A DNA stretch of 64,000 nt from Anaerolineae bacterium (GTDB lineage Bacteria > Chloroflexota > Anaerolineae > Anaerolineales > E44-bin32). Shown here one piece after another: positions 1 to 64,000 of the stretch; position 1 is the stretch's first letter, and each line of letters begins with the position of its first letter. The notes under the pieces were generated by a model that worked only from the letters and a program-made list of their open reading frames with translations, did not search any database and was not told the DNA's origin. Made by a program: the position numbers and the translations under genes. The DNA is taken from NCBI GenBank assembly GCA_011174825.1, contig DUEZ01000071.1, positions 1-64,000 on the forward strand. The letters are read 5' to 3'.

Positions 1-225
1 GAGGCACCCTTGGTGGCCTTTGTGGACATCGATCCGTCCAAGATCGGGCGGACCCGACGAGGCATTCCGATCATTGCGCCGCAAGACCTACCAGCATGGT
101 GGCAGAGGTTCGATCATCCGGCTGCCCTGGCTGCGGTGGGTTCGAGAGGGGCTCGTGCATTGATCCGCGATCGGCTGACTGACATGGACCTCGTCGAAGG
201 CTCGGATTGGTGGGCAGTTGCATGA
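1..225 (+). CDS. C-terminal fragment of a glycosyltransferase-family-2-associated protein (5' truncated by window edge)
   Basis: Frame is open to position 1 (EAPLVAFVDIDPSKIGRTRRGIPIIAP...RGARALIRDRL). Resembles the C-terminal tail of some GT2 proteins from memory only. Confidence 0.45.
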   Translation, partial: EAPLVAFVDIDPSKIGRTRRGIPIIAPQDLPAWWQRFDHPAALAAVGSRGARALIRDRLTDMDLVEGSDWWAVA

Positions 226-228
226 GAA

Positions 229-325
229 AACTCCCTCTCCCTTCCAAGGGGAGGGCAGGGGTGAGGGTCTGCGCACACAGTAGACCTCCCCTCACCCTAA
301 CCCTCTCCCCACAGGGGAGAGGGAT
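229..325. repeat. REP-like palindromic repeat (CCCTCACCC-AACCCTCTCCCC..GGGGAGAGGG family)
   Basis: Inverted CCCTCTCCC/GGGGAGAGGG modules; the same family occurs at 9587-9622, 21590-21810 and 53836-53875. Confidence 0.8.
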
Positions 326-473
326 TGGGACCTCCAGAAGTAGGTCGGGCTCCCACGCCCGACCAAACGGCGGCATGGGAGCCGCCTCTACAGAAAAAAC
401 CCCAAAGGGGAAAGGGGGCATTTCACACTGTCGTTGTCATTGAATCGATCGGGATGAGGATGGGTCCTCCGAT

Positions 474-803
474 CTATCCTCGATCCTTGAGCAGCACAAG
501 CATCATCAGGACCGGTGTCATGGCCCGAACGCTGTGAGGGTGATTTGGGGGCAGATAGACCCAGGTCCCGGGCTCGGCCGTAAAAGGGTCATCCCCCAAT
601 ATAAGCTGCGCATTTCCGTTGAGAAAAGTCAACATCGCCGGCTGGGAGGCGGTATGCTCCGAAAGTTCTTGCCCCTCAGCGAAGCCAAAAAGAACGACCT
701 TTACCCCTTCATCGTCATGCACCGTGCGGCTGACAATGCTGTCCACTGGGATGTCGGGGATCATGTCCTTCATGCTGGAGATGAAATTGTAGGTCTCAGA
801 CAT
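474..803 (-). CDS. cupin domain-containing protein
   Basis: 109 aa with cupin-like EHTASQPAMLTFLNGNAQLILGD...PGTWVYLPPNHPHSVRA. Confidence 0.8.
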   Translation of the reverse strand: MSETYNFISSMKDMIPDIPVDSIVSRTVHDDEGVKVVLFGFAEGQELSEHTASQPAMLTFLNGNAQLILGDDPFTAEPGTWVYLPPNHPHSVRAMTPVLMMLVLLKDRG

Positions 804-875
804 CGTAGAACCCTCCCCATGGAATATCCCTCACTCGACCATCTGGAGACTATGCAGCCCAAGTGAGTCTACAAC

Positions 876-2093
876 CTACAATCGTTCTAAAGCTTCTGGC
901 ATCGGATCAGCAGAGAACCAAAAGATTGCAGCGGTCACGATAGCCGAGGTAAGGCACCAGGCGCATGTCGCACCGATGACGAAGGGTTCAAGAAAGGTGA
1001 GGTAGATCGAGAAGAGCGTACCAAAAGCCGTCATCCCAAAGATCGCCACGGACGCGAAATCGGAAAGACGATCCATATCCAGACGAGCGACGACCCACGC
1101 TCCAAAGATGAGGAAATAACCAATCAGCCCCAATAGGCCTACCGGGAGTACACCAAACAACACGGCGTATTTGCTCTGCTGAACGGTGTTGCAGTCCCCT
1201 ACGGGACCGCATACCGCCTCGGCACCACTGGTCTCGACAAAGGTCAGATATCCAGCCACAAGGATCCCTACGATGGCAAGGATCGGAATAAGCACTGAGC
1301 GCTGATCAGAGGTTCGTGGAGCAGACTGTTGAAACACCCGTATCGATGTAATGATGAAGGTGACGATCAAACCGATCAACACGACGATCGAGAGGATATT
1401 GCCGACCAAATCGTTTTTAATCCTGTCGACCACTGTTGTTTGTTGTCCATCAAAGGTAAATATCGGGCTTGGGGTTGGTGCTAGAGGCGGTTTTGTGGCC
1501 GACATTGTCTCGCCAGGCGTTGACGCTTCAGGTAGCTCTGTAGGCGTAACGGTCTCCTCAACCGTCGGTTCTGCTGGTGGATAAGGGACCAACTGCGACA
1601 ATAATTCCTCTAAACCAGGGATGTCTGGCCAATCAATCCCACCTTGGGCGAGTCCCTGCTCAACGATGCCGGGAAATTGCTGAGGGATATCGACCGAGCC
1701 GTAGAGCATCGTTTCCCCTACGATTAAGTAAGGCACCCCTGTCCGGTCATGCGCATCGAAGTACTCAATCGTGAACCAATAGAGCTCACCACCCGCGGTG
1801 GTCGAGGCGTCTACATAGAGGATCTGCAGCTTATCACCCATGGCCATGATCACCGGCGGCACTTGGTCAGGCTCTACAGGCTCTTCAGTCGGCAGGTAGA
1901 CCCACTCGATTTGAGTATTGAATATTTCTAATATCACAGGGAGATGCTCGGTCATTACGATATGACAATGGGGACAGGTGGGTAAGTAAAAAAGGATCGC
2001 CTTCACGACGGAGTCCTGCGCAGCTGCAGGGGGAACCAGAACAGCAAAGGCGATGGCGAAGACCAATAAGCTACAAATCAGGAAACGTTTCAT
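876..2093 (-). CDS. Thioredoxin-like domain (CPHC) fused to C-terminal vitamin K epoxide reductase (VKOR) membrane domain
   Basis: Signal peptide; FYLPTCPHCHIVMTEHLPVI; then VKOR features CGPVGDCNTVQQSKYAVLFGVLPVGLLG and CAWCLTSA with TM segments. Confidence 0.85.
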   Translation of the reverse strand: MKRFLICSLLVFAIAFAVLVPPAAAQDSVVKAILFYLPTCPHCHIVMTEHLPVILEIFNTQIEWVYLPTEEPVEPDQVPPVIMAMGDKLQILYVDASTTAGGELYWFTIEYFDAHDRTGVPYLIVGETMLYGSVDIPQQFPGIVEQGLAQGGIDWPDIPGLEELLSQLVPYPPAEPTVEETVTPTELPEASTPGETMSATKPPLAPTPSPIFTFDGQQTTVVDRIKNDLVGNILSIVVLIGLIVTFIITSIRVFQQSAPRTSDQRSVLIPILAIVGILVAGYLTFVETSGAEAVCGPVGDCNTVQQSKYAVLFGVLPVGLLGLIGYFLIFGAWVVARLDMDRLSDFASVAIFGMTAFGTLFSIYLTFLEPFVIGATCAWCLTSAIVTAAIFWFSADPMPEALERL

Positions 2094-2149
2094 ATCGCTG
2101 TGATTGTTTTACAAGATAATAGTTTGTAATTATACCGCTGTCTAACAGA

Positions 2150-2863
2150 CTAACCCTCCCTGAGGGTCCACAATCTATCAAGAACGGTCTCCAGTCGGGT
2201 TCCGAGCGCTTCATCTCTGGCTGTGGTGACATCATCCTCGTTTTCGAAAATGACGTAGGGGACCTGTATCCCTCGTACGGTCAAATGGGTAGGACTGTCG
2301 CTGGTGAAATCAGCCCAGTCGTCCTCGTGGTAGAGATGTTCCATCTTTTGATCAGCTAAGCTGTGCTCAAGGATGCTGTCAGGGCGTTCGGGATTCTGAC
2401 GTCGGCGGTTCTTACGCAGCGATTCCTCATAAGAAACCTGAACATACAAACAGGCTGCCTTTCTCAAGATAGCGTCGCTCAGATGTTGATAAGCGGCCCG
2501 ATAGCCTCCGTGTTCTTTCCCGCGCGAGAACTCGATTACAGCCGTGCACTCACTCCTGGCATCGCGACGCCATTTGTCGTAATTTAGACTAAGCCGTCGG
2601 ATCAGCAGATGCCAAAAATCGTGGTGGAGAAAATCTTCATCTGGGGTGGTGTGCAGCCTCGGTCGATCTAAGATATGTTCCAATATCTTATCTTCCTCAA
2701 GCCAAGCCCAAAGTAATGGGAAGTCGTCCAAGCTGTGAATCGGGCCCACATGGAAGCGCTCAATCCTCTCATCCAATGGGGTGTGTTTTAAGTAGTGTGA
2801 GATCTCGCTCTTGCCCGCTGCGGGGCGGGCATTCAAGATCAGTATGGGAAAGATGTTGTTCAT
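2150..2863 (-). CDS. P-loop NTPase/kinase-like hypothetical protein
   Basis: N-terminal PILILNARPAAGKSEISHYL resembles a Walker A motif; 237 aa uninterrupted ORF. Confidence 0.6.
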   Translation of the reverse strand: MNNIFPILILNARPAAGKSEISHYLKHTPLDERIERFHVGPIHSLDDFPLLWAWLEEDKILEHILDRPRLHTTPDEDFLHHDFWHLLIRRLSLNYDKWRRDARSECTAVIEFSRGKEHGGYRAAYQHLSDAILRKAACLYVQVSYEESLRKNRRRQNPERPDSILEHSLADQKMEHLYHEDDWADFTSDSPTHLTVRGIQVPYVIFENEDDVTTARDEALGTRLETVLDRLWTLREG

Positions 2864-3346
2864 TTCTCGCTCGCAATATGTATGATGAGTTCCCGAAAGG
2901 CTACATCAATCATCTTGGTCGAAACTCATTCCAACCTGTTATTCTGAAATCATATGTTAAAACGTAGCCCCAACAAGCCACGCCTGATGGGTTGCCGGAA
3001 CAAGCAAGATCTTCGAGACAAGTGTAATTACACATTGTAATTGATCTGATGCTTGCATGTTCCATGCCTTGGCAGATTTTTACGTGAGCGAGGACATCCG
3101 TCAAGCCTAAACATGATGGATGTTCTAGCGAAACAGACTCATGATTCCTTTTTGCATGACGCCACAGCCTAGATGTAGGCTGGGTAATCTACAACACCCA
3201 CCACCTCCTCCACCCTATTTTTCATCATCCCACCCCCTCTCCTAATGTACAAGGTGGTAGAATTCCATGAAGCACACCCCTAGAGTCTTGGCAATCTGAG
3301 AACCCGCTCGGTCGTCACCTTGGGTTAAGTTCGGAGAAGGGCTCGT

Positions 3347-3775
3347 ATGACAAACCGCTGTATATTCTGTCGCATCATCGCCGGTCAAGCAGAAGCCAGC
3401 ATTGTCTATCGTGATGAATTCGTAACGGCTTTCATGGACATTCGCCCGATAAATCCCGGTCACCTGCTCGTGGTGCCCAACCGACACGCGTCAAATTTGG
3501 GTGAAGTAGATGATAATGTGGGTGGTCACATGTTTGTCGTAGGTAGAAAGCTCGCCTCGGCTCTTAGGCACTCAGAACTGCGCTGTGATGGGGTCAATCT
3601 CTTCGTGGCGGATGGTGCTGTAGCCGGTCAAACCGTATTCCACAGCCACTTACATGTCGTTCCCCGTCGTGCAGGGGACGGCTTTGGGTTTCATTTCCCT
3701 CCGGGGTACACCCGAGGTACCTCACGGGCGGATCTCGATGCTGTTGCCGCCAAGGTGAGAGCTGTTCTGGACTAG
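3347..3775 (+). CDS. HIT family (histidine triad) protein
   Basis: CIFCRIIAGQAEASIVY... and HSHLHVVPR triad. Confidence 0.93.
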   Translation: MTNRCIFCRIIAGQAEASIVYRDEFVTAFMDIRPINPGHLLVVPNRHASNLGEVDDNVGGHMFVVGRKLASALRHSELRCDGVNLFVADGAVAGQTVFHSHLHVVPRRAGDGFGFHFPPGYTRGTSRADLDAVAAKVRAVLD

Positions 3776-3832
3776 AACTGGATAGAAAAAACGTAACACG
3801 ATGTTGCTCGGGCAATGGATAACAAGTGAGAG

Positions 3833-4435
3833 ATGATGAACGCCATTCAAAATGTGTGTGTTTTTTGCGGCTCGAGTGACAAGGTCGGTGAACCCTATCT
3901 GAAAGCAGCAAGGGAGATGGGACGAGCCCTGGCAAGGAGGAACCTAACTTTAATCTATGGAGCAGGAGGCACAGGTTTGATGGGCGCTCTGGCGGACGCT
4001 GCGCTTGCAGATGGTGCGCACGTAGTGGGTATAACACCGGAGAGCTTCAATACCCCTCAACTTATGCACCCGAATCTACAAGAATTACATGTCGTCAAGA
4101 CCATGCATGAACGCAAAGCCTTGATGGTAGACATCTCCGACGCTTTCATCGCATTACCAGGGGGATACGGTACGCTTGAAGAGCTGTTTGAAATCCTTTG
4201 TTGGGCTCAAGTCGGTCTACATAGCAAACCGGTTGGAGTCTTGGATTCGTTGGGATACTATGAACCTCTTAACACGCTTATCGAACACGCTCGCCAAGAG
4301 GGATTTATCTATGAGGAGCACCGAGGCCTGCTGATACGCGACGCCGATCCCGATGCTTTGCTCGATCAAATGGCAATGTACCAACCACCAGAGGGATTGG
4401 AGCGTTGGGTGGATCGACCTGAGGAGGGGCAATGA
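3833..4435 (+). CDS. LOG family / TIGR00730 Rossmann-fold protein
   Basis: VCVFCGSSDK, GGAGTGLMG-like and GGYGTLEELFE motifs. Confidence 0.93.
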   Translation: MMNAIQNVCVFCGSSDKVGEPYLKAAREMGRALARRNLTLIYGAGGTGLMGALADAALADGAHVVGITPESFNTPQLMHPNLQELHVVKTMHERKALMVDISDAFIALPGGYGTLEELFEILCWAQVGLHSKPVGVLDSLGYYEPLNTLIEHARQEGFIYEEHRGLLIRDADPDALLDQMAMYQPPEGLERWVDRPEEGQ

Positions 4436-4896
4436 ACGCAGCCCAATTCTTTGATCATTGGAACAAAATCTGGAGGGATTTACAGCGCGCGGTGTCGATG
4501 CTGAAGGATGAACATTTGGATTTCCGTCCCGCAGAGTGTTATCACCGCAGCGTGAGGGACATCTTGCTCCACATCATCGAAATCGAGCAATTCTGGATCC
4601 ACGATGTCATCCAAAAGGGAAGCTCCACAGTTTCCAATGAGGACAAGGGGCAATTGCAAACAGTAGCCGAGATCCAAGAGGAAATGGATGCGGTACACAA
4701 GCGGACGATGGATTTCTTGGCTACTGTGCCGGTTGAGGATTTCAACCGCATCGTCCAGGTTCCCCAGAATGGCACACCCAAATTGGGCTGGATCTTCTGG
4801 CACATCTTCGAGCAGCAGATCCACCATCGCGGCGAACTCTATCTCTGCCTGAGTTTGCTGGGTATGGATCGACCAAAGACCGACCGCCCGGGCTAG
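4432..4896 (+). CDS. DinB family protein
   Basis: DinB-like four-helix pattern with H residues (DILLHIIEIEQFWI; FWHIFEQQIHHRGEL); 4-nt overlap with upstream gene. Confidence 0.85.
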   Translation: MNAAQFFDHWNKIWRDLQRAVSMLKDEHLDFRPAECYHRSVRDILLHIIEIEQFWIHDVIQKGSSTVSNEDKGQLQTVAEIQEEMDAVHKRTMDFLATVPVEDFNRIVQVPQNGTPKLGWIFWHIFEQQIHHRGELYLCLSLLGMDRPKTDRPG

Positions 4897-4962
4897 AACG
4901 ATCATTCTGTTTGATTAACTCGGAGGTCGGCAAACGGCGGAGGTTTGAAAACCTGCACACCC

Positions 4963-6207
4963 ATGTCTGAAACCATACGATTGCTGCATTTCGCCGACCT
5001 ACATGTCGGCATGGAGAACTACGGAAGGTTAGACCCCACCACTGGCACCTCGAGCCGTGTGCGTGATTTCCTGGATCGCTTGGATGAGGTGGTCGATTAT
5101 GCACTTAAGCACGATGCTGACCTAGCAATATTCTCCGGTGATGCCTTCAAGAATCGTGACCCTGAGCCCACACAACAGCGTGAATTTGCCCGACGGATGA
5201 AGCGATTGGCTGATGCGGTCCCCACGCTTCTACTGGTCGGTAACCACGATATGCCCGGCATGGCAGCGAAAGCCAACAGTTTGGATATCTTTCGGGCTTT
5301 GGATGTGCCCGGGGTGACTGTCGGTTATAAGTCTGACAGTCGTGTGATCGAGACGCGGCACGGACCGGTCTTCTTGGCTTGGATTCCTTACCCAATGCGT
5401 AATCGTCTGCTAAGCCGGGAGGAGCACGCTGGTAAGTCGATCGAAGAGCTTGAGAACGCGCTTCGTGAGGTGGTATCCGACCTCGTAGAGGATTTGGAGA
5501 AAGAAGCGGACTCCCATGATATGCCGCGTGTGTTAGCCGGGCATTTCTCGGTCGCCGAAGCTGAATTCGGCTCCGAGCGATCGGTGATGCTCGGACGAGA
5601 TGTGGCAGTCTTTTTGTCCACCTTAGCTGACCCCCGATGGGATTATGTCGCCTTGGGCCATATCCACAAACATCAGGTGCTTAACCCGGGTCATTACCCA
5701 CCTGTGGTTTACAGCGGATCGTTGGAGCGGATCGATTTCGGCGAAGAGGATCAAGAGAAGGGTTTCTGTTGGGTAGAGCTAGCAAGGGAAAGGACGACTT
5801 GGCGTTTCGTGCCAGTGGAGGCGAGAACTTTCCATACCCTACGTGTAGATGCACGGGAAGCTCCGGACCCGACAGCCGCTGTCCTTGCTGAGCTTGAAGG
5901 CTTGTCCCTCGAAGGTGCTATTGTCCGCGTCATTGTCCAATTGCAGACGGAGCAGGAGGCAGCGCTAAGAGATCGTGATGTTGAACAAGCACTCGATATG
6001 GCCGCCCATGCCTCGCTCGTACGTGAGGTAGAGGCTGAGGTAAGGGCCAGGCTGGGTGACCTCGAGCCACAGACTCTTACCCCGTTGGAGTTGGTTGAAC
6101 GCTATTTTCAATCCCGTGAGGTGGAGCAAGAGCGTATCGATACGCTGCTAGCAAAAGCCGAAGAGTTGTTGCAGGAGGGGTTAGCGAACCCGCTGCTCTC
6201 GACCTAA
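4963..6207 (+). CDS. sbcD: Exonuclease SbcCD subunit D (Mre11-like)
   Basis: LLHFADLHVG, GDAFKNRDP, GNHDMP, GHIHKHQ metallophosphoesterase motifs; followed by sbcC. Confidence 0.93.
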   Translation: MSETIRLLHFADLHVGMENYGRLDPTTGTSSRVRDFLDRLDEVVDYALKHDADLAIFSGDAFKNRDPEPTQQREFARRMKRLADAVPTLLLVGNHDMPGMAAKANSLDIFRALDVPGVTVGYKSDSRVIETRHGPVFLAWIPYPMRNRLLSREEHAGKSIEELENALREVVSDLVEDLEKEADSHDMPRVLAGHFSVAEAEFGSERSVMLGRDVAVFLSTLADPRWDYVALGHIHKHQVLNPGHYPPVVYSGSLERIDFGEEDQEKGFCWVELARERTTWRFVPVEARTFHTLRVDAREAPDPTAAVLAELEGLSLEGAIVRVIVQLQTEQEAALRDRDVEQALDMAAHASLVREVEAEVRARLGDLEPQTLTPLELVERYFQSREVEQERIDTLLAKAEELLQEGLANPLLST

Positions 6208-6215
6208 ATGATATC

Positions 6216-6340
6216 GAAGCACTTGTGCTGAGCGATGCCGAAGCACCTGTAATGAGCAAAGTCGAAGCACCTGTGCTGAGCAAAGTCGAAGCACCTGTAC
6301 TGAGCGATGCCGAAGCACCTGTAATGAGCAAAGTCGAAGC
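6216..6340. repeat. 24-bp tandem repeat array (5 copies plus 5 nt) between sbcD and sbcC
   Basis: Consensus GAAGCACCTGTRMTGAGCRAWGYC counted directly; the last partial unit abuts the ATG at 6341. Confidence 0.95.
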
Positions 6341-8434
6341 ATGATCCCGATTGAACTTGAGTTACGTAATTTCCTAGCTTATCGTGATCCTGGTCCTTTG
6401 AGTTTCGAGGGGATCCATATCGCCTGTTTGGCTGGTCCGAACGGCGCAGGAAAATCCTCACTCCTTGACGCCATCACATGGGCGTTGTGGGGAAAAGCAC
6501 GGGTCAATGCTCCTGATGAGTTAATTCATCAGGGCCAAACGGAGATGCAGGTTAATTTGACCTTCGACTTGGGAGGCTCTCTCTTCCGAGTCATGCGCCA
6601 ACGAAAAACAGGCAAACGTGGCGTCTCGCTCTTGGAACTCCAAGCATGGGACACGGGGACAGATTCCTGGAGAGGGATTTCAGAGAAAACGATGCGGGAA
6701 ACGCAGCAAAAGATCGAGGAATTGCTGCGGCTCGACTATGACACTTTTGTCAATTCAGCTTTTCTGGTGCAGGGAAGGGCTGACGAATTCACCACGAAAA
6801 CGCCCAGCCTGCGCAAGCAGGTGCTATCCACCATCCTTGGATTATCAAGCTGGGAGGATTACGAACGGCGGGCACGTGATCGGATCGCAGAAACCAAAAC
6901 CGGGATGCATCGTCTGGAAGGCCGCTTGGACGAGATCGATCGGGAGCTATCCCAGCGTGATACATATGAAGCCGAGTTGACTGCAGCGGAATCGACGGCG
7001 CGAGAAGTGGCTGCTCGATTAGATGCCGCAGAAAAACAATGGGCGAACCTGGAGCAGACACGGCATGCACTGGTCGCGTTTCAACGTCAGATCGATGACC
7101 TGACAAGACGGATAACTTCGAACGAGCGCGAGATCACTGAAACTGAAAAGGAGCGAGCCATTGCCGTAACGCAGGCAGACAAAGAGGCGCTAAAAGCTGT
7201 GTTGGGAGAGGTCCAAAAGGTGCTCATCGATCTCAATCCAATTCAAGCTCAACATGAGAAGGTTTCAGAGAAGCGAAGGGCCACCGCGGAAGAGATCGCT
7301 CGTTTAGAGGGGATCAACCAAGCTTTGGGACCTGAGACGGAGCCGGTCAAGGCGCGAGTGTCAGTGCTGGAGGCGGCCACCGAGCCGGTCTGTCCGACCT
7401 GTGGTCAACCGCTGACCGATGAGCACCGAAAAACGCTTGTAGCTGACCTCGAGCATGAAATCAACGTACGACGGGAACAGTACCGGGACAACCGAGATCG
7501 CATCCAAGAGCTCCAAACCCAGATTGTCGAGTTCGACCGAAAGCGATCGGAGCTAGAAGTGCAACTCGCTGAGCGCCCGGGCTTAGAAAAGAGAGTAGGT
7601 GAGTTAGAGTCCTCCCTGGGTCATGCTGACGAGGCGGCTCGAAGAGTCGAAGAGTTAGCGGACATGCTCAAGCGAAGATCGGGTGAGTTGGCTGGTGATC
7701 GGCTGCAACGTGAAGAATTAGAGAGCCAAGTTGAAGAAGCCGAGCATCGCTTGAGAGCAGCTTCGTTGTCCCAGGAGGACTTAGATCAACTGCGGAAAAC
7801 AAAACGTTTGGCAGACGAGCGCGTCGGAGGTGCTCGCCAGAAGCTAGGGGCGCTGGACGCCTTCGAAAAACAACGTTCTGAAACGCTTGTAGAGCGAGAG
7901 AGGTTGGCCAACGATCTAGGGTTGTACGAGGATCTTCGGGAGGCCTTTGGTAAGCGCGGCGTACCAGCGATGATCATTGAAACCGCCGTGCCAGAACTCG
8001 AACGATCGTCTAACGAATTGTTGGGGCGCATGACCGACGGTCGCATGCATGTGCGGATCGAGACACAACGCGAAATAAAGACCGGCGAGGTGAGGGAAGC
8101 CTTAGACATCATTATCTCCGATGAACTAGGCAGCCGACCCTATGAACTCTACTCAGGAGGTGAAAGCTTCCGAATCAATTTCGCCATTCGCATCGCCCTT
8201 TCCCGCTTGTTGGCCCGCCGCGCGGGCGCTCAACTGCGTACCCTTTTCATTGATGAGGGCTTTGGAACCCAAGACGCACGCGGCCGTGAGCACTTGGTGG
8301 CAGCCATCAACACCATCCAGGATGACTTCGATCGTATCCTGGTCATTACCCACATCGATGAACTCAAGGAAGCCTTCCCTGCTCGCATCGAAGTTTCCAA
8401 GACGCCGCAGGGATCGCAATTCAGTTTCACATAG
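6341..8434 (+). CDS. sbcC: Exonuclease SbcCD subunit C (Rad50-like SMC ATPase)
   Basis: GPNGAGKSSLLDAI Walker A, CPTCGQPL zinc hook, ELYSGGESFRINFAIRIALS signature, LFIDEGFGTQD Walker B. Confidence 0.95.
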   Translation: MIPIELELRNFLAYRDPGPLSFEGIHIACLAGPNGAGKSSLLDAITWALWGKARVNAPDELIHQGQTEMQVNLTFDLGGSLFRVMRQRKTGKRGVSLLELQAWDTGTDSWRGISEKTMRETQQKIEELLRLDYDTFVNSAFLVQGRADEFTTKTPSLRKQVLSTILGLSSWEDYERRARDRIAETKTGMHRLEGRLDEIDRELSQRDTYEAELTAAESTAREVAARLDAAEKQWANLEQTRHALVAFQRQIDDLTRRITSNEREITETEKERAIAVTQADKEALKAVLGEVQKVLIDLNPIQAQHEKVSEKRRATAEEIARLEGINQALGPETEPVKARVSVLEAATEPVCPTCGQPLTDEHRKTLVADLEHEINVRREQYRDNRDRIQELQTQIVEFDRKRSELEVQLAERPGLEKRVGELESSLGHADEAARRVEELADMLKRRSGELAGDRLQREELESQVEEAEHRLRAASLSQEDLDQLRKTKRLADERVGGARQKLGALDAFEKQRSETLVERERLANDLGLYEDLREAFGKRGVPAMIIETAVPELERSSNELLGRMTDGRMHVRIETQREIKTGEVREALDIIISDELGSRPYELYSGGESFRINFAIRIALSRLLARRAGAQLRTLFIDEGFGTQDARGREHLVAAINTIQDDFDRILVITHIDELKEAFPARIEVSKTPQGSQFSFT

Positions 8435-8640
8435 AGGCGTCAAACAAGCGCACCTTTCGACAGGTCTTGTCCTGGGTTTGCCGAAGTGCTCAGCTAAATT
8501 TATTGTCATTCTGAGGCGCGCAACGCCGAAAAACATCGTTATTATGAGAAGGAGGCATTTGAAATAGGAAAACGAGATCCTTCTCGGAGTCGAAGGTCTC
8601 GTGTATGCCGAGGGGCTCAAGGAAGTCATCCCAAAAGGTA

Positions 8641-8743
8641 TGTCATTCTGAGCGCCGTAAGGCGCGAAGAATCCCTATTATGCAACTATTTCAAATGCTT
8701 CATCATAGGGATTCTTCGCTCGCTTCGCTCACTCAGAATGACA
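8641..8743. repeat. Long inverted intergenic repeat, TGTCATTCTGAG..AGAATCCCTAT / ATAGGGATTCT..CTCAGAATGACA
   Basis: Nested inverted arms read directly; family members at 43544-43699, 43834-43927, 62342-62493 and 62757-62857. Confidence 0.9.
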
Positions 8744-9041
8744 TATATATGAGGGTCATTCTAAGCACACCCTTTTACAACTCTTTGGCAAGTTTCCTTC
8801 GGCAAGCTTAGGACAGGCATGATAGGAACGACAGGACTCAGGAAAATGCAGGCTCAGGGTGCTTCTCTTGGTAAACTCGACAATCATCCGCCGACAGTCA
8901 TCCTGTGCCTGTCGAAGGATGACTGTCGAAAAATAACGACCACCTTCAAATTCGCGATGCTTTCGACACCACGATTGCATCAGGACAATGCAGGTCCTAG
9001 GCGTTTATCCCAAACTATCATACGAAGAGGTATCGTTGGCC

Positions 9042-9494
9042 ATGCAATTACAGAAACTCTTTCAACGAATCGGCAATGTGTTCATTGGGGCCATCCTGCG
9101 CTCACCATTCCATGCAATGCTCAGCCAGAACACCTTGCTGCTCACCTTCACCGGCAGGGCAAGCGGTAAACGGTATACCACTCCAGTTAATTACGTTCCC
9201 ATTGGTGATGATCTCTTCATAGTCAGTAGAAAAGAACGAACTTGGTGGCGCAACCTGCGCGGTGGGGTTCCTGTGGTGTTTCGACTTCAGGGACGTACGA
9301 TAACCGGATGGGGGGAAGCCTTTGAGGATGAGGCGGAGGTTGAAAGAGGTTTACTGACCTACCTACAGTCGTTCCCCAGCTTTGCTAAGTTCTTTGAGGT
9401 CGGGCTCGATGAGAATGGTCTTCCCAACCGAGAGGACATCGCTCGGGCTGCCCAACCGAGAGTCTTGGTCAAGCTCAAGAGAGATGAGCATTGA
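9042..9494 (+). CDS. Nitroreductase/quinone reductase-family (F420/DUF385-like) protein
   Basis: LLTFTGRASGKRYTTPVNYVPIGDDLFIVSRKERTWWRNLRGG; start chosen at ATG 9042. Confidence 0.75.
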   Translation: MQLQKLFQRIGNVFIGAILRSPFHAMLSQNTLLLTFTGRASGKRYTTPVNYVPIGDDLFIVSRKERTWWRNLRGGVPVVFRLQGRTITGWGEAFEDEAEVERGLLTYLQSFPSFAKFFEVGLDENGLPNREDIARAAQPRVLVKLKRDEH

Positions 9495-9586
9495 CCTATC
9501 CCTGGACCGGAGGATAATGGCCCGATGGGAGTGGGAGAGAGAATCGGTTGGTCATGGGAATCCGACCTACTTCTGGAGGACACAGC

Positions 9587-9622
9587 CCCTCTCCCCTGTG
9601 GGGAGAGGGTTAGGGTGAGGGG
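9587..9622. repeat. REP-like palindrome CCCCTCTCCCCTGTGGGGAGAGGGTTAGGGTGAGGGG
   Basis: Same family as 229-325, opposite orientation. Confidence 0.85.
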
Positions 9623-9703
9623 AGCTTTACTTTGCGCGTACACCCTAACACTAGCCTTCCATCACTAAGCGAATAAGTCGTCAGAAACGAAAAGGCACTC
9701 AGC

Positions 9704-11938
9704 ATGAGAAACGAACCGATTTATCTGGACTACAACGCGACCACCCCGATCGATGATCGGGTGGCGGAGGCCATGAAGCCGTATCTCTATGAGCACTTCG
9801 GTAACCCCTCAAGCGCTCACCCTTATGGGATCCGAGCGAAGCAGGCCGTAGAGACCGCGCGAGCACAGGTAGCCGTTAGCCTACGTTGTTCACCCGCTGA
9901 GATCGTCTTCACCAGTGGCGGCAGTGAGGCGAACAACATGGCCATCAAGGGTGTCGCATCCGCCTACCGTGGTCACATCATCACCTCAGCCATCGAACAT
10001 CCAGCTGTACTGGAGCCATGTCGCTATTTGGAAACCCAGGGTTATCGCCTCAGCATATTGCCGGTAGATGAATTTGCTATGGTCGATCCCGCTGAGGTCG
10101 AACGAGCGATCACCCCTGAGACCATCTTGGTGTCGATTATGCACGCCAATAATGAGGTGGGCACGATCCAACGGATCGCAGAAATTGCGTCCATTGCTCA
10201 TAGCCATGGCGCCTTGATGCACACCGACGCGGCACAATCATTGGGCAAGGTGGCGGTTAATGTAGAAGAACTGGACGTAGACCTGCTTTCGCTGGCAGGT
10301 CACAAATTCTACGCGCCCAAGGGGATCGGCGCGCTTTACATCCGGTCTGGTGTGAAACTGGTCAAGTTCATCCATGGTGCTGACCACGAAACCAATCGGC
10401 GCGCGGGGACGGAAAATGTCCTGGAGATCGTCGGGCTCGGGAAGGCCGCGGAAATCGCCTGTGAGGACCTGGAAGAAACCGCGACACACATGCGCTCCAT
10501 GCGAGACCGATTATGGCGTGGATTGAGCGACGAATTGAAAACGCCTGAAATACTAAAGCAAAACGGCCACCCCACGGAGCGACTCCCCAACACGCTCAGT
10601 GTCAGTTTCCGCTCCATCGAAGCCAACACCTTGCTCTCAGAGATCAGCGATCGAGTTGCGGCCTCGGCGGGTGCGGCCTGTCATGCAGAGAACATCGAGG
10701 TCTCGTCTGTCCTGGAGGCGATGGGGGTGCCGTTGGAGTACGCGATGGGTACGGTTCGTTTCTCAGTTGGCAGGATGACCACCCCAGAGGAGTTGGAAGA
10801 AGCGGTCAAGGTTGTCGTAGATGCTGTGAGTCGACTGGGCTCAAAAAACTCACCAATCTCACCCGCAAAGACAATCGCCGGAGAAATTAAGTTAACACAT
10901 TACACCCATGGAATGGGCTGTGCATGCAAACTTCGACCGCAAGCACTGGAGCAGGTCTTGGCCAAGCTGCCCACGCCCACCGATCCCGCTATTCTGGTGG
11001 ACATCTCGACCTCCGACGATGCTGCAGTCTACAAACTACGTGATGACCTAGCGGTGGTCCAAACGGTGGACTTCTTCACGCCGATCGCGGACGATCCCTA
11101 CGATTTTGGTGCGATCTCGGCAGCCAACTCCTTCAGCGATATCTACGCCATGGGCGCAAAACCGCTCTTCGCGCTCAACATCGTCGGTTTCCCAACCCAT
11201 CGCCTGCCACTGGATGTCCTTGACCGCATCTTAAAAGGAGCGCTCGATAAGGCAACCGAGGCTGGTGTGAGCATTATCGGCGGGCATACGGTGGACGACA
11301 CCGAACCTAAGTACGGCATGGCGGTGACGGGCATCGTCCACCCCGATCGGGTGGTGACCAACGCCGCCTCTCACCCTGGCGACCAGATCGTCCTCACCAA
11401 GCCGATAGGTACGGGGATCATCGCCACTGCGATTAAACGTGGGTTGGCGGACGAAAAGACGGTCCAGGAGGTCAACCGCTGGATGGCGACTCTCAACCAA
11501 GCTGCAGCCGAGGCAATGATCGAGGTCGGCGTATCAGCCTGCACCGACGTGACAGGCTTTGGTTTCCTTGGACATCTGAGAGAGATGACAGCCGGGGCGG
11601 GTGTAGACGCGGAGGTCTTCTTTGATCAGGTTCCAGTCCTGAAAGCCGCGCAGAGATTTGCTGGCGCTAACGTGATACCAGGTGGCACACGCGACAACCT
11701 TGCTTATGTCAAGCCGCACGTGAACTGGGAGGGTGGGATTTCGGAGGTGCATAAGCTTCTCCTTGCGGATGCACAGACCTCAGGCGGGTTGCTCATCGCG
11801 GTGCCGATGGAGAAGCTGGATTCACTGGTGCAGGCTCTAGAGACACGAAACGTGGAGACAATCGCGCATGTCGGTCAATTCACGCGTCCCGGGGCTGGCA
11901 AGATCTCCGTTCTCAGGCCAAAAGAACATCGCGCTTGA
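9704..11938 (+). CDS. Cysteine desulfurase (NifS-like) fused to selenide, water dikinase SelD
   Basis: N-terminus: YLDYNATTPIDDRV, HTDAAQSLGK, AGHKFYAPKG, GAACH. C-terminus: LTHYTHGMGCACKL, DDAAVYKL, FGAISAANSFSDIYAMGAKPLFALNIVGFP. One uninterrupted 744-aa frame. Confidence 0.95.
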   Translation: MRNEPIYLDYNATTPIDDRVAEAMKPYLYEHFGNPSSAHPYGIRAKQAVETARAQVAVSLRCSPAEIVFTSGGSEANNMAIKGVASAYRGHIITSAIEHPAVLEPCRYLETQGYRLSILPVDEFAMVDPAEVERAITPETILVSIMHANNEVGTIQRIAEIASIAHSHGALMHTDAAQSLGKVAVNVEELDVDLLSLAGHKFYAPKGIGALYIRSGVKLVKFIHGADHETNRRAGTENVLEIVGLGKAAEIACEDLEETATHMRSMRDRLWRGLSDELKTPEILKQNGHPTERLPNTLSVSFRSIEANTLLSEISDRVAASAGAACHAENIEVSSVLEAMGVPLEYAMGTVRFSVGRMTTPEELEEAVKVVVDAVSRLGSKNSPISPAKTIAGEIKLTHYTHGMGCACKLRPQALEQVLAKLPTPTDPAILVDISTSDDAAVYKLRDDLAVVQTVDFFTPIADDPYDFGAISAANSFSDIYAMGAKPLFALNIVGFPTHRLPLDVLDRILKGALDKATEAGVSIIGGHTVDDTEPKYGMAVTGIVHPDRVVTNAASHPGDQIVLTKPIGTGIIATAIKRGLADEKTVQEVNRWMATLNQAAAEAMIEVGVSACTDVTGFGFLGHLREMTAGAGVDAEVFFDQVPVLKAAQRFAGANVIPGGTRDNLAYVKPHVNWEGGISEVHKLLLADAQTSGGLLIAVPMEKLDSLVQALETRNVETIAHVGQFTRPGAGKISVLRPKEHRA

Positions 11939-14447
11939 GGATCACAAGCGTCAGATCATCGGATTGAGGCGCATCACCTACAAAGCCATGGACTTCCTCA
12001 AGCATGGCTTCTTGAATCTCTTGGGCTGATCTTCCCAGATTGGCCTGCGCGGTTTTCTCTACCCGTTCTTCGCTGAAAAACAGTTCCTGTTCATTCTGCG
12101 CCTCGGTGAGGCCGTCGGTATACATGATCAAAACGTCACCAGGGGCAATCATCACCTCGCGTTGATCCCAGGTCCCACCTTCTGCAATCCCCAGCGCCAT
12201 GCCGGTTTTTTGTAATGCGTGAACAGCACCATCTTCTTGCGAGCTAAGCACGTAGGGGGGATTATGTCCGGCGTTACAATAGATTAGTTTGCCAGAGATT
12301 GGATCGAGGATGCCATAGAAGATCGTGACGAAGAGGCCAGCGTGGGTTTCGGTCAGGATGCGTTGGTTAACATGACTGAGCACCAACTCAGGCCGCGACG
12401 GGTATTCCACGGCGTAGCTGCGGAGGAGGGTGCGGCTGGAGGTCATGTACAGAGCAGCAGCCGCTCCCTTATCTGCCACGTCGGCAACGACGATACCCAC
12501 ATGCCCGTTGGGTAGCGGAATGAAGTCGTAGTAATCACCAGAGGTCTCTCGAGCCGGCTCCAAGATCGCCGACAATTGCCAACCCATTAAGCTCGGTATT
12601 TCCTCGGGCAAGAAGCTTTCTTGGATTTTCCTCGCTTGGGCCATCTCCTGAGATATCTGTTGGTGGGCTATGGCTTGGTCATAGGTTTTCGCTCGTGCAA
12701 CACGCAACCGCTCTTCCACCAGCCCTGAAAAATAGGATAAGCCCATGTCCTCGTATGCTGACAGCGCCTCACGTAGCAGAGCTTGCGCTCTTTCTAAATC
12801 CGTTGGCTCCCCACGAGAAATATACACATCAGCCCATAGCTTGAGCATACTAGCCCACCACGGCCGCATTTCCAACCGGGCGGCAATCCCGGCAACAGCC
12901 TCATACGCCGCGAGAGCATCTGACCAGCGCGTTTCCGCATAAGCTAGTTCGGCTTCGGCAAATTTCAAAGATCCCTCATCCCACATAGTCAGGGACGGTC
13001 CAGCAGCTTCTTGCGCTTCAGTTAGGAGAAGACGGGCATCCTGAAACGCTCCCTGGCGCGCGTGGACAATGCTCGATAGACATCGCGGCCATACCCTGCC
13101 TCCTACGCCACGATCGCTGATCTCAATGGCTGTCACCAGCACAGCTTCAGCCTCGCTCCAATCAACGGGTTCTCCCAAACGGTCGAGTTCGGTGATAACA
13201 TTGGCTATACCCACGGAATTGCTCAATAGATTTTGAAGATCACCTCGCTCTTGCGCTTCTGTTTGCGAGGTTCGCAACAGTTGGAGGGCTTCCTTCCACT
13301 GACCTCGGTTGATCATCAGTTCCACTTCTATACCACGAAGATTCAATTGTGCAGGTGCAGGATCGGAAATAATGCTTACCAATTGCTTAACTTTAGGGAG
13401 GTTTTCTTCAACAAATGCCAGCTCACCCATCCCGAGCGAAACGGTGAGCACATTGAGCAGGGAGAAAAACTCTTCGTAAGGTACACCCCTCTTTCGTGCG
13501 AATTCGACTGCCTGGAGGTAATGATCACGCGCACTGTGTGGATCTCCTAAGAGATCCGATTTTTTTACACCTAAATTGTGGTGAGCGCGGTGAGCGATGT
13601 GCAACAATCCGGCAGATTCAGCGATCTCCACGGCTCTGGTCAGCGCTTCCAAGGCAACCTCGTCTGACTGATTGGGCAAGACCCCTATGGTCGCTAAGGC
13701 ATCCGCCTGAACTTCTAAGGTTCCCAAGTGCTCTGCCATTTCCAAAGCCCTGCGGCATAGCGATTCGGCCTCCTCTGGTAATCCATTGAAGAAATAGGCT
13801 CGTCCGGCCTCATGCACGAGGAGCGCCACCTCATGACTTTCTGGCGCATCTGCGACCGCCTCCAATCCCTCCTGACAGAGCTTCAATCCGCTGGGCGTAT
13901 CCCCTGCATGCCAGGCAGCGCGCGCCGAACGGGCGTACAGTCGAGCTGTGCCACTGTAGGCTTCCGGACCAATGGACTGATAGAGGGAAATTCCCTCTCG
14001 CCAGGTCTGGATGGCCTCATCATATCGACTTTGTGCGAACAAGGCTTCACCCAGTCCAGATAGCAGCGCCGCGCGCTCACCCTCCGAACGCGCCAACTCT
14101 AATGCGCTTCGGTGGTGACTTTCTGCCTCCTGGTTGGCATAGGATGCCAAAGCGGCTTCACCGGCCAAGGTATAGTACCTCAGCGCACGTTGGTCATCAC
14201 CAGCTTCTCTGAAGTGACGGGCGAGGGTTGCTGCGATCTCGCGCGAGCTAAGCCGATCGGGATACATTCGCTCTACCGCCTCACCCACAGCGAAATGGAG
14301 CCGCTTGCGATCGGTTGTCAGCAACGAGGAGTAAGCAGCTTCTCTCACCAGTGTGTGACGGAAGAGGTACTCCAACTCAGGCTCAACTTGAGCTACACGG
14401 ATCAGACCAGCGGTCTCTAATTGGCTGAGGTGGGTTACGAGGGTCAC
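11913..14447 (-). CDS. TPR-containing protein with C-terminal SpoIIE/PP2C-type phosphatase domain (likely the C-terminal part of a split signalling protein)
   Basis: TPR-like repeats; QISQEMAQARKIQESFLPEEIPSLMGW...SGDYYDFIPL..VADVADKGAAAALYM...GDVLIMYTDGLTEAQN. Confidence 0.9.
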   Translation of the reverse strand: MTLVTHLSQLETAGLIRVAQVEPELEYLFRHTLVREAAYSSLLTTDRKRLHFAVGEAVERMYPDRLSSREIAATLARHFREAGDDQRALRYYTLAGEAALASYANQEAESHHRSALELARSEGERAALLSGLGEALFAQSRYDEAIQTWREGISLYQSIGPEAYSGTARLYARSARAAWHAGDTPSGLKLCQEGLEAVADAPESHEVALLVHEAGRAYFFNGLPEEAESLCRRALEMAEHLGTLEVQADALATIGVLPNQSDEVALEALTRAVEIAESAGLLHIAHRAHHNLGVKKSDLLGDPHSARDHYLQAVEFARKRGVPYEEFFSLLNVLTVSLGMGELAFVEENLPKVKQLVSIISDPAPAQLNLRGIEVELMINRGQWKEALQLLRTSQTEAQERGDLQNLLSNSVGIANVITELDRLGEPVDWSEAEAVLVTAIEISDRGVGGRVWPRCLSSIVHARQGAFQDARLLLTEAQEAAGPSLTMWDEGSLKFAEAELAYAETRWSDALAAYEAVAGIAARLEMRPWWASMLKLWADVYISRGEPTDLERAQALLREALSAYEDMGLSYFSGLVEERLRVARAKTYDQAIAHQQISQEMAQARKIQESFLPEEIPSLMGWQLSAILEPARETSGDYYDFIPLPNGHVGIVVADVADKGAAAALYMTSSRTLLRSYAVEYPSRPELVLSHVNQRILTETHAGLFVTIFYGILDPISGKLIYCNAGHNPPYVLSSQEDGAVHALQKTGMALGIAEGGTWDQREVMIAPGDVLIMYTDGLTEAQNEQELFFSEERVEKTAQANLGRSAQEIQEAMLEEVHGFVGDAPQSDDLTLVILKRDVLLA

Positions 14448-16333
14448 GCTGTATCCTCCCCCACTAAGACTCGCTCCAACACTCTCAACGGAAATTGCCG
14501 CCCGATAACCGAAGCCACCCGCAGGGTATGCTTTACTTCATCGGGTAATCTATCGATGCGAGCCAACAAAAGGCTTTGCAGGTTGTCAGGTATCTCTACT
14601 TCCTCGATCTGAGCCCCTGCGACCCAATTCCCGTTCTCCTGGATGATCGCACCGCGGTCAATGAGCATGCGGATCACCTCTTCGACGAAAAACGGGTTTC
14701 CTTCAGCCTTTTGCAAGATGTGCGTTCGTACGCCCTCAGGGAGGGCTTCGATTTCAAGCAGATTGGCGACAAGTTGTCGGCTATCTAAGTCCGAAAGGGC
14801 TTCTATGGTCATCTCCGTCAGACCCCCGCCCAGAATCTCGCGTGCAGTGGTTACAAGTTTCCACCCTGGAGTATCTTGCTCGGGGCGGGTAACGAGACAG
14901 AATAAGATCGGAGCCTCCGAAGTGAGCGGCAGCAATTTATTCAGCAGTTCGATCGATGAAGGGTCGGCCCAGTGGAGGTCTTCAAGGATGATCACCAGTG
15001 GATGATCCGTGGCCATGACCTTCAAGAGCCTTCTTAGGGAGGTAAGATAATGTGCTTGAAGCGCCTGAGGGTCGAGCGTACGTACTTGCTCAAGCGCTTG
15101 ACCCTCAAGTTGCAGAGAGAGAAGATGACAGAGGTAAGGGTAGACCTCGATCGCAGCATCACCAAAGAGATCCTCGGTGAAAGATTGAATGGAGGCACAG
15201 ATTTCGGACTCACCGGCTCCCTTCGGCATAAGGACAAGCGATTGGAGTAAATCGATGATGAGATGGTAGGGCAGCCCCTGACCATAGGAAAGGCCGTGCC
15301 CTTGAGCCCATTGTGCTGTAGGCTCATGCCCTATCCCGTTAACGGCCGCTTTCCACTCTGCAATGAGGCGGGTTTTTCCTAACCCTGGTTCACCAATGAT
15401 CAACACTGCGCGACCAAGACCCGCTCGTACGGTTTCGCATAATTGGATCAGGGAAGCCAATTCAGCGTCGCGCCCCACCATCGGGCTTTCCAAACCGGTT
15501 AAGCCTCGAACTTGACCGGGTTCTGCTTTAGGACCGATAACCTGGTAGGCATACACGGGTTCAGGTCTGCCCTTGACCTCGATCGCCCCGAGATCGACGC
15601 AGTCGAAAAGAGGTTCGACAAAGGGGTAGGTGTTTTCCGAGATCAAGACCGTCTCGGGTTTCGCAGCGAATTTTAGCCGGTTGGCCAGATTGACCACTCC
15701 ACCTACCGGGTTGTACTCATACTTAAGGTCATCACCTACAGAACCCATAATCACAGGTCCGGTGTTTAGGCAAGCACGCATGGCAAACTCAACGCCATGC
15801 TCTTGGTGAACGAACTCCGCGTAATCGCCAGCGACCTCGATCAGGTCAAGTGCAGCACGTAGAGCTCGTATGGGATCGTCCTCGTGCGCAACGGGAGCCC
15901 CAAAAAAGGCCAACAACGCGTCACCGACCAAGTGCGCGATGGTTCCCTCATATCGATAGATGATCGGGACGATGCGATCAAAGGCACCATTAATGACCGT
16001 CGTCCACGCCTCGATATCCATTTGCTCAGCTAGAGCGGTAGAACCTACGACATCGACATGCAGAACAGTGACGACCCTGCGCTCGCCGGAAAGATCGCTG
16101 GCCGCACGCACTTTATCAATCAACGAGGACGGGGCAGTCGCTGCGAGGCGTGTGTGACGATCAGCATCAACCGCTGTGGTCGTCCGAAGCGATTGTCCGC
16201 AGTGCATACAATAACGAGATCCAGGAGGTAGTTCCGCCTTGCAGTTGGGACAATGCTTCGCCAGCGCCACGCCGCAATTCAAACAGTACCGAGCGCTGTC
16301 TGGGTTTTCGCGATGGCAATTCGGACAGATCAT
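14444..16333 (-). CDS. Zinc-ribbon, class III adenylate/guanylate cyclase and AAA ATPase domain protein
   Basis: CPNCHRENPDSARYCLNCG / CPNCKAELPPGSRYCMHCG; RRVVTVLHVDVVGSTALAEQMD; IIGEPGLGKTRLIAEW; LVIILEDLHWADPSS. Confidence 0.9.
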   Translation of the reverse strand: MICPNCHRENPDSARYCLNCGVALAKHCPNCKAELPPGSRYCMHCGQSLRTTTAVDADRHTRLAATAPSSLIDKVRAASDLSGERRVVTVLHVDVVGSTALAEQMDIEAWTTVINGAFDRIVPIIYRYEGTIAHLVGDALLAFFGAPVAHEDDPIRALRAALDLIEVAGDYAEFVHQEHGVEFAMRACLNTGPVIMGSVGDDLKYEYNPVGGVVNLANRLKFAAKPETVLISENTYPFVEPLFDCVDLGAIEVKGRPEPVYAYQVIGPKAEPGQVRGLTGLESPMVGRDAELASLIQLCETVRAGLGRAVLIIGEPGLGKTRLIAEWKAAVNGIGHEPTAQWAQGHGLSYGQGLPYHLIIDLLQSLVLMPKGAGESEICASIQSFTEDLFGDAAIEVYPYLCHLLSLQLEGQALEQVRTLDPQALQAHYLTSLRRLLKVMATDHPLVIILEDLHWADPSSIELLNKLLPLTSEAPILFCLVTRPEQDTPGWKLVTTAREILGGGLTEMTIEALSDLDSRQLVANLLEIEALPEGVRTHILQKAEGNPFFVEEVIRMLIDRGAIIQENGNWVAGAQIEEVEIPDNLQSLLLARIDRLPDEVKHTLRVASVIGRQFPLRVLERVLVGEDTA

Positions 16334-16548
16334 GATGTCGTCTCTCTGTAAGGTCATCGAGTACTGTCGTTCACTCCAGCATGCTCGCTATACTTTAGCA
16401 CAGCTTTCACGAATGAGTTGAGATTGTATCAAATTCTGCCCTTGAGGTGATGATTTCTCCAAGGAAAGTATTCTTGTCGAAACTTCTATGACCCAGCACT
16501 CCATGGACTACGGCAGAGCAGAGTGAGAAAGAATGACACCGGGCAGGT

Positions 16549-16575
16549 GTAGGGGCGGGGTAATCCCGCCCCTAC
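16549..16575. repeat. Palindrome GTAGGGGCGGGGTAATCCCGCCCCTAC
   Basis: Read directly; near-perfect inverted repeat with GTAGGGGC/GCCCCTAC ends. Confidence 0.9.
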
Positions 16576-16602
16576 AAGAAGTGAAGTACAATCTGCGATG
16601 GA

Positions 16603-16630
16603 GTAGGGGCGGTTCGCGAACCGCCCCTAC
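16603..16630. repeat. Perfect 28-bp palindrome GTAGGGGCGGTTCGCGAACCGCCCCTAC
   Basis: Self-reverse-complementary, checked by hand. Confidence 0.95.
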
Positions 16631-16760
16631 TTCATTTGAGAAGATGTATACCCGTAAGGACAATTTATGCCGTTTTGCACCGGTCTGACCCTACACATTA
16701 AGGGGGATTTGGTCCTGCGGGGCGTGACGGTCGGTGTTCATTTTAGTTGAGGGGCAATTT

Positions 16761-16810
16761 TGGAGTCCAGCAGCTCTGCTGCTGGGCGCAAGCAGAGCTT
16801 GCGCACTCCA
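16761..16810. repeat. Double stem-loop element (CCAGCAG/CTGCTGG and GCGCAAGC/GCTTGCGC)
   Basis: Two perfect adjacent hairpins flanked by TGGAGT...ACTCCA. Confidence 0.85.
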
Positions 16811-16860
16811 TATCCTTAACTATGGATGAGGGTTTGCAATAAATACCTAGCCATGATCCG

Positions 16861-16999
16861 GTCGTAATTCATGCCGTCTCGCACCCCGTTCGGGCCGCGA
16901 GCCACGGCCCGCCGGGGCGAGACAGCCGGCCTGCCGCCGGCTGAAAGTGCCGAGTGTTTTTCTCGGCGTCTCGCGTCACGAACGGTGAATTGCCCCTAC
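16861..16999. repeat. MITE-like repeat family, copy 1 (long form)
   Basis: Shares ends with 25260-25309 and 50078-50174 (ATTCATGCCGTCTCG...CGAACGGTGAATTGCCCCTAC). Confidence 0.85.
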
Positions 17000-17227
17000 A
17001 CTAGTGCCAGACCGGTGTGAAACAGCGTGGATTGTCACTGCCTGGTTATGCGTGAGATTCGTGTCATGATATCTAGGGCGCTTCCAGAGTGTTGTTTTAA
17101 GAGCACCCGATACAAGAATCTCACAAACCGAGCAGCCAGCGCCAAGAAATAAGCCGACATCCATCTTCGTATATATCGTTCTAACATGGCTCTGGACTAT
17201 AATCAAAACTACGTGCAAGAGGTCGAC

Positions 17228-18232
17228 ATGAGAGCAATGATTACCGGTGGAACAGGGTTTATCGGTCAACAACTCTCCCGCGGGGCATTACAGAGGGGCT
17301 GGGAGATCACGGTTGTTACTCGCGGCCCAGATTCAGCCGCGTCGCAAATACTGGCAGGTATGGGCGTGACCCTTGTAAAGGGGGATGTAACCGACCGTCG
17401 ATCTTTCCAAGAGGCTTTGGAAGGTTGTTCCCCCGATATTTACTTCCACCTCGCAGGTTGGTATGAATTAGGAATCCCCCGCCGGGCTAAGAGGAGAATG
17501 TGGACCGTTAACGTTGAGGGGCTAGAGAACGCCCTCAGCCTCGCTGCCATTCACGGGATCCCCAAGACCGTTTATACCTCGACTACGACGGCTCTAGGGG
17601 ATACAGGCGGCGAGTTGGTCGATGAGACATTCACCCGCCACTCTCCTCCTTTAAGCTACTATGAGCGCACGAAGTACGAGGCTCACACCCGGGCGCTGCG
17701 ACATCAGTCCTCGGGAGAGCCACTGGTGATCGCCTGCCCAGCCCAGGTGATGGGGCCAGGTGATCACTCTCCCTTTGGGTACTATTCCAGGCTTTTCTTG
17801 CGCGGATTGTTGCCCATGGGTTGGGCACCTGAGGGGGCCTTCACCTTCGGCCATGTAAATGATGTAGCCGAAGGGCTGCTGCTCGCTGGAGAGCGGGGGC
17901 AACCGGGAGAAATATACTTCCTCGCTGGTCAGGTGCTGACAAATCACGAGATGATGCAGATTTGGAGCCAGACCACAGGACGTCGTCCTCCGTCCATCTG
18001 GTTACCACGTTCGTTAGCCATGGCACAAGCGATGTTTACCGCACCGCTCTTGAGAGCCCTCGGTCACCCAGCATTCATCTCACCTGAGGTCGTAAGAAGC
18101 AGCTTTGTGTCTTTTCGTTATCGATCCGATAAAGCGACGGACCAATTAGGGGTGAGCTTTCGATCTGCAGAACAAGCGTGGGAGGAGACATTGCTGGAGG
18201 AGGCTAAGCGAGCAGGTGTGAGCCTCGATTGA
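17228..18232 (+). CDS. NAD-dependent epimerase/dehydratase family protein
   Basis: MRAMITGGTGFIGQQL Rossmann motif, YYERTKYEAH active-site YxxxK. Confidence 0.9.
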   Translation: MRAMITGGTGFIGQQLSRGALQRGWEITVVTRGPDSAASQILAGMGVTLVKGDVTDRRSFQEALEGCSPDIYFHLAGWYELGIPRRAKRRMWTVNVEGLENALSLAAIHGIPKTVYTSTTTALGDTGGELVDETFTRHSPPLSYYERTKYEAHTRALRHQSSGEPLVIACPAQVMGPGDHSPFGYYSRLFLRGLLPMGWAPEGAFTFGHVNDVAEGLLLAGERGQPGEIYFLAGQVLTNHEMMQIWSQTTGRRPPSIWLPRSLAMAQAMFTAPLLRALGHPAFISPEVVRSSFVSFRYRSDKATDQLGVSFRSAEQAWEETLLEEAKRAGVSLD

Positions 18233-18263
18233 ACAATATGCCTCGTACTTGATCATAAACGCA

Positions 18264-18371
18264 CAAAAAAAACGCGAGGAGAAGGAATGGATATTTGTGG
18301 GGGGGGGTGTGGGCTGTGCCTACACCATCACATACCGATTCTCCTCTTGCGGTTGACTTTTTTTCAGTGGA
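18264..18371. repeat. Long A/T-ended hairpin element, copy 1 (also a plausible bidirectional terminator)
   Basis: AAAAAAAACGCGAGGAGAAGG...CCGATTCTCCTCTTGCGGTTGACTTTTTTTCAGTGGA between convergent genes; homologous ends at 48650-48758. Confidence 0.8.
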
Positions 18372-18372
18372 T

Positions 18373-21300
18373 TCAAACGTCTTTTGGGAATGGTAGCCAG
18401 ACGATAAATCGCGAACCGTGGCCGGGAACGCCGTTGCTCTCGACCGTGATCCGTCCATTATGACGATCGATGATCTCCTTGCAGATGGCTAGGCCGAGCC
18501 CGGTCCCTGCAGCGGCAGTGACTTGGCTGGCGTGTCCACGGAAGAAACGACGGAAGATCATCGTGATCTCCTCGGGTGGGATACCCAAACCTGTATCAAC
18601 CACCTCAGCCACAACCCACTCACCCTCGGCCCTCGATTTCTTTCCTGTGCGCAGGATGATCTGACCTCCATCCTGTGTGTAGTTCATGGCGTTGGTAAGT
18701 AGGTTGGTGAGCACCTGGGTGATCAGACGCTCATCTCCTCTAATCTCGGGGATGGAGGGATCAGCCTCCAAGCTGAGTGTAAGACCTCGATTCGAGGCGA
18801 GAGTGCGTCGGTCCTCTACCAGCCCAGCAAGCAATTCATTAATGTCCATTGCTGTGGGTTTGAATGGTATTGCATCCGCATCCAATCGGGAGAGGGAGAG
18901 TAGATCATCAATCAGATTTGCAAGGCGCTCGCTTTCTCGGGAAAGTGTCATTAAGTAGCGAGTTACCCTTGCTGGATCCTCGGTGCTCCTGCCTAAGAGA
19001 TCAAGATAAAGACGAATGTTGGTTAGTGGGGTACGCAGTTCGTGGGAAACGTCGGAGACGAATTGTGATTTTATTCTGTCCAGCTCTTTGAGAGCACTGA
19101 TGTCGTGTTGCACACCGACGAAGTTGATCACCTTTCCAGACTGATCCAGTACAGGAGTGATCGTGAGCGCGGCATCGTATTGCGTTTTATCCTTGCGGGC
19201 ATTAACAACTTCTCCACGCCAGGTACGACCGTTGGTGATGGTTTCCCACATCTCGGCGTAGAAGTCTTCAGAGTGATGTCCACTCCTGATAAGGCGTGGT
19301 GTTTCACCTAAGGCTTCCTCAGCCGAGTAGCCATTTAAGCGCTCCCAACTTTGGTTGACGTATTCGATCACCCCATTGGGATCGGTCACCATCACCGCAT
19401 CACCGATGTTGGTCAGCAGTGCATCCAGTCGATCACGTTCAGCTCGAAGGGCTGCCTCCAGTGACTTACGTTCCGAGATGTCAAATATCAGGCCGGTAAC
19501 TCCTTGTGGTTCACCTACTTCATCTACGATCAGACTGGAAGCTACGATAGCAGGGATGCGACGACCGCTTGTCGTAACAAGCTCGATATCATGAACTTCA
19601 CGAGCAGGGCGCTTATGGTGCATACGGTCGTAGAAGCGGTTAAGTAACATATGGTGGATTTCGGGAACGAAGCCCTCATAGCCCGTCACTGGTTTTCCAA
19701 TGAGTTCCTCGGCTGAAATCTCCAACAATTCTGCGAATGCTTGATTGACATAGGTGAACTTGCCTTCGGTATTGATTTGAACAATTCCTGCGAGTGATGT
19801 TTCAACGAGCGCCCTGTAATGGGCTTCGGAGAGCGCCAGTTCACGCGTCCGATCGGCTACCTCGATTTCCAAACGTTGAGCCTGGGCTGCGATCTGGCTG
19901 TACAGATCGGCGTTCTCAAGCGCCACCGCTGCTTGAGAGGCGAAAGCAGTGAGTAAATCCAAATCTGTAGGCGTAAAAGGTCGATTGAAGCCAAGGCGGC
20001 GTACAGTCATCACTCCCATGGTCCGTTGTCGAACTTTGAGCGGGGCTAGAGCCAGACTTTCTGGTTCATGCCCAAGAGGACCGAGAACATATAATCCCCG
20101 TGGATCCTCACGAGGGTCATTTTGGAGAACCGGAACACCATGTTCGGCGACGTAACCCGTGATCCCCTCGCCCACCTCAAGTTCGATCGCCATAATCTCG
20201 TTAGCCTCAGGATCTAACGCTACGAGGCAGCGCAGAACGCCTTTCTCGGGATCGATCAGGTGGATGCGGCTTCCGTCGGCTTCCAATAATGCTTTCGCTT
20301 GTTCTGCGATCATCTGAAGTACAGTCTCGTGATCAAGCAGCGCCGAGATCGATCGAGCGGTGCGAATCAGTGCTTGAGATTCCTCCGCACGCTGGGTTGC
20401 GTCCGTATAAAGCTGGGCGTTTTTGATGGCTATGGCGGACATGCTGGCGATGGCTTGGGCTATCTCCACCGCTTCTTCGTTAAACTGGCGTTTCGTGTCC
20501 AGAATAAACAGCCCTAATCCTCCGATGACATCGTCACCGACGATAAGGGGCACACCAAGAAAAGCATGCACACCGGTGTCTACCCAGGTAGGGATGGCCC
20601 CAGGGTGTTCGCTGTACTCATGTCGCAGGATGGTCTTCCGCTCCTCGATTAACTGCCATATGACACCTTGGCCTCGATGATAAGGTCGTAAGCTCAGTTC
20701 TTCCGGAAGACCCATAATGTAGGGGAAGCGGACGGTTTCCTCCCCTGGATCGAGCAATCCGATTGCACCGGCATCGGCACCGGTCACCTCTGCGGCGAGG
20801 GAGATCACACGCTCTAAGACCACAGGAAGTTCGAGCGCGCTGGCCAGAGCTTCAGCCACCTGATTACGTAGGCGCTCTCGTTCCAAGCTGTCTTCCATCT
20901 TTTTCTGGGTACGGACGTGTCCAAGTGCAATCGAGATGTGATCAGCTAGCGCCGTCACCATGGGAATATCTGCTGAAGAGAGCCAGTTCGCAGTAAAGCT
21001 GATGGTCCCTAACGGGCGGTCAGCGAGGATCAAGGGAGCAATGATCGCAGGTTGCTCGCTACCAAGAATATTCATGATCCGTGAAAGTAAGGGACGCAGA
21101 CCCTTGGGTAGGATCTGATGGATCGTATCGGTCTGGTCCGTTGTGAAGAGGGCCTCACCTGTAGAAAGGACTTCGCGATAAATCTCGACTTCTTGTGGAT
21201 CGAAGCGAAATCCTGCAATCTGCAATCCGGTCAGTCTTCGGAGCATGCTCTCCGCGGATTGGCTAATCGGGCGAGTTTGGATCTCCAATTCACCCTCAGG

Positions 21301-21486
21301 GGTTAACAGTGCCAATGTGCCTCTTAACTTTAATCGACGCAACTCCTCCGTCACAGCTCGAAAAACGTCACTTTCGCTCGAGGTCGCCCTACGCGTAACC
21401 TCCGCAGCGGCGCGCAATGCTGACGCCCACATCGACTCGATCTCAGGTCGGCGCTGGACTTGCTCGGATTTGTGAAATATCCCCAT
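18373..21486 (-). CDS. Multi-GAF, PAS/PAC sensor histidine kinase
   Basis: Repeated GAF-like segments, PAS segments (HYRALVETSLAGIVQINTEGKFTYVNQAF), HisKA FVSDVSHELRTPLTNI, HATPase TGLGLAICKEIIDRHNG. Confidence 0.95.
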   Translation of the reverse strand: MGIFHKSEQVQRRPEIESMWASALRAAAEVTRRATSSESDVFRAVTEELRRLKLRGTLALLTPEGELEIQTRPISQSAESMLRRLTGLQIAGFRFDPQEVEIYREVLSTGEALFTTDQTDTIHQILPKGLRPLLSRIMNILGSEQPAIIAPLILADRPLGTISFTANWLSSADIPMVTALADHISIALGHVRTQKKMEDSLERERLRNQVAEALASALELPVVLERVISLAAEVTGADAGAIGLLDPGEETVRFPYIMGLPEELSLRPYHRGQGVIWQLIEERKTILRHEYSEHPGAIPTWVDTGVHAFLGVPLIVGDDVIGGLGLFILDTKRQFNEEAVEIAQAIASMSAIAIKNAQLYTDATQRAEESQALIRTARSISALLDHETVLQMIAEQAKALLEADGSRIHLIDPEKGVLRCLVALDPEANEIMAIELEVGEGITGYVAEHGVPVLQNDPREDPRGLYVLGPLGHEPESLALAPLKVRQRTMGVMTVRRLGFNRPFTPTDLDLLTAFASQAAVALENADLYSQIAAQAQRLEIEVADRTRELALSEAHYRALVETSLAGIVQINTEGKFTYVNQAFAELLEISAEELIGKPVTGYEGFVPEIHHMLLNRFYDRMHHKRPAREVHDIELVTTSGRRIPAIVASSLIVDEVGEPQGVTGLIFDISERKSLEAALRAERDRLDALLTNIGDAVMVTDPNGVIEYVNQSWERLNGYSAEEALGETPRLIRSGHHSEDFYAEMWETITNGRTWRGEVVNARKDKTQYDAALTITPVLDQSGKVINFVGVQHDISALKELDRIKSQFVSDVSHELRTPLTNIRLYLDLLGRSTEDPARVTRYLMTLSRESERLANLIDDLLSLSRLDADAIPFKPTAMDINELLAGLVEDRRTLASNRGLTLSLEADPSIPEIRGDERLITQVLTNLLTNAMNYTQDGGQIILRTGKKSRAEGEWVVAEVVDTGLGIPPEEITMIFRRFFRGHASQVTAAAGTGLGLAICKEIIDRHNGRITVESNGVPGHGSRFIVWLPFPKDV

Positions 21487-21589
21487 TGAGGCTGCCTTCG
21501 AGGTAGTGTATCACGGAACGATTTCAGCCACAGATAGGACGGAGGTGACAAGGGAAAAGCCAGAGGGAGTCTCCACCCTCTCACAAAAA

Positions 21590-21810
21590 TAGAAAGGACA
21601 GGGTGAGGGTGAACTCCATCAGTTGACCTCCCCTCACCCTGGCCCTCTCCCCATCGGGGAGAGGGAATCTGCACCCTCTCCCTTTTTGGGATAGGGCGGG
21701 GGTGAGGGTGAATTTCATCAGTTAACCTCCCCTCACCCTGACCCTCTCCCCATCGGGGAGAGGGAATCTGCACCTTCTCCCTTTTTGGGAGAGGGCGGGG
21801 GTGGGGGGAG
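21590..21810. repeat. Tandem REP-like repeats (~99-bp period, about 2 copies)
   Basis: ACCTCCCCTCACCCTG(G/A)CCCTCTCCCCATCGGGGAGAGGGAATCTGCACC at 21626 and 21725. Confidence 0.88.
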
Positions 21811-21849
21811 AGACCTCCCGTCGTCTCCCCTCCTCCTGGACATTCCTCC

Positions 21850-21900
21850 TTGACATGCACATCAAATCGTGATAGAGTGCTCTATATAATAGAGTTCTCT
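21850..21900 (+). promoter_or_regulatory. Candidate promoter with operator-like dyad AGAGTGCTCTAT-ATA-ATAGAGTTCTCT
   Basis: TTGACA at 21850-21855; dyad at 21874-21900 matches 10 of 12 half-site positions; upstream of a regulator/ABC operon. Confidence 0.5.
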
Positions 21901-21950
21901 GTATTAGAGAAAGTGAATACGCCTCACCCCAGGATTCGGAGGGCAGCAGA

Positions 21951-22511
21951 ATGGATGTCTCTCAACAGGAAGCCAAGGAATCCTTACAAGCCATCCAAGA
22001 TGTCGCTGTTCACATGCGGAGAAACGTCGCCCGTTCCGGGTCCCCTTATTTCATGGTTTTATGGGGAGCGGTCTGGTTTCTGGGCTTTCTAACTAGTCAT
22101 TTTGTCGATGCGAACTATCTGGGTTGGGTCTGGATGCCCCTGGTAGCCCTAGGAACAGTCTCCTCTGCATATCTTGGTTACCGTTTCAGATCTAAAGTGC
22201 GGTCGCAAATCGATATCCGTTTCACCTATCTCTGGTTAGCCATCATGACTTATAGCGCGATTTGGATGTGGCTCGCACAACCCAGAACCGGAGCACAAGC
22301 TTCAGTGCTCATCACCTGTTTCATCATGTTTGCTTATGTGATCATCGGCCTGTGGATGGAGCGTATAGCTGCGTGGGTAGGCCTGATCGTGACGGCCTTT
22401 GCCATTCTGGTCTATGCCCTTATCCCTGAATATTACTTCCTGTCCATGTCGTTTCTTGGAGGAGGCACCCTAATGCTCAGCGGTTTCTATATCCTTCGCA
22501 AGTGGAAGTGA
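21951..22511 (+). CDS. Hypothetical multi-pass membrane protein
   Basis: 186 aa, several hydrophobic segments; first gene of an apparent operon. Confidence 0.65.
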   Translation: MDVSQQEAKESLQAIQDVAVHMRRNVARSGSPYFMVLWGAVWFLGFLTSHFVDANYLGWVWMPLVALGTVSSAYLGYRFRSKVRSQIDIRFTYLWLAIMTYSAIWMWLAQPRTGAQASVLITCFIMFAYVIIGLWMERIAAWVGLIVTAFAILVYALIPEYYFLSMSFLGGGTLMLSGFYILRKWK

Positions 22512-22539
22512 GAGCGGTTTTATCAGAGAGGTTTGTCTC

Positions 22540-22857
22540 GTGGCGATTTTAAATGAGCTCATCCACCAACCCGTTCGATTGCGGATTATGGCGGCTCTCG
22601 TTTCAGTGGATGACGACTCTCAGTTGGAGTTTACCTATCTGCGTGATCTACTCGAACTTACCGACGGCAACTTGGGAGCGCACCTACGCAAGCTGGAAGA
22701 AGCAGGCTACGTTCAATTGGTGAAAACATTCGTTGCGCGCAAGCCACGAACCTATGTGGTTATCACATCCCAGGGACAACGTGCCTTCGGAGAACATGTC
22801 GCTGCGTTGGAGGCCATCGTCCATACAGGCGAGATTCAGGAGAAGGGTGATGAGTAA
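22540..22857 (+). CDS. Winged-helix transcriptional regulator
   Basis: HQPVRLRIMAALV...FTYLRDLLELTDGNLGAHLRKLEEAGYVQLVKTFVARKPRTYVVITSQG. Confidence 0.88.
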   Translation: MAILNELIHQPVRLRIMAALVSVDDDSQLEFTYLRDLLELTDGNLGAHLRKLEEAGYVQLVKTFVARKPRTYVVITSQGQRAFGEHVAALEAIVHTGEIQEKGDE

Positions 22858-22952
22858 ATGGTCACCGATAAGACAACCTGTTGGGATCGCATCATCTTTC
22901 TTCCCGCTATGAGAGCGTTGGTCAACTCCCAACGAGCCCAAAGGAGATTCAA

Positions 22953-23867
22953 ATGTCTGTCGTGATTGAGGTCGTCGGATTACGGAAAAGCTATGACGAT
23001 GTCGTCGCCGTGGACAACATATCCTTTGAAGTCCACGAGGGGGAAATCTTTGGCATGGTGGGCCCAAATGGCGCGGGGAAGACGACGACGATCGAATGTA
23101 TCGAAGGGTTGCGCCAACGTGATAGCGGTAATGTCAACCTCTTCGGGGTGGACCCAGACGTGTCACATTCAAAGCTTGCAGAACGAATCGGCATTCAACT
23201 GCAGGAATCCGCACTTCCGGCGCGAATTCGTGTGCGAGAAGCTATGTCGCTCTTCGGATCGTTCTACGCTTCACAGGCCGACAGTGATGAACTGCTTGAT
23301 CGTCTAGGTTTAACTGAAAAGCGATCAGCATCCTTCTCTAAGCTATCCGGAGGGCAGAAGCAACGCCTCTTCATCGCCTTAGCGTTGATCAACCGACCAG
23401 AGGTGGTCTTCTTTGATGAGCTCACCACCGGGCTTGATCCCCAAGCGCGGCGTGCGATGTGGGATCTGGTGCGTCAAATCCGGGATGAGGGCCACACCGT
23501 CTTCCTCACCACGCATTTCATGGAGGAGGCCGAGCGGCTCTGTGACCGGGTTTTGATCCTTGACCGCGGCAAGATCGTCGCCCTCGATACGCCGGAGGCT
23601 CTGATCAGTTCCTTGGAGATGGAGAAACGCATTGTTTTGACCCTCCCCAGCGCTCCTGATAAACTGCCATTGTCAGACCTGCCCCAAGTTGATCGTATTG
23701 AACATAGTGGAGACCGCGTCGTGGTCTATGGCCACGGCGAACGTTTCGCCGGTCCGGTGATCACCGCGTTAGAGCACGCCGGGATCGATTTTCTAGATGT
23801 CCGCACCGAACAACCAAACTTGGACGATGTTTTCCTGGCGCTCACTGGCCGGGAGATGCGGGAGTAG
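22953..23867 (+). CDS. ABC transporter ATP-binding protein
   Basis: GPNGAGKTTTIECIEGL, LSGGQKQRLFIALALINRPEVVFFDELTTGLDP. Confidence 0.95.
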   Translation: MSVVIEVVGLRKSYDDVVAVDNISFEVHEGEIFGMVGPNGAGKTTTIECIEGLRQRDSGNVNLFGVDPDVSHSKLAERIGIQLQESALPARIRVREAMSLFGSFYASQADSDELLDRLGLTEKRSASFSKLSGGQKQRLFIALALINRPEVVFFDELTTGLDPQARRAMWDLVRQIRDEGHTVFLTTHFMEEAERLCDRVLILDRGKIVALDTPEALISSLEMEKRIVLTLPSAPDKLPLSDLPQVDRIEHSGDRVVVYGHGERFAGPVITALEHAGIDFLDVRTEQPNLDDVFLALTGREMRE

Positions 23868-23868
23868 G

Positions 23869-24615
23869 ATGATGAGAGGTCTATTGCAACTTACTATCAT
23901 GAGTTTCAAACTTTACCTGAGAGAGCCGATTGCTACCTTCTTCACTCTAGCCTTTCCGCCCTTGTTGGTCCTGCTCTTCGGCGCCATGTATGGTAATAAC
24001 CCCGAGCCTATGTACGGGGGATATGGGACGATGGACATCACCATGCCTGCGTATACTGCACTCATCCTGGGAACGATCGGGCTGCTCGGGATTCCCATCA
24101 CCACGAGCGGATATCGCGAACTGGGCGTGCTGCGGCGCTTCCGTGCGACACCCATGCGTCCCCTCACATACATCGCGGCTGACCTGCTGACCAATCTTAC
24201 GATGACGCTGCTTGGAATGGCCATTTTGATCGGCGTTGGTTGGGCACTTTACCGTGTACGCTTTGAGGGGCAGGTGTTGAGTGTGTTCGTCGCTGTTGTC
24301 TTCAGTGGGCTGACGATGTTTGCGATAGGATATCTCATTGCCAGTCTTGCGCCAGGAGCTCGAACGGCTCAAGTCATCGGGATGGTGATTTTTTATCCGA
24401 TGATGTTTCTCTCCGGAGCCAGCGTCCCGCTTGAAGTGATGCCGGAGGGCGTGAGACGCATTTCCGATTTCCTACCCTTGACCCACGTGGTAACCTTGTT
24501 GCGTGGTCTATGGTTTGGCGAGGCATGGGGGGAGCACCTCACCGAAGTCATCATTCTGGGCGGTATCTTAGTGGTCGGCGCTGCGTTGGCGGCACGTTTC
24601 TTCCGTTGGGAGTGA
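23869..24615 (+). CDS. ABC-2 type transporter permease
   Basis: Hydrophobic ABC-2 pattern, GVLRRFRATPMRPLTYIAADLL, FLSGASVPLEVMP; adjacent to ATPase. Confidence 0.9.
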   Translation: MMRGLLQLTIMSFKLYLREPIATFFTLAFPPLLVLLFGAMYGNNPEPMYGGYGTMDITMPAYTALILGTIGLLGIPITTSGYRELGVLRRFRATPMRPLTYIAADLLTNLTMTLLGMAILIGVGWALYRVRFEGQVLSVFVAVVFSGLTMFAIGYLIASLAPGARTAQVIGMVIFYPMMFLSGASVPLEVMPEGVRRISDFLPLTHVVTLLRGLWFGEAWGEHLTEVIILGGILVVGAALAARFFRWE

Positions 24616-24707
24616 TTCTCAAACCCTCGTCAATTCGTGGCTTGCTCACCATTGCGATGAATGACCCCAGCAACATGGACCTGTAATCTAACACATGAGG
24701 AAAAACG

Positions 24708-25160
24708 ATGCGCCCATCAACAAGCCAAGCATCCCAAGATGAACGCCTCCTTGCAGCCGTTGCTCATGGTGCGGCAATGCTCCCGTTCTTCGGCATTATC
24801 GTGCCTTTATACATATGGATCACACAGAAAGATTGGTCGAAGTGTGTCCGTTTCCACGCGATCCAAGCGCTGATCCACCAGATGGTCTTACCCGCTGCCA
24901 CCCTGGCGGTGTATCTTGTAGGGGTCTGGGGTTTTTATGGCACTTTAATGAGCAGACTACTCACAGGTCCATATGGCACGCTTCCAACTGGGATGCTTGC
25001 ACTGCGATGCATTTTGGTTATTGGCGTTCTTGGTGGTTGGGGGCTCACGATCACCCTAGGCCTGATGGGTATGTCACGCACGCTTGCTGGGCGCGACTTC
25101 CTCTACCCATTTATTGGGCGCTGGGTGGCCTCCCACATCAATGAAGGAGAGATCTCCTGA
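24708..25160 (+). CDS. DUF4870-like membrane protein
   Basis: SQDERLLAAVAHGAAMLPFFGIIVPLYIWITQKDWSKCVRFHAIQALIHQ. Confidence 0.75.
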   Translation: MRPSTSQASQDERLLAAVAHGAAMLPFFGIIVPLYIWITQKDWSKCVRFHAIQALIHQMVLPAATLAVYLVGVWGFYGTLMSRLLTGPYGTLPTGMLALRCILVIGVLGGWGLTITLGLMGMSRTLAGRDFLYPFIGRWVASHINEGEIS

Positions 25161-25259
25161 GAACGATGCATTCTCAAGGCAGGGATTAAGTCCAAAAGAT
25201 CAGCCTTTACTGTCCTTCAAGCCCTGTCCTGAACCTATATAATGGCTGCGGAACAAAGC

Positions 25260-25309
25260 GTAGGGGCAACTCATGCCGTCTCGCGGCACGAACGGTGAAT
25301 TGCTCCTAC
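25260..25309. repeat. MITE-like repeat family, copy 2 (50-bp deleted form)
   Basis: GTAGGGGCAACTCATGCCGTCTCGCGGCACGAACGGTGAATTGCTCCTAC, consisting of the two family ends joined at GTCTCGC. Confidence 0.9.
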
Positions 25310-25709
25310 ATCATTGGCAAGTAGGGTCGCTCAGAATGACACAACACTGAGCTTCACAATATACACCTCCTAACATTTTTTATTTGAAGGGGCAAATGGC
25401 CATTCGCCCCTACTCTCTCCAGATTTCATCCCGAATTCCTCAGCTTTGCTCGGGCAGTGTCCTACCTGCCCCGAGCCATGTCCTGCGCTTGCTGAGGGGA
25501 TCCTGTCGAAGGATCGGCAATGGAGGTCGGTGCAGAGCTTGTGCACGCTAAATTCATCCTCACACAACCCCGATCCAGCCTACCGTTCGCCCGATTCCTG
25601 ATCCCTTATCCCTTATTCCTGATCCCCAATCCTCCCCCCATTTCCTCCTTTACACTCCCATATGAAGCGGTTACACTCCTGCATGACAGTGTTTTTAGGA
25701 GGTAAGTTG

Positions 25710-26711
25710 ATGTCCTTGTTTGCAAACTGGCGGGAAGTCATAAATACCGCCAACCTTTCGCCCGACAAAGAGATGGATCCTGTCAGCCGTTGGCTGATTA
25801 TCACCCGGGCTGCGGTATTCTCGATGACAGCCACCTCGGGGTTGATCGGTGGCCTGCTTGCCGTCGCGATCGCGAGCCAAGTGAACTGGTTGAATTTCGC
25901 CTTGGCTGTGATCGGACTTGTGATCGCTCACGCGTCAAACAATATGATCAACGATTTCTTCGACCTTGAAGCTGGTGTGGATACCGATGAGTACACCCGT
26001 GCTCAATACGCACCCCACCCTGTGCTGAGCGGGATGATCTCCAAACGAGGGCTGCAAAGTGCGATTCTCCTCGTCAATCTCCTTGATGCCGCTATCTTGC
26101 TTTATTTTGTGTTAACCGTCGACTGGCGTGTGATGATCTTCGCGTTGTTGGGCCTGTTCATTAGCGTATTCTACGTCGCACCACCGATAAGACTCAAGCA
26201 CCATGGTTTGGGAGAGCCGGGGGTGTTTTTGGTCTGGGGTCCTCTGATGATCGGTGGCACATACTATGTAACCGCAGGTGCACTTCCCCCACCGGGTGTT
26301 TGGTTAGCTTGTGTACCTTACGCGCTGGTGGTGACGACGGTGCTTATCGGTAAGCACATCGATAAAATCGAAGCCGATCGCGAGAAAGGCATCCGTACGA
26401 TACCTGTGATCTTTGGCGCCCGAGCTTCCTTGTGGTTGAATGTGGCCATGATGGTGGGTTATTATCTCGTGATCTTGGCCCTCGTCCTCACCGGAACGCT
26501 CGGCATATGGGTGCTCTTGGTTGCATTCGCCGTCCCGCGCTTGTGGCAGGTGATTAAGATCTATCGTGAGCCACGACCATCTGAACCACCGCCGGACTAT
26601 CCCGTTTGGCCACTGTGGTTCGTCTCCGCAGCCTTCTACCACAACAAGTTGGCCGGTGGCTTGTTCGTTTTAGGTCTGATTCTAAATTTGATCATTCCCT
26701 TGACGCTGTAG
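25710..26711 (+). CDS. UbiA-family prenyltransferase
   Basis: NNMINDFFDLEAGVDTDEY, DKIEADREKGIRTIPVIFG; RBS AGGAGG upstream. Confidence 0.88.
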   Translation: MSLFANWREVINTANLSPDKEMDPVSRWLIITRAAVFSMTATSGLIGGLLAVAIASQVNWLNFALAVIGLVIAHASNNMINDFFDLEAGVDTDEYTRAQYAPHPVLSGMISKRGLQSAILLVNLLDAAILLYFVLTVDWRVMIFALLGLFISVFYVAPPIRLKHHGLGEPGVFLVWGPLMIGGTYYVTAGALPPPGVWLACVPYALVVTTVLIGKHIDKIEADREKGIRTIPVIFGARASLWLNVAMMVGYYLVILALVLTGTLGIWVLLVAFAVPRLWQVIKIYREPRPSEPPPDYPVWPLWFVSAAFYHNKLAGGLFVLGLILNLIIPLTL

Positions 26712-26859
26712 GGGGGGTGAGCGGCTGATTTCAGCAACCAGGTAGAAACGACAGAGATCTGATATTAAAAGAATTAGGGATCAGGGGTACCACTCCCTGA
26801 TCCCGTCCGTTTTGGTTGCTAATTTCTTTGGGATGAAATGTGGAGCAGGATCCCAGCGA

Positions 26860-27846
26860 TCACTTCTGGTTCATCAACAACTTGATGTACTGGGCTCGCT
26901 CGAATATGAACGGGTCGTCGACTTCCCTTTGACTCATTTTCCCGCGGAAACTCTCCAGCGTATCGTAGCCCCGTTCGTCCATCCAGCCTTCGAGTTCCCG
27001 CAACATGGTAGAGAGGTAAGGGATTCCATTCTTTAGCAATGCGGAAGCTGTTTGAACAACGGTCGCCCCAGCGAGAAACGCCTTGGCCGCGCCCAATCCC
27101 GAGTGAACTCCTGTGTTCAACGCCAGGTCGGCGTTGATACGTCCGTAAAGCAGGGCCGTCCAGCGAAGGGGAAGCTTCATCTCTTCTGGCGTACTGAAGA
27201 TCATTTCATTTGTTAGGGTTTCGGTTTCGACATCGATATCAGGCTGCAAGAACCGGTTGAAGAGAACCAAAGCTTCAACGCCGCGTGTGTCCAATTCGGC
27301 GGCGACGTTGGCAGTGGAGGTGTAATAGGGGCTGAGCTTGACCGCCATTGGAATTTGAACCTCTCCTTTGACCGCCTCAACGATCTGATATAAAGCACCT
27401 TCAATATCCGCCCCATTCTGATCCGTGTCGCTGGCTACAGCGTAAACGTTAATCTCAAGACCATCGACTCCTGTCGATTCCAGTTGCTTGGCGTATTTGG
27501 TCCAAACGCCCGGGGACGTCGCGTTTAGGCTGGCGATCAGAGGCATAGCGACCTCCGCCCTGGTCTTCTCGATCCACATCAGATGTTCATCGGCCTCGCC
27601 ATGCTTTATCTGAGGGAAATAAGTGAGCGCCTCGGAGAAACTTTCAGCTCCCACGGCGAGCTCATCCTCCATCTTTAAGGCATCGAACATGATTTGTTCT
27701 TCAAAAAGCGATCGGATGACGAGCGCCCCGGCTCCAGCCTGTTCTGCGGCCCTAATACGATCGATCTTGCTCGAGATCGAACTTGCCGCGACAATAAGAG
27801 GTGTCTGAAGGGGAATGCCCATATAAGTTGTTTTTAGATCAGCCAT
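26860..27846 (-). CDS. Dihydroorotate dehydrogenase-like protein
   Basis: MADLKTTYMGIPLQTPLIVAASSIS..., VDGLEINVYA, MAVKLSPYYTS, TGVHSGLGAAKAFLAGATVVQ. Confidence 0.88.
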   Translation of the reverse strand: MADLKTTYMGIPLQTPLIVAASSISSKIDRIRAAEQAGAGALVIRSLFEEQIMFDALKMEDELAVGAESFSEALTYFPQIKHGEADEHLMWIEKTRAEVAMPLIASLNATSPGVWTKYAKQLESTGVDGLEINVYAVASDTDQNGADIEGALYQIVEAVKGEVQIPMAVKLSPYYTSTANVAAELDTRGVEALVLFNRFLQPDIDVETETLTNEMIFSTPEEMKLPLRWTALLYGRINADLALNTGVHSGLGAAKAFLAGATVVQTASALLKNGIPYLSTMLRELEGWMDERGYDTLESFRGKMSQREVDDPFIFERAQYIKLLMNQK

Positions 27847-28058
27847 GCTGCCTCCCTTACGAACCCAACGCGGTAGATTAAGGATAACAAAAATTCTTGC
27901 GGTGGGAATAGTGATAGGTGTCCCCTGCTATACAATGCCCTTTTACACTGTTACGGTTAGGTAAAGGAACCTAGACTTATAAATTGATCACCATCAAAAT
28001 ATATCACCACTCGATGCGTAAGCTCGAGAGTGTGTTGGTAAGGTGAAAGGAGTACCGC

Positions 28059-31000
28059 ATGACCAATAAGAAAGCCAAACGAGAATTAAAACCGTATGAC
28101 GGCAACGCAGCAGCAGCCCATGTTGGGTACGCGACCAATGAGGTGATTGCCATCTACCCGATCACACCCTCATCTCCGATGGGTGAGATCGCAGACGAGA
28201 AAGCTGCTCTCGGTGAACCGAACATTTGGGGTACCATCCCGGTCGTCGTCGAAATGCAGTCTGAAGGCGGTGCCGCCGGGGCAGTCCACGGCGCCTTGAC
28301 AACCGGCGCACTCACTACCACCTTCACCGCTTCCCAAGGCCTGCTACTGATGCTTCCCAACATGTTCAAGATCGCCGGGGAGTTGACGCCCGCGGTGTTC
28401 CATATCGCCGCTCGATCCGTCGCTGCTCAAGCATTATCGATATTTGGCGACCACAGCGATGTGATGGCCGCACGCTCGACTGGTTGGGCATTGATGTCAT
28501 CCAACAATATCCAAGAAGTCATGGACTTTGCATTGATTGCCCAAGCATCTGCTCTGGAAGCGCGCGTTCCGTTCTTACACTTCTTCGATGGCTTCCGCAC
28601 CTCTCATGAAATCCAGAAGATCGAGGAGCTGACCTACGACGACATGCGGGCAATGATCGATGACGATCTCGTAACCGCTCACCGCATGCGAGGGCTTTCA
28701 CCCGATCGTCCCTCGATCCGCGGCACGGCTCAGAATCCGGACGTGTTTTTCGCTGCCCGTGAGACAGTCAACCCTTATTATATAAATGCCCCTGGGATCG
28801 TACAACGAGCGATGGACCGCTTCGCTGAGATCACCGGTCGGAATTACCACCTCTTCGAGTATATCGGCGCGTCGGACGCAGAGCGGGCAGTGGTGATGAT
28901 GGGCTCGGGCGCTGAGACGATGCATGAGGTTGTCGATTACATGAACGGTCAAGGAGAGAAGATCGGACTGGTTAAAGTCCGTCTCTACCGACCTTTCAAC
29001 GGTAATGCGTTGATCGAGGCATTACCCAAAACCGTACAATCCATCGCGGTCCTTGATCGAACCAAAGAGCCAGGCGCAGCGGGTGAACCTCTCTACCTCG
29101 ATGTGCAAAACGCCATCGTCGAAGCCGTCGTGGATGGACGCATTGATCGAAGCGAAATGCCGCTAGTGGTCGGTGGTCGCTACGGACTAGGCTCTAGAGA
29201 GTTCAACCCTGGGATGGCCAAATCCGTCCTCGACAACCTGGCCACAGAACAACCGAAGAACCATTTCACGGTTGGGATCTTTGATGATCTCACAAACAGC
29301 AACCTGCCCTGGGATGACACATTCTCATCGTCTCCTGAGGGTGAACACCGTGCGTTGTTCTTTGGTCTGGGTGGTGACGGCACGGTCGGCGCGAATAAGA
29401 ACTCGATTAAGATCATCGGAAAAGCCACCGATTACAGCGCCCAAGGTTATTTCGTTTATGACTCGAAGAAGTCTGGCTCACTGACCATCTCACATTTACG
29501 CTTTAGCCCAAAACCCATCCGGAGCACCTATCTGATCGATCAAGCTAAGTTCTTGGCCGTACATTCGTTTCACTTCCTGGAGCGTATTGACATCCTCAAC
29601 CATCTTCGACAGGGGGGGACCTTCCTACTCAACAGCTCTCACCCAGCGGACGAGGTCTGGGATCATCTGCCGTTCGAGGTGCAACAGGCATTGATTGAGA
29701 AAGAAGCCAAGTTCTATGTCATCGACGCTTACTCCTTGGCGAAATCTCTCGGCTTGGGCGCTCGCATTAATGTCATCATGCAGACTGCGTATTTCGCCAT
29801 CTCCGACGTCATACCAGAGGAACAGGCGATGGAAATGATGGAACTTGCAGTAGAGGACACATATGGTGACAAGGGCAAGGCGGTGGTGGACATGAACGTT
29901 AAGGCCGCCAAACTTGCACGTGAGCGTATCCACCAAGTGCCGGTTCCCGAAAAAGCGACCAGTGAGATTCACATCCGTCCTCCCGTGCCAGAAGGCGCGC
30001 CTGAGTTCGTCAAGGAGGTCACGGGGGAAATGATCGCTCAGCGGGGCGAGCGTATACCAGTCTCGCTGCTGCCGAATGATGGAACGTATCCAACCGGCAC
30101 AACACGCTTTGAAAAACGTAATGTCGCACTTGAGATTCCCGTGTGGGAGCCGGAGGCATGCATCCAATGTAACCAGTGCTCCTTCGTCTGCCCTCACGCA
30201 ACCATCCGCCCCAAGATTTATGACGCCTCCTTTCTGAATGGGGATGCTCCCGACGGCTGGGAAGCGGTTCCAGCAAAAGGCCGTGGGTTGGAAGGGATGA
30301 TGTATACCCTCCAGGTAGCGCCTGAGGATTGCACAGGCTGTGGAAACTGCGTCCATATCTGCCCCGCGTACGTCAAGGATGAGGAAGGGAAGAAGACAGA
30401 GCGCAAAGCGATCAATATGGCACTTCAAGCCCCGATTCGTGAACAGGAGGCCGCCAAGTGGGAGTATTTCCTCTCCATCCCTGATCCTGATCCGACCCTT
30501 TTCAACCGATTCACGACCAAGGGTTCACAGTTTCTGCCCACGATGTTTGAGTTTTCAGGCGCATGCGCTGGCTGCGGCGAGACACCTTATGTCAAACTGC
30601 TCACACAACTCTTCGGTGATCGCATGATCATCGCCAACGCCACCGGTTGTTCCTCGATCTTTGGCGGCAACTTGCCAACAACGCCATACACCCCGCGCTT
30701 CGATGGCCGCGGACCGACATGGTCGAACTCGCTCTTTGAGGACAACGCGGAATTTGGCATGGGTATGCGGCTGACCGTGGATAAGCTGAGCACTTACGCC
30801 AAAGAGCTGCTCGAAGGGATAGCGACCGATGGTCAATCGACGCTGATTGAGGCCATGAAAACGGCCGATTTGAGCTCACAAGAGGCCATCGAGGAACAAC
30901 GAGCCCGGATCGAGGAGCTACGACCTTACTTGGAGAAGCTTGATGATCCGAACGCTCATCGCCTGCTTGGTGTGATTGACTTTTTGGTGCCCAAATCAGT

Positions 31001-31640
31001 ATGGGTCATCGGTGGCGATGGTTGGGGCTACGACATCGGCTATGGTGGGTTGGATCACGTACTCGCCTCCGGTCGAGATGTGAACGTCCTGCTATTGGAC
31101 ACTGGCGTCTACTCCAACACCGGTGGTCAAGCTTCGAAAGCCACACCGCGCGCGGCTGTGGCTAAATTCGCCGCTGCTGGCAAGGACATGCCCAAAAAGG
31201 ATCTGGGCGCGATCGCGATGACGTATGGGAATATCTACGTGGCACAGGTAGCCTACGGTGAAAACATGACCCAGTTGGTGAAAGCTTTTCGCGAGGCCGA
31301 GGCTTATCCGGGCCCTGCGTTGATCATCGCTTACAGCCACTGCATCGCACATGGGATCGACATGACCACCGCCACAGATCTACACAAGGACGCCGTTGCG
31401 ACAGGTTTCTGGCCGCTGTTCCGCTTCGATCCAACCTTGGCTGAGCAGGGGAAGAATCCACTGCAACTTGATTCGAAAACGCCCACGGAGAACATCGAAG
31501 AGTTCATGTACAAACAGAATCGCTTCCGCTCCTTACGTCAAGCGAACCCCGAGCGGGCAAACATGCTGCTCGAAGCCATCCGACAGGATGTGATCACCCG
31601 CTGGAAGTTCTACGAGCAAATGGCGAATCTGGACATCTAA
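28059..31640 (+). CDS. nifJ: Pyruvate:ferredoxin (flavodoxin) oxidoreductase
   Basis: 1193 aa; GNAAAAHVGYATNEVIAIYPITPSSPMGE, two 4Fe-4S motifs (CIQCNQCSFVCPH; CTGCGNCVHICPA), ACAGCGETPYVKLLTQLFGDRM. Confidence 0.97.
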   Translation: MTNKKAKRELKPYDGNAAAAHVGYATNEVIAIYPITPSSPMGEIADEKAALGEPNIWGTIPVVVEMQSEGGAAGAVHGALTTGALTTTFTASQGLLLMLPNMFKIAGELTPAVFHIAARSVAAQALSIFGDHSDVMAARSTGWALMSSNNIQEVMDFALIAQASALEARVPFLHFFDGFRTSHEIQKIEELTYDDMRAMIDDDLVTAHRMRGLSPDRPSIRGTAQNPDVFFAARETVNPYYINAPGIVQRAMDRFAEITGRNYHLFEYIGASDAERAVVMMGSGAETMHEVVDYMNGQGEKIGLVKVRLYRPFNGNALIEALPKTVQSIAVLDRTKEPGAAGEPLYLDVQNAIVEAVVDGRIDRSEMPLVVGGRYGLGSREFNPGMAKSVLDNLATEQPKNHFTVGIFDDLTNSNLPWDDTFSSSPEGEHRALFFGLGGDGTVGANKNSIKIIGKATDYSAQGYFVYDSKKSGSLTISHLRFSPKPIRSTYLIDQAKFLAVHSFHFLERIDILNHLRQGGTFLLNSSHPADEVWDHLPFEVQQALIEKEAKFYVIDAYSLAKSLGLGARINVIMQTAYFAISDVIPEEQAMEMMELAVEDTYGDKGKAVVDMNVKAAKLARERIHQVPVPEKATSEIHIRPPVPEGAPEFVKEVTGEMIAQRGERIPVSLLPNDGTYPTGTTRFEKRNVALEIPVWEPEACIQCNQCSFVCPHATIRPKIYDASFLNGDAPDGWEAVPAKGRGLEGMMYTLQVAPEDCTGCGNCVHICPAYVKDEEGKKTERKAINMALQAPIREQEAAKWEYFLSIPDPDPTLFNRFTTKGSQFLPTMFEFSGACAGCGETPYVKLLTQLFGDRMIIANATGCSSIFGGNLPTTPYTPRFDGRGPTWSNSLFEDNAEFGMGMRLTVDKLSTYAKELLEGIATDGQSTLIEAMKTADLSSQEAIEEQRARIEELRPYLEKLDDPNAHRLLGVIDFLVPKSVWVIGGDGWGYDIGYGGLDHVLASGRDVNVLLLDTGVYSNTGGQASKATPRAAVAKFAAAGKDMPKKDLGAIAMTYGNIYVAQVAYGENMTQLVKAFREAEAYPGPALIIAYSHCIAHGIDMTTATDLHKDAVATGFWPLFRFDPTLAEQGKNPLQLDSKTPTENIEEFMYKQNRFRSLRQANPERANMLLEAIRQDVITRWKFYEQMANLDI

Positions 31641-31679
31641 GTTCTGGATACCATTGAAATTAGGCACCGTTGAGCAGAG

Positions 31680-31711
31680 GACCCGGCACAGCTCATGCCG
31701 GGTCTTTTTTT
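31680..31711 (+). terminator. Rho-independent terminator after nifJ
   Basis: GACCCGGCA-cagctca-TGCCGGGTC-TTTTTTT. Confidence 0.93.
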
Positions 31712-31742
31712 GCTTCCCGCAAGCTTGAAGCTCGCGGGAAGC
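31712..31742. repeat. Inverted repeat GCTTCCCGC..GCGGGAAGC
   Basis: Related palindromes at 41373-41406 and 43487-43519. Confidence 0.8.
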
Positions 31743-31790
31743 TTGATATCTCCGACACTAATATCTAATTATTTCGAAAGCGAAGTGTTT

Positions 31791-31838
31791 GGAGTCCGGA
31801 AGCTCTGCTTCCGGCCGCAAGCAAAGCTTGCGGAGTCC
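31791..31838. repeat. Double stem-loop element (GGAAGC/GCTTCC and CCGCAAGC/GCTTGCGG)
   Basis: Two perfect adjacent hairpins with different stems from 16761-16810 but the same architecture. Confidence 0.85.
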
Positions 31839-31956
31839 AAAATGGATCTCTCGTATGAATGGGCGAAGTATCCCATGATCTTCACGCTCGCAGGGAGCAT
31901 GCTTATTACCCAGGCACCTCCACCAAGCGAAGCTTTTCAGTTTAGAATTAGCAACC

Positions 31957-32460
31957 ATGGCTACAAAACTAACCCTCATCACCGGGCCAAGCGGTTCAGG
32001 GAAAAGCGCGTGGTGTGCTCAACACATCGAAGAAGCGCGCGCGGATAGGCTCGATGTCGGGGGTGTGCTATCGCGACCTGTTTTCACCCAAGGACAAAAG
32101 GTCGGGATCGATCTCCTGGATCTTCAAACAGGAGAAAGTAGAAGGCTGGCAAACCTTCGCTCCCCGGAATCGAAGGGACTCTTGACAAAGCGCTGGCATT
32201 TCGACCCCCAGACACTGGCCTGGGCCAATCTGGTCCTGCGCGATCTACCGCCTTGCGATATCGTGATCATTGACGAGCTCGGTCCTCTCGAATTCTCGCG
32301 GGATGAGGGCTTACAGGAGGGGATGCGCATCGTCGATGACAAGCGTTTCCCTGAAATGTGCGTCGTGGTAAGACCAGAACTGTTATTACGTGCATTGCAG
32401 CGGTGGCCTTGGGCAGAGGTGTTGGACGTAAGCAAAGATAATAACACCCAGGATTCTTGA
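31957..32460 (+). CDS. Nucleoside-triphosphatase THEP1/DUF2478-like protein
   Basis: MATKLTLITGPSGSGKSAWC, GGVLSRPVF, CDIVIIDELGPLEF. Confidence 0.82.
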   Translation: MATKLTLITGPSGSGKSAWCAQHIEEARADRLDVGGVLSRPVFTQGQKVGIDLLDLQTGESRRLANLRSPESKGLLTKRWHFDPQTLAWANLVLRDLPPCDIVIIDELGPLEFSRDEGLQEGMRIVDDKRFPEMCVVVRPELLLRALQRWPWAEVLDVSKDNNTQDS

Positions 32461-32644
32461 TACAGGTTCCCTGTGAACATGGGGCTCGCAGGTGCAATTT
32501 CTCAATCCTCATATGGATCGTACTTCTCTAGTTACGCAGGTGAGCCTATTCATCTTAGTGGCAGTTCAGGAACTGCCTCTACATTTTTGGTAGTATGAAA
32601 GTGCTTCACACTGGTCTGCTTAAAACATGTGAAATCTTTCATAT

Positions 32645-32672
32645 GTAGGGGCGCAAGGCCTTGCGCCCCTAC
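32645..32672. repeat. Perfect 28-bp palindrome GTAGGGGCGCAAGGCCTTGCGCCCCTAC
   Basis: Self-reverse-complementary, checked by hand. Confidence 0.95.
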
Positions 32673-32810
32673 AACCTCGCTGGGAGATGTCTTACAAATA
32701 CAAGTAGTAGCGACTTGGACTGGCACGTAAACTGTCGGTTCGTGAAGAATACCGATCGTTTGTTTTCGATGTCTCCTGCGTTTAGAGTTTGGGGGCTGCA
32801 TTAACCTCCC

Positions 32811-32838
32811 TTGACTTAGCCCCTGGTGCCCTTATAAT
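32811..32838 (+). promoter_or_regulatory. Sigma70-type promoter of the serS T-box transcript
   Basis: TTGACT (32811-32816) - 16 nt - TATAAT (32833-32838). Confidence 0.85.
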
Positions 32839-32844
32839 CAGGAC

Positions 32845-33135
32845 CACAATCGAACGGCATCGCAAAGATGTCGTAAAAGACGTACACGGAGCGCAGTATT
32901 CTAGGGTACCCATGACAGAGAGTCGCCGGTTGGTGTGAGGCGATGGGGTAGCTAGGAGAATCCTCTCCGTCGGCCCATAAATGTGGCCCGTCGCACCCGC
33001 AGGGGCGGGAAACCGTCGTAAGGGAAGCCGGGTTCGCCCGTTACAGCGCTAAGAGGCCGTTCCCAATGGGAGCGGCAAAAGCAGGTGGCACCACGAGCGC
33101 CCCCTCGTCCTGCCGGTGAGGGGGCGAGTATTTTT
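32845..33135 (+). ncRNA. T-box riboswitch leader (serine-tRNA type)
   Basis: AGAGAGTCGCCGGTTGGTG stem I distal-like segment; GCAGGTGGCACCACGAG...CTCGTCCTGC antiterminator with TGGCACC bulge at 33086-33092; competing terminator CGCCCCCTC..GAGGGGGCG followed by TTTTT; directly upstream of serS. Confidence 0.93.
33096..33135 (+). terminator. T-box intrinsic terminator hairpin
   Basis: AGCGCCCCCTCgtcctgccggtGAGGGGGCGAGTATTTTT. Confidence 0.9.
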
Positions 33136-33151
33136 GCCTCGGAGGCGTACC

Positions 33152-34447
33152 ATGATTGATCTGCGGTACATTCGAGAACATCCTGATGAGGTGAAGGAGG
33201 CCTTACGCAAATTGCACGCGGAGGCACCCATCGACGCTATCCTCCAGTTGGATACGGAATGGAGAGAGATCCTGAGTGAATTAGAGACCCTGCGTCATAA
33301 GCGTCGGGTTGCCTCAAAAGAGATCGGTCATATGGACGATCAGGATCAACGCCAACCTCTCATCGACGAGATGCGCAGTGTTGGTGTGCGAATCGCGGAT
33401 TTGGAAGAGCGGTTGCGGGACGTAGAATACCGGCTTCAGCAATCTCTTTACCAGGTGCCCAATCTTCCACACGAGAGCGTCCCGATAGGTGCTGATGAAA
33501 GCGAAAACGTGGTCATCCGTCAGGAGGGTGATCCCAAGACAGCAGAGGATTTTGGCTTTGAACCATTACCGCACTGGGAGCTAGGGCCGCGCCTCGGGAT
33601 ACTCGACTTTGAGCGAGGGGCCAAGTTGTCAGGGAGTCGGTTCTTCGTAATGTTTGGTTTAGGTTCACGCCTACAGCGGGCATTGCTTCAGTGGATGCTA
33701 GACTTTCATATCGAGAAACATGGGTACACCGAAGTCTACCCACCTTTCATTGTCAGAGAGGAATGCATGTGGGGAGCGGGTCAGTTACCCAAATTCATCG
33801 ACAACATCTATCACGATGTGGAAGACGACCTCTGGCTCATCGGTACAGGGGAGATTCCTATAACCAATCTCCATCGGGACGAGATCCTCGAGGCGAGCGA
33901 GCTGCCCAAGAAATACGTAGCCTATACAGCTTGTTTCAGACGGGAGAAGTTCTCCGCTGGTCGCGATGTGAGGGGGATCAAACGTGTCCACCAATTCGAT
34001 AAAGTTGAGATGTACAAATTCACCACGCCTGAGTCATCGTACGAGGAACTCGAATCTTTGGTGCAGGACGCTGAAGATATCTGTCGAGCGTTGGAGATCC
34101 CCCATCGCGTATCTGAGATGGCAACTGGGGAGTTGGGCTTCACAGCGGCCAAGAAATACGATATCGAGATGTGGGCGCCTGGGAGTGGAGAGTGGTTAGA
34201 AGTCAGCTCGTGCTCCAACTGTGAAGCTTTTCAGGCTCGAAGGGCTGAAATTCGCTATCGTCCGAAACCAAGGGCCAAGCCCGAGCACGTCCACACTTTG
34301 AACGGTTCCGGGTTAGCTCTACCACGAACTGTGATCGCTATTCTCGAAAACTACCAACAAGCGGACGGAAGTGTAATCATACCCGAGGTTTTACGACCAA
34401 GGATGGGGGGTGTGGAGATCATCAAGCTGGATGTGATCGATGTCTGA
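33152..34447 (+). CDS. serS: Serine--tRNA ligase
   Basis: MIDLRYIREHPDEVKEAL, class II motifs TACFRREKFSAGRDVRGIKRVHQFDKVEMY, EVSSCSNCEAFQARRAEIRYR, LNGSGLALPRTVIAILENYQ. Confidence 0.97.
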   Translation: MIDLRYIREHPDEVKEALRKLHAEAPIDAILQLDTEWREILSELETLRHKRRVASKEIGHMDDQDQRQPLIDEMRSVGVRIADLEERLRDVEYRLQQSLYQVPNLPHESVPIGADESENVVIRQEGDPKTAEDFGFEPLPHWELGPRLGILDFERGAKLSGSRFFVMFGLGSRLQRALLQWMLDFHIEKHGYTEVYPPFIVREECMWGAGQLPKFIDNIYHDVEDDLWLIGTGEIPITNLHRDEILEASELPKKYVAYTACFRREKFSAGRDVRGIKRVHQFDKVEMYKFTTPESSYEELESLVQDAEDICRALEIPHRVSEMATGELGFTAAKKYDIEMWAPGSGEWLEVSSCSNCEAFQARRAEIRYRPKPRAKPEHVHTLNGSGLALPRTVIAILENYQQADGSVIIPEVLRPRMGGVEIIKLDVIDV

Positions 34448-34928
34448 AATCGTCATCGCCATCATCGTTGGTCTTGTCATGCTCATCGGATTAATTGGCG
34501 CCATCATCCCTGGCTTGCCGGATATTGTCCTAATCTGGGGCGCCTCTCTAGGATATGGGTTACTCGCAGGTTGGGGTGAGCGGGGGATATGGCTCTTCGC
34601 GTTGATCACACTTATCGGTCTAGCGGGATTATTCGCAGAAGTATGGGTCAGCGGTACAGGAGCCAAGATAGGCGGCGCTTCGATCCGAGCCATCTTCGGT
34701 GGTCTCGCGTTAGGTCTTGCGGGGTTTATCTTTTCCGGTCCCATTGGGGGTGTCATCGGCCTCCTTCTGGGCACCTTCCTGTCAGAATACATCCGCCTGC
34801 AAGACGCGAACAAAGCCGCGCAAGCGATGTTCGGAATGGGATTGGGATGTGGAGCATCTTTGGGGATTAAACTGTTGCTCGGGATGGGTATGATCGCTCT
34901 TTGGTTGGTGTGGGTATTTTCTGGTTGA
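34440..34928 (+). CDS. DUF456 domain-containing membrane protein
   Basis: Glycine-rich hydrophobic repeats (LIGLIGAIIPGLPDIVLIWGASLGYGLLAGWG...IGGVIGLLLGTFLSEYI). Confidence 0.8.
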   Translation: MSEIVIAIIVGLVMLIGLIGAIIPGLPDIVLIWGASLGYGLLAGWGERGIWLFALITLIGLAGLFAEVWVSGTGAKIGGASIRAIFGGLALGLAGFIFSGPIGGVIGLLLGTFLSEYIRLQDANKAAQAMFGMGLGCGASLGIKLLLGMGMIALWLVWVFSG

Positions 34929-35082
34929 GTCGCAAGCCTCAAGCTACAAGCCTTAAGTCACAAGAAACAAATAACTTTCTCCGTTTATCATACGCTCTGC
35001 TTAAATAATCTTTCGGAGTATGTTGTTCGTAACTTGAGAATAGGGGCTTGAAGCTTGGAGCTTGTGACTTGCGACTTGTGAC
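34926..35082. repeat. Long imperfect inverted repeat between convergent genes
   Basis: GAGTCGCAAGCCTCAAGCTACAAGCC...GGGGCTTGAAGCTTGGAGCTTGTGACTTGCGACTTGTGACTC. Confidence 0.7.
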
Positions 35083-35083
35083 T

Positions 35084-35695
35084 CTACGGCTCAAAAAACA
35101 CCATCCCGACCCCCAATCGCTCCAACCCCTGTTCTGCCCAATAACATACCAGTGGTGATGGATCGTCCAAAGCGGCAAAAAGCGCATGGATAGCAAGGGG
35201 GTCCTCGATCGCCGCCAACGCTCTCACAGCCTCTATGCGTACAGCAGGATCAGGCGATTCAATAGCAAGAGAGAGAGCTTCGATCGCTGAAGGCCCAATG
35301 GACACCAGTGCGTCAGCGGCGAAACGAGCAACCAAGCGATCGGTATCGTGGAGGGCGTTTATGAGTGCGGGGATGGCTGAAGGTGTAGGACGCAAGCGCA
35401 GGCTGAGAGCGGCGCACTGCCGTACATTAGGGTCATCATCTCTGAGAGCGATCTGAATTCCGCCCTGCGCCTTCGAATGATCAAGGACCGCTAAAGCTCG
35501 TGTCGCCCACCAGCGATGGTCAGTAGAGGGGGATTCGAGCAAGGCAAGCAACGAGTCGACAACGGTCTCACCCAGCGAGGCCACTTGAGGAACGACCGCC
35601 TCTGCGCGCTCATCGTCACCAGAGGTTAACTCAATCAGTATGGATTTGACCAATAGGTCAAGCTTCCGGTGGGGGGACCGGCAAGTCATCCACAT
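35084..35695 (-). CDS. HEAT-repeat protein
   Basis: DDPNVRQCAALSLR..., DRLVARFAADALVSIGPSAIEAL, DPAVRIEAVRALAAI; the start is probably internal to this ORF. Confidence 0.8.
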   Translation of the reverse strand: MWMTCRSPHRKLDLLVKSILIELTSGDDERAEAVVPQVASLGETVVDSLLALLESPSTDHRWWATRALAVLDHSKAQGGIQIALRDDDPNVRQCAALSLRLRPTPSAIPALINALHDTDRLVARFAADALVSIGPSAIEALSLAIESPDPAVRIEAVRALAAIEDPLAIHALFAALDDPSPLVCYWAEQGLERLGVGMVFFEP

Positions 35696-35882
35696 CTACA
35701 TCGACCCATTTGTCCCCCTCGTCGATAAGCATCACCGGGATATCGTCCTTAATGGGATACTTTCGGCCGCAATCCGGTTCCTGGCAAACCAGCCAGGTAT
35801 CCTTGACCAGCGTCAGCAATCCTTCCTTCTCGCGTACGCAAGACGGGCAACGTAGGATTTCGAGCAGATCTTCACTGATCAT
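35658..35882 (-). CDS. Trm112 family protein
   Basis: LLEILRCPSCVREKEGLLTLV...CQEPDCGRKYPIKDDIPVMLIDEG. Confidence 0.92.
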   Translation of the reverse strand: MISEDLLEILRCPSCVREKEGLLTLVKDTWLVCQEPDCGRKYPIKDDIPVMLIDEGDKWVDVDVDDLPVPPPEA

Positions 35883-35961
35883 GGTTTTCTCCTTGAGGCA
35901 TGAATTCTACCATGTGAGCCTAATGGATCAAAAGTACGGCACGGATCATGTTCGGTTAGCT

Positions 35962-37797
35962 TCACTCTTTCTTGGCATCGCTTGGTAATTCGGTACCGGG
36001 GCCGTATTCATAGATCGCCCGCCACGGTAAGTAATGGGTTTTGATCGTGTCTTGATAGAGGATTTCACCGCCACGGCTGACGATACGGTACACGATCACG
36101 TCCATGCCATCTGCTTCCCAATCGACCTGTTTGATCTCCCCTTCCGGTAACTCGGGATTCTCTCGATAGAGAGGTTCAGGCGCCTCAGTCTCGCTGATGA
36201 TGTCTCGACGCCACTCGACGTTACGCCCATCCGATGTGGAATAAAACTTCCAAAGGAGTTGGTTGCCGTAGACATAGGTCTCTAAGAGCAGCCAATAGGG
36301 ACTATCATTGATGAACTTCATGTCCACCATGGGCACGAATACTGTCGCGTCTAAACCCGGGCCAGGTGAAGTAGGTCCGATCTCATAATACCCCACTCGA
36401 TAAGCATGCGGATGTCGCTCAAGGATGGGATAACCCCCGAAGAAGGCGGCACGGAACAGGGTCGTACTCACCTGGCATACCCCACCACCCACCCCTTTGA
36501 TCGTGCGGTCACCGAAGATGATCAACGCTTCCGCATAGCCATTATCCAGGCTTATGTCGCCCAGCGCCTCAGCCATCGAGAGTTCCTCTCCAGGTGCAAT
36601 CAAAAGACCATGGAATGCGCTCGAGGCGGTCTTGATATTCTGGATTCGCTCTGGGCTAGAACCTGAGAAGTAGGTGGAAACCACACTTACGGCCTCACTA
36701 ATGCCTAATTCGGCTGCAGTAGCGTCGTTACCCACCACCGGCTCGGTGATTTCTAAGGCCAGTGGGATCTCATGCGCTCCTTCAACGAGGTCGGTATTGA
36801 TCACCTTAATCGAGTCGGGGATGTCGAGTGAGCGACCGATCACCTCTTCTTGGATGAGCACCAACTCGCCGGTATCGTCGTCAAAGTAGACCCGCGCGTT
36901 CTCCGGGTCGCGTTCCAGCTCCGAGAGAAGAGGTTCGAGAAAAGCGATAAGCGCTTGTGTATCAAGCTTGACTTCATAAGCTGCTCCATCTTCGCTTTCA
37001 AGGACGTCGAACCGCAGCATGTTGGCCAAGTCTACTGGCTCGATCTGCCATGGTCCTGCGTCTTCAACGGTTAGCTTAAGGGGCTCTCGCAGGATCTCTC
37101 GGACCACCTCTGCTTGTTCTGACACATCGAGCACCAGTGGGGGCGTTTCTTCGATCACCAATTCCAGGTCAGCATCGTGAAGTTGAGAGATAGGATCAGA
37201 TAGGATTTCTAAATTAACATCGATATCCAGCCGCCGCCCAACCTGACCCGGGTGGACCTCGATCTCGACTCCGTTCAGACTTAAATATGCCTCTCGCGTC
37301 GGGAGATCGATCAGTCGAGCTATCCTATCGAAATAAAGGCCTCCGAGTACATGGTCAAAGACGATGACCTTGGTGATCGGATGCCCAAGAAACCAGGCAT
37401 CTAACTGTTCCTGTAAGCGTTGAATGATGTTCCCGTCCCGACCGACTGACAACGCTTGGCGCGCCATTTCGCTGAAATCAATCGATACGCCAACCTCTTC
37501 CGGAGAGGCAATCCAGAACCGATCACCATCGTGGAGCGCGATCAAACCGGTTTGGGGATATGTCACGGCTTGAGCTAAGGCGACCTTGATCTCCGCGACC
37601 GTCATCCCGCTTAAGTCCACACCATCACTGCGAACCCCCGGGAGTGCGCGCTCTGTATAAACCATTCGTAAACCTATCAAGAAAACACCGACGCTGAACA
37701 ATATGGCTATGCCGGCACTGAAAAGCGCGAACAACGCACGCGTCGCAAATGTGATCAGGTCGTTTTTTCTTTTTTCGGTAACGTTTAATGCACTCAT
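35962..37797 (-). CDS. VanW family protein with peptidoglycan-binding-like domains
   Basis: N-terminal TM; FHGLLIAPGEELSMAEALGDISLDNGYAEALIIFGDRTIKGVGGGVCQVSTTLFRAAFFGGYPILERHPHAYRVGYYE. Confidence 0.92.
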   Translation of the reverse strand: MSALNVTEKRKNDLITFATRALFALFSAGIAILFSVGVFLIGLRMVYTERALPGVRSDGVDLSGMTVAEIKVALAQAVTYPQTGLIALHDGDRFWIASPEEVGVSIDFSEMARQALSVGRDGNIIQRLQEQLDAWFLGHPITKVIVFDHVLGGLYFDRIARLIDLPTREAYLSLNGVEIEVHPGQVGRRLDIDVNLEILSDPISQLHDADLELVIEETPPLVLDVSEQAEVVREILREPLKLTVEDAGPWQIEPVDLANMLRFDVLESEDGAAYEVKLDTQALIAFLEPLLSELERDPENARVYFDDDTGELVLIQEEVIGRSLDIPDSIKVINTDLVEGAHEIPLALEITEPVVGNDATAAELGISEAVSVVSTYFSGSSPERIQNIKTASSAFHGLLIAPGEELSMAEALGDISLDNGYAEALIIFGDRTIKGVGGGVCQVSTTLFRAAFFGGYPILERHPHAYRVGYYEIGPTSPGPGLDATVFVPMVDMKFINDSPYWLLLETYVYGNQLLWKFYSTSDGRNVEWRRDIISETEAPEPLYRENPELPEGEIKQVDWEADGMDVIVYRIVSRGGEILYQDTIKTHYLPWRAIYEYGPGTELPSDAKKE

Positions 37798-37833
37798 ATT
37801 AATCAGACGACATAGGTACGTTAATGGTTCCGA

Positions 37834-38805
37834 CTACGGTTTGAGCCAAACCTCAACACTTGTTAAGTGTATCAGCCCCGGAATATCGGCACTGTGCTCG
37901 GATACGGCTACCCTGGCCCATTGTGATAATTTTGTCTCATAGGGGACTTCCACCTGGAAAGTGCCAAGCTGACCGATGGCAGGAGCATCCAGATATACTT
38001 GCGCTGACCCCAGGATATCTCCATGGCGATCGAGGATCTCGACGGTCAATGGGAGATCTGTGTTCACCCATCCCGCACCCTGCACGTTGACCCGACCACC
38101 TTCGATAATGGATTCCTCACGTAGCGAGAAAATAGTTAATTTCTCCGGTCCATCCGTCGCATAATAGACCTGTGGGTTTCCCACAGAGAGCAGCGTCAGA
38201 TCGACTGTGCTCAAGTGGCTTAGCTGCCCATCACGATAGCTATACATGCTGATCTCCAAGCGACCAGCCTCAGCAACACCATGGATTTCAAATGGGACCT
38301 CTCCATAGAAACGACCAGCTTGCGCAACTCCCTCCAAAACGTGCAGCCAGGTTGTCCCCTCAGCAAGAACACGACCATCCTCACCATACAATCTCATTCG
38401 TACACGATCCTTGTAGCTAGGTCCTCCCCAGCCTGCAACCCTGAAAGGACTGACCACTTGGGAGCCAGGTCCAGGTTGGTAGATCCTCAATTGCTCCATT
38501 GGGAGCGATATCGCTGGAGGGTTGACGGTCGTCGTAGGCAAGGTTTGGGAGGATTCGACGACAACCGCAGGTGTAGCCGCCGTAAGCGGTCCTGGAGTAG
38601 CCGAGACATCGAGAGTAATTGTAGGCGTTGCAGGTATGGGTGATGGCGTAGGCGGTTCGTGAGTCGGTTCTGGGGGAAGTGATGTGGGTGCACTACATCC
38701 AACAACTGTGAGAAGAAGTACGAAAAAAATCGGACTTTTCGTCCACCAACGAAAAGTTCGATGGGGCTCTTTACGACAAAATCTTGCGTATCCTCTATAT
38801 GCCAT
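37834..38805 (-). CDS. Putative lipoprotein with Gmad2-type immunoglobulin-like domains
   Basis: Lipobox-like VVGCSAPT; QLRIYQPGPGSQVVSPFRVAGWGGP...GRFYGEVPFEIHGVAEAGRLEISMYSYRDG. Confidence 0.75.
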   Translation of the reverse strand: MAYRGYARFCRKEPHRTFRWWTKSPIFFVLLLTVVGCSAPTSLPPEPTHEPPTPSPIPATPTITLDVSATPGPLTAATPAVVVESSQTLPTTTVNPPAISLPMEQLRIYQPGPGSQVVSPFRVAGWGGPSYKDRVRMRLYGEDGRVLAEGTTWLHVLEGVAQAGRFYGEVPFEIHGVAEAGRLEISMYSYRDGQLSHLSTVDLTLLSVGNPQVYYATDGPEKLTIFSLREESIIEGGRVNVQGAGWVNTDLPLTVEILDRHGDILGSAQVYLDAPAIGQLGTFQVEVPYETKLSQWARVAVSEHSADIPGLIHLTSVEVWLKP

Positions 38806-38996
38806 CGTGTGGAAAACGGGGATGTACGCTTCCCAAGCGTTCAGTGCCGTAATATTACACAGGTTGTTGGTTCGCTGGATTTAACCATCGTTAATGCTCG
38901 AAAATTCTCCTCCGCGACCGATAGCCCAAATCCCTGAAATCCAATGTGCGATAACACTTGAAACGCTCTAACTTCTTTAATTCTCTCCCAGCGTCT

Positions 38997-40505
38997 TCAG
39001 GACAGTTTGTAGATGTCCTCATACTTACCGGACAAGTAATGCAGATACGGCTCAACCGACAATGTATTTCCAGTGACCCGTTGAAGCAATTCCAGTGGCT
39101 CGAACTTGGCTCCATGCTGGTGAATGTTCTCCCGAAGCCAGTTCAGCATCTCGGTGAATTGGGCTCGCTCGATCTGGTTTGTAAGGTCGGGGATGTCTTC
39201 TTCCATCTTGGCCCAAAATTGAGAGGCCATCAGATTTCCCAAGGAATAGGTGGCGAAGTATCCAATATAGCCAGATGACCAATGTACATCTTGAAGCACG
39301 CCCTTAGCGTCGTTAGGAGGGGTGAGATCAAGATATTCTTCCATCTTGCTATTCCAAACCTCAGGCAGATCCGCCACGGATAACTTGTTTTCCGCTAGCG
39401 CGATCTCGATTTCAAAACGCAGCATGATATGCAGATTGTAGGTCGCCTCATCAGCTTCAACGCGGATCAGGGAGGGCTCGACCTTGTTGATCGCCCGATA
39501 GAAAGATTCCATATCCACCTCCCCTAACTGGCTGGGGAAGTACTTCTGCAATCGAGGGAAAAAAGCCACCCAGAAGGGGCGACTGCGGCCAACCAGGTTT
39601 TCCATCATCCTGGATTGGGATTCGTGAACCCCGTATGATGCCCCAGTGATAAGATCCGTGCGGTCAAGGCTGGGGCTGACACCCTGGTCGTACATGGCGT
39701 GGCCTGCTTCGTGGATCGTGCCAAAAAGAGCCGTTCCAAGGTATTTTGGATCGAAGCGTGTGGTGATGCGTACATCGCCGATCCCAAAGCTTGTCGTGAA
39801 GGGATGCGCTGCTCTGTCTTGGCGCCCACGATTGAAATCGTAACCCAAGGCCTTAATCACCTCGACGCCAAAGTCCCATTGCTTGCTCACATCGTAATCT
39901 TGACGGAGGACGGAATCGTCGACGGGTGACCCCCGTTCAGCGATTTCTCGTACCAATTCAACCTGTCGGGGCCGCAACTCATTAAAGACAGCCTTGACGT
40001 CGGAGGTTTTCATCCCCGGCTCGAAATAGTCGAGCAACGGATCATACGGATGATCAAAGGGAGCGAAAAATTCAGAGTACTGCTGCCTCAGCTTGACGAT
40101 CTCTTCCAGGTGAGTTTGGAAGTGCGCAAAATCATCGTTTGCGCGTGCTTCCTCCCATGCTTGATGGGCAAGCGTTGTTGTGCGCTTGAATTCACCCACC
40201 CATTCAGATGGCACTTTGCGCCATTGATCAACCTCACGTTTCATGTGACGGATGATGCGTACCTCATCTGAATCTGGATCGAGGTTCGCGGTTTCCTCCT
40301 TGGCTGCTTCCAGTGTGGCGCTAAACTCATCACCGGTTAGATTCTCATGCCAAAGTCGATAAACAGTCGCGATCTGCATCGCTCGAACCTGAGCGCCACC
40401 AGACGGCATGTAGGTTTGTTGGTCCCATTCCAAGACGCTTACCACGGCATCCAGATCAAAGATTTCACCTACTAACTTTCGGAACTGCTGGAATTTCTCT
40501 GTCAT
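38997..40505 (-). CDS. Carboxypeptidase M32
   Basis: HEAGHAMYDQGVSPSLDRT metalloprotease motif; HESQSRMMENLVGRSRPFW. Confidence 0.96.
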   Translation of the reverse strand: MTEKFQQFRKLVGEIFDLDAVVSVLEWDQQTYMPSGGAQVRAMQIATVYRLWHENLTGDEFSATLEAAKEETANLDPDSDEVRIIRHMKREVDQWRKVPSEWVGEFKRTTTLAHQAWEEARANDDFAHFQTHLEEIVKLRQQYSEFFAPFDHPYDPLLDYFEPGMKTSDVKAVFNELRPRQVELVREIAERGSPVDDSVLRQDYDVSKQWDFGVEVIKALGYDFNRGRQDRAAHPFTTSFGIGDVRITTRFDPKYLGTALFGTIHEAGHAMYDQGVSPSLDRTDLITGASYGVHESQSRMMENLVGRSRPFWVAFFPRLQKYFPSQLGEVDMESFYRAINKVEPSLIRVEADEATYNLHIMLRFEIEIALAENKLSVADLPEVWNSKMEEYLDLTPPNDAKGVLQDVHWSSGYIGYFATYSLGNLMASQFWAKMEEDIPDLTNQIERAQFTEMLNWLRENIHQHGAKFEPLELLQRVTGNTLSVEPYLHYLSGKYEDIYKLS

Positions 40506-40749
40506 TGGTTCTCCTTTGCCATAATTTCAAAACCTGTTCCGGTAGTTTTTGATGAGAGCCAGGGCACAATTGAAATCCCGACCATGTCAAATCTTCGCGT
40601 TTCTGCAGCATGAAACCGTGCTATTGTACACCGATTGTGAACTGAAGACGGGAATCCATCACGAGGCTAGGGCAGATAGAGATCAGAATAAGTATGCACC
40701 ACTCACGCTGACGAGCATTCTACACATTTAACTTTTTAAGTTTCGATAT

Positions 40750-41202
40750 TCACGGCACGCTGTAAATCCCCTCGATCTCGGAAACTTGGGCCAAGCAGGC
40801 GTCGTCCTCGGGGTTGGGTTTATAGTCCGTATTGAACCAAGCTTGTAAGATTTCCATGGCGATCGTTTCCAAAATCCGTCGCAGGGAAAGACATAGTACG
40901 TTGGCGTTGTTCCAAAGCCGGGCTCCACGCGCGGTTTCGGCGTCCTCGCACAGCACGGCACGCACACCAGGGACTTTGTTGGCCGCGATGCTCACGCCTG
41001 TGCCCGTCCAAAAGAAGAGGATCCCCTCCCGGGTTTCACCACCAGCCACTGCTTCAGCGACATCCCTTGCGACAATCGGCCATGCAGCTTCCGCTCCTGC
41101 TAAGGGACCATAGAGGGTCACGTCATGGCCACGCTCCCGAAGCTCTTTCACGACGACATCTGTAAGGTAACTCTTCTCATCCGAACCGACCGCGATCTTC
41201 AT
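40750..41202 (-). CDS. RpiB/LacA/LacB family sugar-phosphate isomerase
   Basis: MKIAVGSDEKSYLTDVVVKELRERGHDV...GILFFWTGTGVSIAANKVPGVRAVLCEDAETARGARLWNNANVLCLS. Confidence 0.9.
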   Translation of the reverse strand: MKIAVGSDEKSYLTDVVVKELRERGHDVTLYGPLAGAEAAWPIVARDVAEAVAGGETREGILFFWTGTGVSIAANKVPGVRAVLCEDAETARGARLWNNANVLCLSLRRILETIAMEILQAWFNTDYKPNPEDDACLAQVSEIEGIYSVP

Positions 41203-41372
41203 GCGACGCCCTCTTTTGTTCCATCATTCTGTTCAGAAGACTCAGTTCTCCCTGCAGGTTCTCACTCGAACACTCAAGTTTTAGGGTTCACAAGCCCCAC
41301 ATTTACCTAAAAGCAGAGCTTGTGGAATCTAAAATCATCATAGATTCTTAATCTATTTGGGAACACTCCCAA

Positions 41373-41406
41373 ATCTCCCCGCGAGTTTACAAGCTCGCGG
41401 GGAGAT
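41373..41406. repeat. Inverted repeat ATCTCCCCGCGAG..CTCGCGGGGAGAT
   Basis: Perfect 13-bp arms. Confidence 0.85.
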
Positions 41407-41434
41407 CTATTCACGGAAGGTTCACTCACGACCG

Positions 41435-43387
41435 CTAACGCACCACATCAAGCGTGATAATCACAGGAAGATGGTCGGATGCAGTGCTTCTGAGAACCTC
41501 CGCATCCAAGGCCACCAGGTCATCTGTGTGCCAAATCCAATCGATTCGTTTGAATGGATCGCCGGCGCTATACGTGTAGCCGACACCCGACCCCGCTTCA
41601 GTCCATGAGTCGATCAACCCTGCTTGCAGAATGAGGTCCATATCAGCCTCACCCGGCCTGGCGTTCAAATCTCCCAAGATAACACTGCCCGGGGCATGAT
41701 CCCAATACTCAAGCAACACGGGCACCTGAGCGAGGCGGACAAAGACTTCATCGTCTAGGTGATGTAAGTGGGTGGCGATGATCTGGATCGGATGTTGAGC
41801 ACCGACATCGAATTTCGCCCAAAGGTAACCTCGGCCGAGCAGGGATCCAGCCAACGGCAATCCACCTGAGCCATGATCCATGATTGGAAAACGAGTGAGG
41901 ATGGCATTACCCCACACAGGTCCGGTGGTACCTTTGAATAAGATATGCATATTGAGCCGTCGCGCGAGCCACGACACGAGGTCGGTCGACCCGTTGATCA
42001 ACCAACCGCGAGAAACCTCTTGCAGGGCGATGATATCAGCACCGCTCTCTTCGATCACGCGGGCGATCTCCTCCGGATCTTGGCGACCTTCAAAGTTGTA
42101 GCTCGAATGGATGTTATATGTCATCACCCTCATAGGAAGAGAGGGGGGCACTTCGTCAACAGGTCGCGCGAGCGCCTCCGTCCCGATCCAATAGAGAAGT
42201 GAAACCACGGCCAAGGCGAAAGCAGTTGCCAGTGGGGTCCAATTATGCCTGGCCACTATGGGAGAACCCCTCAACCGTATTGAGGTAACGAAAAGGGCTA
42301 ATCCAAAGAGGATGCATCCTATTGGCAGGAAAGCATTCCTTGGGATAGGAACAGAAATATCAAGCGAAACGTAGTACAGGAAAGCCATCAGCAAGAACAG
42401 GACCATACTCAGACCCAGAAGGACCGTTGTGCGCCCGATGCCAGGGCGCGAGGTCGGGGAGTGTGCGTTGGTCAAGAGCGCCCAGCCCCAACCCATCAAA
42501 AACTGGCTGATTAACAATGTGACGAGGAAGGTCGCCCCTGGCTTGTCAGCATAGATTGTGGCCAATCCGAGATAAACTGCGATCACAAGCGCCAGTGAAG
42601 GGCGAAAGGTATGTGGACGACTGAAGCCCCAGATGGATCCTATGACGGCCAACAGGTTGCCGACCATTAAAACCAAGAATGAGGTGGCAGAAGACAAACC
42701 ACCGACCTCAGAAATCCACCCCTGGTTTTGTAAGATCACGGCTTGGATCAACAGATAGGGGCCCAGCGCGAGCAATGGAAACGCTTCCCACCAACTTGCG
42801 CCACGCGGTGCCTCCGAGACCGGGATTGACTCGACCCACAGGGACCAAAGGACGAGACCGAACATGAGAACGATGATGCCAAGAGGAAGCAATCCTGGGA
42901 TCCAACTTAAATCTAGCGTCCCTGCGACGCCGTGGATTGTGCTATCTAGGGCTAAGCCCAGAAGGATCCCAAAACTTAGACGTTGTGCAGCGGTGTCCTT
43001 CCCCTCAGCGTATACATGCTCTATGAAAATCGGCATGAAAAGGACAAACAGGACCGTGCCGAATATACTAAGCCACAGATCTACTTTTGGGCTCACAACG
43101 ACCTGTTCAACCAGCCGGAAGAGCGCGACTCCTCCAGCAGTGAGCCAAAGGGCAAGGCGAGGACCTGCTAAACGGCGCAGTATGGCAGCCAGGAAACCGA
43201 TCAGAAAGGGCACAAATGCAGAGACAGCGAGGGTTATTGTGCCAACACCCACAGTATCACGCATATACCAAGCCAAGCTAGGGAAGAACACTCGGAAGGT
43301 TTGAAGACCAAGGGTAATCATCAACATCGGTAGGGCTAATGTGCGCAGGTTGTTCGTTCGAATCAGGGAGTGCGCTCTGTTGTTCAT
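41435..43387 (-). CDS. Membrane protein with C-terminal endonuclease/exonuclease/phosphatase domain
   Basis: Many TM segments then MTYNIHSSYN...ADIIALQEVSRG...VILGDLNARPGEAD...RIDWIWHTDDL...ASDHLPVIITL. Confidence 0.9.
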   Translation of the reverse strand: MNNRAHSLIRTNNLRTLALPMLMITLGLQTFRVFFPSLAWYMRDTVGVGTITLAVSAFVPFLIGFLAAILRRLAGPRLALWLTAGGVALFRLVEQVVVSPKVDLWLSIFGTVLFVLFMPIFIEHVYAEGKDTAAQRLSFGILLGLALDSTIHGVAGTLDLSWIPGLLPLGIIVLMFGLVLWSLWVESIPVSEAPRGASWWEAFPLLALGPYLLIQAVILQNQGWISEVGGLSSATSFLVLMVGNLLAVIGSIWGFSRPHTFRPSLALVIAVYLGLATIYADKPGATFLVTLLISQFLMGWGWALLTNAHSPTSRPGIGRTTVLLGLSMVLFLLMAFLYYVSLDISVPIPRNAFLPIGCILFGLALFVTSIRLRGSPIVARHNWTPLATAFALAVVSLLYWIGTEALARPVDEVPPSLPMRVMTYNIHSSYNFEGRQDPEEIARVIEESGADIIALQEVSRGWLINGSTDLVSWLARRLNMHILFKGTTGPVWGNAILTRFPIMDHGSGGLPLAGSLLGRGYLWAKFDVGAQHPIQIIATHLHHLDDEVFVRLAQVPVLLEYWDHAPGSVILGDLNARPGEADMDLILQAGLIDSWTEAGSGVGYTYSAGDPFKRIDWIWHTDDLVALDAEVLRSTASDHLPVIITLDVVR

Positions 43388-43543
43388 GAGGACCTCCTGT
43401 CACCTAAGGTAGGGAATCATTAAGCATTATAGGCGGAATTTCTCCGGATTATTAACAAGCCGACGGTGCTTTACCATCTGACCCGAAGCTTCCCGCGTGC
43501 TTAAAGCTCGCGGGAGGCTAATAAATAACCTGTCTGAAATTTA

Positions 43544-43699
43544 TGTCATCCTGAGCGGAACCCTTCGGCGGAGTTTATCCCGAGCGAAGCCGAGGGGCTC
43601 AGGACAGGCTCCGTGAAGCTAAGGATCTCGTTTTACGAAATCAAATAGCTATCTCTCCCAACAACGAGATTCTTCGGCGCTACGCGCCTCAGAATGACA
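43544..43699. repeat. TGTCATCCTGAG..CAGAATGACA inverted-repeat element
   Basis: Same ends as 8641-8743. Confidence 0.8.
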
Positions 43700-43739
43700 T
43701 CCTTCCAATATGTCATTCCGGGTGAGCATTCGCTCAATC

Positions 43740-43823
43740 TGTCATTGCGAGGAGCACGCCAGTGCGACGAAGCAATCTTTTGGTTGAGGAGATTGCTTCG
43801 CCTCTGTGGGGCTCGCAATGACA
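43740..43823. repeat. TGTCATTGCGAG..GAAGCAATC / GATTGCTTC..CTCGCAATGACA inverted repeat
   Basis: Nested inverted arms; paralogous copy at 62665-62746. Confidence 0.9.
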
Positions 43824-43833
43824 TATGGGGTTG

Positions 43834-43927
43834 TGTCATTCCGAGAAGCATGGCGACGAGGAATCCCTGGGATGTTTCGATGGACTTCGTTACATCCTAG
43901 GGATTCCTCGCTCCGCTCGGAATGACA
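43834..43927. repeat. TGTCATTCCGAG..AGGAATCCCT / AGGGATTCCT..CTCGGAATGACA inverted repeat
   Basis: Nested inverted arms; paralogous copy at 62757-62857. Confidence 0.9.
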
Positions 43928-43982
43928 TTAACCAACCCGTATCCTTCCGCCGTCCCAGAAAAACATAAAAAAACAGCGCTTC

Positions 43983-45362
43983 ATGAGCTCAACCAGTGTT
44001 CCCCTCAATTTTAGCGCCCTCGAGCCAGCCCTAAGTTTGTGCGATAATAGGTACCTTGAGAGGAGGGGTCGCGTGGAATTCCAAACCCTTTGTGTCCTCG
44101 GTTTAGGTTACATTGGTCTACCCACGGCCAGCACTTTCGCCACCCATGGGTTGCGCGTGATCGGGGTCGACGTCGACCGGCACGTGGTCGATGTGTTACG
44201 TAACGGCGAGGTTCATATTTACGAACCCGGGTTGCGTACCCTGGTCCAGGCGGCTATCCACTCTGGTAACCTGGTCGTGAGTGAAGCGCCTGAGACGGCC
44301 GATGCCTTCGTGATCGCGGTACCGACTCCGCTAGGTGAGGACGATGGCAAGCAGGCAGATCTACGCCACGTCGTCTCGGCCTCCGAATCGATCGTCCCAC
44401 ACTTGCGGACGGGAAATCTGGTCGTGCTTGAGTCGACCTCGCCTCCACGAACAACGCTGGATGTTGTTGCACCAATTCTTGAGCGCTCAGGCTTACAGGC
44501 TGGCTCCGATTTTCACCTCGCCTACACGCCGGAGCGCGTACTTCCTGGGCAGATCTTGAGGGAGTTGATCGAAAATGCGCGTGTAATCGGGGGGATCGAC
44601 CGCGCTTCAGCAGAAGCCGGTCGCGATTTGTACGCCATCTTCGTCCGTGGTGAGATCTTGCTCACCGACGCCACTACGGCAGAGATGGTGAAATTAATGG
44701 AAAACACGTATCGCGATATCAACATCGCGGTCGCAAATGAGTTTGCACGTGTAGCGAATCGTCTTGGTGTGGACATCTGGGAGGCTATCGCTCTGGCCAA
44801 TCTACATCCGAGGATTGACATTCTCCGCCCAGGCCCAGGCGTGGGTGGGCACTGCATCAGCATCGATCCCTGGTTCTTGGTTCAGGCAGCTCCGGATTTG
44901 ACGCCCATCACGCAACAAGCCCGTCGGACCAACGATGACCAGCCAGCCTACGTTGTGAACCTGGTGTCCCAATCCCTCGGTGGTTTGAGTGGAAGGCGCA
45001 TCGCCGCGCTCGGTCTGGCGTATAAGTCCAATGTTGATGACCTTCGGGAAAGTCCCGCGATCGAAATTTCACGTATCTTGGCCTCCGAAGGGGCAGAAGT
45101 GCGTACCTACGAGCCTTTTGATCCGGAAGCCGTCGTACCGGGAGCCAACCCCGCGGCCTCCCTTGAAATGGCACTGCAGGATGCCGAGGCCGTCATTTTG
45201 CTTGTCGACCATCAGATCTTCTGTGAGCTCGACCCCCAACAGGCAAAAGGGATGATGTCGGGGCATGTAGCGATCGACACGCGCGGTGCGTGGGATCGTG
45301 CCGCATGGAGCGCGGCAGGTTATGAATTACATGTGTTAGGGGTTGGAGGTAAGAATGCCTGA
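43983..45362 (+). CDS. wecC: Nucleotide sugar dehydrogenase (UDP-ManNAc dehydrogenase-like)
   Basis: VLGLGYIGLPTASTFATHGLRVIGVDVD, YTPERVLPG, LMENTYRDINIAVANEFA, GPGVGGHCISIDPWFL. Confidence 0.9.
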   Translation: MSSTSVPLNFSALEPALSLCDNRYLERRGRVEFQTLCVLGLGYIGLPTASTFATHGLRVIGVDVDRHVVDVLRNGEVHIYEPGLRTLVQAAIHSGNLVVSEAPETADAFVIAVPTPLGEDDGKQADLRHVVSASESIVPHLRTGNLVVLESTSPPRTTLDVVAPILERSGLQAGSDFHLAYTPERVLPGQILRELIENARVIGGIDRASAEAGRDLYAIFVRGEILLTDATTAEMVKLMENTYRDINIAVANEFARVANRLGVDIWEAIALANLHPRIDILRPGPGVGGHCISIDPWFLVQAAPDLTPITQQARRTNDDQPAYVVNLVSQSLGGLSGRRIAALGLAYKSNVDDLRESPAIEISRILASEGAEVRTYEPFDPEAVVPGANPAASLEMALQDAEAVILLVDHQIFCELDPQQAKGMMSGHVAIDTRGAWDRAAWSAAGYELHVLGVGGKNA

Positions 45363-46467
45363 CCCGCGCGTCTTATCCATCTTCGGCACACGACCCGAGG
45401 CGGTCAAAATGGCACCGGTGATCCGACGTTTAGCAAGCGCGCCTGAGATCGAATCCGTCGTTTGTATCACTGCCCAGCATCGAGAGATGCTCGACCAGGT
45501 ACTTGAGCTATTTGAGATTCGACCCGACTATGATCTCGACATCATGCGCCCAGATCAAGCTTTGTCTGAACTTACCGCAGCCTTGTTCGCTGACCTCGAT
45601 CCTGTGCTGAAAGAGGTAAACCCTGATTGGGTTCTGGTTCAGGGAGACACGACGACGGTGATGGCGGCGGCTCTGTTGGCTTTCTACCATCGGGTGAAGG
45701 TGGGGCACGTTGAAGCCGGATTACGCACAGGCGATAAATGGCAACCATTTCCAGAGGAGATCAACCGCTGCGTCGCCGGTGTCGTCGCTGATCTTCATTT
45801 CGCCCCCACCACGCATGCCCGCGACAATCTAATGCGTGAAGGCGTTCCTGCGGAACGGATCCTCGTCACAGGAAACCCTGTGATCGATGCCTTACAGGAA
45901 ATCACCGCTCGTCCCTATGATTTTGAAACCGGTCCCTTGAGGGGCATACCCTGGGATCGAAAGGTGGTCTTAGTAACTGCCCATCGACGAGAAAATTTCG
46001 GCCAGCCTTTGGAGGATATTTTCACCGCCCTGATCCGCATCGCTGAGATCTACTCCGACCATGTGCAGCTTGTATATCCTGTCCATCTCAACCCGAATGT
46101 GTACGGTACAGCACATCGTATGTTGGGAGAAATCCCGAATATCACCTTGCTGGAGCCGTTAGATTACCTTCCCATGGTCCATTTGATGAAACGCGCATAC
46201 TTGGCGCTGACTGATTCGGGCGGCATCCAGGAGGAAGCGCCAGGTGTGGGTACACCCGTATTGGTGTTACGTAATGTCACCGAACGCCCAGAAGCGGTCG
46301 AGGCCGGTACGGCTTTGCTCGTGGGCACGGATCCTGAAGTCATCCTGGCTGAGACGAGACGGCTACTGGAAGACGAGCAGGCATACACGTCGATGTCGTG
46401 CGCGGTCAATCCCTTCGGCGACGGTCACGCTTCAGAACGCATCGTCCAAGCGCTCCTGGATCATTAA
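45355..46467 (+). CDS. wecB: UDP-N-acetylglucosamine 2-epimerase (non-hydrolysing)
   Basis: LSIFGTRPEAVKMAPVI, CITAQHREMLDQVL, VQGDTTTVMAAALLAFY, GHVEAGLRT, DSGGIQEEAPGVGTPVLVLRNVTERPEA. Confidence 0.95.
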   Translation: MPDPRVLSIFGTRPEAVKMAPVIRRLASAPEIESVVCITAQHREMLDQVLELFEIRPDYDLDIMRPDQALSELTAALFADLDPVLKEVNPDWVLVQGDTTTVMAAALLAFYHRVKVGHVEAGLRTGDKWQPFPEEINRCVAGVVADLHFAPTTHARDNLMREGVPAERILVTGNPVIDALQEITARPYDFETGPLRGIPWDRKVVLVTAHRRENFGQPLEDIFTALIRIAEIYSDHVQLVYPVHLNPNVYGTAHRMLGEIPNITLLEPLDYLPMVHLMKRAYLALTDSGGIQEEAPGVGTPVLVLRNVTERPEAVEAGTALLVGTDPEVILAETRRLLEDEQAYTSMSCAVNPFGDGHASERIVQALLDH

Positions 46468-46484
46468 GAGCGGATTAATTTGAA

Positions 46485-47549
46485 ATGGCACACCGATCCT
46501 CTAAACGACTTTGCGTCATACCGCATCTCTCCGGCGTAGGTGGTCCATCATCCTTCCAACTCAGACTCGTAAAAGGTCTGTCCGCATATGGCATAGAGAC
46601 CTGCCATGAACTGAGCGACACACCTTACGATGCGGTACTCGTGATCGGGGGCACCCGTCAACTCGCGGGGTTGTGGCGCGCGCGGTGGCGTGGGATACCT
46701 GTCCTTCAACGCCTGGATGGCATGAATTGGATCCACCGGCGATACACCACCGGGCTTCGTCACTTCCTGCGCGCCGAGAGGGGGAACTTGTTGCTGTCGA
46801 CGATCAGGGCTCGCATGGCCGATATCGTGGTTTATCAAAGCCAATTTGCCCGCTCGTGGTGGGAGCGCGAACGCGGACCTCAATCAAAACCCACTTACGT
46901 TGTGCACAATGGAGTCGATCTCACAGAATTCCACCCCGCTGGCATAGGTGAACGACCCACGGATCGCTACCGCTTGCTTTTGGTCGAGGGAGCGTTAGGC
47001 GGCGGGTATGAGTTGGGTCTGGACCACGCCATCGCGTTGACGCAGCGCATGACGAAGAAGCTTGATAAGCCCGTGGATCTCATGGTGGCAGGCAAAACTT
47101 CTCCTGAGACAAGAGCGCGAGCGGAACGCAATAAGGATGTAACGGTGCGGTGGGCCGGTATCGTTCCACGCGAGCGCATCCCGGAGCTCGATCGCTCGGC
47201 ACATCTGCTATACGCCGCAGATCTGAACGCCGCGTGTCCCAATGCCGTGATCGAGGCGATGGCTTGTGGACTTCCGGTGGTGGCTTTTGAGACTGGCGCA
47301 CTTCCTGAGCTCGTTAAGGGTGATTCGGGCCGCTTGGCGCCTTACGGTGGCGATCCATGGAGGCTTGATCCTCCTGATATCGACGGCTTGGCACATGCTG
47401 CTTTGGAGGTATTATCAGACTTATCACGGTTTCAAACCGACGCCCGAGCGCGTGCTGAGGCCGCGTTTAGCCTCGATCAAATGGTGAAAGGTTATTTGAC
47501 CGCGCTTGGGTGGGCTGAAGAGAATCCAGGAGCATGGTCAGGTAAATAA
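46485..47549 (+). CDS. Glycosyltransferase family 4-like protein
   Basis: NAVIEAMACGLPVVAFETGALPELV GT4 C-terminal motif. Confidence 0.88.
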   Translation: MAHRSSKRLCVIPHLSGVGGPSSFQLRLVKGLSAYGIETCHELSDTPYDAVLVIGGTRQLAGLWRARWRGIPVLQRLDGMNWIHRRYTTGLRHFLRAERGNLLLSTIRARMADIVVYQSQFARSWWERERGPQSKPTYVVHNGVDLTEFHPAGIGERPTDRYRLLLVEGALGGGYELGLDHAIALTQRMTKKLDKPVDLMVAGKTSPETRARAERNKDVTVRWAGIVPRERIPELDRSAHLLYAADLNAACPNAVIEAMACGLPVVAFETGALPELVKGDSGRLAPYGGDPWRLDPPDIDGLAHAALEVLSDLSRFQTDARARAEAAFSLDQMVKGYLTALGWAEENPGAWSGK

Positions 47550-47599
47550 GGAAGGAGCGAGAGATCGTATACCCAGGAAAGGTTGGTCTGCAACAACGC

Positions 47600-48673
47600 G
47601 TGCTCCCTTCATACAGAGCACCGTTCTTCGATCGGCTAGCCGAGGTATGCCAGGGTGGTTTGAGCGTTTTCGCCGGTGAAGCCCGATCAGAGGAGGCCAT
47701 CCACAGCATAGATCGTCTCGAAGTCGCCCACTATTCGATGGCGAGAAATCTCCACTTTTTGGGTGGACCCTTCTATATATGCCTGCAGCTCGGGTTGATG
47801 AAATGGCTGGATGATTGGGATCCCGAGATCTTAATCCTGGAGGCCAATCCGCGCTGTCTCTTCAATCGAGCAGCGATCAGGTGGATGAAACACCGTGGCC
47901 GACCTGTGATTGGTTGGGGGTTAGGAGCGCCAACAACTCGAGGTGCGATGGCCAGTCTACGTAGGCTGACGCGAGAGAATGCTTTACGCCGATTCGATCT
48001 GCTCATCGCTTACAGCTCCTTGGGCGCCGAGCAATATCAAGCCATAGGCATGCCAGAAAACCGTGTACTTGTGGCTCCAAACGCCGTCTCACCACCCCCA
48101 CCCCCACTCCAGGAACGTGCCCCCCTGGTAAACCGCCCCGCACGCTTGCTCTTCGTCGGTCGATTACAAGAGCGTAAGCGTGTCGATCTTCTCCTGCGCG
48201 CCTGCGCACAATTGGAAACTACCCCGGACTTGTGGGTCGTAGGTGATGGACCAGCTCGAGCGATGTTGGAACGGTTGGCAAGAGAGATTTATCCGAGGGC
48301 AAACTTTGCTGGTCCTCAACATGGCCACGCTCTCGATTGGTTTTTTGATAAGGCGGACCTCTTCGTATTACCTGGCACAGGTGGTCTAGCGGTTCAACAG
48401 GCAATGGCCCACGGTTTGCCCGTGATCGTTGCCGAGGGCGATGGAACACAAAACGATCTCGTGGCTGGAGATAACGGTTGGCTTATGGCGCCAAGCGATC
48501 TACATGCCCTGACAGAGACATTACGTGAGGCGCTGGCGGACCCCAAAAAGCTTCATGAAATGGGTGTCAAGTCACATCGCCTGGTATCTGAACGCTATAA
48601 TATCAATACCATGGTGCAGGTTTTTGTGAAAGCCATGAATGAGTGCAATAAAAAAACTGCTATCGAGAAGTAG
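47600..48673 (+). CDS. Glycosyltransferase (GT4-like); true start may lie upstream of the GTG
   Basis: LPSYRAPFFDRLAEVC, LLFVGRLQERKRVDLLLRAC, QQAMAHGLPVIVAEGDGTQNDLV. Confidence 0.85.
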   Translation: MLPSYRAPFFDRLAEVCQGGLSVFAGEARSEEAIHSIDRLEVAHYSMARNLHFLGGPFYICLQLGLMKWLDDWDPEILILEANPRCLFNRAAIRWMKHRGRPVIGWGLGAPTTRGAMASLRRLTRENALRRFDLLIAYSSLGAEQYQAIGMPENRVLVAPNAVSPPPPPLQERAPLVNRPARLLFVGRLQERKRVDLLLRACAQLETTPDLWVVGDGPARAMLERLAREIYPRANFAGPQHGHALDWFFDKADLFVLPGTGGLAVQQAMAHGLPVIVAEGDGTQNDLVAGDNGWLMAPSDLHALTETLREALADPKKLHEMGVKSHRLVSERYNINTMVQVFVKAMNECNKKTAIEK

Positions 48674-48758
48674 GGAGGGGTATATGTGGGTGTGCAGGCC
48701 GCGCCTGCACACCCACATATACCGGTCCTCTTCTCGCGGTTGATCTTTTTTCAGTGGA
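48650..48758. repeat. Long A/T-ended hairpin element, copy 2
   Basis: Contains a perfect 21-bp stem with CGC loop (48679-48723) and ends TCTCGCGGTTGATCTTTTTTCAGTGGA as in copy 1; overlaps the 3' end of the upstream CDS. Confidence 0.88.
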
Positions 48759-48789
48759 GTCATGAATACCATAACTGGAGAACGCTGAG

Positions 48790-50007
48790 ATGCGCTTATT
48801 ATTCGTTGCCGATGGGCGGAGTCCGATCGCATTAAATTGGATCTCTCACTTTATCGATGCTGGACACGAAGTACATCTGTACTCAACCTTCGACTGCCAG
48901 CCAGATCTGGAATTAGCTTCGTTGGAGATCGTGCCGGTGGCATTCAGTAGTTTGACAAAGTTCCCACGGAGATCCTCCGGTTGGGTCCCCGGAGGGGCAA
49001 AGGGTATCGATTTCCGTACCACAATGCGTCATTGGCTCGGTCCGTTGACGATTCCATGGGCTGCCGAGCGCGTCAGAAAGGGGCTGCTGAAGCTTGAACC
49101 CGATTTGATTCACGCCATGCGTATCCCCTTTGAAGGGATCGTAACCGCTGCAGCCTATCCCACAGCACCCCTGATCGTCTCGGTGTGGGGCAACGATTTC
49201 ACATTGCATGCTTCCTCTACACGTGCAATGGGGTTGCTCACCAGGCGCGCTCTAGGTCGCACGGATGCTTTGCACGTCGATTGCGAGCGGGATCTGAGGC
49301 TTGCCTATGAATGGGGCATGTCGCGCATGCGACCAACCTTGGTCGTCCCCGCTGCGGGCGGGGTGCGTCCTGAGATCTTCCACCCTGGCGAAACCGATAC
49401 AACCCAGCTGAGTGATCGTGTCGGGAATGTCCTGCGTGATTTACCAACGGATACACCGGTCGTGGTCAACCCACGTGGTTTCCGCGCTTATGTCCGCAAC
49501 GATACCTTCTTTCAGGCGATCCCATTAATCCTGAAGGATCACCCTGAAACGATCTTCCTCTGCCCAGCCATGGAGGGTGAATCGCAAGCCGGGGAGTGGG
49601 TTGATCAATTGGGGATCAGCGCTTCAGTCCGTCTTCTGCCCAGGCTTACACCCACTGAAATGGCAGCCGTATACCGTCGGGCGCAAGTGTCCGTCTCGGC
49701 GTCGGAGCACGATGGTACACCAAATACCTTGCTGGAAGCGATGGCATGCGGTTGCTTCCCTGTGGTCGGTGATTTGGAGTCGATTCGAGAGTGGATCGAG
49801 GACGATCTTAATGGCTTGTTGATCGATCCCGGGAAGCCTGCCGAGCTCGCAGATGCTGTCATTAAGGCTCTATCTGACAAGGCTTTGCATTCCAAGGTTG
49901 TCGAACACAATTTTCACCTGATCGTCGAAAGAAGGGTGACCTACGTTGAGGTAATGGCTAGAGTGGAGGCGTTTTACAGACGAATACGAGGAAGGATCGT
50001 AGCGTGA
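48790..50007 (+). CDS. Glycosyltransferase family 4 protein
   Basis: LNWISHFIDAGHEVHLYS..., LIVSVWGNDF, VSASEHDGTPNTLLEAMACGCFPVVGD. Confidence 0.9.
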   Translation: MRLLFVADGRSPIALNWISHFIDAGHEVHLYSTFDCQPDLELASLEIVPVAFSSLTKFPRRSSGWVPGGAKGIDFRTTMRHWLGPLTIPWAAERVRKGLLKLEPDLIHAMRIPFEGIVTAAAYPTAPLIVSVWGNDFTLHASSTRAMGLLTRRALGRTDALHVDCERDLRLAYEWGMSRMRPTLVVPAAGGVRPEIFHPGETDTTQLSDRVGNVLRDLPTDTPVVVNPRGFRAYVRNDTFFQAIPLILKDHPETIFLCPAMEGESQAGEWVDQLGISASVRLLPRLTPTEMAAVYRRAQVSVSASEHDGTPNTLLEAMACGCFPVVGDLESIREWIEDDLNGLLIDPGKPAELADAVIKALSDKALHSKVVEHNFHLIVERRVTYVEVMARVEAFYRRIRGRIVA

Positions 50008-50077
50008 AGTGTTCGCTTCTTTCGAAGCGTTCGGTATGCTCCACGTACAGGTTCATCCCCATGCAAAAACCCAATAT

Positions 50078-50174
50078 GTAGGGGCAATTCACCGTTCGTG
50101 CCGCGAGACGCCGAGAAAAACACTCGGCACTTTCAGCCGGCAGGGCAGTGCGAGACGGCATGAATTGCCCCTAC
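50078..50174. repeat. MITE-like repeat family, copy 3
   Basis: GTAGGGGCAATTCACCGTTCGTGCCGCGAGACG...CGAGACGGCATGAATTGCCCCTAC; inverted ends GTAGGGGCAATTCA. Confidence 0.9.
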
Positions 50175-50349
50175 GCTAGAGATGGGATACTCACCACCGA
50201 TAATTCCGCTCTATCAAGCAATCAGCGTTACGCTCAGGAGTTACAGCTATCCCAGGCTTCCATCCTAGTGCTATAATCCTCACAATGTTGATTCAACGGA
50301 ATGGAGAGCATCGCTGGCTCCCGTTCTCTTTCGCATGATCATCTAAGCC

Positions 50350-52512
50350 ATGAAACAGGTTATTCAGGACGTTCGTACAGGTGAGACCTCCGTGTTTGAG
50401 GTCCCTACCCCTAAGCCGAAACCGGGCACTGCGCTTGTGCGTACGGCCGCTTCCCTTGTCTCTGCAGGCACCGAGCGAGCGTTACTTGAGTTCGCCGGTA
50501 AGAGCTTATTAGGAAAAGCCCGTTCCCGACCCGACCTGGTTCGCCAAGTCTTCGAAAAGGTTCGCAAGGAAGGGATATTAACCACAATTGAAGCCGTTCA
50601 GCGCCGACTTGATCAACCGATGCCTCTGGGTTACTCATCCTCTGGGATGATTGTGGAGGTTGGTGAAGGGCTGATAGGCTTCCATGTGGGTGACAGGGTG
50701 GTTTGTGCCGGAGGGGGATACGCCGTGCACGCCGAATACGCCGTCGTCCCTCAGAATCTGCTCTCTCACCTGCCGGAATCGGTCGATTTTGAATCTGGAG
50801 CCTCCGCTACCCTCGGAGCGATCGCCTTACACGGCTTTCGCCTCGCCGAACCCCAAATTGGTGAGCGTGTTGCGGTGATCGGTCTGGGGCTGCTGGGATT
50901 GCTCACGGCTGGGATCGCTCGAGCAGCGGGTTGTGTTGTATTCGGTGTCGACCTCTCGACGGCTCGGGTAGCGTTCGCACGCAGCATGGGGGTCGAGGCC
51001 GTGTCACGTGAGGGCGCGGAGGAGGCCGCAGCTTCTTTCAGTAAAGGGGCGGGATTTGACACAGTACTCATCTGTGCAGACACTTCATCTGATGATCCGG
51101 TTGAATTTGGGGGGACGATCGCTCGCGATCGGGCACGCGTTATCGCCGTTGGGGCTGTCGGGATGACGATCCCCCGCAGGCTCTACTACGCTAAAGAACT
51201 GACTTTCCTCGTTTCTCGCTCCTACGGTCCGGGGCGGTATGACCCGCTATATGAAGAGGCGGGGCACGACTATCCCTCCGGCTATGTACGCTGGACAGAA
51301 GGGCGTAATCTGGCAGCCTACGTAAACCTGTTGGCGGAGGGCAAGCTCGACGTAGCACAGCTCATTACACACCGTTTCCCGATCGAACGAGCCACGGAAG
51401 CATACGATCTGATCACAGGAAAAACAGATGAGCCCTTCCTCGGCGTGCTCATAACCTACCCCGAAATCCCCCATGAACCGGCCACCCATCTTACCATCAA
51501 GGAGCGACCCATTGAACCGACCCCCACAATTCGGTTAGGAGTGTTCGGCGCGGGCAATTTCGCCACTTCAGTACTCTTTCCGATCCTACAGCGGATGCGT
51601 GGGATCGAAATGGTCGGTTTAGCGACGGCAACTGGGATGACAGGCGCCCATGCAGGTCGAAAGTACGGTTTCCGATACGCAACGACAGATGAAGAGGAGA
51701 TCCTGGGGGACAAGGGAGTTAACACCGTCACGATACTCACCCGCCATCATTTACATGCTCAGCAGGTGATCGATGCACTTCAGGTCGGCAAGCACGTTTT
51801 CTGTGAAAAGCCACTTTCGTTGACCCGTGAAGGTTTGATCGGGGTCGCTAAAGTAGTGGAGGTCAGCAACCGTTTGTTGACTGTCGGATTCAACCGTCGT
51901 TTCGCACCACTCGCGGTTCAACTTAAAGCCTTTCTCGAAGGTATGCATGAGCCCGTGTCGATGTATTACCGGGTCAATGCAGGTCTTCTACCCAAGGAAC
52001 ACTGGCTTCATGATCCTACGCAGGGAGGTGGACGGATCATAGGGGAAGCCTGTCATTTTATCGATTTTCTGACCTTCCTCCTTGGCGAACCACCAATCCG
52101 TGTACAGAGTAAAGGCTTGCCTGATGATGAACGATACCAGGAGGACAACGTCCTCCTAACCTTCGAATTTCCCGATGGTTCCGTTGGTTCGATCGCATAC
52201 CTTGCCGCAGGAGATCAAGCGTTTCCAAAGGAGAGGTTGGAGGTTATTGGTGGTGGTCGTGTGGCCGTATTGGATGATTTCCGCCGCCTCGAAACCTTCT
52301 CCCGCGGGCGACGTCGGATCCATCGATCTTGGTTGCGACAAGATAAGGGGCATCGCGCCATATGGCAGGCCTTCGCAAACTCAATTTTAACAGGAGGACC
52401 GCCGCCGATCCCCTACCATCAATTGTTCGCGGTTTCCATGGCGTCTTTCGCTGCCGTCGAATCCCTGCGTTCAGGCGAAGTTGTACCCCTCAAACCGCTC
52501 AGCCTAGAGTGA
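50350..52512 (+). CDS. Bi-domain oxidoreductase: zinc-type alcohol dehydrogenase plus Gfo/Idh/MocA family
   Basis: N-terminal MDR/ADH fold (GYSSSGMIVEVG, VAVIGLGLLGLLTAGIARAAG), C-terminal RLGVFGAGNFATSVLFPILQ, GKHVFCEKPLSLT. Confidence 0.92.
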   Translation: MKQVIQDVRTGETSVFEVPTPKPKPGTALVRTAASLVSAGTERALLEFAGKSLLGKARSRPDLVRQVFEKVRKEGILTTIEAVQRRLDQPMPLGYSSSGMIVEVGEGLIGFHVGDRVVCAGGGYAVHAEYAVVPQNLLSHLPESVDFESGASATLGAIALHGFRLAEPQIGERVAVIGLGLLGLLTAGIARAAGCVVFGVDLSTARVAFARSMGVEAVSREGAEEAAASFSKGAGFDTVLICADTSSDDPVEFGGTIARDRARVIAVGAVGMTIPRRLYYAKELTFLVSRSYGPGRYDPLYEEAGHDYPSGYVRWTEGRNLAAYVNLLAEGKLDVAQLITHRFPIERATEAYDLITGKTDEPFLGVLITYPEIPHEPATHLTIKERPIEPTPTIRLGVFGAGNFATSVLFPILQRMRGIEMVGLATATGMTGAHAGRKYGFRYATTDEEEILGDKGVNTVTILTRHHLHAQQVIDALQVGKHVFCEKPLSLTREGLIGVAKVVEVSNRLLTVGFNRRFAPLAVQLKAFLEGMHEPVSMYYRVNAGLLPKEHWLHDPTQGGGRIIGEACHFIDFLTFLLGEPPIRVQSKGLPDDERYQEDNVLLTFEFPDGSVGSIAYLAAGDQAFPKERLEVIGGGRVAVLDDFRRLETFSRGRRRIHRSWLRQDKGHRAIWQAFANSILTGGPPPIPYHQLFAVSMASFAAVESLRSGEVVPLKPLSLE

Positions 52513-54770
52513 TGGCTCCACTGCTCCGCGCTTTTCGTGAACTCGGCCTCGGTCCGTTAGCCCTCTATGGGGGTTATCAGACCTTGTTGCGTACGGGTTG
52601 GATAAAAGCTCGTACGCCTAGCTACGATTGGGCTAAGCGCCCGTTAAAGCGTTGGATCCTCCCCGATGTACCCGCAACACCGATGGCTTATGTCGAGTAT
52701 CGCATTAAACATGCACCTCCTTTCTTCTTGAAGCCGGATGTGTTCTTGAAGACCGAATTGGGCCAGATCCTCGCTGGCGACGAAGAAATTGCTCTGAAAG
52801 AAGTAAATGAGATCCTCTCGGGCTCTTTTCGCCTCTTTGGGGGTGCACCGATTAGACTGGGCTTTCCACCTGACTGGACCGCTTTTGCCCCGTTGACGGA
52901 CGAAGACGATACCTTTCATCTCGATCTGGACCGTCACTGGACAGCCTATAACATCGACGATTTCCCGGCGGACGTTAAACTGCTGTGGGAGATCGCCCGT
53001 TTCGGCTGGATTTACCCCTTGGCTCGGGCATATTGGTTAACGGAAGATGACCGTTATTATTGGGCCATCCTGACATTAATCGACTCCTGGCAAGAAGCGA
53101 ATAAACCCAACACCGGTCCGCATTGGATCTCCGGGCAGGAAATAGCTTTACGTGTGATGGGTTTGGTCTTCACCACCTATGCCTTCGCACACAAACTTAA
53201 TCAAAACCCCGAACAGGTTATTCGCTTGACGGAGATGATCGCCGCACACACCGATCGAATTCCCGTAACATTGACCTATGCACGTTCACAGAACAACAAC
53301 CATCTGCTTGTTGAAGCGGTTGCACTCTATACCGTCGGTCTCCTCTTTCCTGAATTTCGATCCTCGCCGCAATGGTATCGATTGGGCAAACACTGGCTTA
53401 TGGAAGCCCTCACTAGCCAGGTCCTTCCGGATGGCGGTTATGTGCAGCATTCGACCAATTACCAACGCCTGGCGATCCAGGCTGGCTTGTGGGCATCCCA
53501 GATAGCGGTGGCCAACGATGAGCCGCTTCCCCTCAGTGTGATCGACGCCCTACACCGGATGAGCATATGTTTAGGTTCGTTAATCGATCCGGAGAGTGGA
53601 AAGGCACCGAACTTCGGTCCCAATGACGGAGCCCACATCTTACCGCTCACTACATGCCCCTTCGATGATTTCCGTCCTGTAATCCAAGTGGCTAGACGAG
53701 CGTTCTCAGGTAAGCGCACCTACCCATCTGGACCATGGGATGAGGGGTGTGTCTGGTTTGGTATGAAGACTGAGAGAGGCGTAGTTGAACAGAAGCTAGG
53801 TGCGGCTACACCTGGCGTTGACGCTATAGCAAAATCTCCCCTCACCCCAACCCTTTCCCCAAAGGGGAGAGGGGATTCAAGCCTCGATCGAAAGGAACAT
53901 TTCCAACACGCTGGCCTCTACCTCATGGGTGGTCACCAGGCGTGGGGAATGCTACGATGTGCTCGTTTTTCCTCCCGACCGGGTCATTCCGATCAGTTGC
54001 ACTTCGATCTCTGGTGGGGGGGACAGAACATCGCCTGTGACCCTGGCACCTACCTTTACAACGGCGCAACGCCATGGGACAACGGCTTAACAGGAGCGCA
54101 CGTTCACAACACAGTCGTTGTCGACGATCAGGAGCCGATGACCAGGGCGGGCAGATTCCTGTGGCTTGATTGGTCGCGTGGAGAACTGTTAGGCCGTTGG
54201 CGGTCTCAGGAGAATGGATTAGAGGTTTTATGCGCCGAGCACGACGGTTATCGTCGCATGGGTGTGGTTCATCGCCGCACGGTTGTGCGCGCGGGTGAGG
54301 ATATCTGGGTTGTGATCGATGATATCTGTGGTACAGGCTCCTACACCGCTCGTGTAGGCTGGTTACTCCCTGACAGCGAGTGGCGATTAGAGGGGGACGA
54401 GTTGAACCTAACACCTTCACGAGTCCGGCTCACAATGCGTACACTGGGCGCAAAAGGACCGGTGGGCTTGTACCGCGCGGGCGAGCTGATCGGAGGGGAA
54501 CCGGTGAGCGGGGAGGGGACGCTCTGGGGATGGCGCTCGTTGACCTACGCGTCCAAAAAGCCGGCGCTGCGAATCGTTAGCGAAAGCATGGGGAATCTCC
54601 CGCTCAGGCTTGAAACATGGTGGGCTTTCAACGACGTGGATCCCCTCTTCCTTACCCTTGAACGGCGTGATCCCTGCTTGGGCTCGTCCGGGGTATCCAA
54701 GCTTGAATATAAGGGCGCGCGTTTGGACATTGACGATGCACATAATGTTGATTCATCAGGCCTTCGCTGA
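52512..54770 (+). CDS. Heparinase II/III-like (alginate lyase family) protein
   Basis: RSQNNNHLLVEAVALYTVGLLFPEF, GGYVQHSTNYQRL, DQLHFDLWWGGQNIACDPGTYLYNG...HNTVVVDDQEP. Confidence 0.88.
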   Translation: MAPLLRAFRELGLGPLALYGGYQTLLRTGWIKARTPSYDWAKRPLKRWILPDVPATPMAYVEYRIKHAPPFFLKPDVFLKTELGQILAGDEEIALKEVNEILSGSFRLFGGAPIRLGFPPDWTAFAPLTDEDDTFHLDLDRHWTAYNIDDFPADVKLLWEIARFGWIYPLARAYWLTEDDRYYWAILTLIDSWQEANKPNTGPHWISGQEIALRVMGLVFTTYAFAHKLNQNPEQVIRLTEMIAAHTDRIPVTLTYARSQNNNHLLVEAVALYTVGLLFPEFRSSPQWYRLGKHWLMEALTSQVLPDGGYVQHSTNYQRLAIQAGLWASQIAVANDEPLPLSVIDALHRMSICLGSLIDPESGKAPNFGPNDGAHILPLTTCPFDDFRPVIQVARRAFSGKRTYPSGPWDEGCVWFGMKTERGVVEQKLGAATPGVDAIAKSPLTPTLSPKGRGDSSLDRKEHFQHAGLYLMGGHQAWGMLRCARFSSRPGHSDQLHFDLWWGGQNIACDPGTYLYNGATPWDNGLTGAHVHNTVVVDDQEPMTRAGRFLWLDWSRGELLGRWRSQENGLEVLCAEHDGYRRMGVVHRRTVVRAGEDIWVVIDDICGTGSYTARVGWLLPDSEWRLEGDELNLTPSRVRLTMRTLGAKGPVGLYRAGELIGGEPVSGEGTLWGWRSLTYASKKPALRIVSESMGNLPLRLETWWAFNDVDPLFLTLERRDPCLGSSGVSKLEYKGARLDIDDAHNVDSSGLR
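53836..53875. repeat. REP-like repeat inside the heparinase CDS, in frame
   Basis: TCCCCTCACCCCAACCCTTTCCCCAAAGGGGAGAGGGGA translates to SPLTPTLSPKGRG within an uninterrupted ORF. Confidence 0.88.
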
Positions 54771-55989
54771 ACTTGGTGAGCCTGGTGGAACTCGCCATTA
54801 TGAATTCGCACGACAGCTTGTGGTCAAGGGCCATCAGGTGACGGTGTTAGCTGGTCAGGTGAGCTACCTGACCGGGGAACGTATTGAAAAAGGCTGGCTT
54901 AAAAAGAAGGTGGATGACGTAGGCGTAACGATATGGCGCTGTTATACTTACCCATCTTGGCACCGATCCTTCGTCCATCGTGTGCTGAGCTTCCTCAGCT
55001 TCACACTCTCCTCTTTCCTAAGCGGTCTTCAGGTAAAGAATGTCGACCTTGTATGGGGAACTTCACCACCGATTTTTCAAGTCCTCACGGCTTGGCTTCT
55101 GGCTCGACTTAAGGGAGCGCGGTTCTTATTTGAAGTGCGAGATTTATGGCCTTATTTTGCCGTTGCGGTGGGTGTCCTACAGAATCCCCTACTTATTCGC
55201 CTATCGGAGTGGCTTGAGCGCTTCCTTTACCGTCGGGCTGATCACGTCATCCTGAATTCCCCAGGATTTGTGGACCATGTGGAGAGACGTGGTGCGCGAT
55301 CGATCGATATCGTTCCGAACGGGGTTGACATAACCATGTTCAACCCACACGATAACGGGGAGGCCTTTCGTCGCTTACATGGCTTGGAAGATAAAATCCT
55401 GGTCGTTTATGCTGGGGCGCATGGGATGTCAAATGACTTGGGGGTGGTGCTTCAGGCGGCTGAACATCTGCAGGAGAACCGGAGGATCCTCTTCGTCTTC
55501 CTTGGCGATGGCAAGGAGAAGCCCAATTTGATGGCCACAGCAAAGGCGAAGAGCTTAAAGAATGTGCTTTTTTTACCTCCTGTTCCTAAGGTGGAAATAC
55601 CGGGCGCGTTAGCTGCAGCAGACCTCTGTCTTGCGATCTTAAGACCGATCAACGCCTATAAGACGACTTACCCTAACAAGGTCTTTGATTACATGGCGGC
55701 TGGAAGGGCGGTGGTGCTTGGGATCGATGGAGAGATCCGAGAGGTCCTGGAAAAGGCTGGCGCAGGCGTCGCAGTCACACCTGGAGACTCCAAAGCCTTA
55801 GCTGATGCCGTTCGTACCTTAGCTGATGAGCCTGAGCTAAGGCGACGCATGGGCTTGGCAGGACATGACTATGTGAGGCGGAACTTCGATCGACCATCTT
55901 TGGCAAGAAAATTGCTACTGGTAATGGAGAAGATGGTAGGAGGTGATCCTTCAAATGATCGTGAAAGCCGCCTCAGCGGGGGTGAATAG
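54736..55989 (+). CDS. Glycosyltransferase family 4 (WbuB-like)
   Basis: MLIHQAFAELGEPGGTRHYEFARQLVVKGHQVTVLAG, VFDYMAAGRAVVLGIDGEIREVLEKAGAGVAV. Confidence 0.92.
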   Translation: MHIMLIHQAFAELGEPGGTRHYEFARQLVVKGHQVTVLAGQVSYLTGERIEKGWLKKKVDDVGVTIWRCYTYPSWHRSFVHRVLSFLSFTLSSFLSGLQVKNVDLVWGTSPPIFQVLTAWLLARLKGARFLFEVRDLWPYFAVAVGVLQNPLLIRLSEWLERFLYRRADHVILNSPGFVDHVERRGARSIDIVPNGVDITMFNPHDNGEAFRRLHGLEDKILVVYAGAHGMSNDLGVVLQAAEHLQENRRILFVFLGDGKEKPNLMATAKAKSLKNVLFLPPVPKVEIPGALAAADLCLAILRPINAYKTTYPNKVFDYMAAGRAVVLGIDGEIREVLEKAGAGVAVTPGDSKALADAVRTLADEPELRRRMGLAGHDYVRRNFDRPSLARKLLLVMEKMVGGDPSNDRESRLSGGE

Positions 55990-55996
55990 CATAAGT

Positions 55997-56629
55997 ATGA
56001 GGTTCTTTCCCACGGGCGTTCCAATCCGCAAACGCCTCCTCGACCTCCTAATAACCATACCGGGCATCATCCTGATTAGCCCACTTCTGGGACTGGTGGC
56101 CTTATTGGTCTGGCTTCGTTTTGGCGCACCGGTGCTCTTTCGCCAGGTCCGCCCCGGCTATCGTGGAGAACCCTTTACCATTTATAAGTTTCGAACGATG
56201 ACCAACTCCTATGACAAGAAAGGTGAGTTGCTACCTGATTCAAAGCGCTTAACCCGCCTCGGACAGTTTTTGCGGTCCTTGAGCCTCGATGAGTTGCCCG
56301 AACTCATCAATGTGTTGCGTGGTGAAATGAGCCTGGTGGGTCCACGCCCGCTCTTGATGCAATACCTCGATCTCTACTCACAGGAACAGGCTCGACGTCA
56401 CGATGTGCTGCCAGGCATCACCGGGTGGGCTCAGGTCAATGGTCGTAACGTGCTTACCTGGGAGGACAAGTTCCGATTTGATGTGTGGTACGTCGATAAC
56501 TGGTCTTTTGGATTGGATATCAAAATCCTCCTTCGAACTCCCTTGAGAGTGCTCCAGCGCAAGGGCATCAGCCAGCCAGGACACGCTACAGCTGAGGAAT
56601 TTATGGGGAACGGCGAAGGTCGAGAGTAG
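55997..56629 (+). CDS. Bacterial sugar transferase (phosphoglycosyl transferase)
   Basis: KRLLDLLITIPGIILISPLLGLVALLV, APVLFRQVRPGYRGEPFTIYKFRTM, LDELPELINVLRGEMSLVGPRPLL. Confidence 0.95.
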   Translation: MRFFPTGVPIRKRLLDLLITIPGIILISPLLGLVALLVWLRFGAPVLFRQVRPGYRGEPFTIYKFRTMTNSYDKKGELLPDSKRLTRLGQFLRSLSLDELPELINVLRGEMSLVGPRPLLMQYLDLYSQEQARRHDVLPGITGWAQVNGRNVLTWEDKFRFDVWYVDNWSFGLDIKILLRTPLRVLQRKGISQPGHATAEEFMGNGEGRE

Positions 56630-56748
56630 GAAAAAAGTAGGTTTTTCTGCTAAAAATATGCCTAAATCAGACTTGCGCAATTCACAGAAGATGGTTAGTA
56701 TGATGGGTAAGACTTAGGCCTAAAAGGGCACTTCGGAGGAGGAATGCT

Positions 56749-56931
56749 ATGAAAGAAGAACTCGAATTCTTCGATGTCAAGACTCGCACGAAGTTCAAAG
56801 CTACGGAGTGGCGAATCGAGACGAAAGAAGCTAAGGGACGAACTCGCTATTTCGCAGTGACGAAAGCGCCGGGCGGTAAACATGAGGCTTGGCGCATCGT
56901 CGCGAAAGACTTCGCACTGAAGCATAAGTAG
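56749..56931 (+). CDS. Small (60 aa) basic protein of unknown function
   Basis: Strong RBS GGAGGAGG 7 nt upstream of ATG; free-standing gene followed by a stem-loop at 56964-56985. Confidence 0.65.
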   Translation: MKEELEFFDVKTRTKFKATEWRIETKEAKGRTRYFAVTKAPGGKHEAWRIVAKDFALKHK

Positions 56932-56963
56932 CGGCAGGGTTTCGATCGAGTTCGAGGTCGTGG

Positions 56964-56985
56964 GCCGCCCATTTATTTGGGCGGC
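56964..56985 (+). terminator. GC-rich stem-loop after the small ORF (no clear T tract)
   Basis: GCCGCCCA-tttatt-TGGGCGGC. Confidence 0.5.
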
Positions 56986-57277
56986 TCACATACGTTATAG
57001 CGTTGCAGACGGACTCTTCTTGCGTAATTACATATTGAGGGGCAGCTCTTCACTCTGACATTCTGCTCTAAGAACCAGCATAATGCCAGATTGAAGGAAA
57101 GCTCATCGCAATGACAGATTAAAGGGCGGCCGCACCGCCTACCGAACCGATAACTACCATTTTGCGATTTAAGCGTATTAACTGACAAGAGACAACCGTC
57201 CATTGCTTTCCCTCATCTCATAGACGGTCTGGTGGTATCATTTCACTGTCCCAAGACCGATCGAGCAAGTACCACGA

Positions 57278-58222
57278 GTGAGGCGGTCCTTGATTGCAGG
57301 ATCTTCCCCTGATGATGTAGAACTATACCGTCAGATGCTTCGCATCCGTCGCTTCGAAGAGGGTGTCCTTACGTCTTTCTCAAGCGGCATTTTTTACGGC
57401 ACTACCCACACATACATTGGCCAAGAAGCAGACGCTGTTGGTGTCCTCGCCTGTCGTAGGGAGGGCGATGTCGTCGTTAGCAACCACCGCTGCCATGGGC
57501 ACTTTCTGGCATACGGGGGTTCTATGCATGCTTTAGCGGCCGAATTAATGGGCCGTGCCACAGGCGTAACAGGTGGACGAGGAGGGAGCCAGCACGTACA
57601 GTGGAAGGATTTCTATGCCAACGGTATCCTCGGTGGCACCATTCCGCTGGCTGTTGGCATGGCACTCGCTGAGAAATCTCTCAACACAGGAAAGATCGTT
57701 TTCGCTTTCATGGGGGATGGCACGCTCGGCGAAGGTGTGGTGTATGAGAGCCTAAATATGGCTTCGCTCTGGAGTCTGCCTGTTCTTTTCGTGCTTGAGA
57801 ACAACCGCTACGCCCAGACCACGCCCGTCCAGCTTCACTTGGCAGGTGAGATTGCGGATCGCTTCGAATCTTTCGCCATCCCGACCGCAGAAGCCGACAC
57901 AGTTGATGTGATCGAGATCCTTGAGCTAGCTCAAGAAGCGGTCGCCACTGTGCGCGCCGGTGAGGGACCTCAAGCACTGGTCTTGCACACCTATCGATAC
58001 GGACCTCATTCGAAAGGCGACGACACTCGTGATCCGGAGGAGGTTCTCCGATACAGGAAACGTGATCCGCTTCCGCTTCAAGCCGAACGCCTTGATCCTG
58101 ATCTCCGCCAGCGTGTCGAGGTGGAGGTCGAAACCGAAGTAGCCGAAGCATTTCAACGGGCACAAGATGACCCACATGCAGACCCAGCCTCCCTCACTTC
58201 ACCTCTGGATATTGCCCCATGA
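57278..58222 (+). CDS. Pyruvate/2-oxoacid (acetoin-type) dehydrogenase E1 alpha subunit
   Basis: YRQMLRIRRFEEGV, NHRCHGHFLAYGG, TGGRGGSQHV, TPP motif GDGTLGEGVVYESLNMASLWSLPVLFVLENN. Confidence 0.92.
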   Translation: MRRSLIAGSSPDDVELYRQMLRIRRFEEGVLTSFSSGIFYGTTHTYIGQEADAVGVLACRREGDVVVSNHRCHGHFLAYGGSMHALAAELMGRATGVTGGRGGSQHVQWKDFYANGILGGTIPLAVGMALAEKSLNTGKIVFAFMGDGTLGEGVVYESLNMASLWSLPVLFVLENNRYAQTTPVQLHLAGEIADRFESFAIPTAEADTVDVIEILELAQEAVATVRAGEGPQALVLHTYRYGPHSKGDDTRDPEEVLRYRKRDPLPLQAERLDPDLRQRVEVEVETEVAEAFQRAQDDPHADPASLTSPLDIAP

Positions 58223-59220
58223 ATGTGCTCCAGGCGTTAAACGGCTCGCTGCACGCCTCCATGGCCGAATCGGAACAGGTGTATTTCCTTGGCGAGGATA
58301 TTCTCGAGCCCTATGGTGGAGCTTTCAAAGTAGCCCGGGGGCTATCGACGACCTACCCTGATCGAGTGATCACCACGCCAGTTTCCGAAGCGGGTATCGT
58401 CGGCTTGGGGACTGGGATGGCGCTGCGTGGCTTAAAAGTGGTGGTCGAGATCATGTTTGGGGATTTCATCGCCCTAGCGGCTGATCAAATCATCAACCAC
58501 GCTGCAAAGTTGCGCTGGATGAGTCAGGCAAAAGTCCGTATTCCCCTCGTGATACGCACACCTATGGGCGGAGGTCGTGGCTATGGTCCAACCCACAGTC
58601 AGACCTTAGAAAAGCATTTCTTAGGCGTTCCAGGACTACGCGTCCTCGCGGTTACATCCATGGATGATCCTGGGGAGTTGCTGAAGAGCGCGATCCTGGA
58701 AGACGACGACCCAATTTTGTTCATCGAGCATAAATTACTTTACGCAAAGACTATTCAAATTTTTAATGATACATCCGAGTTTACCCTGCAAAAAAGTGGG
58801 GAGCGCTATCCTGTCTACCATCTTAAAATTGTCGGTACCCCTGCGCCCACGCTAACGATCACAGCTTACGGCTACATGGCCGAACTTGCACGCCAGGCTG
58901 TTCAACGTTTGGCTTTTGAGTTTGAGATCTTCGCTGATCTCGTGGTCCCCACCCAACTCAGCCCATTCAATCTCGATCTTCTACTTGAGTGCTTAGCGAA
59001 CACAGGTCGCTTGCTGACCATCGAGGAGGGCACACACACCCATGGATGGGGTGCGGAGGTTGTGGCTCATGCGGTCGAAACACATGGAGCACGTATCCAG
59101 GCAAAGAGATTGGCTGCCCGGGATATGCCTATACCAGCTTCAGGACCACTTGAGAAGAGCGTGATACCGGATGTAGAGGGTATCATAAAGGCTGCGAGGG
59201 AAATTACAGGCCAGAAATGA
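58219..59220 (+). CDS. Pyruvate/2-oxoacid dehydrogenase E1 beta subunit
   Basis: ALNGSLHASMAESEQVYFLGEDILEPYGGAFKVARGL, TTPVSEAGIVGLGTGMALRGL, GPTHSQTLEKHFLGVPGLRV; 4-nt overlap with E1 alpha. Confidence 0.93.
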   Translation: MNVLQALNGSLHASMAESEQVYFLGEDILEPYGGAFKVARGLSTTYPDRVITTPVSEAGIVGLGTGMALRGLKVVVEIMFGDFIALAADQIINHAAKLRWMSQAKVRIPLVIRTPMGGGRGYGPTHSQTLEKHFLGVPGLRVLAVTSMDDPGELLKSAILEDDDPILFIEHKLLYAKTIQIFNDTSEFTLQKSGERYPVYHLKIVGTPAPTLTITAYGYMAELARQAVQRLAFEFEIFADLVVPTQLSPFNLDLLLECLANTGRLLTIEEGTHTHGWGAEVVAHAVETHGARIQAKRLAARDMPIPASGPLEKSVIPDVEGIIKAAREITGQK

Positions 59221-59444
59221 CAAATTCGTTCTCTGATACACATTTGTGGAGCGATTTTCAAGAGATAGACCCGAGACGCCTGAGATCCGGTTGATGAGAT
59301 GGATATGGGTCCAGGTTATACTGGCTGGTTGTAGGTGTAGATCCTTGATAAACTTCGATAGGGCAGGCATGAGAGCACCTGAAGAGGTAGAAATAGCCTA
59401 ACCGGTCATGATCCTTAAGTGAGACAATTTGTCAGAAATCCACA

Positions 59445-60548
59445 ATGTCTGATCCATTTGAAGTCTTAGTCCCTTTACTAAATCCGAATGAGCCTGAATC
59501 ACGGCTCTCTGAAATCCATGTGGCAAACGGTCAGCAGGTGAAGCAAGGTGCTGTCCTTTGCACGCTTGAGACGACCAAGTCGACAGCTGAGTTGGTCGCC
59601 CATCGGGAAGGGTACGTCATCGGACTGGGTGCAACGATCGGGGATATGGTCAGGGCGGGTGCGCGGTTGTGCTGGCTAGCGGATGAAGAGGATTGGCAGC
59701 CGCCGGTAGTGGAGCATGTCTCAAAGCCGTCTATCGAGGGAGCCCCCCCTGAGGGATTGCGTATCACCGAACCGGCCTTAAACTTAGCACAGCAAGCCGA
59801 TTTAAACCTCTCCTCGCTTCCGATTGGACCCTTGATCACACAAGAGATCGTCCGAGAAGCAATAGCTAGGGAGCGCGAAATGACTTACGAGTTACCGGAT
59901 GGCCCCTTTGAGCCAAAGGCCCTGATCATTTATGGCGGCGGTGGACATGGGAAATCCCTGATCGACCTGGTGCGCGTGATGGGGACCTTCGAAATTGTGG
60001 GACTGATTGATGACGGGCTCGAAGTTGGATCAGAGGTGATGGGCCTAACCGTTTTCGGCGGTGGTACGTTGTTAGCTCCATTGGCGGAGCGAGGTTTACG
60101 CTTAGCGATTAATGCGGTTGGGGGTGTGGGTGACGTTGGAAGCCGTGTGATGGTTTTCGAGCGAATACTGAACGCAGGTTTTACCTGTCCAACGTTGATC
60201 CACCCTAAGGCCTTTGTCGAACCTAGCGCACATCTGGCTGACGGCGTACAGGTATTCCCTAACGCATATATCGGGAGCGAAGCGAAGGTCGGTTTTGGTG
60301 CGATCGTCAATACCGGTGCAGTTGTTTCCCACGATTGCCGCTTAGAAGCCTACGCCAATGTCGCACCCGGGGCATTGCTAGCTGGTGGGGTGACGATTGG
60401 TGAGGGAGTTCTGATTGGGATGGGTGTAACCATTAACTTGAACGTCGAGATCGGAGCAGGTGCTCGGGTAGGCAACAGCGCCGTTGTGAAGCAGGATGTC
60501 CCCGAAGGTGCGATCGTCCATGCAGGGGCGATTTGGCCCCCATCGTAG
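59445..60548 (+). CDS. Chimeric protein: lipoyl domain, degenerate E3-binding (PSBD) domain, and NeuD/PglD-type left-handed beta-helix sugar acyltransferase
   Basis: Lipoyl-like VLVPLLNPNEPESRLSEIHVANGQQVKQGAVLCTLETTKSTAELVAHREGYV (candidate lipoyl-Lys45 at 59577-59579); PSBD-like RITEPALNLAQQADLNLSSLPIGPLITQEIVREAI; NeuD-like ALIIYGGGGHGKSLIDLVRV...GLIDDG...LIHPKAFVEPSAHLADGVQVFPNAYIGSEAKVGFGAIVNTGAVVSHDC. Confidence 0.88.
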   Translation: MSDPFEVLVPLLNPNEPESRLSEIHVANGQQVKQGAVLCTLETTKSTAELVAHREGYVIGLGATIGDMVRAGARLCWLADEEDWQPPVVEHVSKPSIEGAPPEGLRITEPALNLAQQADLNLSSLPIGPLITQEIVREAIAREREMTYELPDGPFEPKALIIYGGGGHGKSLIDLVRVMGTFEIVGLIDDGLEVGSEVMGLTVFGGGTLLAPLAERGLRLAINAVGGVGDVGSRVMVFERILNAGFTCPTLIHPKAFVEPSAHLADGVQVFPNAYIGSEAKVGFGAIVNTGAVVSHDCRLEAYANVAPGALLAGGVTIGEGVLIGMGVTINLNVEIGAGARVGNSAVVKQDVPEGAIVHAGAIWPPS

Positions 60549-60637
60549 CTGTTTAAATTCCAGGTTGTTTTACTTTGGGCGAACCTGACCTCCAAGCTTG
60601 GATAAACACACCTGGTTAGGAATAGCAGCTTGGCGTT

Positions 60638-60977
60638 CTAGGAACAAGTGGGATAGATACCGAATCTGAACTCGGCTAGGCTAAGGCTAGCGTAGTTAGG
60701 AGTGCGCAAACTTTGTTTATACCTAGGAACACGTGGATTAGACACTGAATCTGAACTCGGCTAGACTAAGGCTAGCGTAGTTTGGAGTGCGCAAGCTCTG
60801 CTTATACCTAGGAACACGTGGATTAGACGCTGAATCTGGGCTAGGCTAGGCTAAGGTTAGCGTAGTTTGGCGTGCGCAAGCTCTGCTTATACCTAGGAAC
60901 ACGTGGATTAGACACTGAAACTGGGCTAAGCTAGACTGATGCTAGATTAGTTTGGAGTGCGCAAGCTCTGCTTGCGC
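60638..60977. repeat. 85-bp tandem repeat, 4 diverged copies
   Basis: CTAGGAACA(C/A)GTGG unit starts at 60638, 60723, 60808 and 60893, a constant 85-nt spacing. Confidence 0.93.
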
Positions 60978-61001
60978 TCAGAAGCTCTGCTTCTGGATTC
61001 C
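60954..61001. repeat. Double stem-loop element (GCGCAAGC/GCTTGCGC and CAGAAGC/GCTTCTG)
   Basis: Two perfect hairpins with TCT loops at the end of the 85-bp array. Confidence 0.85.
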
Positions 61002-61112
61002 AGATTAAACCGTCTACATCATATAAAGATCCGTGGATAAAACCTCGGGGTATCTATATGGAAGATTACCCAATAGTTCGTCGGTTCCCAAATAAAAAGC
61101 CAGGAGTTCGCA

Positions 61113-62309
61113 TTGCGTAAAGATGATGGTGATCGATCAGGTCAAATATCGATGTCGGGACCCGATCTGACGGACGCCGAGCGCGAAGCGGTTGCGGCCG
61201 TCTTACGTACGCCCCGACTTAGTGTCGGTCCTCAAGTGGACACTTTCGAAGCTGTTGTCGCCGACCGCGTGGGTGCGAAACATGCAATCGCAGTCAACTC
61301 AGGTACGGCTGGATTACACTTGTGTGTGCGTGCCGTAGGTATCACAGACGGCGATTGGGTGATTACCACGCCATTTTCTTTCATCGCCTCTTCCAACGTG
61401 CTACTCTACGAACGGGCAATCCCGGTTTTCGTTGACGTGGAACCACTGACAGGGAACATCGATCCAGTATTGGTCGCTGAAGCAGCGGCCGACTTAAGGG
61501 AGGGTGGAGCCGTGGCTAGGCGCTGGTTGCCTCCACGAGGCGCGCCCGATGATGGTGAGCTCAAGGCAATCCTAACGGTAGACGTCTTTGGTCAACCTGC
61601 TGATTACGATCAGCTTGCAATAACGGCAACGAGACACGGGTTGAGAACGATCGAGGATTCCTGTGAGGCGATCGGGTCGACCTATAAGGACCGTCAAGCA
61701 GGGACCCTGGGGGACATCGGCGTGTTCGCCTTCTATCCCAACAAGCAGATCACCACGGGTGAAGGTGGGATTGTGGTGACCAACCACGACGATTGGGCTA
61801 GCATGGTCCGAGCGCTCCGCAATCAAGGTCGGGCACCCGGGGACACCTGGCTCGAGCACTCGTATCTGGGTTACAACTATCGGATGGACGAGATGTGCGC
61901 TGCTTTGGGCAGGGTTCAGATGTCACGATTGGATGAACTGCTGGGAAAGCGCGAACGTGTGGCGGGTTGGTATAACGAACGGTTGAAGTCGCTACCCGAG
62001 GTTGAATTGCCTAGCTTGGCCCCTTCTACTACACGCATAAGTTGGTTTGTCTATGTAATACGCCTGGACCCGTCCATCGATCGGCGAGAAGTGATGGAGC
62101 GCATGAAATCGCGAGGGGTGCCCAGCCGACCGTATTTCGTTCCTATTCATCTACAGCCTCATTATATTGAACGATTTGGGTACCAACCGAGCCATTACCC
62201 TGTGACCGAGGACTTGGGTCAGCGCAGTCTGGCTCTCCCCTTCTCGGGGGTGATGAGCGAGGACGATGTGGCGTACGTTTGCGAGGCGTTAAGGCATAGT
62301 CTTAGGTAA
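61113..62309 (+). CDS. DegT/DnrJ/EryC1/StrS family sugar aminotransferase
   Basis: AVNSGTAGLHLCVRAVGI, TTPFSFIASSNVLLYERAIPVFVDV, EDSCEAIGSTYKDRQAGTLGDIGVFAFYPNKQITTGEGGIV, YNYRMDEMCAALGRVQM. Confidence 0.95.
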   Translation: MRKDDGDRSGQISMSGPDLTDAEREAVAAVLRTPRLSVGPQVDTFEAVVADRVGAKHAIAVNSGTAGLHLCVRAVGITDGDWVITTPFSFIASSNVLLYERAIPVFVDVEPLTGNIDPVLVAEAAADLREGGAVARRWLPPRGAPDDGELKAILTVDVFGQPADYDQLAITATRHGLRTIEDSCEAIGSTYKDRQAGTLGDIGVFAFYPNKQITTGEGGIVVTNHDDWASMVRALRNQGRAPGDTWLEHSYLGYNYRMDEMCAALGRVQMSRLDELLGKRERVAGWYNERLKSLPEVELPSLAPSTTRISWFVYVIRLDPSIDRREVMERMKSRGVPSRPYFVPIHLQPHYIERFGYQPSHYPVTEDLGQRSLALPFSGVMSEDDVAYVCEALRHSLR

Positions 62310-62341
62310 GGGGGGGATTTCAAGGGCTTCCTAGTCTGCAA

Positions 62342-62493
62342 TGTCATTCTGAACGAGCCCTTCGGTTTCACTCAGGACCTTCGGCTCCGCGAGTGAAGAA
62401 TCCCTATGATGAAACGCTGGTATGGATACATCATAGGGATTCTTCGCGCCTAGAGCCTGTTCTGAGCTTGCCGAAGGAGCGCTCAGAATGACA
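62342..62493. repeat. TGTCATTCTGA..AGAATCCCTAT / ATAGGGATTCT..CTCAGAATGACA inverted repeat
   Basis: Same family as 8641-8743. Confidence 0.88.
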
Positions 62494-62664
62494 TCAGAGG
62501 ATCTTCCATTCAGTTCCAAATCCCTTGGACTGCCCTAGAACAACTTCTTTATGTAGGGGAGACTAGTCGGCTTTGTCGAGAGCTTAGTCGAACGGTTACC
62601 ATTTCATTCCAATTAAGATGGCATACTGAACCAATCTGTCATTGCGAGCAGCCTCCCCTCAATC

Positions 62665-62746
62665 TGTCATTGCGAGGAGCCGTTAGGCGACGAAGCAATC
62701 TTACCATTGAGGAGATTCCTTCACCCCTGCGGGGCTCGCAATGACA
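62665..62746. repeat. TGTCATTGCGAG..CTCGCAATGACA inverted repeat
   Basis: Same family as 43740-43823. Confidence 0.88.
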
Positions 62747-62756
62747 ATTAGAAACT

Positions 62757-62857
62757 TGTCATTCCGAACGCCGCTAGGCGTGAGGAATCCCTATGATTCA
62801 ACGGCCTTAAATGCTGCATCTTAGGGATTCCTCGTCGCGGGGCTCCTCGGAATGACA
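62757..62857. repeat. TGTCATTCCGA..AGGAATCCCTA / TAGGGATTCCT..TCGGAATGACA inverted repeat
   Basis: Same family as 43834-43927. Confidence 0.88.
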
Positions 62858-62917
62858 CAACAACAGGTGCCGGTCCGAACGTCGTCAGGCGTTAACAATA
62901 CTCAACTCAAAATCACA

Positions 62918-64000
62918 TCATGACGGCGCGATCACCGCCCCCTCTGTGATGACCGCATTCTTAGGGATCACCACAATGCCATCCCGCACCGACCAATGCT
63001 CCTCCTCGATCTCCGTGCCTGGCGGGAAGGGATCGATCCTCACATTGGGTCCAAGGCGCGCGTTCTTGTCGATGATCGCCCCTCGAATACGAGAGCCGCG
63101 TCCGATGCCGATCGGTGGCGAACCCGGCGGTTTGTGCCGGGACTGCTCTTCGTAATAGTCGGCACCCATGATAACGGTGTCGTGGATGACCACATCTTCA
63201 CCCAGGATACTGCGAATGCCGATAACGGAATTGCGAATCTCTGCACCCTCAACAATGCATCCGTCGGCAAGTTTCACACTGTCCAGCTTGACATCGTAAA
63301 TCCGCGAACCAGGAAGGAACCGAGGGCGGGTATAGATTGGATACTCGGGATCATGGAAGTTGAAAGGTGGGTCCACTTGGGTAAGTTTTAGATTCGCTTG
63401 ATAGAAAGCAGGGATGGTCCCGATGTCCTCCCAGTAACCATCGAAGGGGAAACCGAAAACGCGGTGGGATCGGATCGCCGCTGGGATCACGTCGCTGCCA
63501 AAATCATCGTGATCCGAATCGAGCAGTTCAATTAAGGCCTGGGTGCGGAAGAGATAAATCCCCATTGAACCCAGATAGGGAAGTTCCAGATCGTCGCGGC
63601 TGTCGAAATCGGCCAACGTGTCCTCACTCGTCGGCTTCTCAATGAACGACGTGATTTGCCCATCCGGCGCCCGCTTGAGAATACCAAAGCGAGGGGCTTC
63701 TCGCAGCGAAACCGGTTTGACCGCGACGGTGACATCCGCATTTTTCGATTGATGATACTCGATCAAATGGGCGTAATTCATGCGGTAGAGATGATCACCG
63801 GCCAAAATGAGAACATCCTCGGCGTCTGTGACCTGTATTTCGAACAGTTGTTTGCGGACCGCGTCGGCCGTGCCTTGGTACCAATCGGCGCTGATGAGGG
63901 TTTGTTCGGCGGCCAAGATTTGCACCCAACCATCGTGGAAGAAATCGAAGTGATAGGTTTGGGAAATATGACGGTGAAGGGACACCGAGTTAAATTGAGT
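62918..64000 (-). CDS. glgC: Glucose-1-phosphate adenylyltransferase (N-terminus truncated by window edge)
   Basis: Frame open to 64000 (TQFNSVSLHRHISQTYHFDFF); ILAGDHLYRMNYAHLIEYHQSKNADVTVAV, GIYLFRTQALIELL, FPFDGYWEDIGTIPAFYQANL. Confidence 0.93.
   Translation of the reverse strand, partial: TQFNSVSLHRHISQTYHFDFFHDGWVQILAAEQTLISADWYQGTADAVRKQLFEIQVTDAEDVLILAGDHLYRMNYAHLIEYHQSKNADVTVAVKPVSLREAPRFGILKRAPDGQITSFIEKPTSEDTLADFDSRDDLELPYLGSMGIYLFRTQALIELLDSDHDDFGSDVIPAAIRSHRVFGFPFDGYWEDIGTIPAFYQANLKLTQVDPPFNFHDPEYPIYTRPRFLPGSRIYDVKLDSVKLADGCIVEGAEIRNSVIGIRSILGEDVVIHDTVIMGADYYEEQSRHKPPGSPPIGIGRGSRIRGAIIDKNARLGPNVRIDPFPPGTEIEEEHWSVRDGIVVIPKNAVITEGAVIAPS

Follow-up and report, generated by a model that had tools for sequence, protein, structure and literature searches.

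Enzymes of the PglD/NeuD/PerB family (NCBIfam TIGR03570; PDB structures 4m98, 4ea7, 3bss and 7txp) are two-domain sugar N-acyltransferases, with an Asp pair at the UDP site and a catalytic His, and their genes neighbour those of a DegT aminotransferase and a small phosphosugar transferase. NeuD/PglD enzymes are acetyl-CoA dependent (PMC8040287). The E2 components of PDH, BCKDH and OGDH are built in the order lipoyl domain, PSBD, acyltransferase, with E1 alpha and beta genes adjoining and E3 available. Lipoyl arms are known from 2-oxoacid dehydrogenases, from glycine cleavage and, more recently, from sulfur oxidation. LpxA and LpxD are beta-helix trimers fed by a protein-bound swinging arm; they take their acyl groups from a carrier protein, which means that the beta-helix fold accepts an arm-borne donor. 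Pairs of E1 alpha/beta-like proteins are also documented within sugar pathways, where Plm8/Plm9 and the avilamycin eurekanate pair extend a keto sugar by a two-carbon branch (PMC4802897).

We describe here a gene that shares something with each of these systems. It lies in a stretch of 64,000 nucleotides (the window; contig DUEZ01000071.1 of assembly GCA_011174825.1) from an Anaerolineae bacterium of the phylum Chloroflexota. Its product, the chimera, has the two domains, active-site residues and gene neighbours of the PglD/NeuD/PerB family; it differs from that family by N-terminal lipoyl and PSBD-like domains, by an apparently private E1, and by absence of the GVPA[KR] C-terminal turn. Its lipoyl domain, PSBD-like segment and acyltransferase stand in the E2 order, with E1 alpha and beta genes adjoining and E3 available, but the CAT domain (PF00198) of the PDH, BCKDH and OGDH proteins is missing, and a sugar N-acyltransferase of left-handed beta-helix fold serves as acceptor module. 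In LpxA/LpxD the arm belongs to a protein of its own, the phosphopantetheine-bearing acyl carrier protein, and there is no E1, whereas in the chimera the arm is a fused lipoyl domain; and the Plm8/Plm9 and avilamycin pairs resemble the cassette in placing an E1 within a sugar pathway, but no lipoyl-acyltransferase fusion has been described for them. In our reading, to which we give a probability of about two in three, the cassette serves as a 2-oxoacid dehydrogenase line of its own, with an amino sugar and not CoA as the final acceptor. No precedent for a lipoyl-NeuD/PglD enzyme was found in the open-access literature searched; one candidate, PMC4875605, is unrelated, as "lipoylation" there means fatty acylation of glycans.

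Domain architecture of the chimera

The chimera is encoded by one uninterrupted reading frame, from an ATG at 59445 to a stop codon at 60546-60548 (367 aa; Table 1). Pfam Biotin_lipoyl (PF00364) matches its N-terminal part with E 6.8e-10 (39.1 bits, cut-off 22.1), and when the profile of this region is compared with solved structures, lipoyl domains of PDH E2 rank first. The candidate lipoylation site, Lys45, is present in 35 of the 35 chimeras that span it. A biotin-type carrier was considered and rejected on the ETTKS context and on the best matches, which are to PDH E2 lipoyl domains and not to MKM-type biotinyl domains. LipA was found in each of the 14 chimera genomes tested, and 32 of 33 genomes encode E3 (dihydrolipoamide dehydrogenase), at sites apart from the cassettes. 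Lipoylation of the chimera at Lys45 is predicted.

Table 1. Coordinates of the chimera, its parts and its neighbours in the window
Feature	Position	Strand	Basis
Small Bac_transf (PglC/WcaJ-type) sugar-phosphate transferase, upstream of E1 pair	55943..56629	+	PF02397, E 8e-63
Cassette E1 alpha (TPP-dependent 2-oxoacid dehydrogenase), GDG...ENN TPP motif kept	57278..58222	+	PF00676, E 7e-56
Cassette E1 beta	58219..59220	+	PF02779 and PF02780
Chimera: lipoyl domain, PSBD-like segment, NeuD/PglD N-acyltransferase	59445..60548	+	ORF, Pfam, NCBIfam
Lipoyl domain, residues 1-82	59445..59690	+	Pfam, residues 18-76; profile against 7b9k, E 2.7e-19
Lys45 codon, candidate lipoylation site, within LETTKS	59577..59579	+	Chimera alignment
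PSBD-like segment, residues 105-140	59757..59864	+	hhalign against canonical PSBDs
NeuD/PglD module, residues 160-358: PglD_N fold and left-handed beta-helix	59922..60518	+	TIGR03570; 4m98; 4ea7
His296 codon, candidate catalytic His	60330..60332	+	Aligned with the His replaced in PerB entries 4eaa and 4eab
DegT/DnrJ/EryC1/StrS sugar aminotransferase, downstream of chimera	61113..62309	+	PF01041, E 1e-107

The segment between the lipoyl and NeuD parts reads LRITEPALNLAQQADLNLSSLPIGPLITQEIV. A sequence-only reading of this DNA had called it PSBD-like, a claim that stands on profile comparison and not on Pfam, whose E3_binding model has no match in the chimera. When a profile of the linkers of 35 chimeras is compared with canonical E2s from the same genomes, it falls in register with their PSBD (hhalign score 44.7, P 6.5e-7), far above the best score of 17.5 among 60 column-shuffled control profiles. 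Relative to canonical E2s, the chimeras have a conserved loop that is shorter by about three residues.

In the C-terminal part, Pfam PglD_N covers residues 160-239 and is followed by Hexapep repeats. TIGR03570 (NeuD/PglB/VioB) scores 165.7 bits against a curated cut-off of 160.8, and the best profile matches are to the pilin glycosylation protein 4m98 (E 3.4e-39) and to the perosamine N-acetyltransferase PerB, 4ea7 (E 8.9e-36). An Asp pair, Asp189 and Asp190, is found in 34 of 34 fused sequences, and His296 is conserved in all but one of 34 chimeras. These residues are assigned by position: an Asp pair at this site binds uridine in a PglD-like enzyme (PMC8040287), and the role of the catalytic His is taken from that work and from the PerB entries 4eaa and 4eab. 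Of the parts that the sequence-only reading had recognized in a single frame, the lipoyl-type domain with a candidate Lys45 and the complete NeuD/PglD module are confirmed by Pfam and by TIGR03570 above its cut-off, and the linker profile supports the PSBD-like segment.

PF00198 has no match in the chimera by Pfam; the two matches in the window genome are on other contigs, and canonical E2s and E1s are encoded separately in that genome. The chimera may have arisen by replacement of the CAT domain, or by gain of a lipoyl-PSBD sequence by a NeuD gene. An AlphaFold model made from two sequences only had a mean pLDDT of 36.7 for the whole protein and 66.7 for residues 1-84, and Foldseek with this low-confidence model returned no significant match. 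A reading of the gene as part of a defence system was dropped, since PADLOC gave no match.

The window genome is a draft of 102 contigs with 6% contamination, and an assembly or annotation artefact might be suspected on that ground. A search for homologs of the same architecture, proposed together with the original observation, found it intact in about 30 other, independent genomes; neither chance nor a faulty assembly join would produce this recurrence, which refutes misassembly and leaves an artefact with a negligible probability.

Spread of the fusion and its coupling to E1

A search profile was built from four chimeras and run, at a threshold of E <= 1e-40, against 101 sampled genomes of the order to which the window belongs. 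It matches 41 of these genomes, 31 of them with full-length chimeras, in eight families; two more full-length chimeras came from the phylum sample. No full-length members of the chimera clade from outside the order were found in the class and phylum samples, and no plasmid relative covered 80% of the protein. A scan of genome contigs gave only one close relative, and the nearest named relative is Anaerolineae MAG W167, also of Chloroflexota. In a NeuD tree a 99/99 branch separates all chimeras of the order from ordinary NeuDs. In a genome that belongs to the phylum but not to the order, a further protein (L082:2913-4121) carries a lipoyl domain of classical E2 type (VETDKVNMELEA) fused to an ordinary NeuD with GVPAK retained; no E1 is present on its 7.5-kb contig, and this fusion is independent of the chimera clade.

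E1 beta adjoins the chimera in 34 of 36 loci. The two exceptions are L071, where the contig begins inside the gene, and L092 (7926-9110), which is the sole chimera with full upstream sequence and still no E1. The L092 protein is also the only one with a substitution (Gln) at the catalytic His of its NeuD part, so that the locus looks decayed.

The chimera clade contains four NeuD genes that have no lipoyl-PSBD part, at two positions in the tree (L072, and L017/L018/L019); a fifth apparently unfused row, L075, was set aside as truncated by a contig end. This distribution is consistent with at least two losses of the fusion within the clade. None of the four unfused loci has an E1 nearby, and LipA is missing only from two genomes, both among these four. 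One of the unfused genes (L019:7007-8116) still encodes a lipoyl-like domain, in which SGTEE replaces ETTKS, but it has lost the PSBD, and its locus has no E1. Its flanking genes are of the kinds that also flank the intact L014 chimera; from their sequences we take them to be a 3-methyladenine-glycosylase-like and a bactofilin-like gene. Judged by the unfused loci without E1, the loss of lysine and PSBD in L019 and the pattern of LipA, E1 is present or absent together with the PSBD and the lipoyl lysine.

The decayed domain of L019 and the E1-less chimera of L092 could be taken as signs that the lipoyl and PSBD parts are in general vestigial or regulatory, either remnants or a redox sensor, and that the cassette E1 has a separate role. 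Loss of the lysine is seen only where E1 is gone, however, and in all other cases the residues of the lipoyl signature are maintained, in eight families; we regard this explanation as very improbable, the least favoured of the three functional alternatives considered here.

The cassette E1 pair

The E1 pair is directly upstream of the chimera, with the start of E1 beta overlapping the stop of E1 alpha, and in several chimera loci the two subunits form a single ORF; the core of the system is compact, consisting of E1 alpha, E1 beta and the chimera. Residues for TPP binding and catalysis are retained, among them Glu57 and His126 of E1 beta, which are conserved with canonical E1 beta. The best NCBIfam model for E1 alpha is PDH E1 alpha, at 267 bits (equivalog cut-off 393.85), and E1 beta reaches 205 bits against a pyruvate dehydrogenase family cut-off of 321; both scores are below the cut-offs. 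The closest solved structure is human PDH E1 alpha. The window genome encodes four E1 alpha genes, and in the trees the cassette proteins form their own clades apart from the canonical E1s of the same genomes (SH-aLRT 99 for alpha, 100 for beta); judging by these clades, they are private to the chimera. Another, very divergent E1 alpha/beta pair of the window genome (L118:5392-7453, contig C86) has no lipoyl protein adjoining.

The cassette E1s have conserved differences in three motifs, TTHT for FLHL, NHR for AYR and AQTT for GMGT, which border the substrate cleft in PDH E1; given these differences, the 2-oxoacid may or may not be pyruvate.

Pocket motifs unlike those of canonical E1s, together with the documented role of E1-like pairs in sugar pathways (PMC4802897), raise another possibility: the cassette E1 might add a pyruvate-derived two-carbon unit to an NDP-4-keto sugar, as do Plm8/Plm9 and the avilamycin pair, and the lipoyl domain would then be incidental. 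Such chemistry needs no lipoyl lysine, yet the lysine is invariant and the domain that carries it is joined to an acyltransferase, and the joint loss of E1 and the lipoyl sequence would be left unexplained. We find sugar branching improbable, slightly less so than a vestigial lipoyl domain.

Proposed reaction and the surrounding glycan locus

The idea that the chimera is an E2 with a sugar N-acyltransferase as its acceptor module, put forward from the sequence alone, gains support from the adjoining E1 pair in nearly all homologous loci, the invariant lipoyl lysine, the joint disappearance of E1 and the lipoyl lysine or domain, and a change at the C-terminus. The xPA[KR]-type turn (GVPA[KR]) is found in none of the 34 fused sequences, and ordinary NeuDs from this phylum in the set keep such a turn; in a PglD-like enzyme the proline of this turn switches to cis upon CoA binding (PMC8040287).

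In the reaction that we propose, E1 alpha/beta, probably held by the PSBD-like segment, would decarboxylate a 2-oxoacid on TPP and reductively acylate the lipoyl arm at Lys45. The S-acyl-dihydrolipoyl arm would then enter the NeuD active site between the subunits of the trimer, in the manner of acyl-ACP in LpxA/LpxD, and pass its acyl group directly, with no free CoA, to the amine of a UDP-4-amino-sugar supplied by the adjacent DegT aminotransferase. The arm would be reoxidised by an E3 encoded elsewhere, and the small phosphosugar transferase would commit the acylated sugar to a glycan. The acyl group is perhaps acetyl, from pyruvate, or another short acyl.

An alternative is that the lipoyl and PSBD parts merely dock NeuD onto a complex that forms acyl-CoA, and NeuD uses the acyl-CoA as PglD does. 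The acetyl-CoA dependence of NeuD/PglD enzymes (PMC8040287), the canonical E2s of the genome and the persistence of unfused descendants without a lipoyl domain all speak for it; against it are the invariant lysine, which docking alone would not need, the E1 pair that adjoins the chimera without any CAT domain, and the loss of the CoA-linked turn. We consider docking unlikely, though the strongest of the alternatives. Neither docking nor sugar branching nor a vestigial lipoyl domain accounts as simply for the joint conservation of the lysine and E1 as does acylation of a sugar from the lipoyl arm.

Some points count against the proposed reaction. Pfam does not recognise the PSBD-like segment, and the L092 chimera has no E1 beside it. 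Having no lipoyl domain, the unfused descendants must draw on some other donor, and they likewise have no GVPA[KR] turn, which weakens the inference from loss of the turn to independence of CoA. Also, were the acyl group simply acetyl, the advantage would be unclear, as the cell already has acetyl-CoA. We lean only a little towards a whole class of CoA-independent, lipoyl-dependent sugar N-acyltransferases, E2s that deliver to a nucleotide-activated amino sugar an acyl group that is possibly not acetyl and is set by a specialised E1. The data suggest that a group of Chloroflexota has a lipoyl-armed sugar acyltransferase with its E1, making an acylated amino sugar from a keto acid and not from acyl-CoA. 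If so, the lipoyl arm of a much-studied machine would have a new acceptor, a sugar; acyl groups of glycans would come straight from keto acids, and keto-acid metabolism would be wired directly into glycan building.

Neighbouring genes fit such a role. Where a chimera locus has 5 kb or more of sequence upstream, which holds for 23 of them, the Bac_transf partner is found there in 16, and a DegT gene is 3' of the chimera in nine other or same-family loci. For the DegT gene of the window the best NCBIfam models are of PseC and LegC type, with scores below their cut-offs; this aminotransferase is the probable source of the amino-sugar acceptor. A PF02719 gene, of a family that includes UDP-sugar dehydratases, occurs in 18 of 18 genomes tested and is on contig C22 in the window genome. 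Local production of the acyl donor by an E1, with an aminated nucleotide sugar as acceptor, would be expected to go with just such a layout: an E1 pair upstream, and a phosphosugar transferase and a DegT aminotransferase close by.

Between the chimera and the DegT gene (60638-60973) there are four head-to-tail copies of an 85-bp repeat, with 89% matches; a 22-base piece of it is absent elsewhere in the window. Further upstream, positions 50350-56629 encode a fused dehydrogenase/Gfo-Idh-type protein, a heparinase II/III-like protein, a WcaI-type glycosyltransferase and the phosphosugar transferase. This run is conserved together with the cassette in L096, which indicates that the cassette is part of a larger glycan locus.
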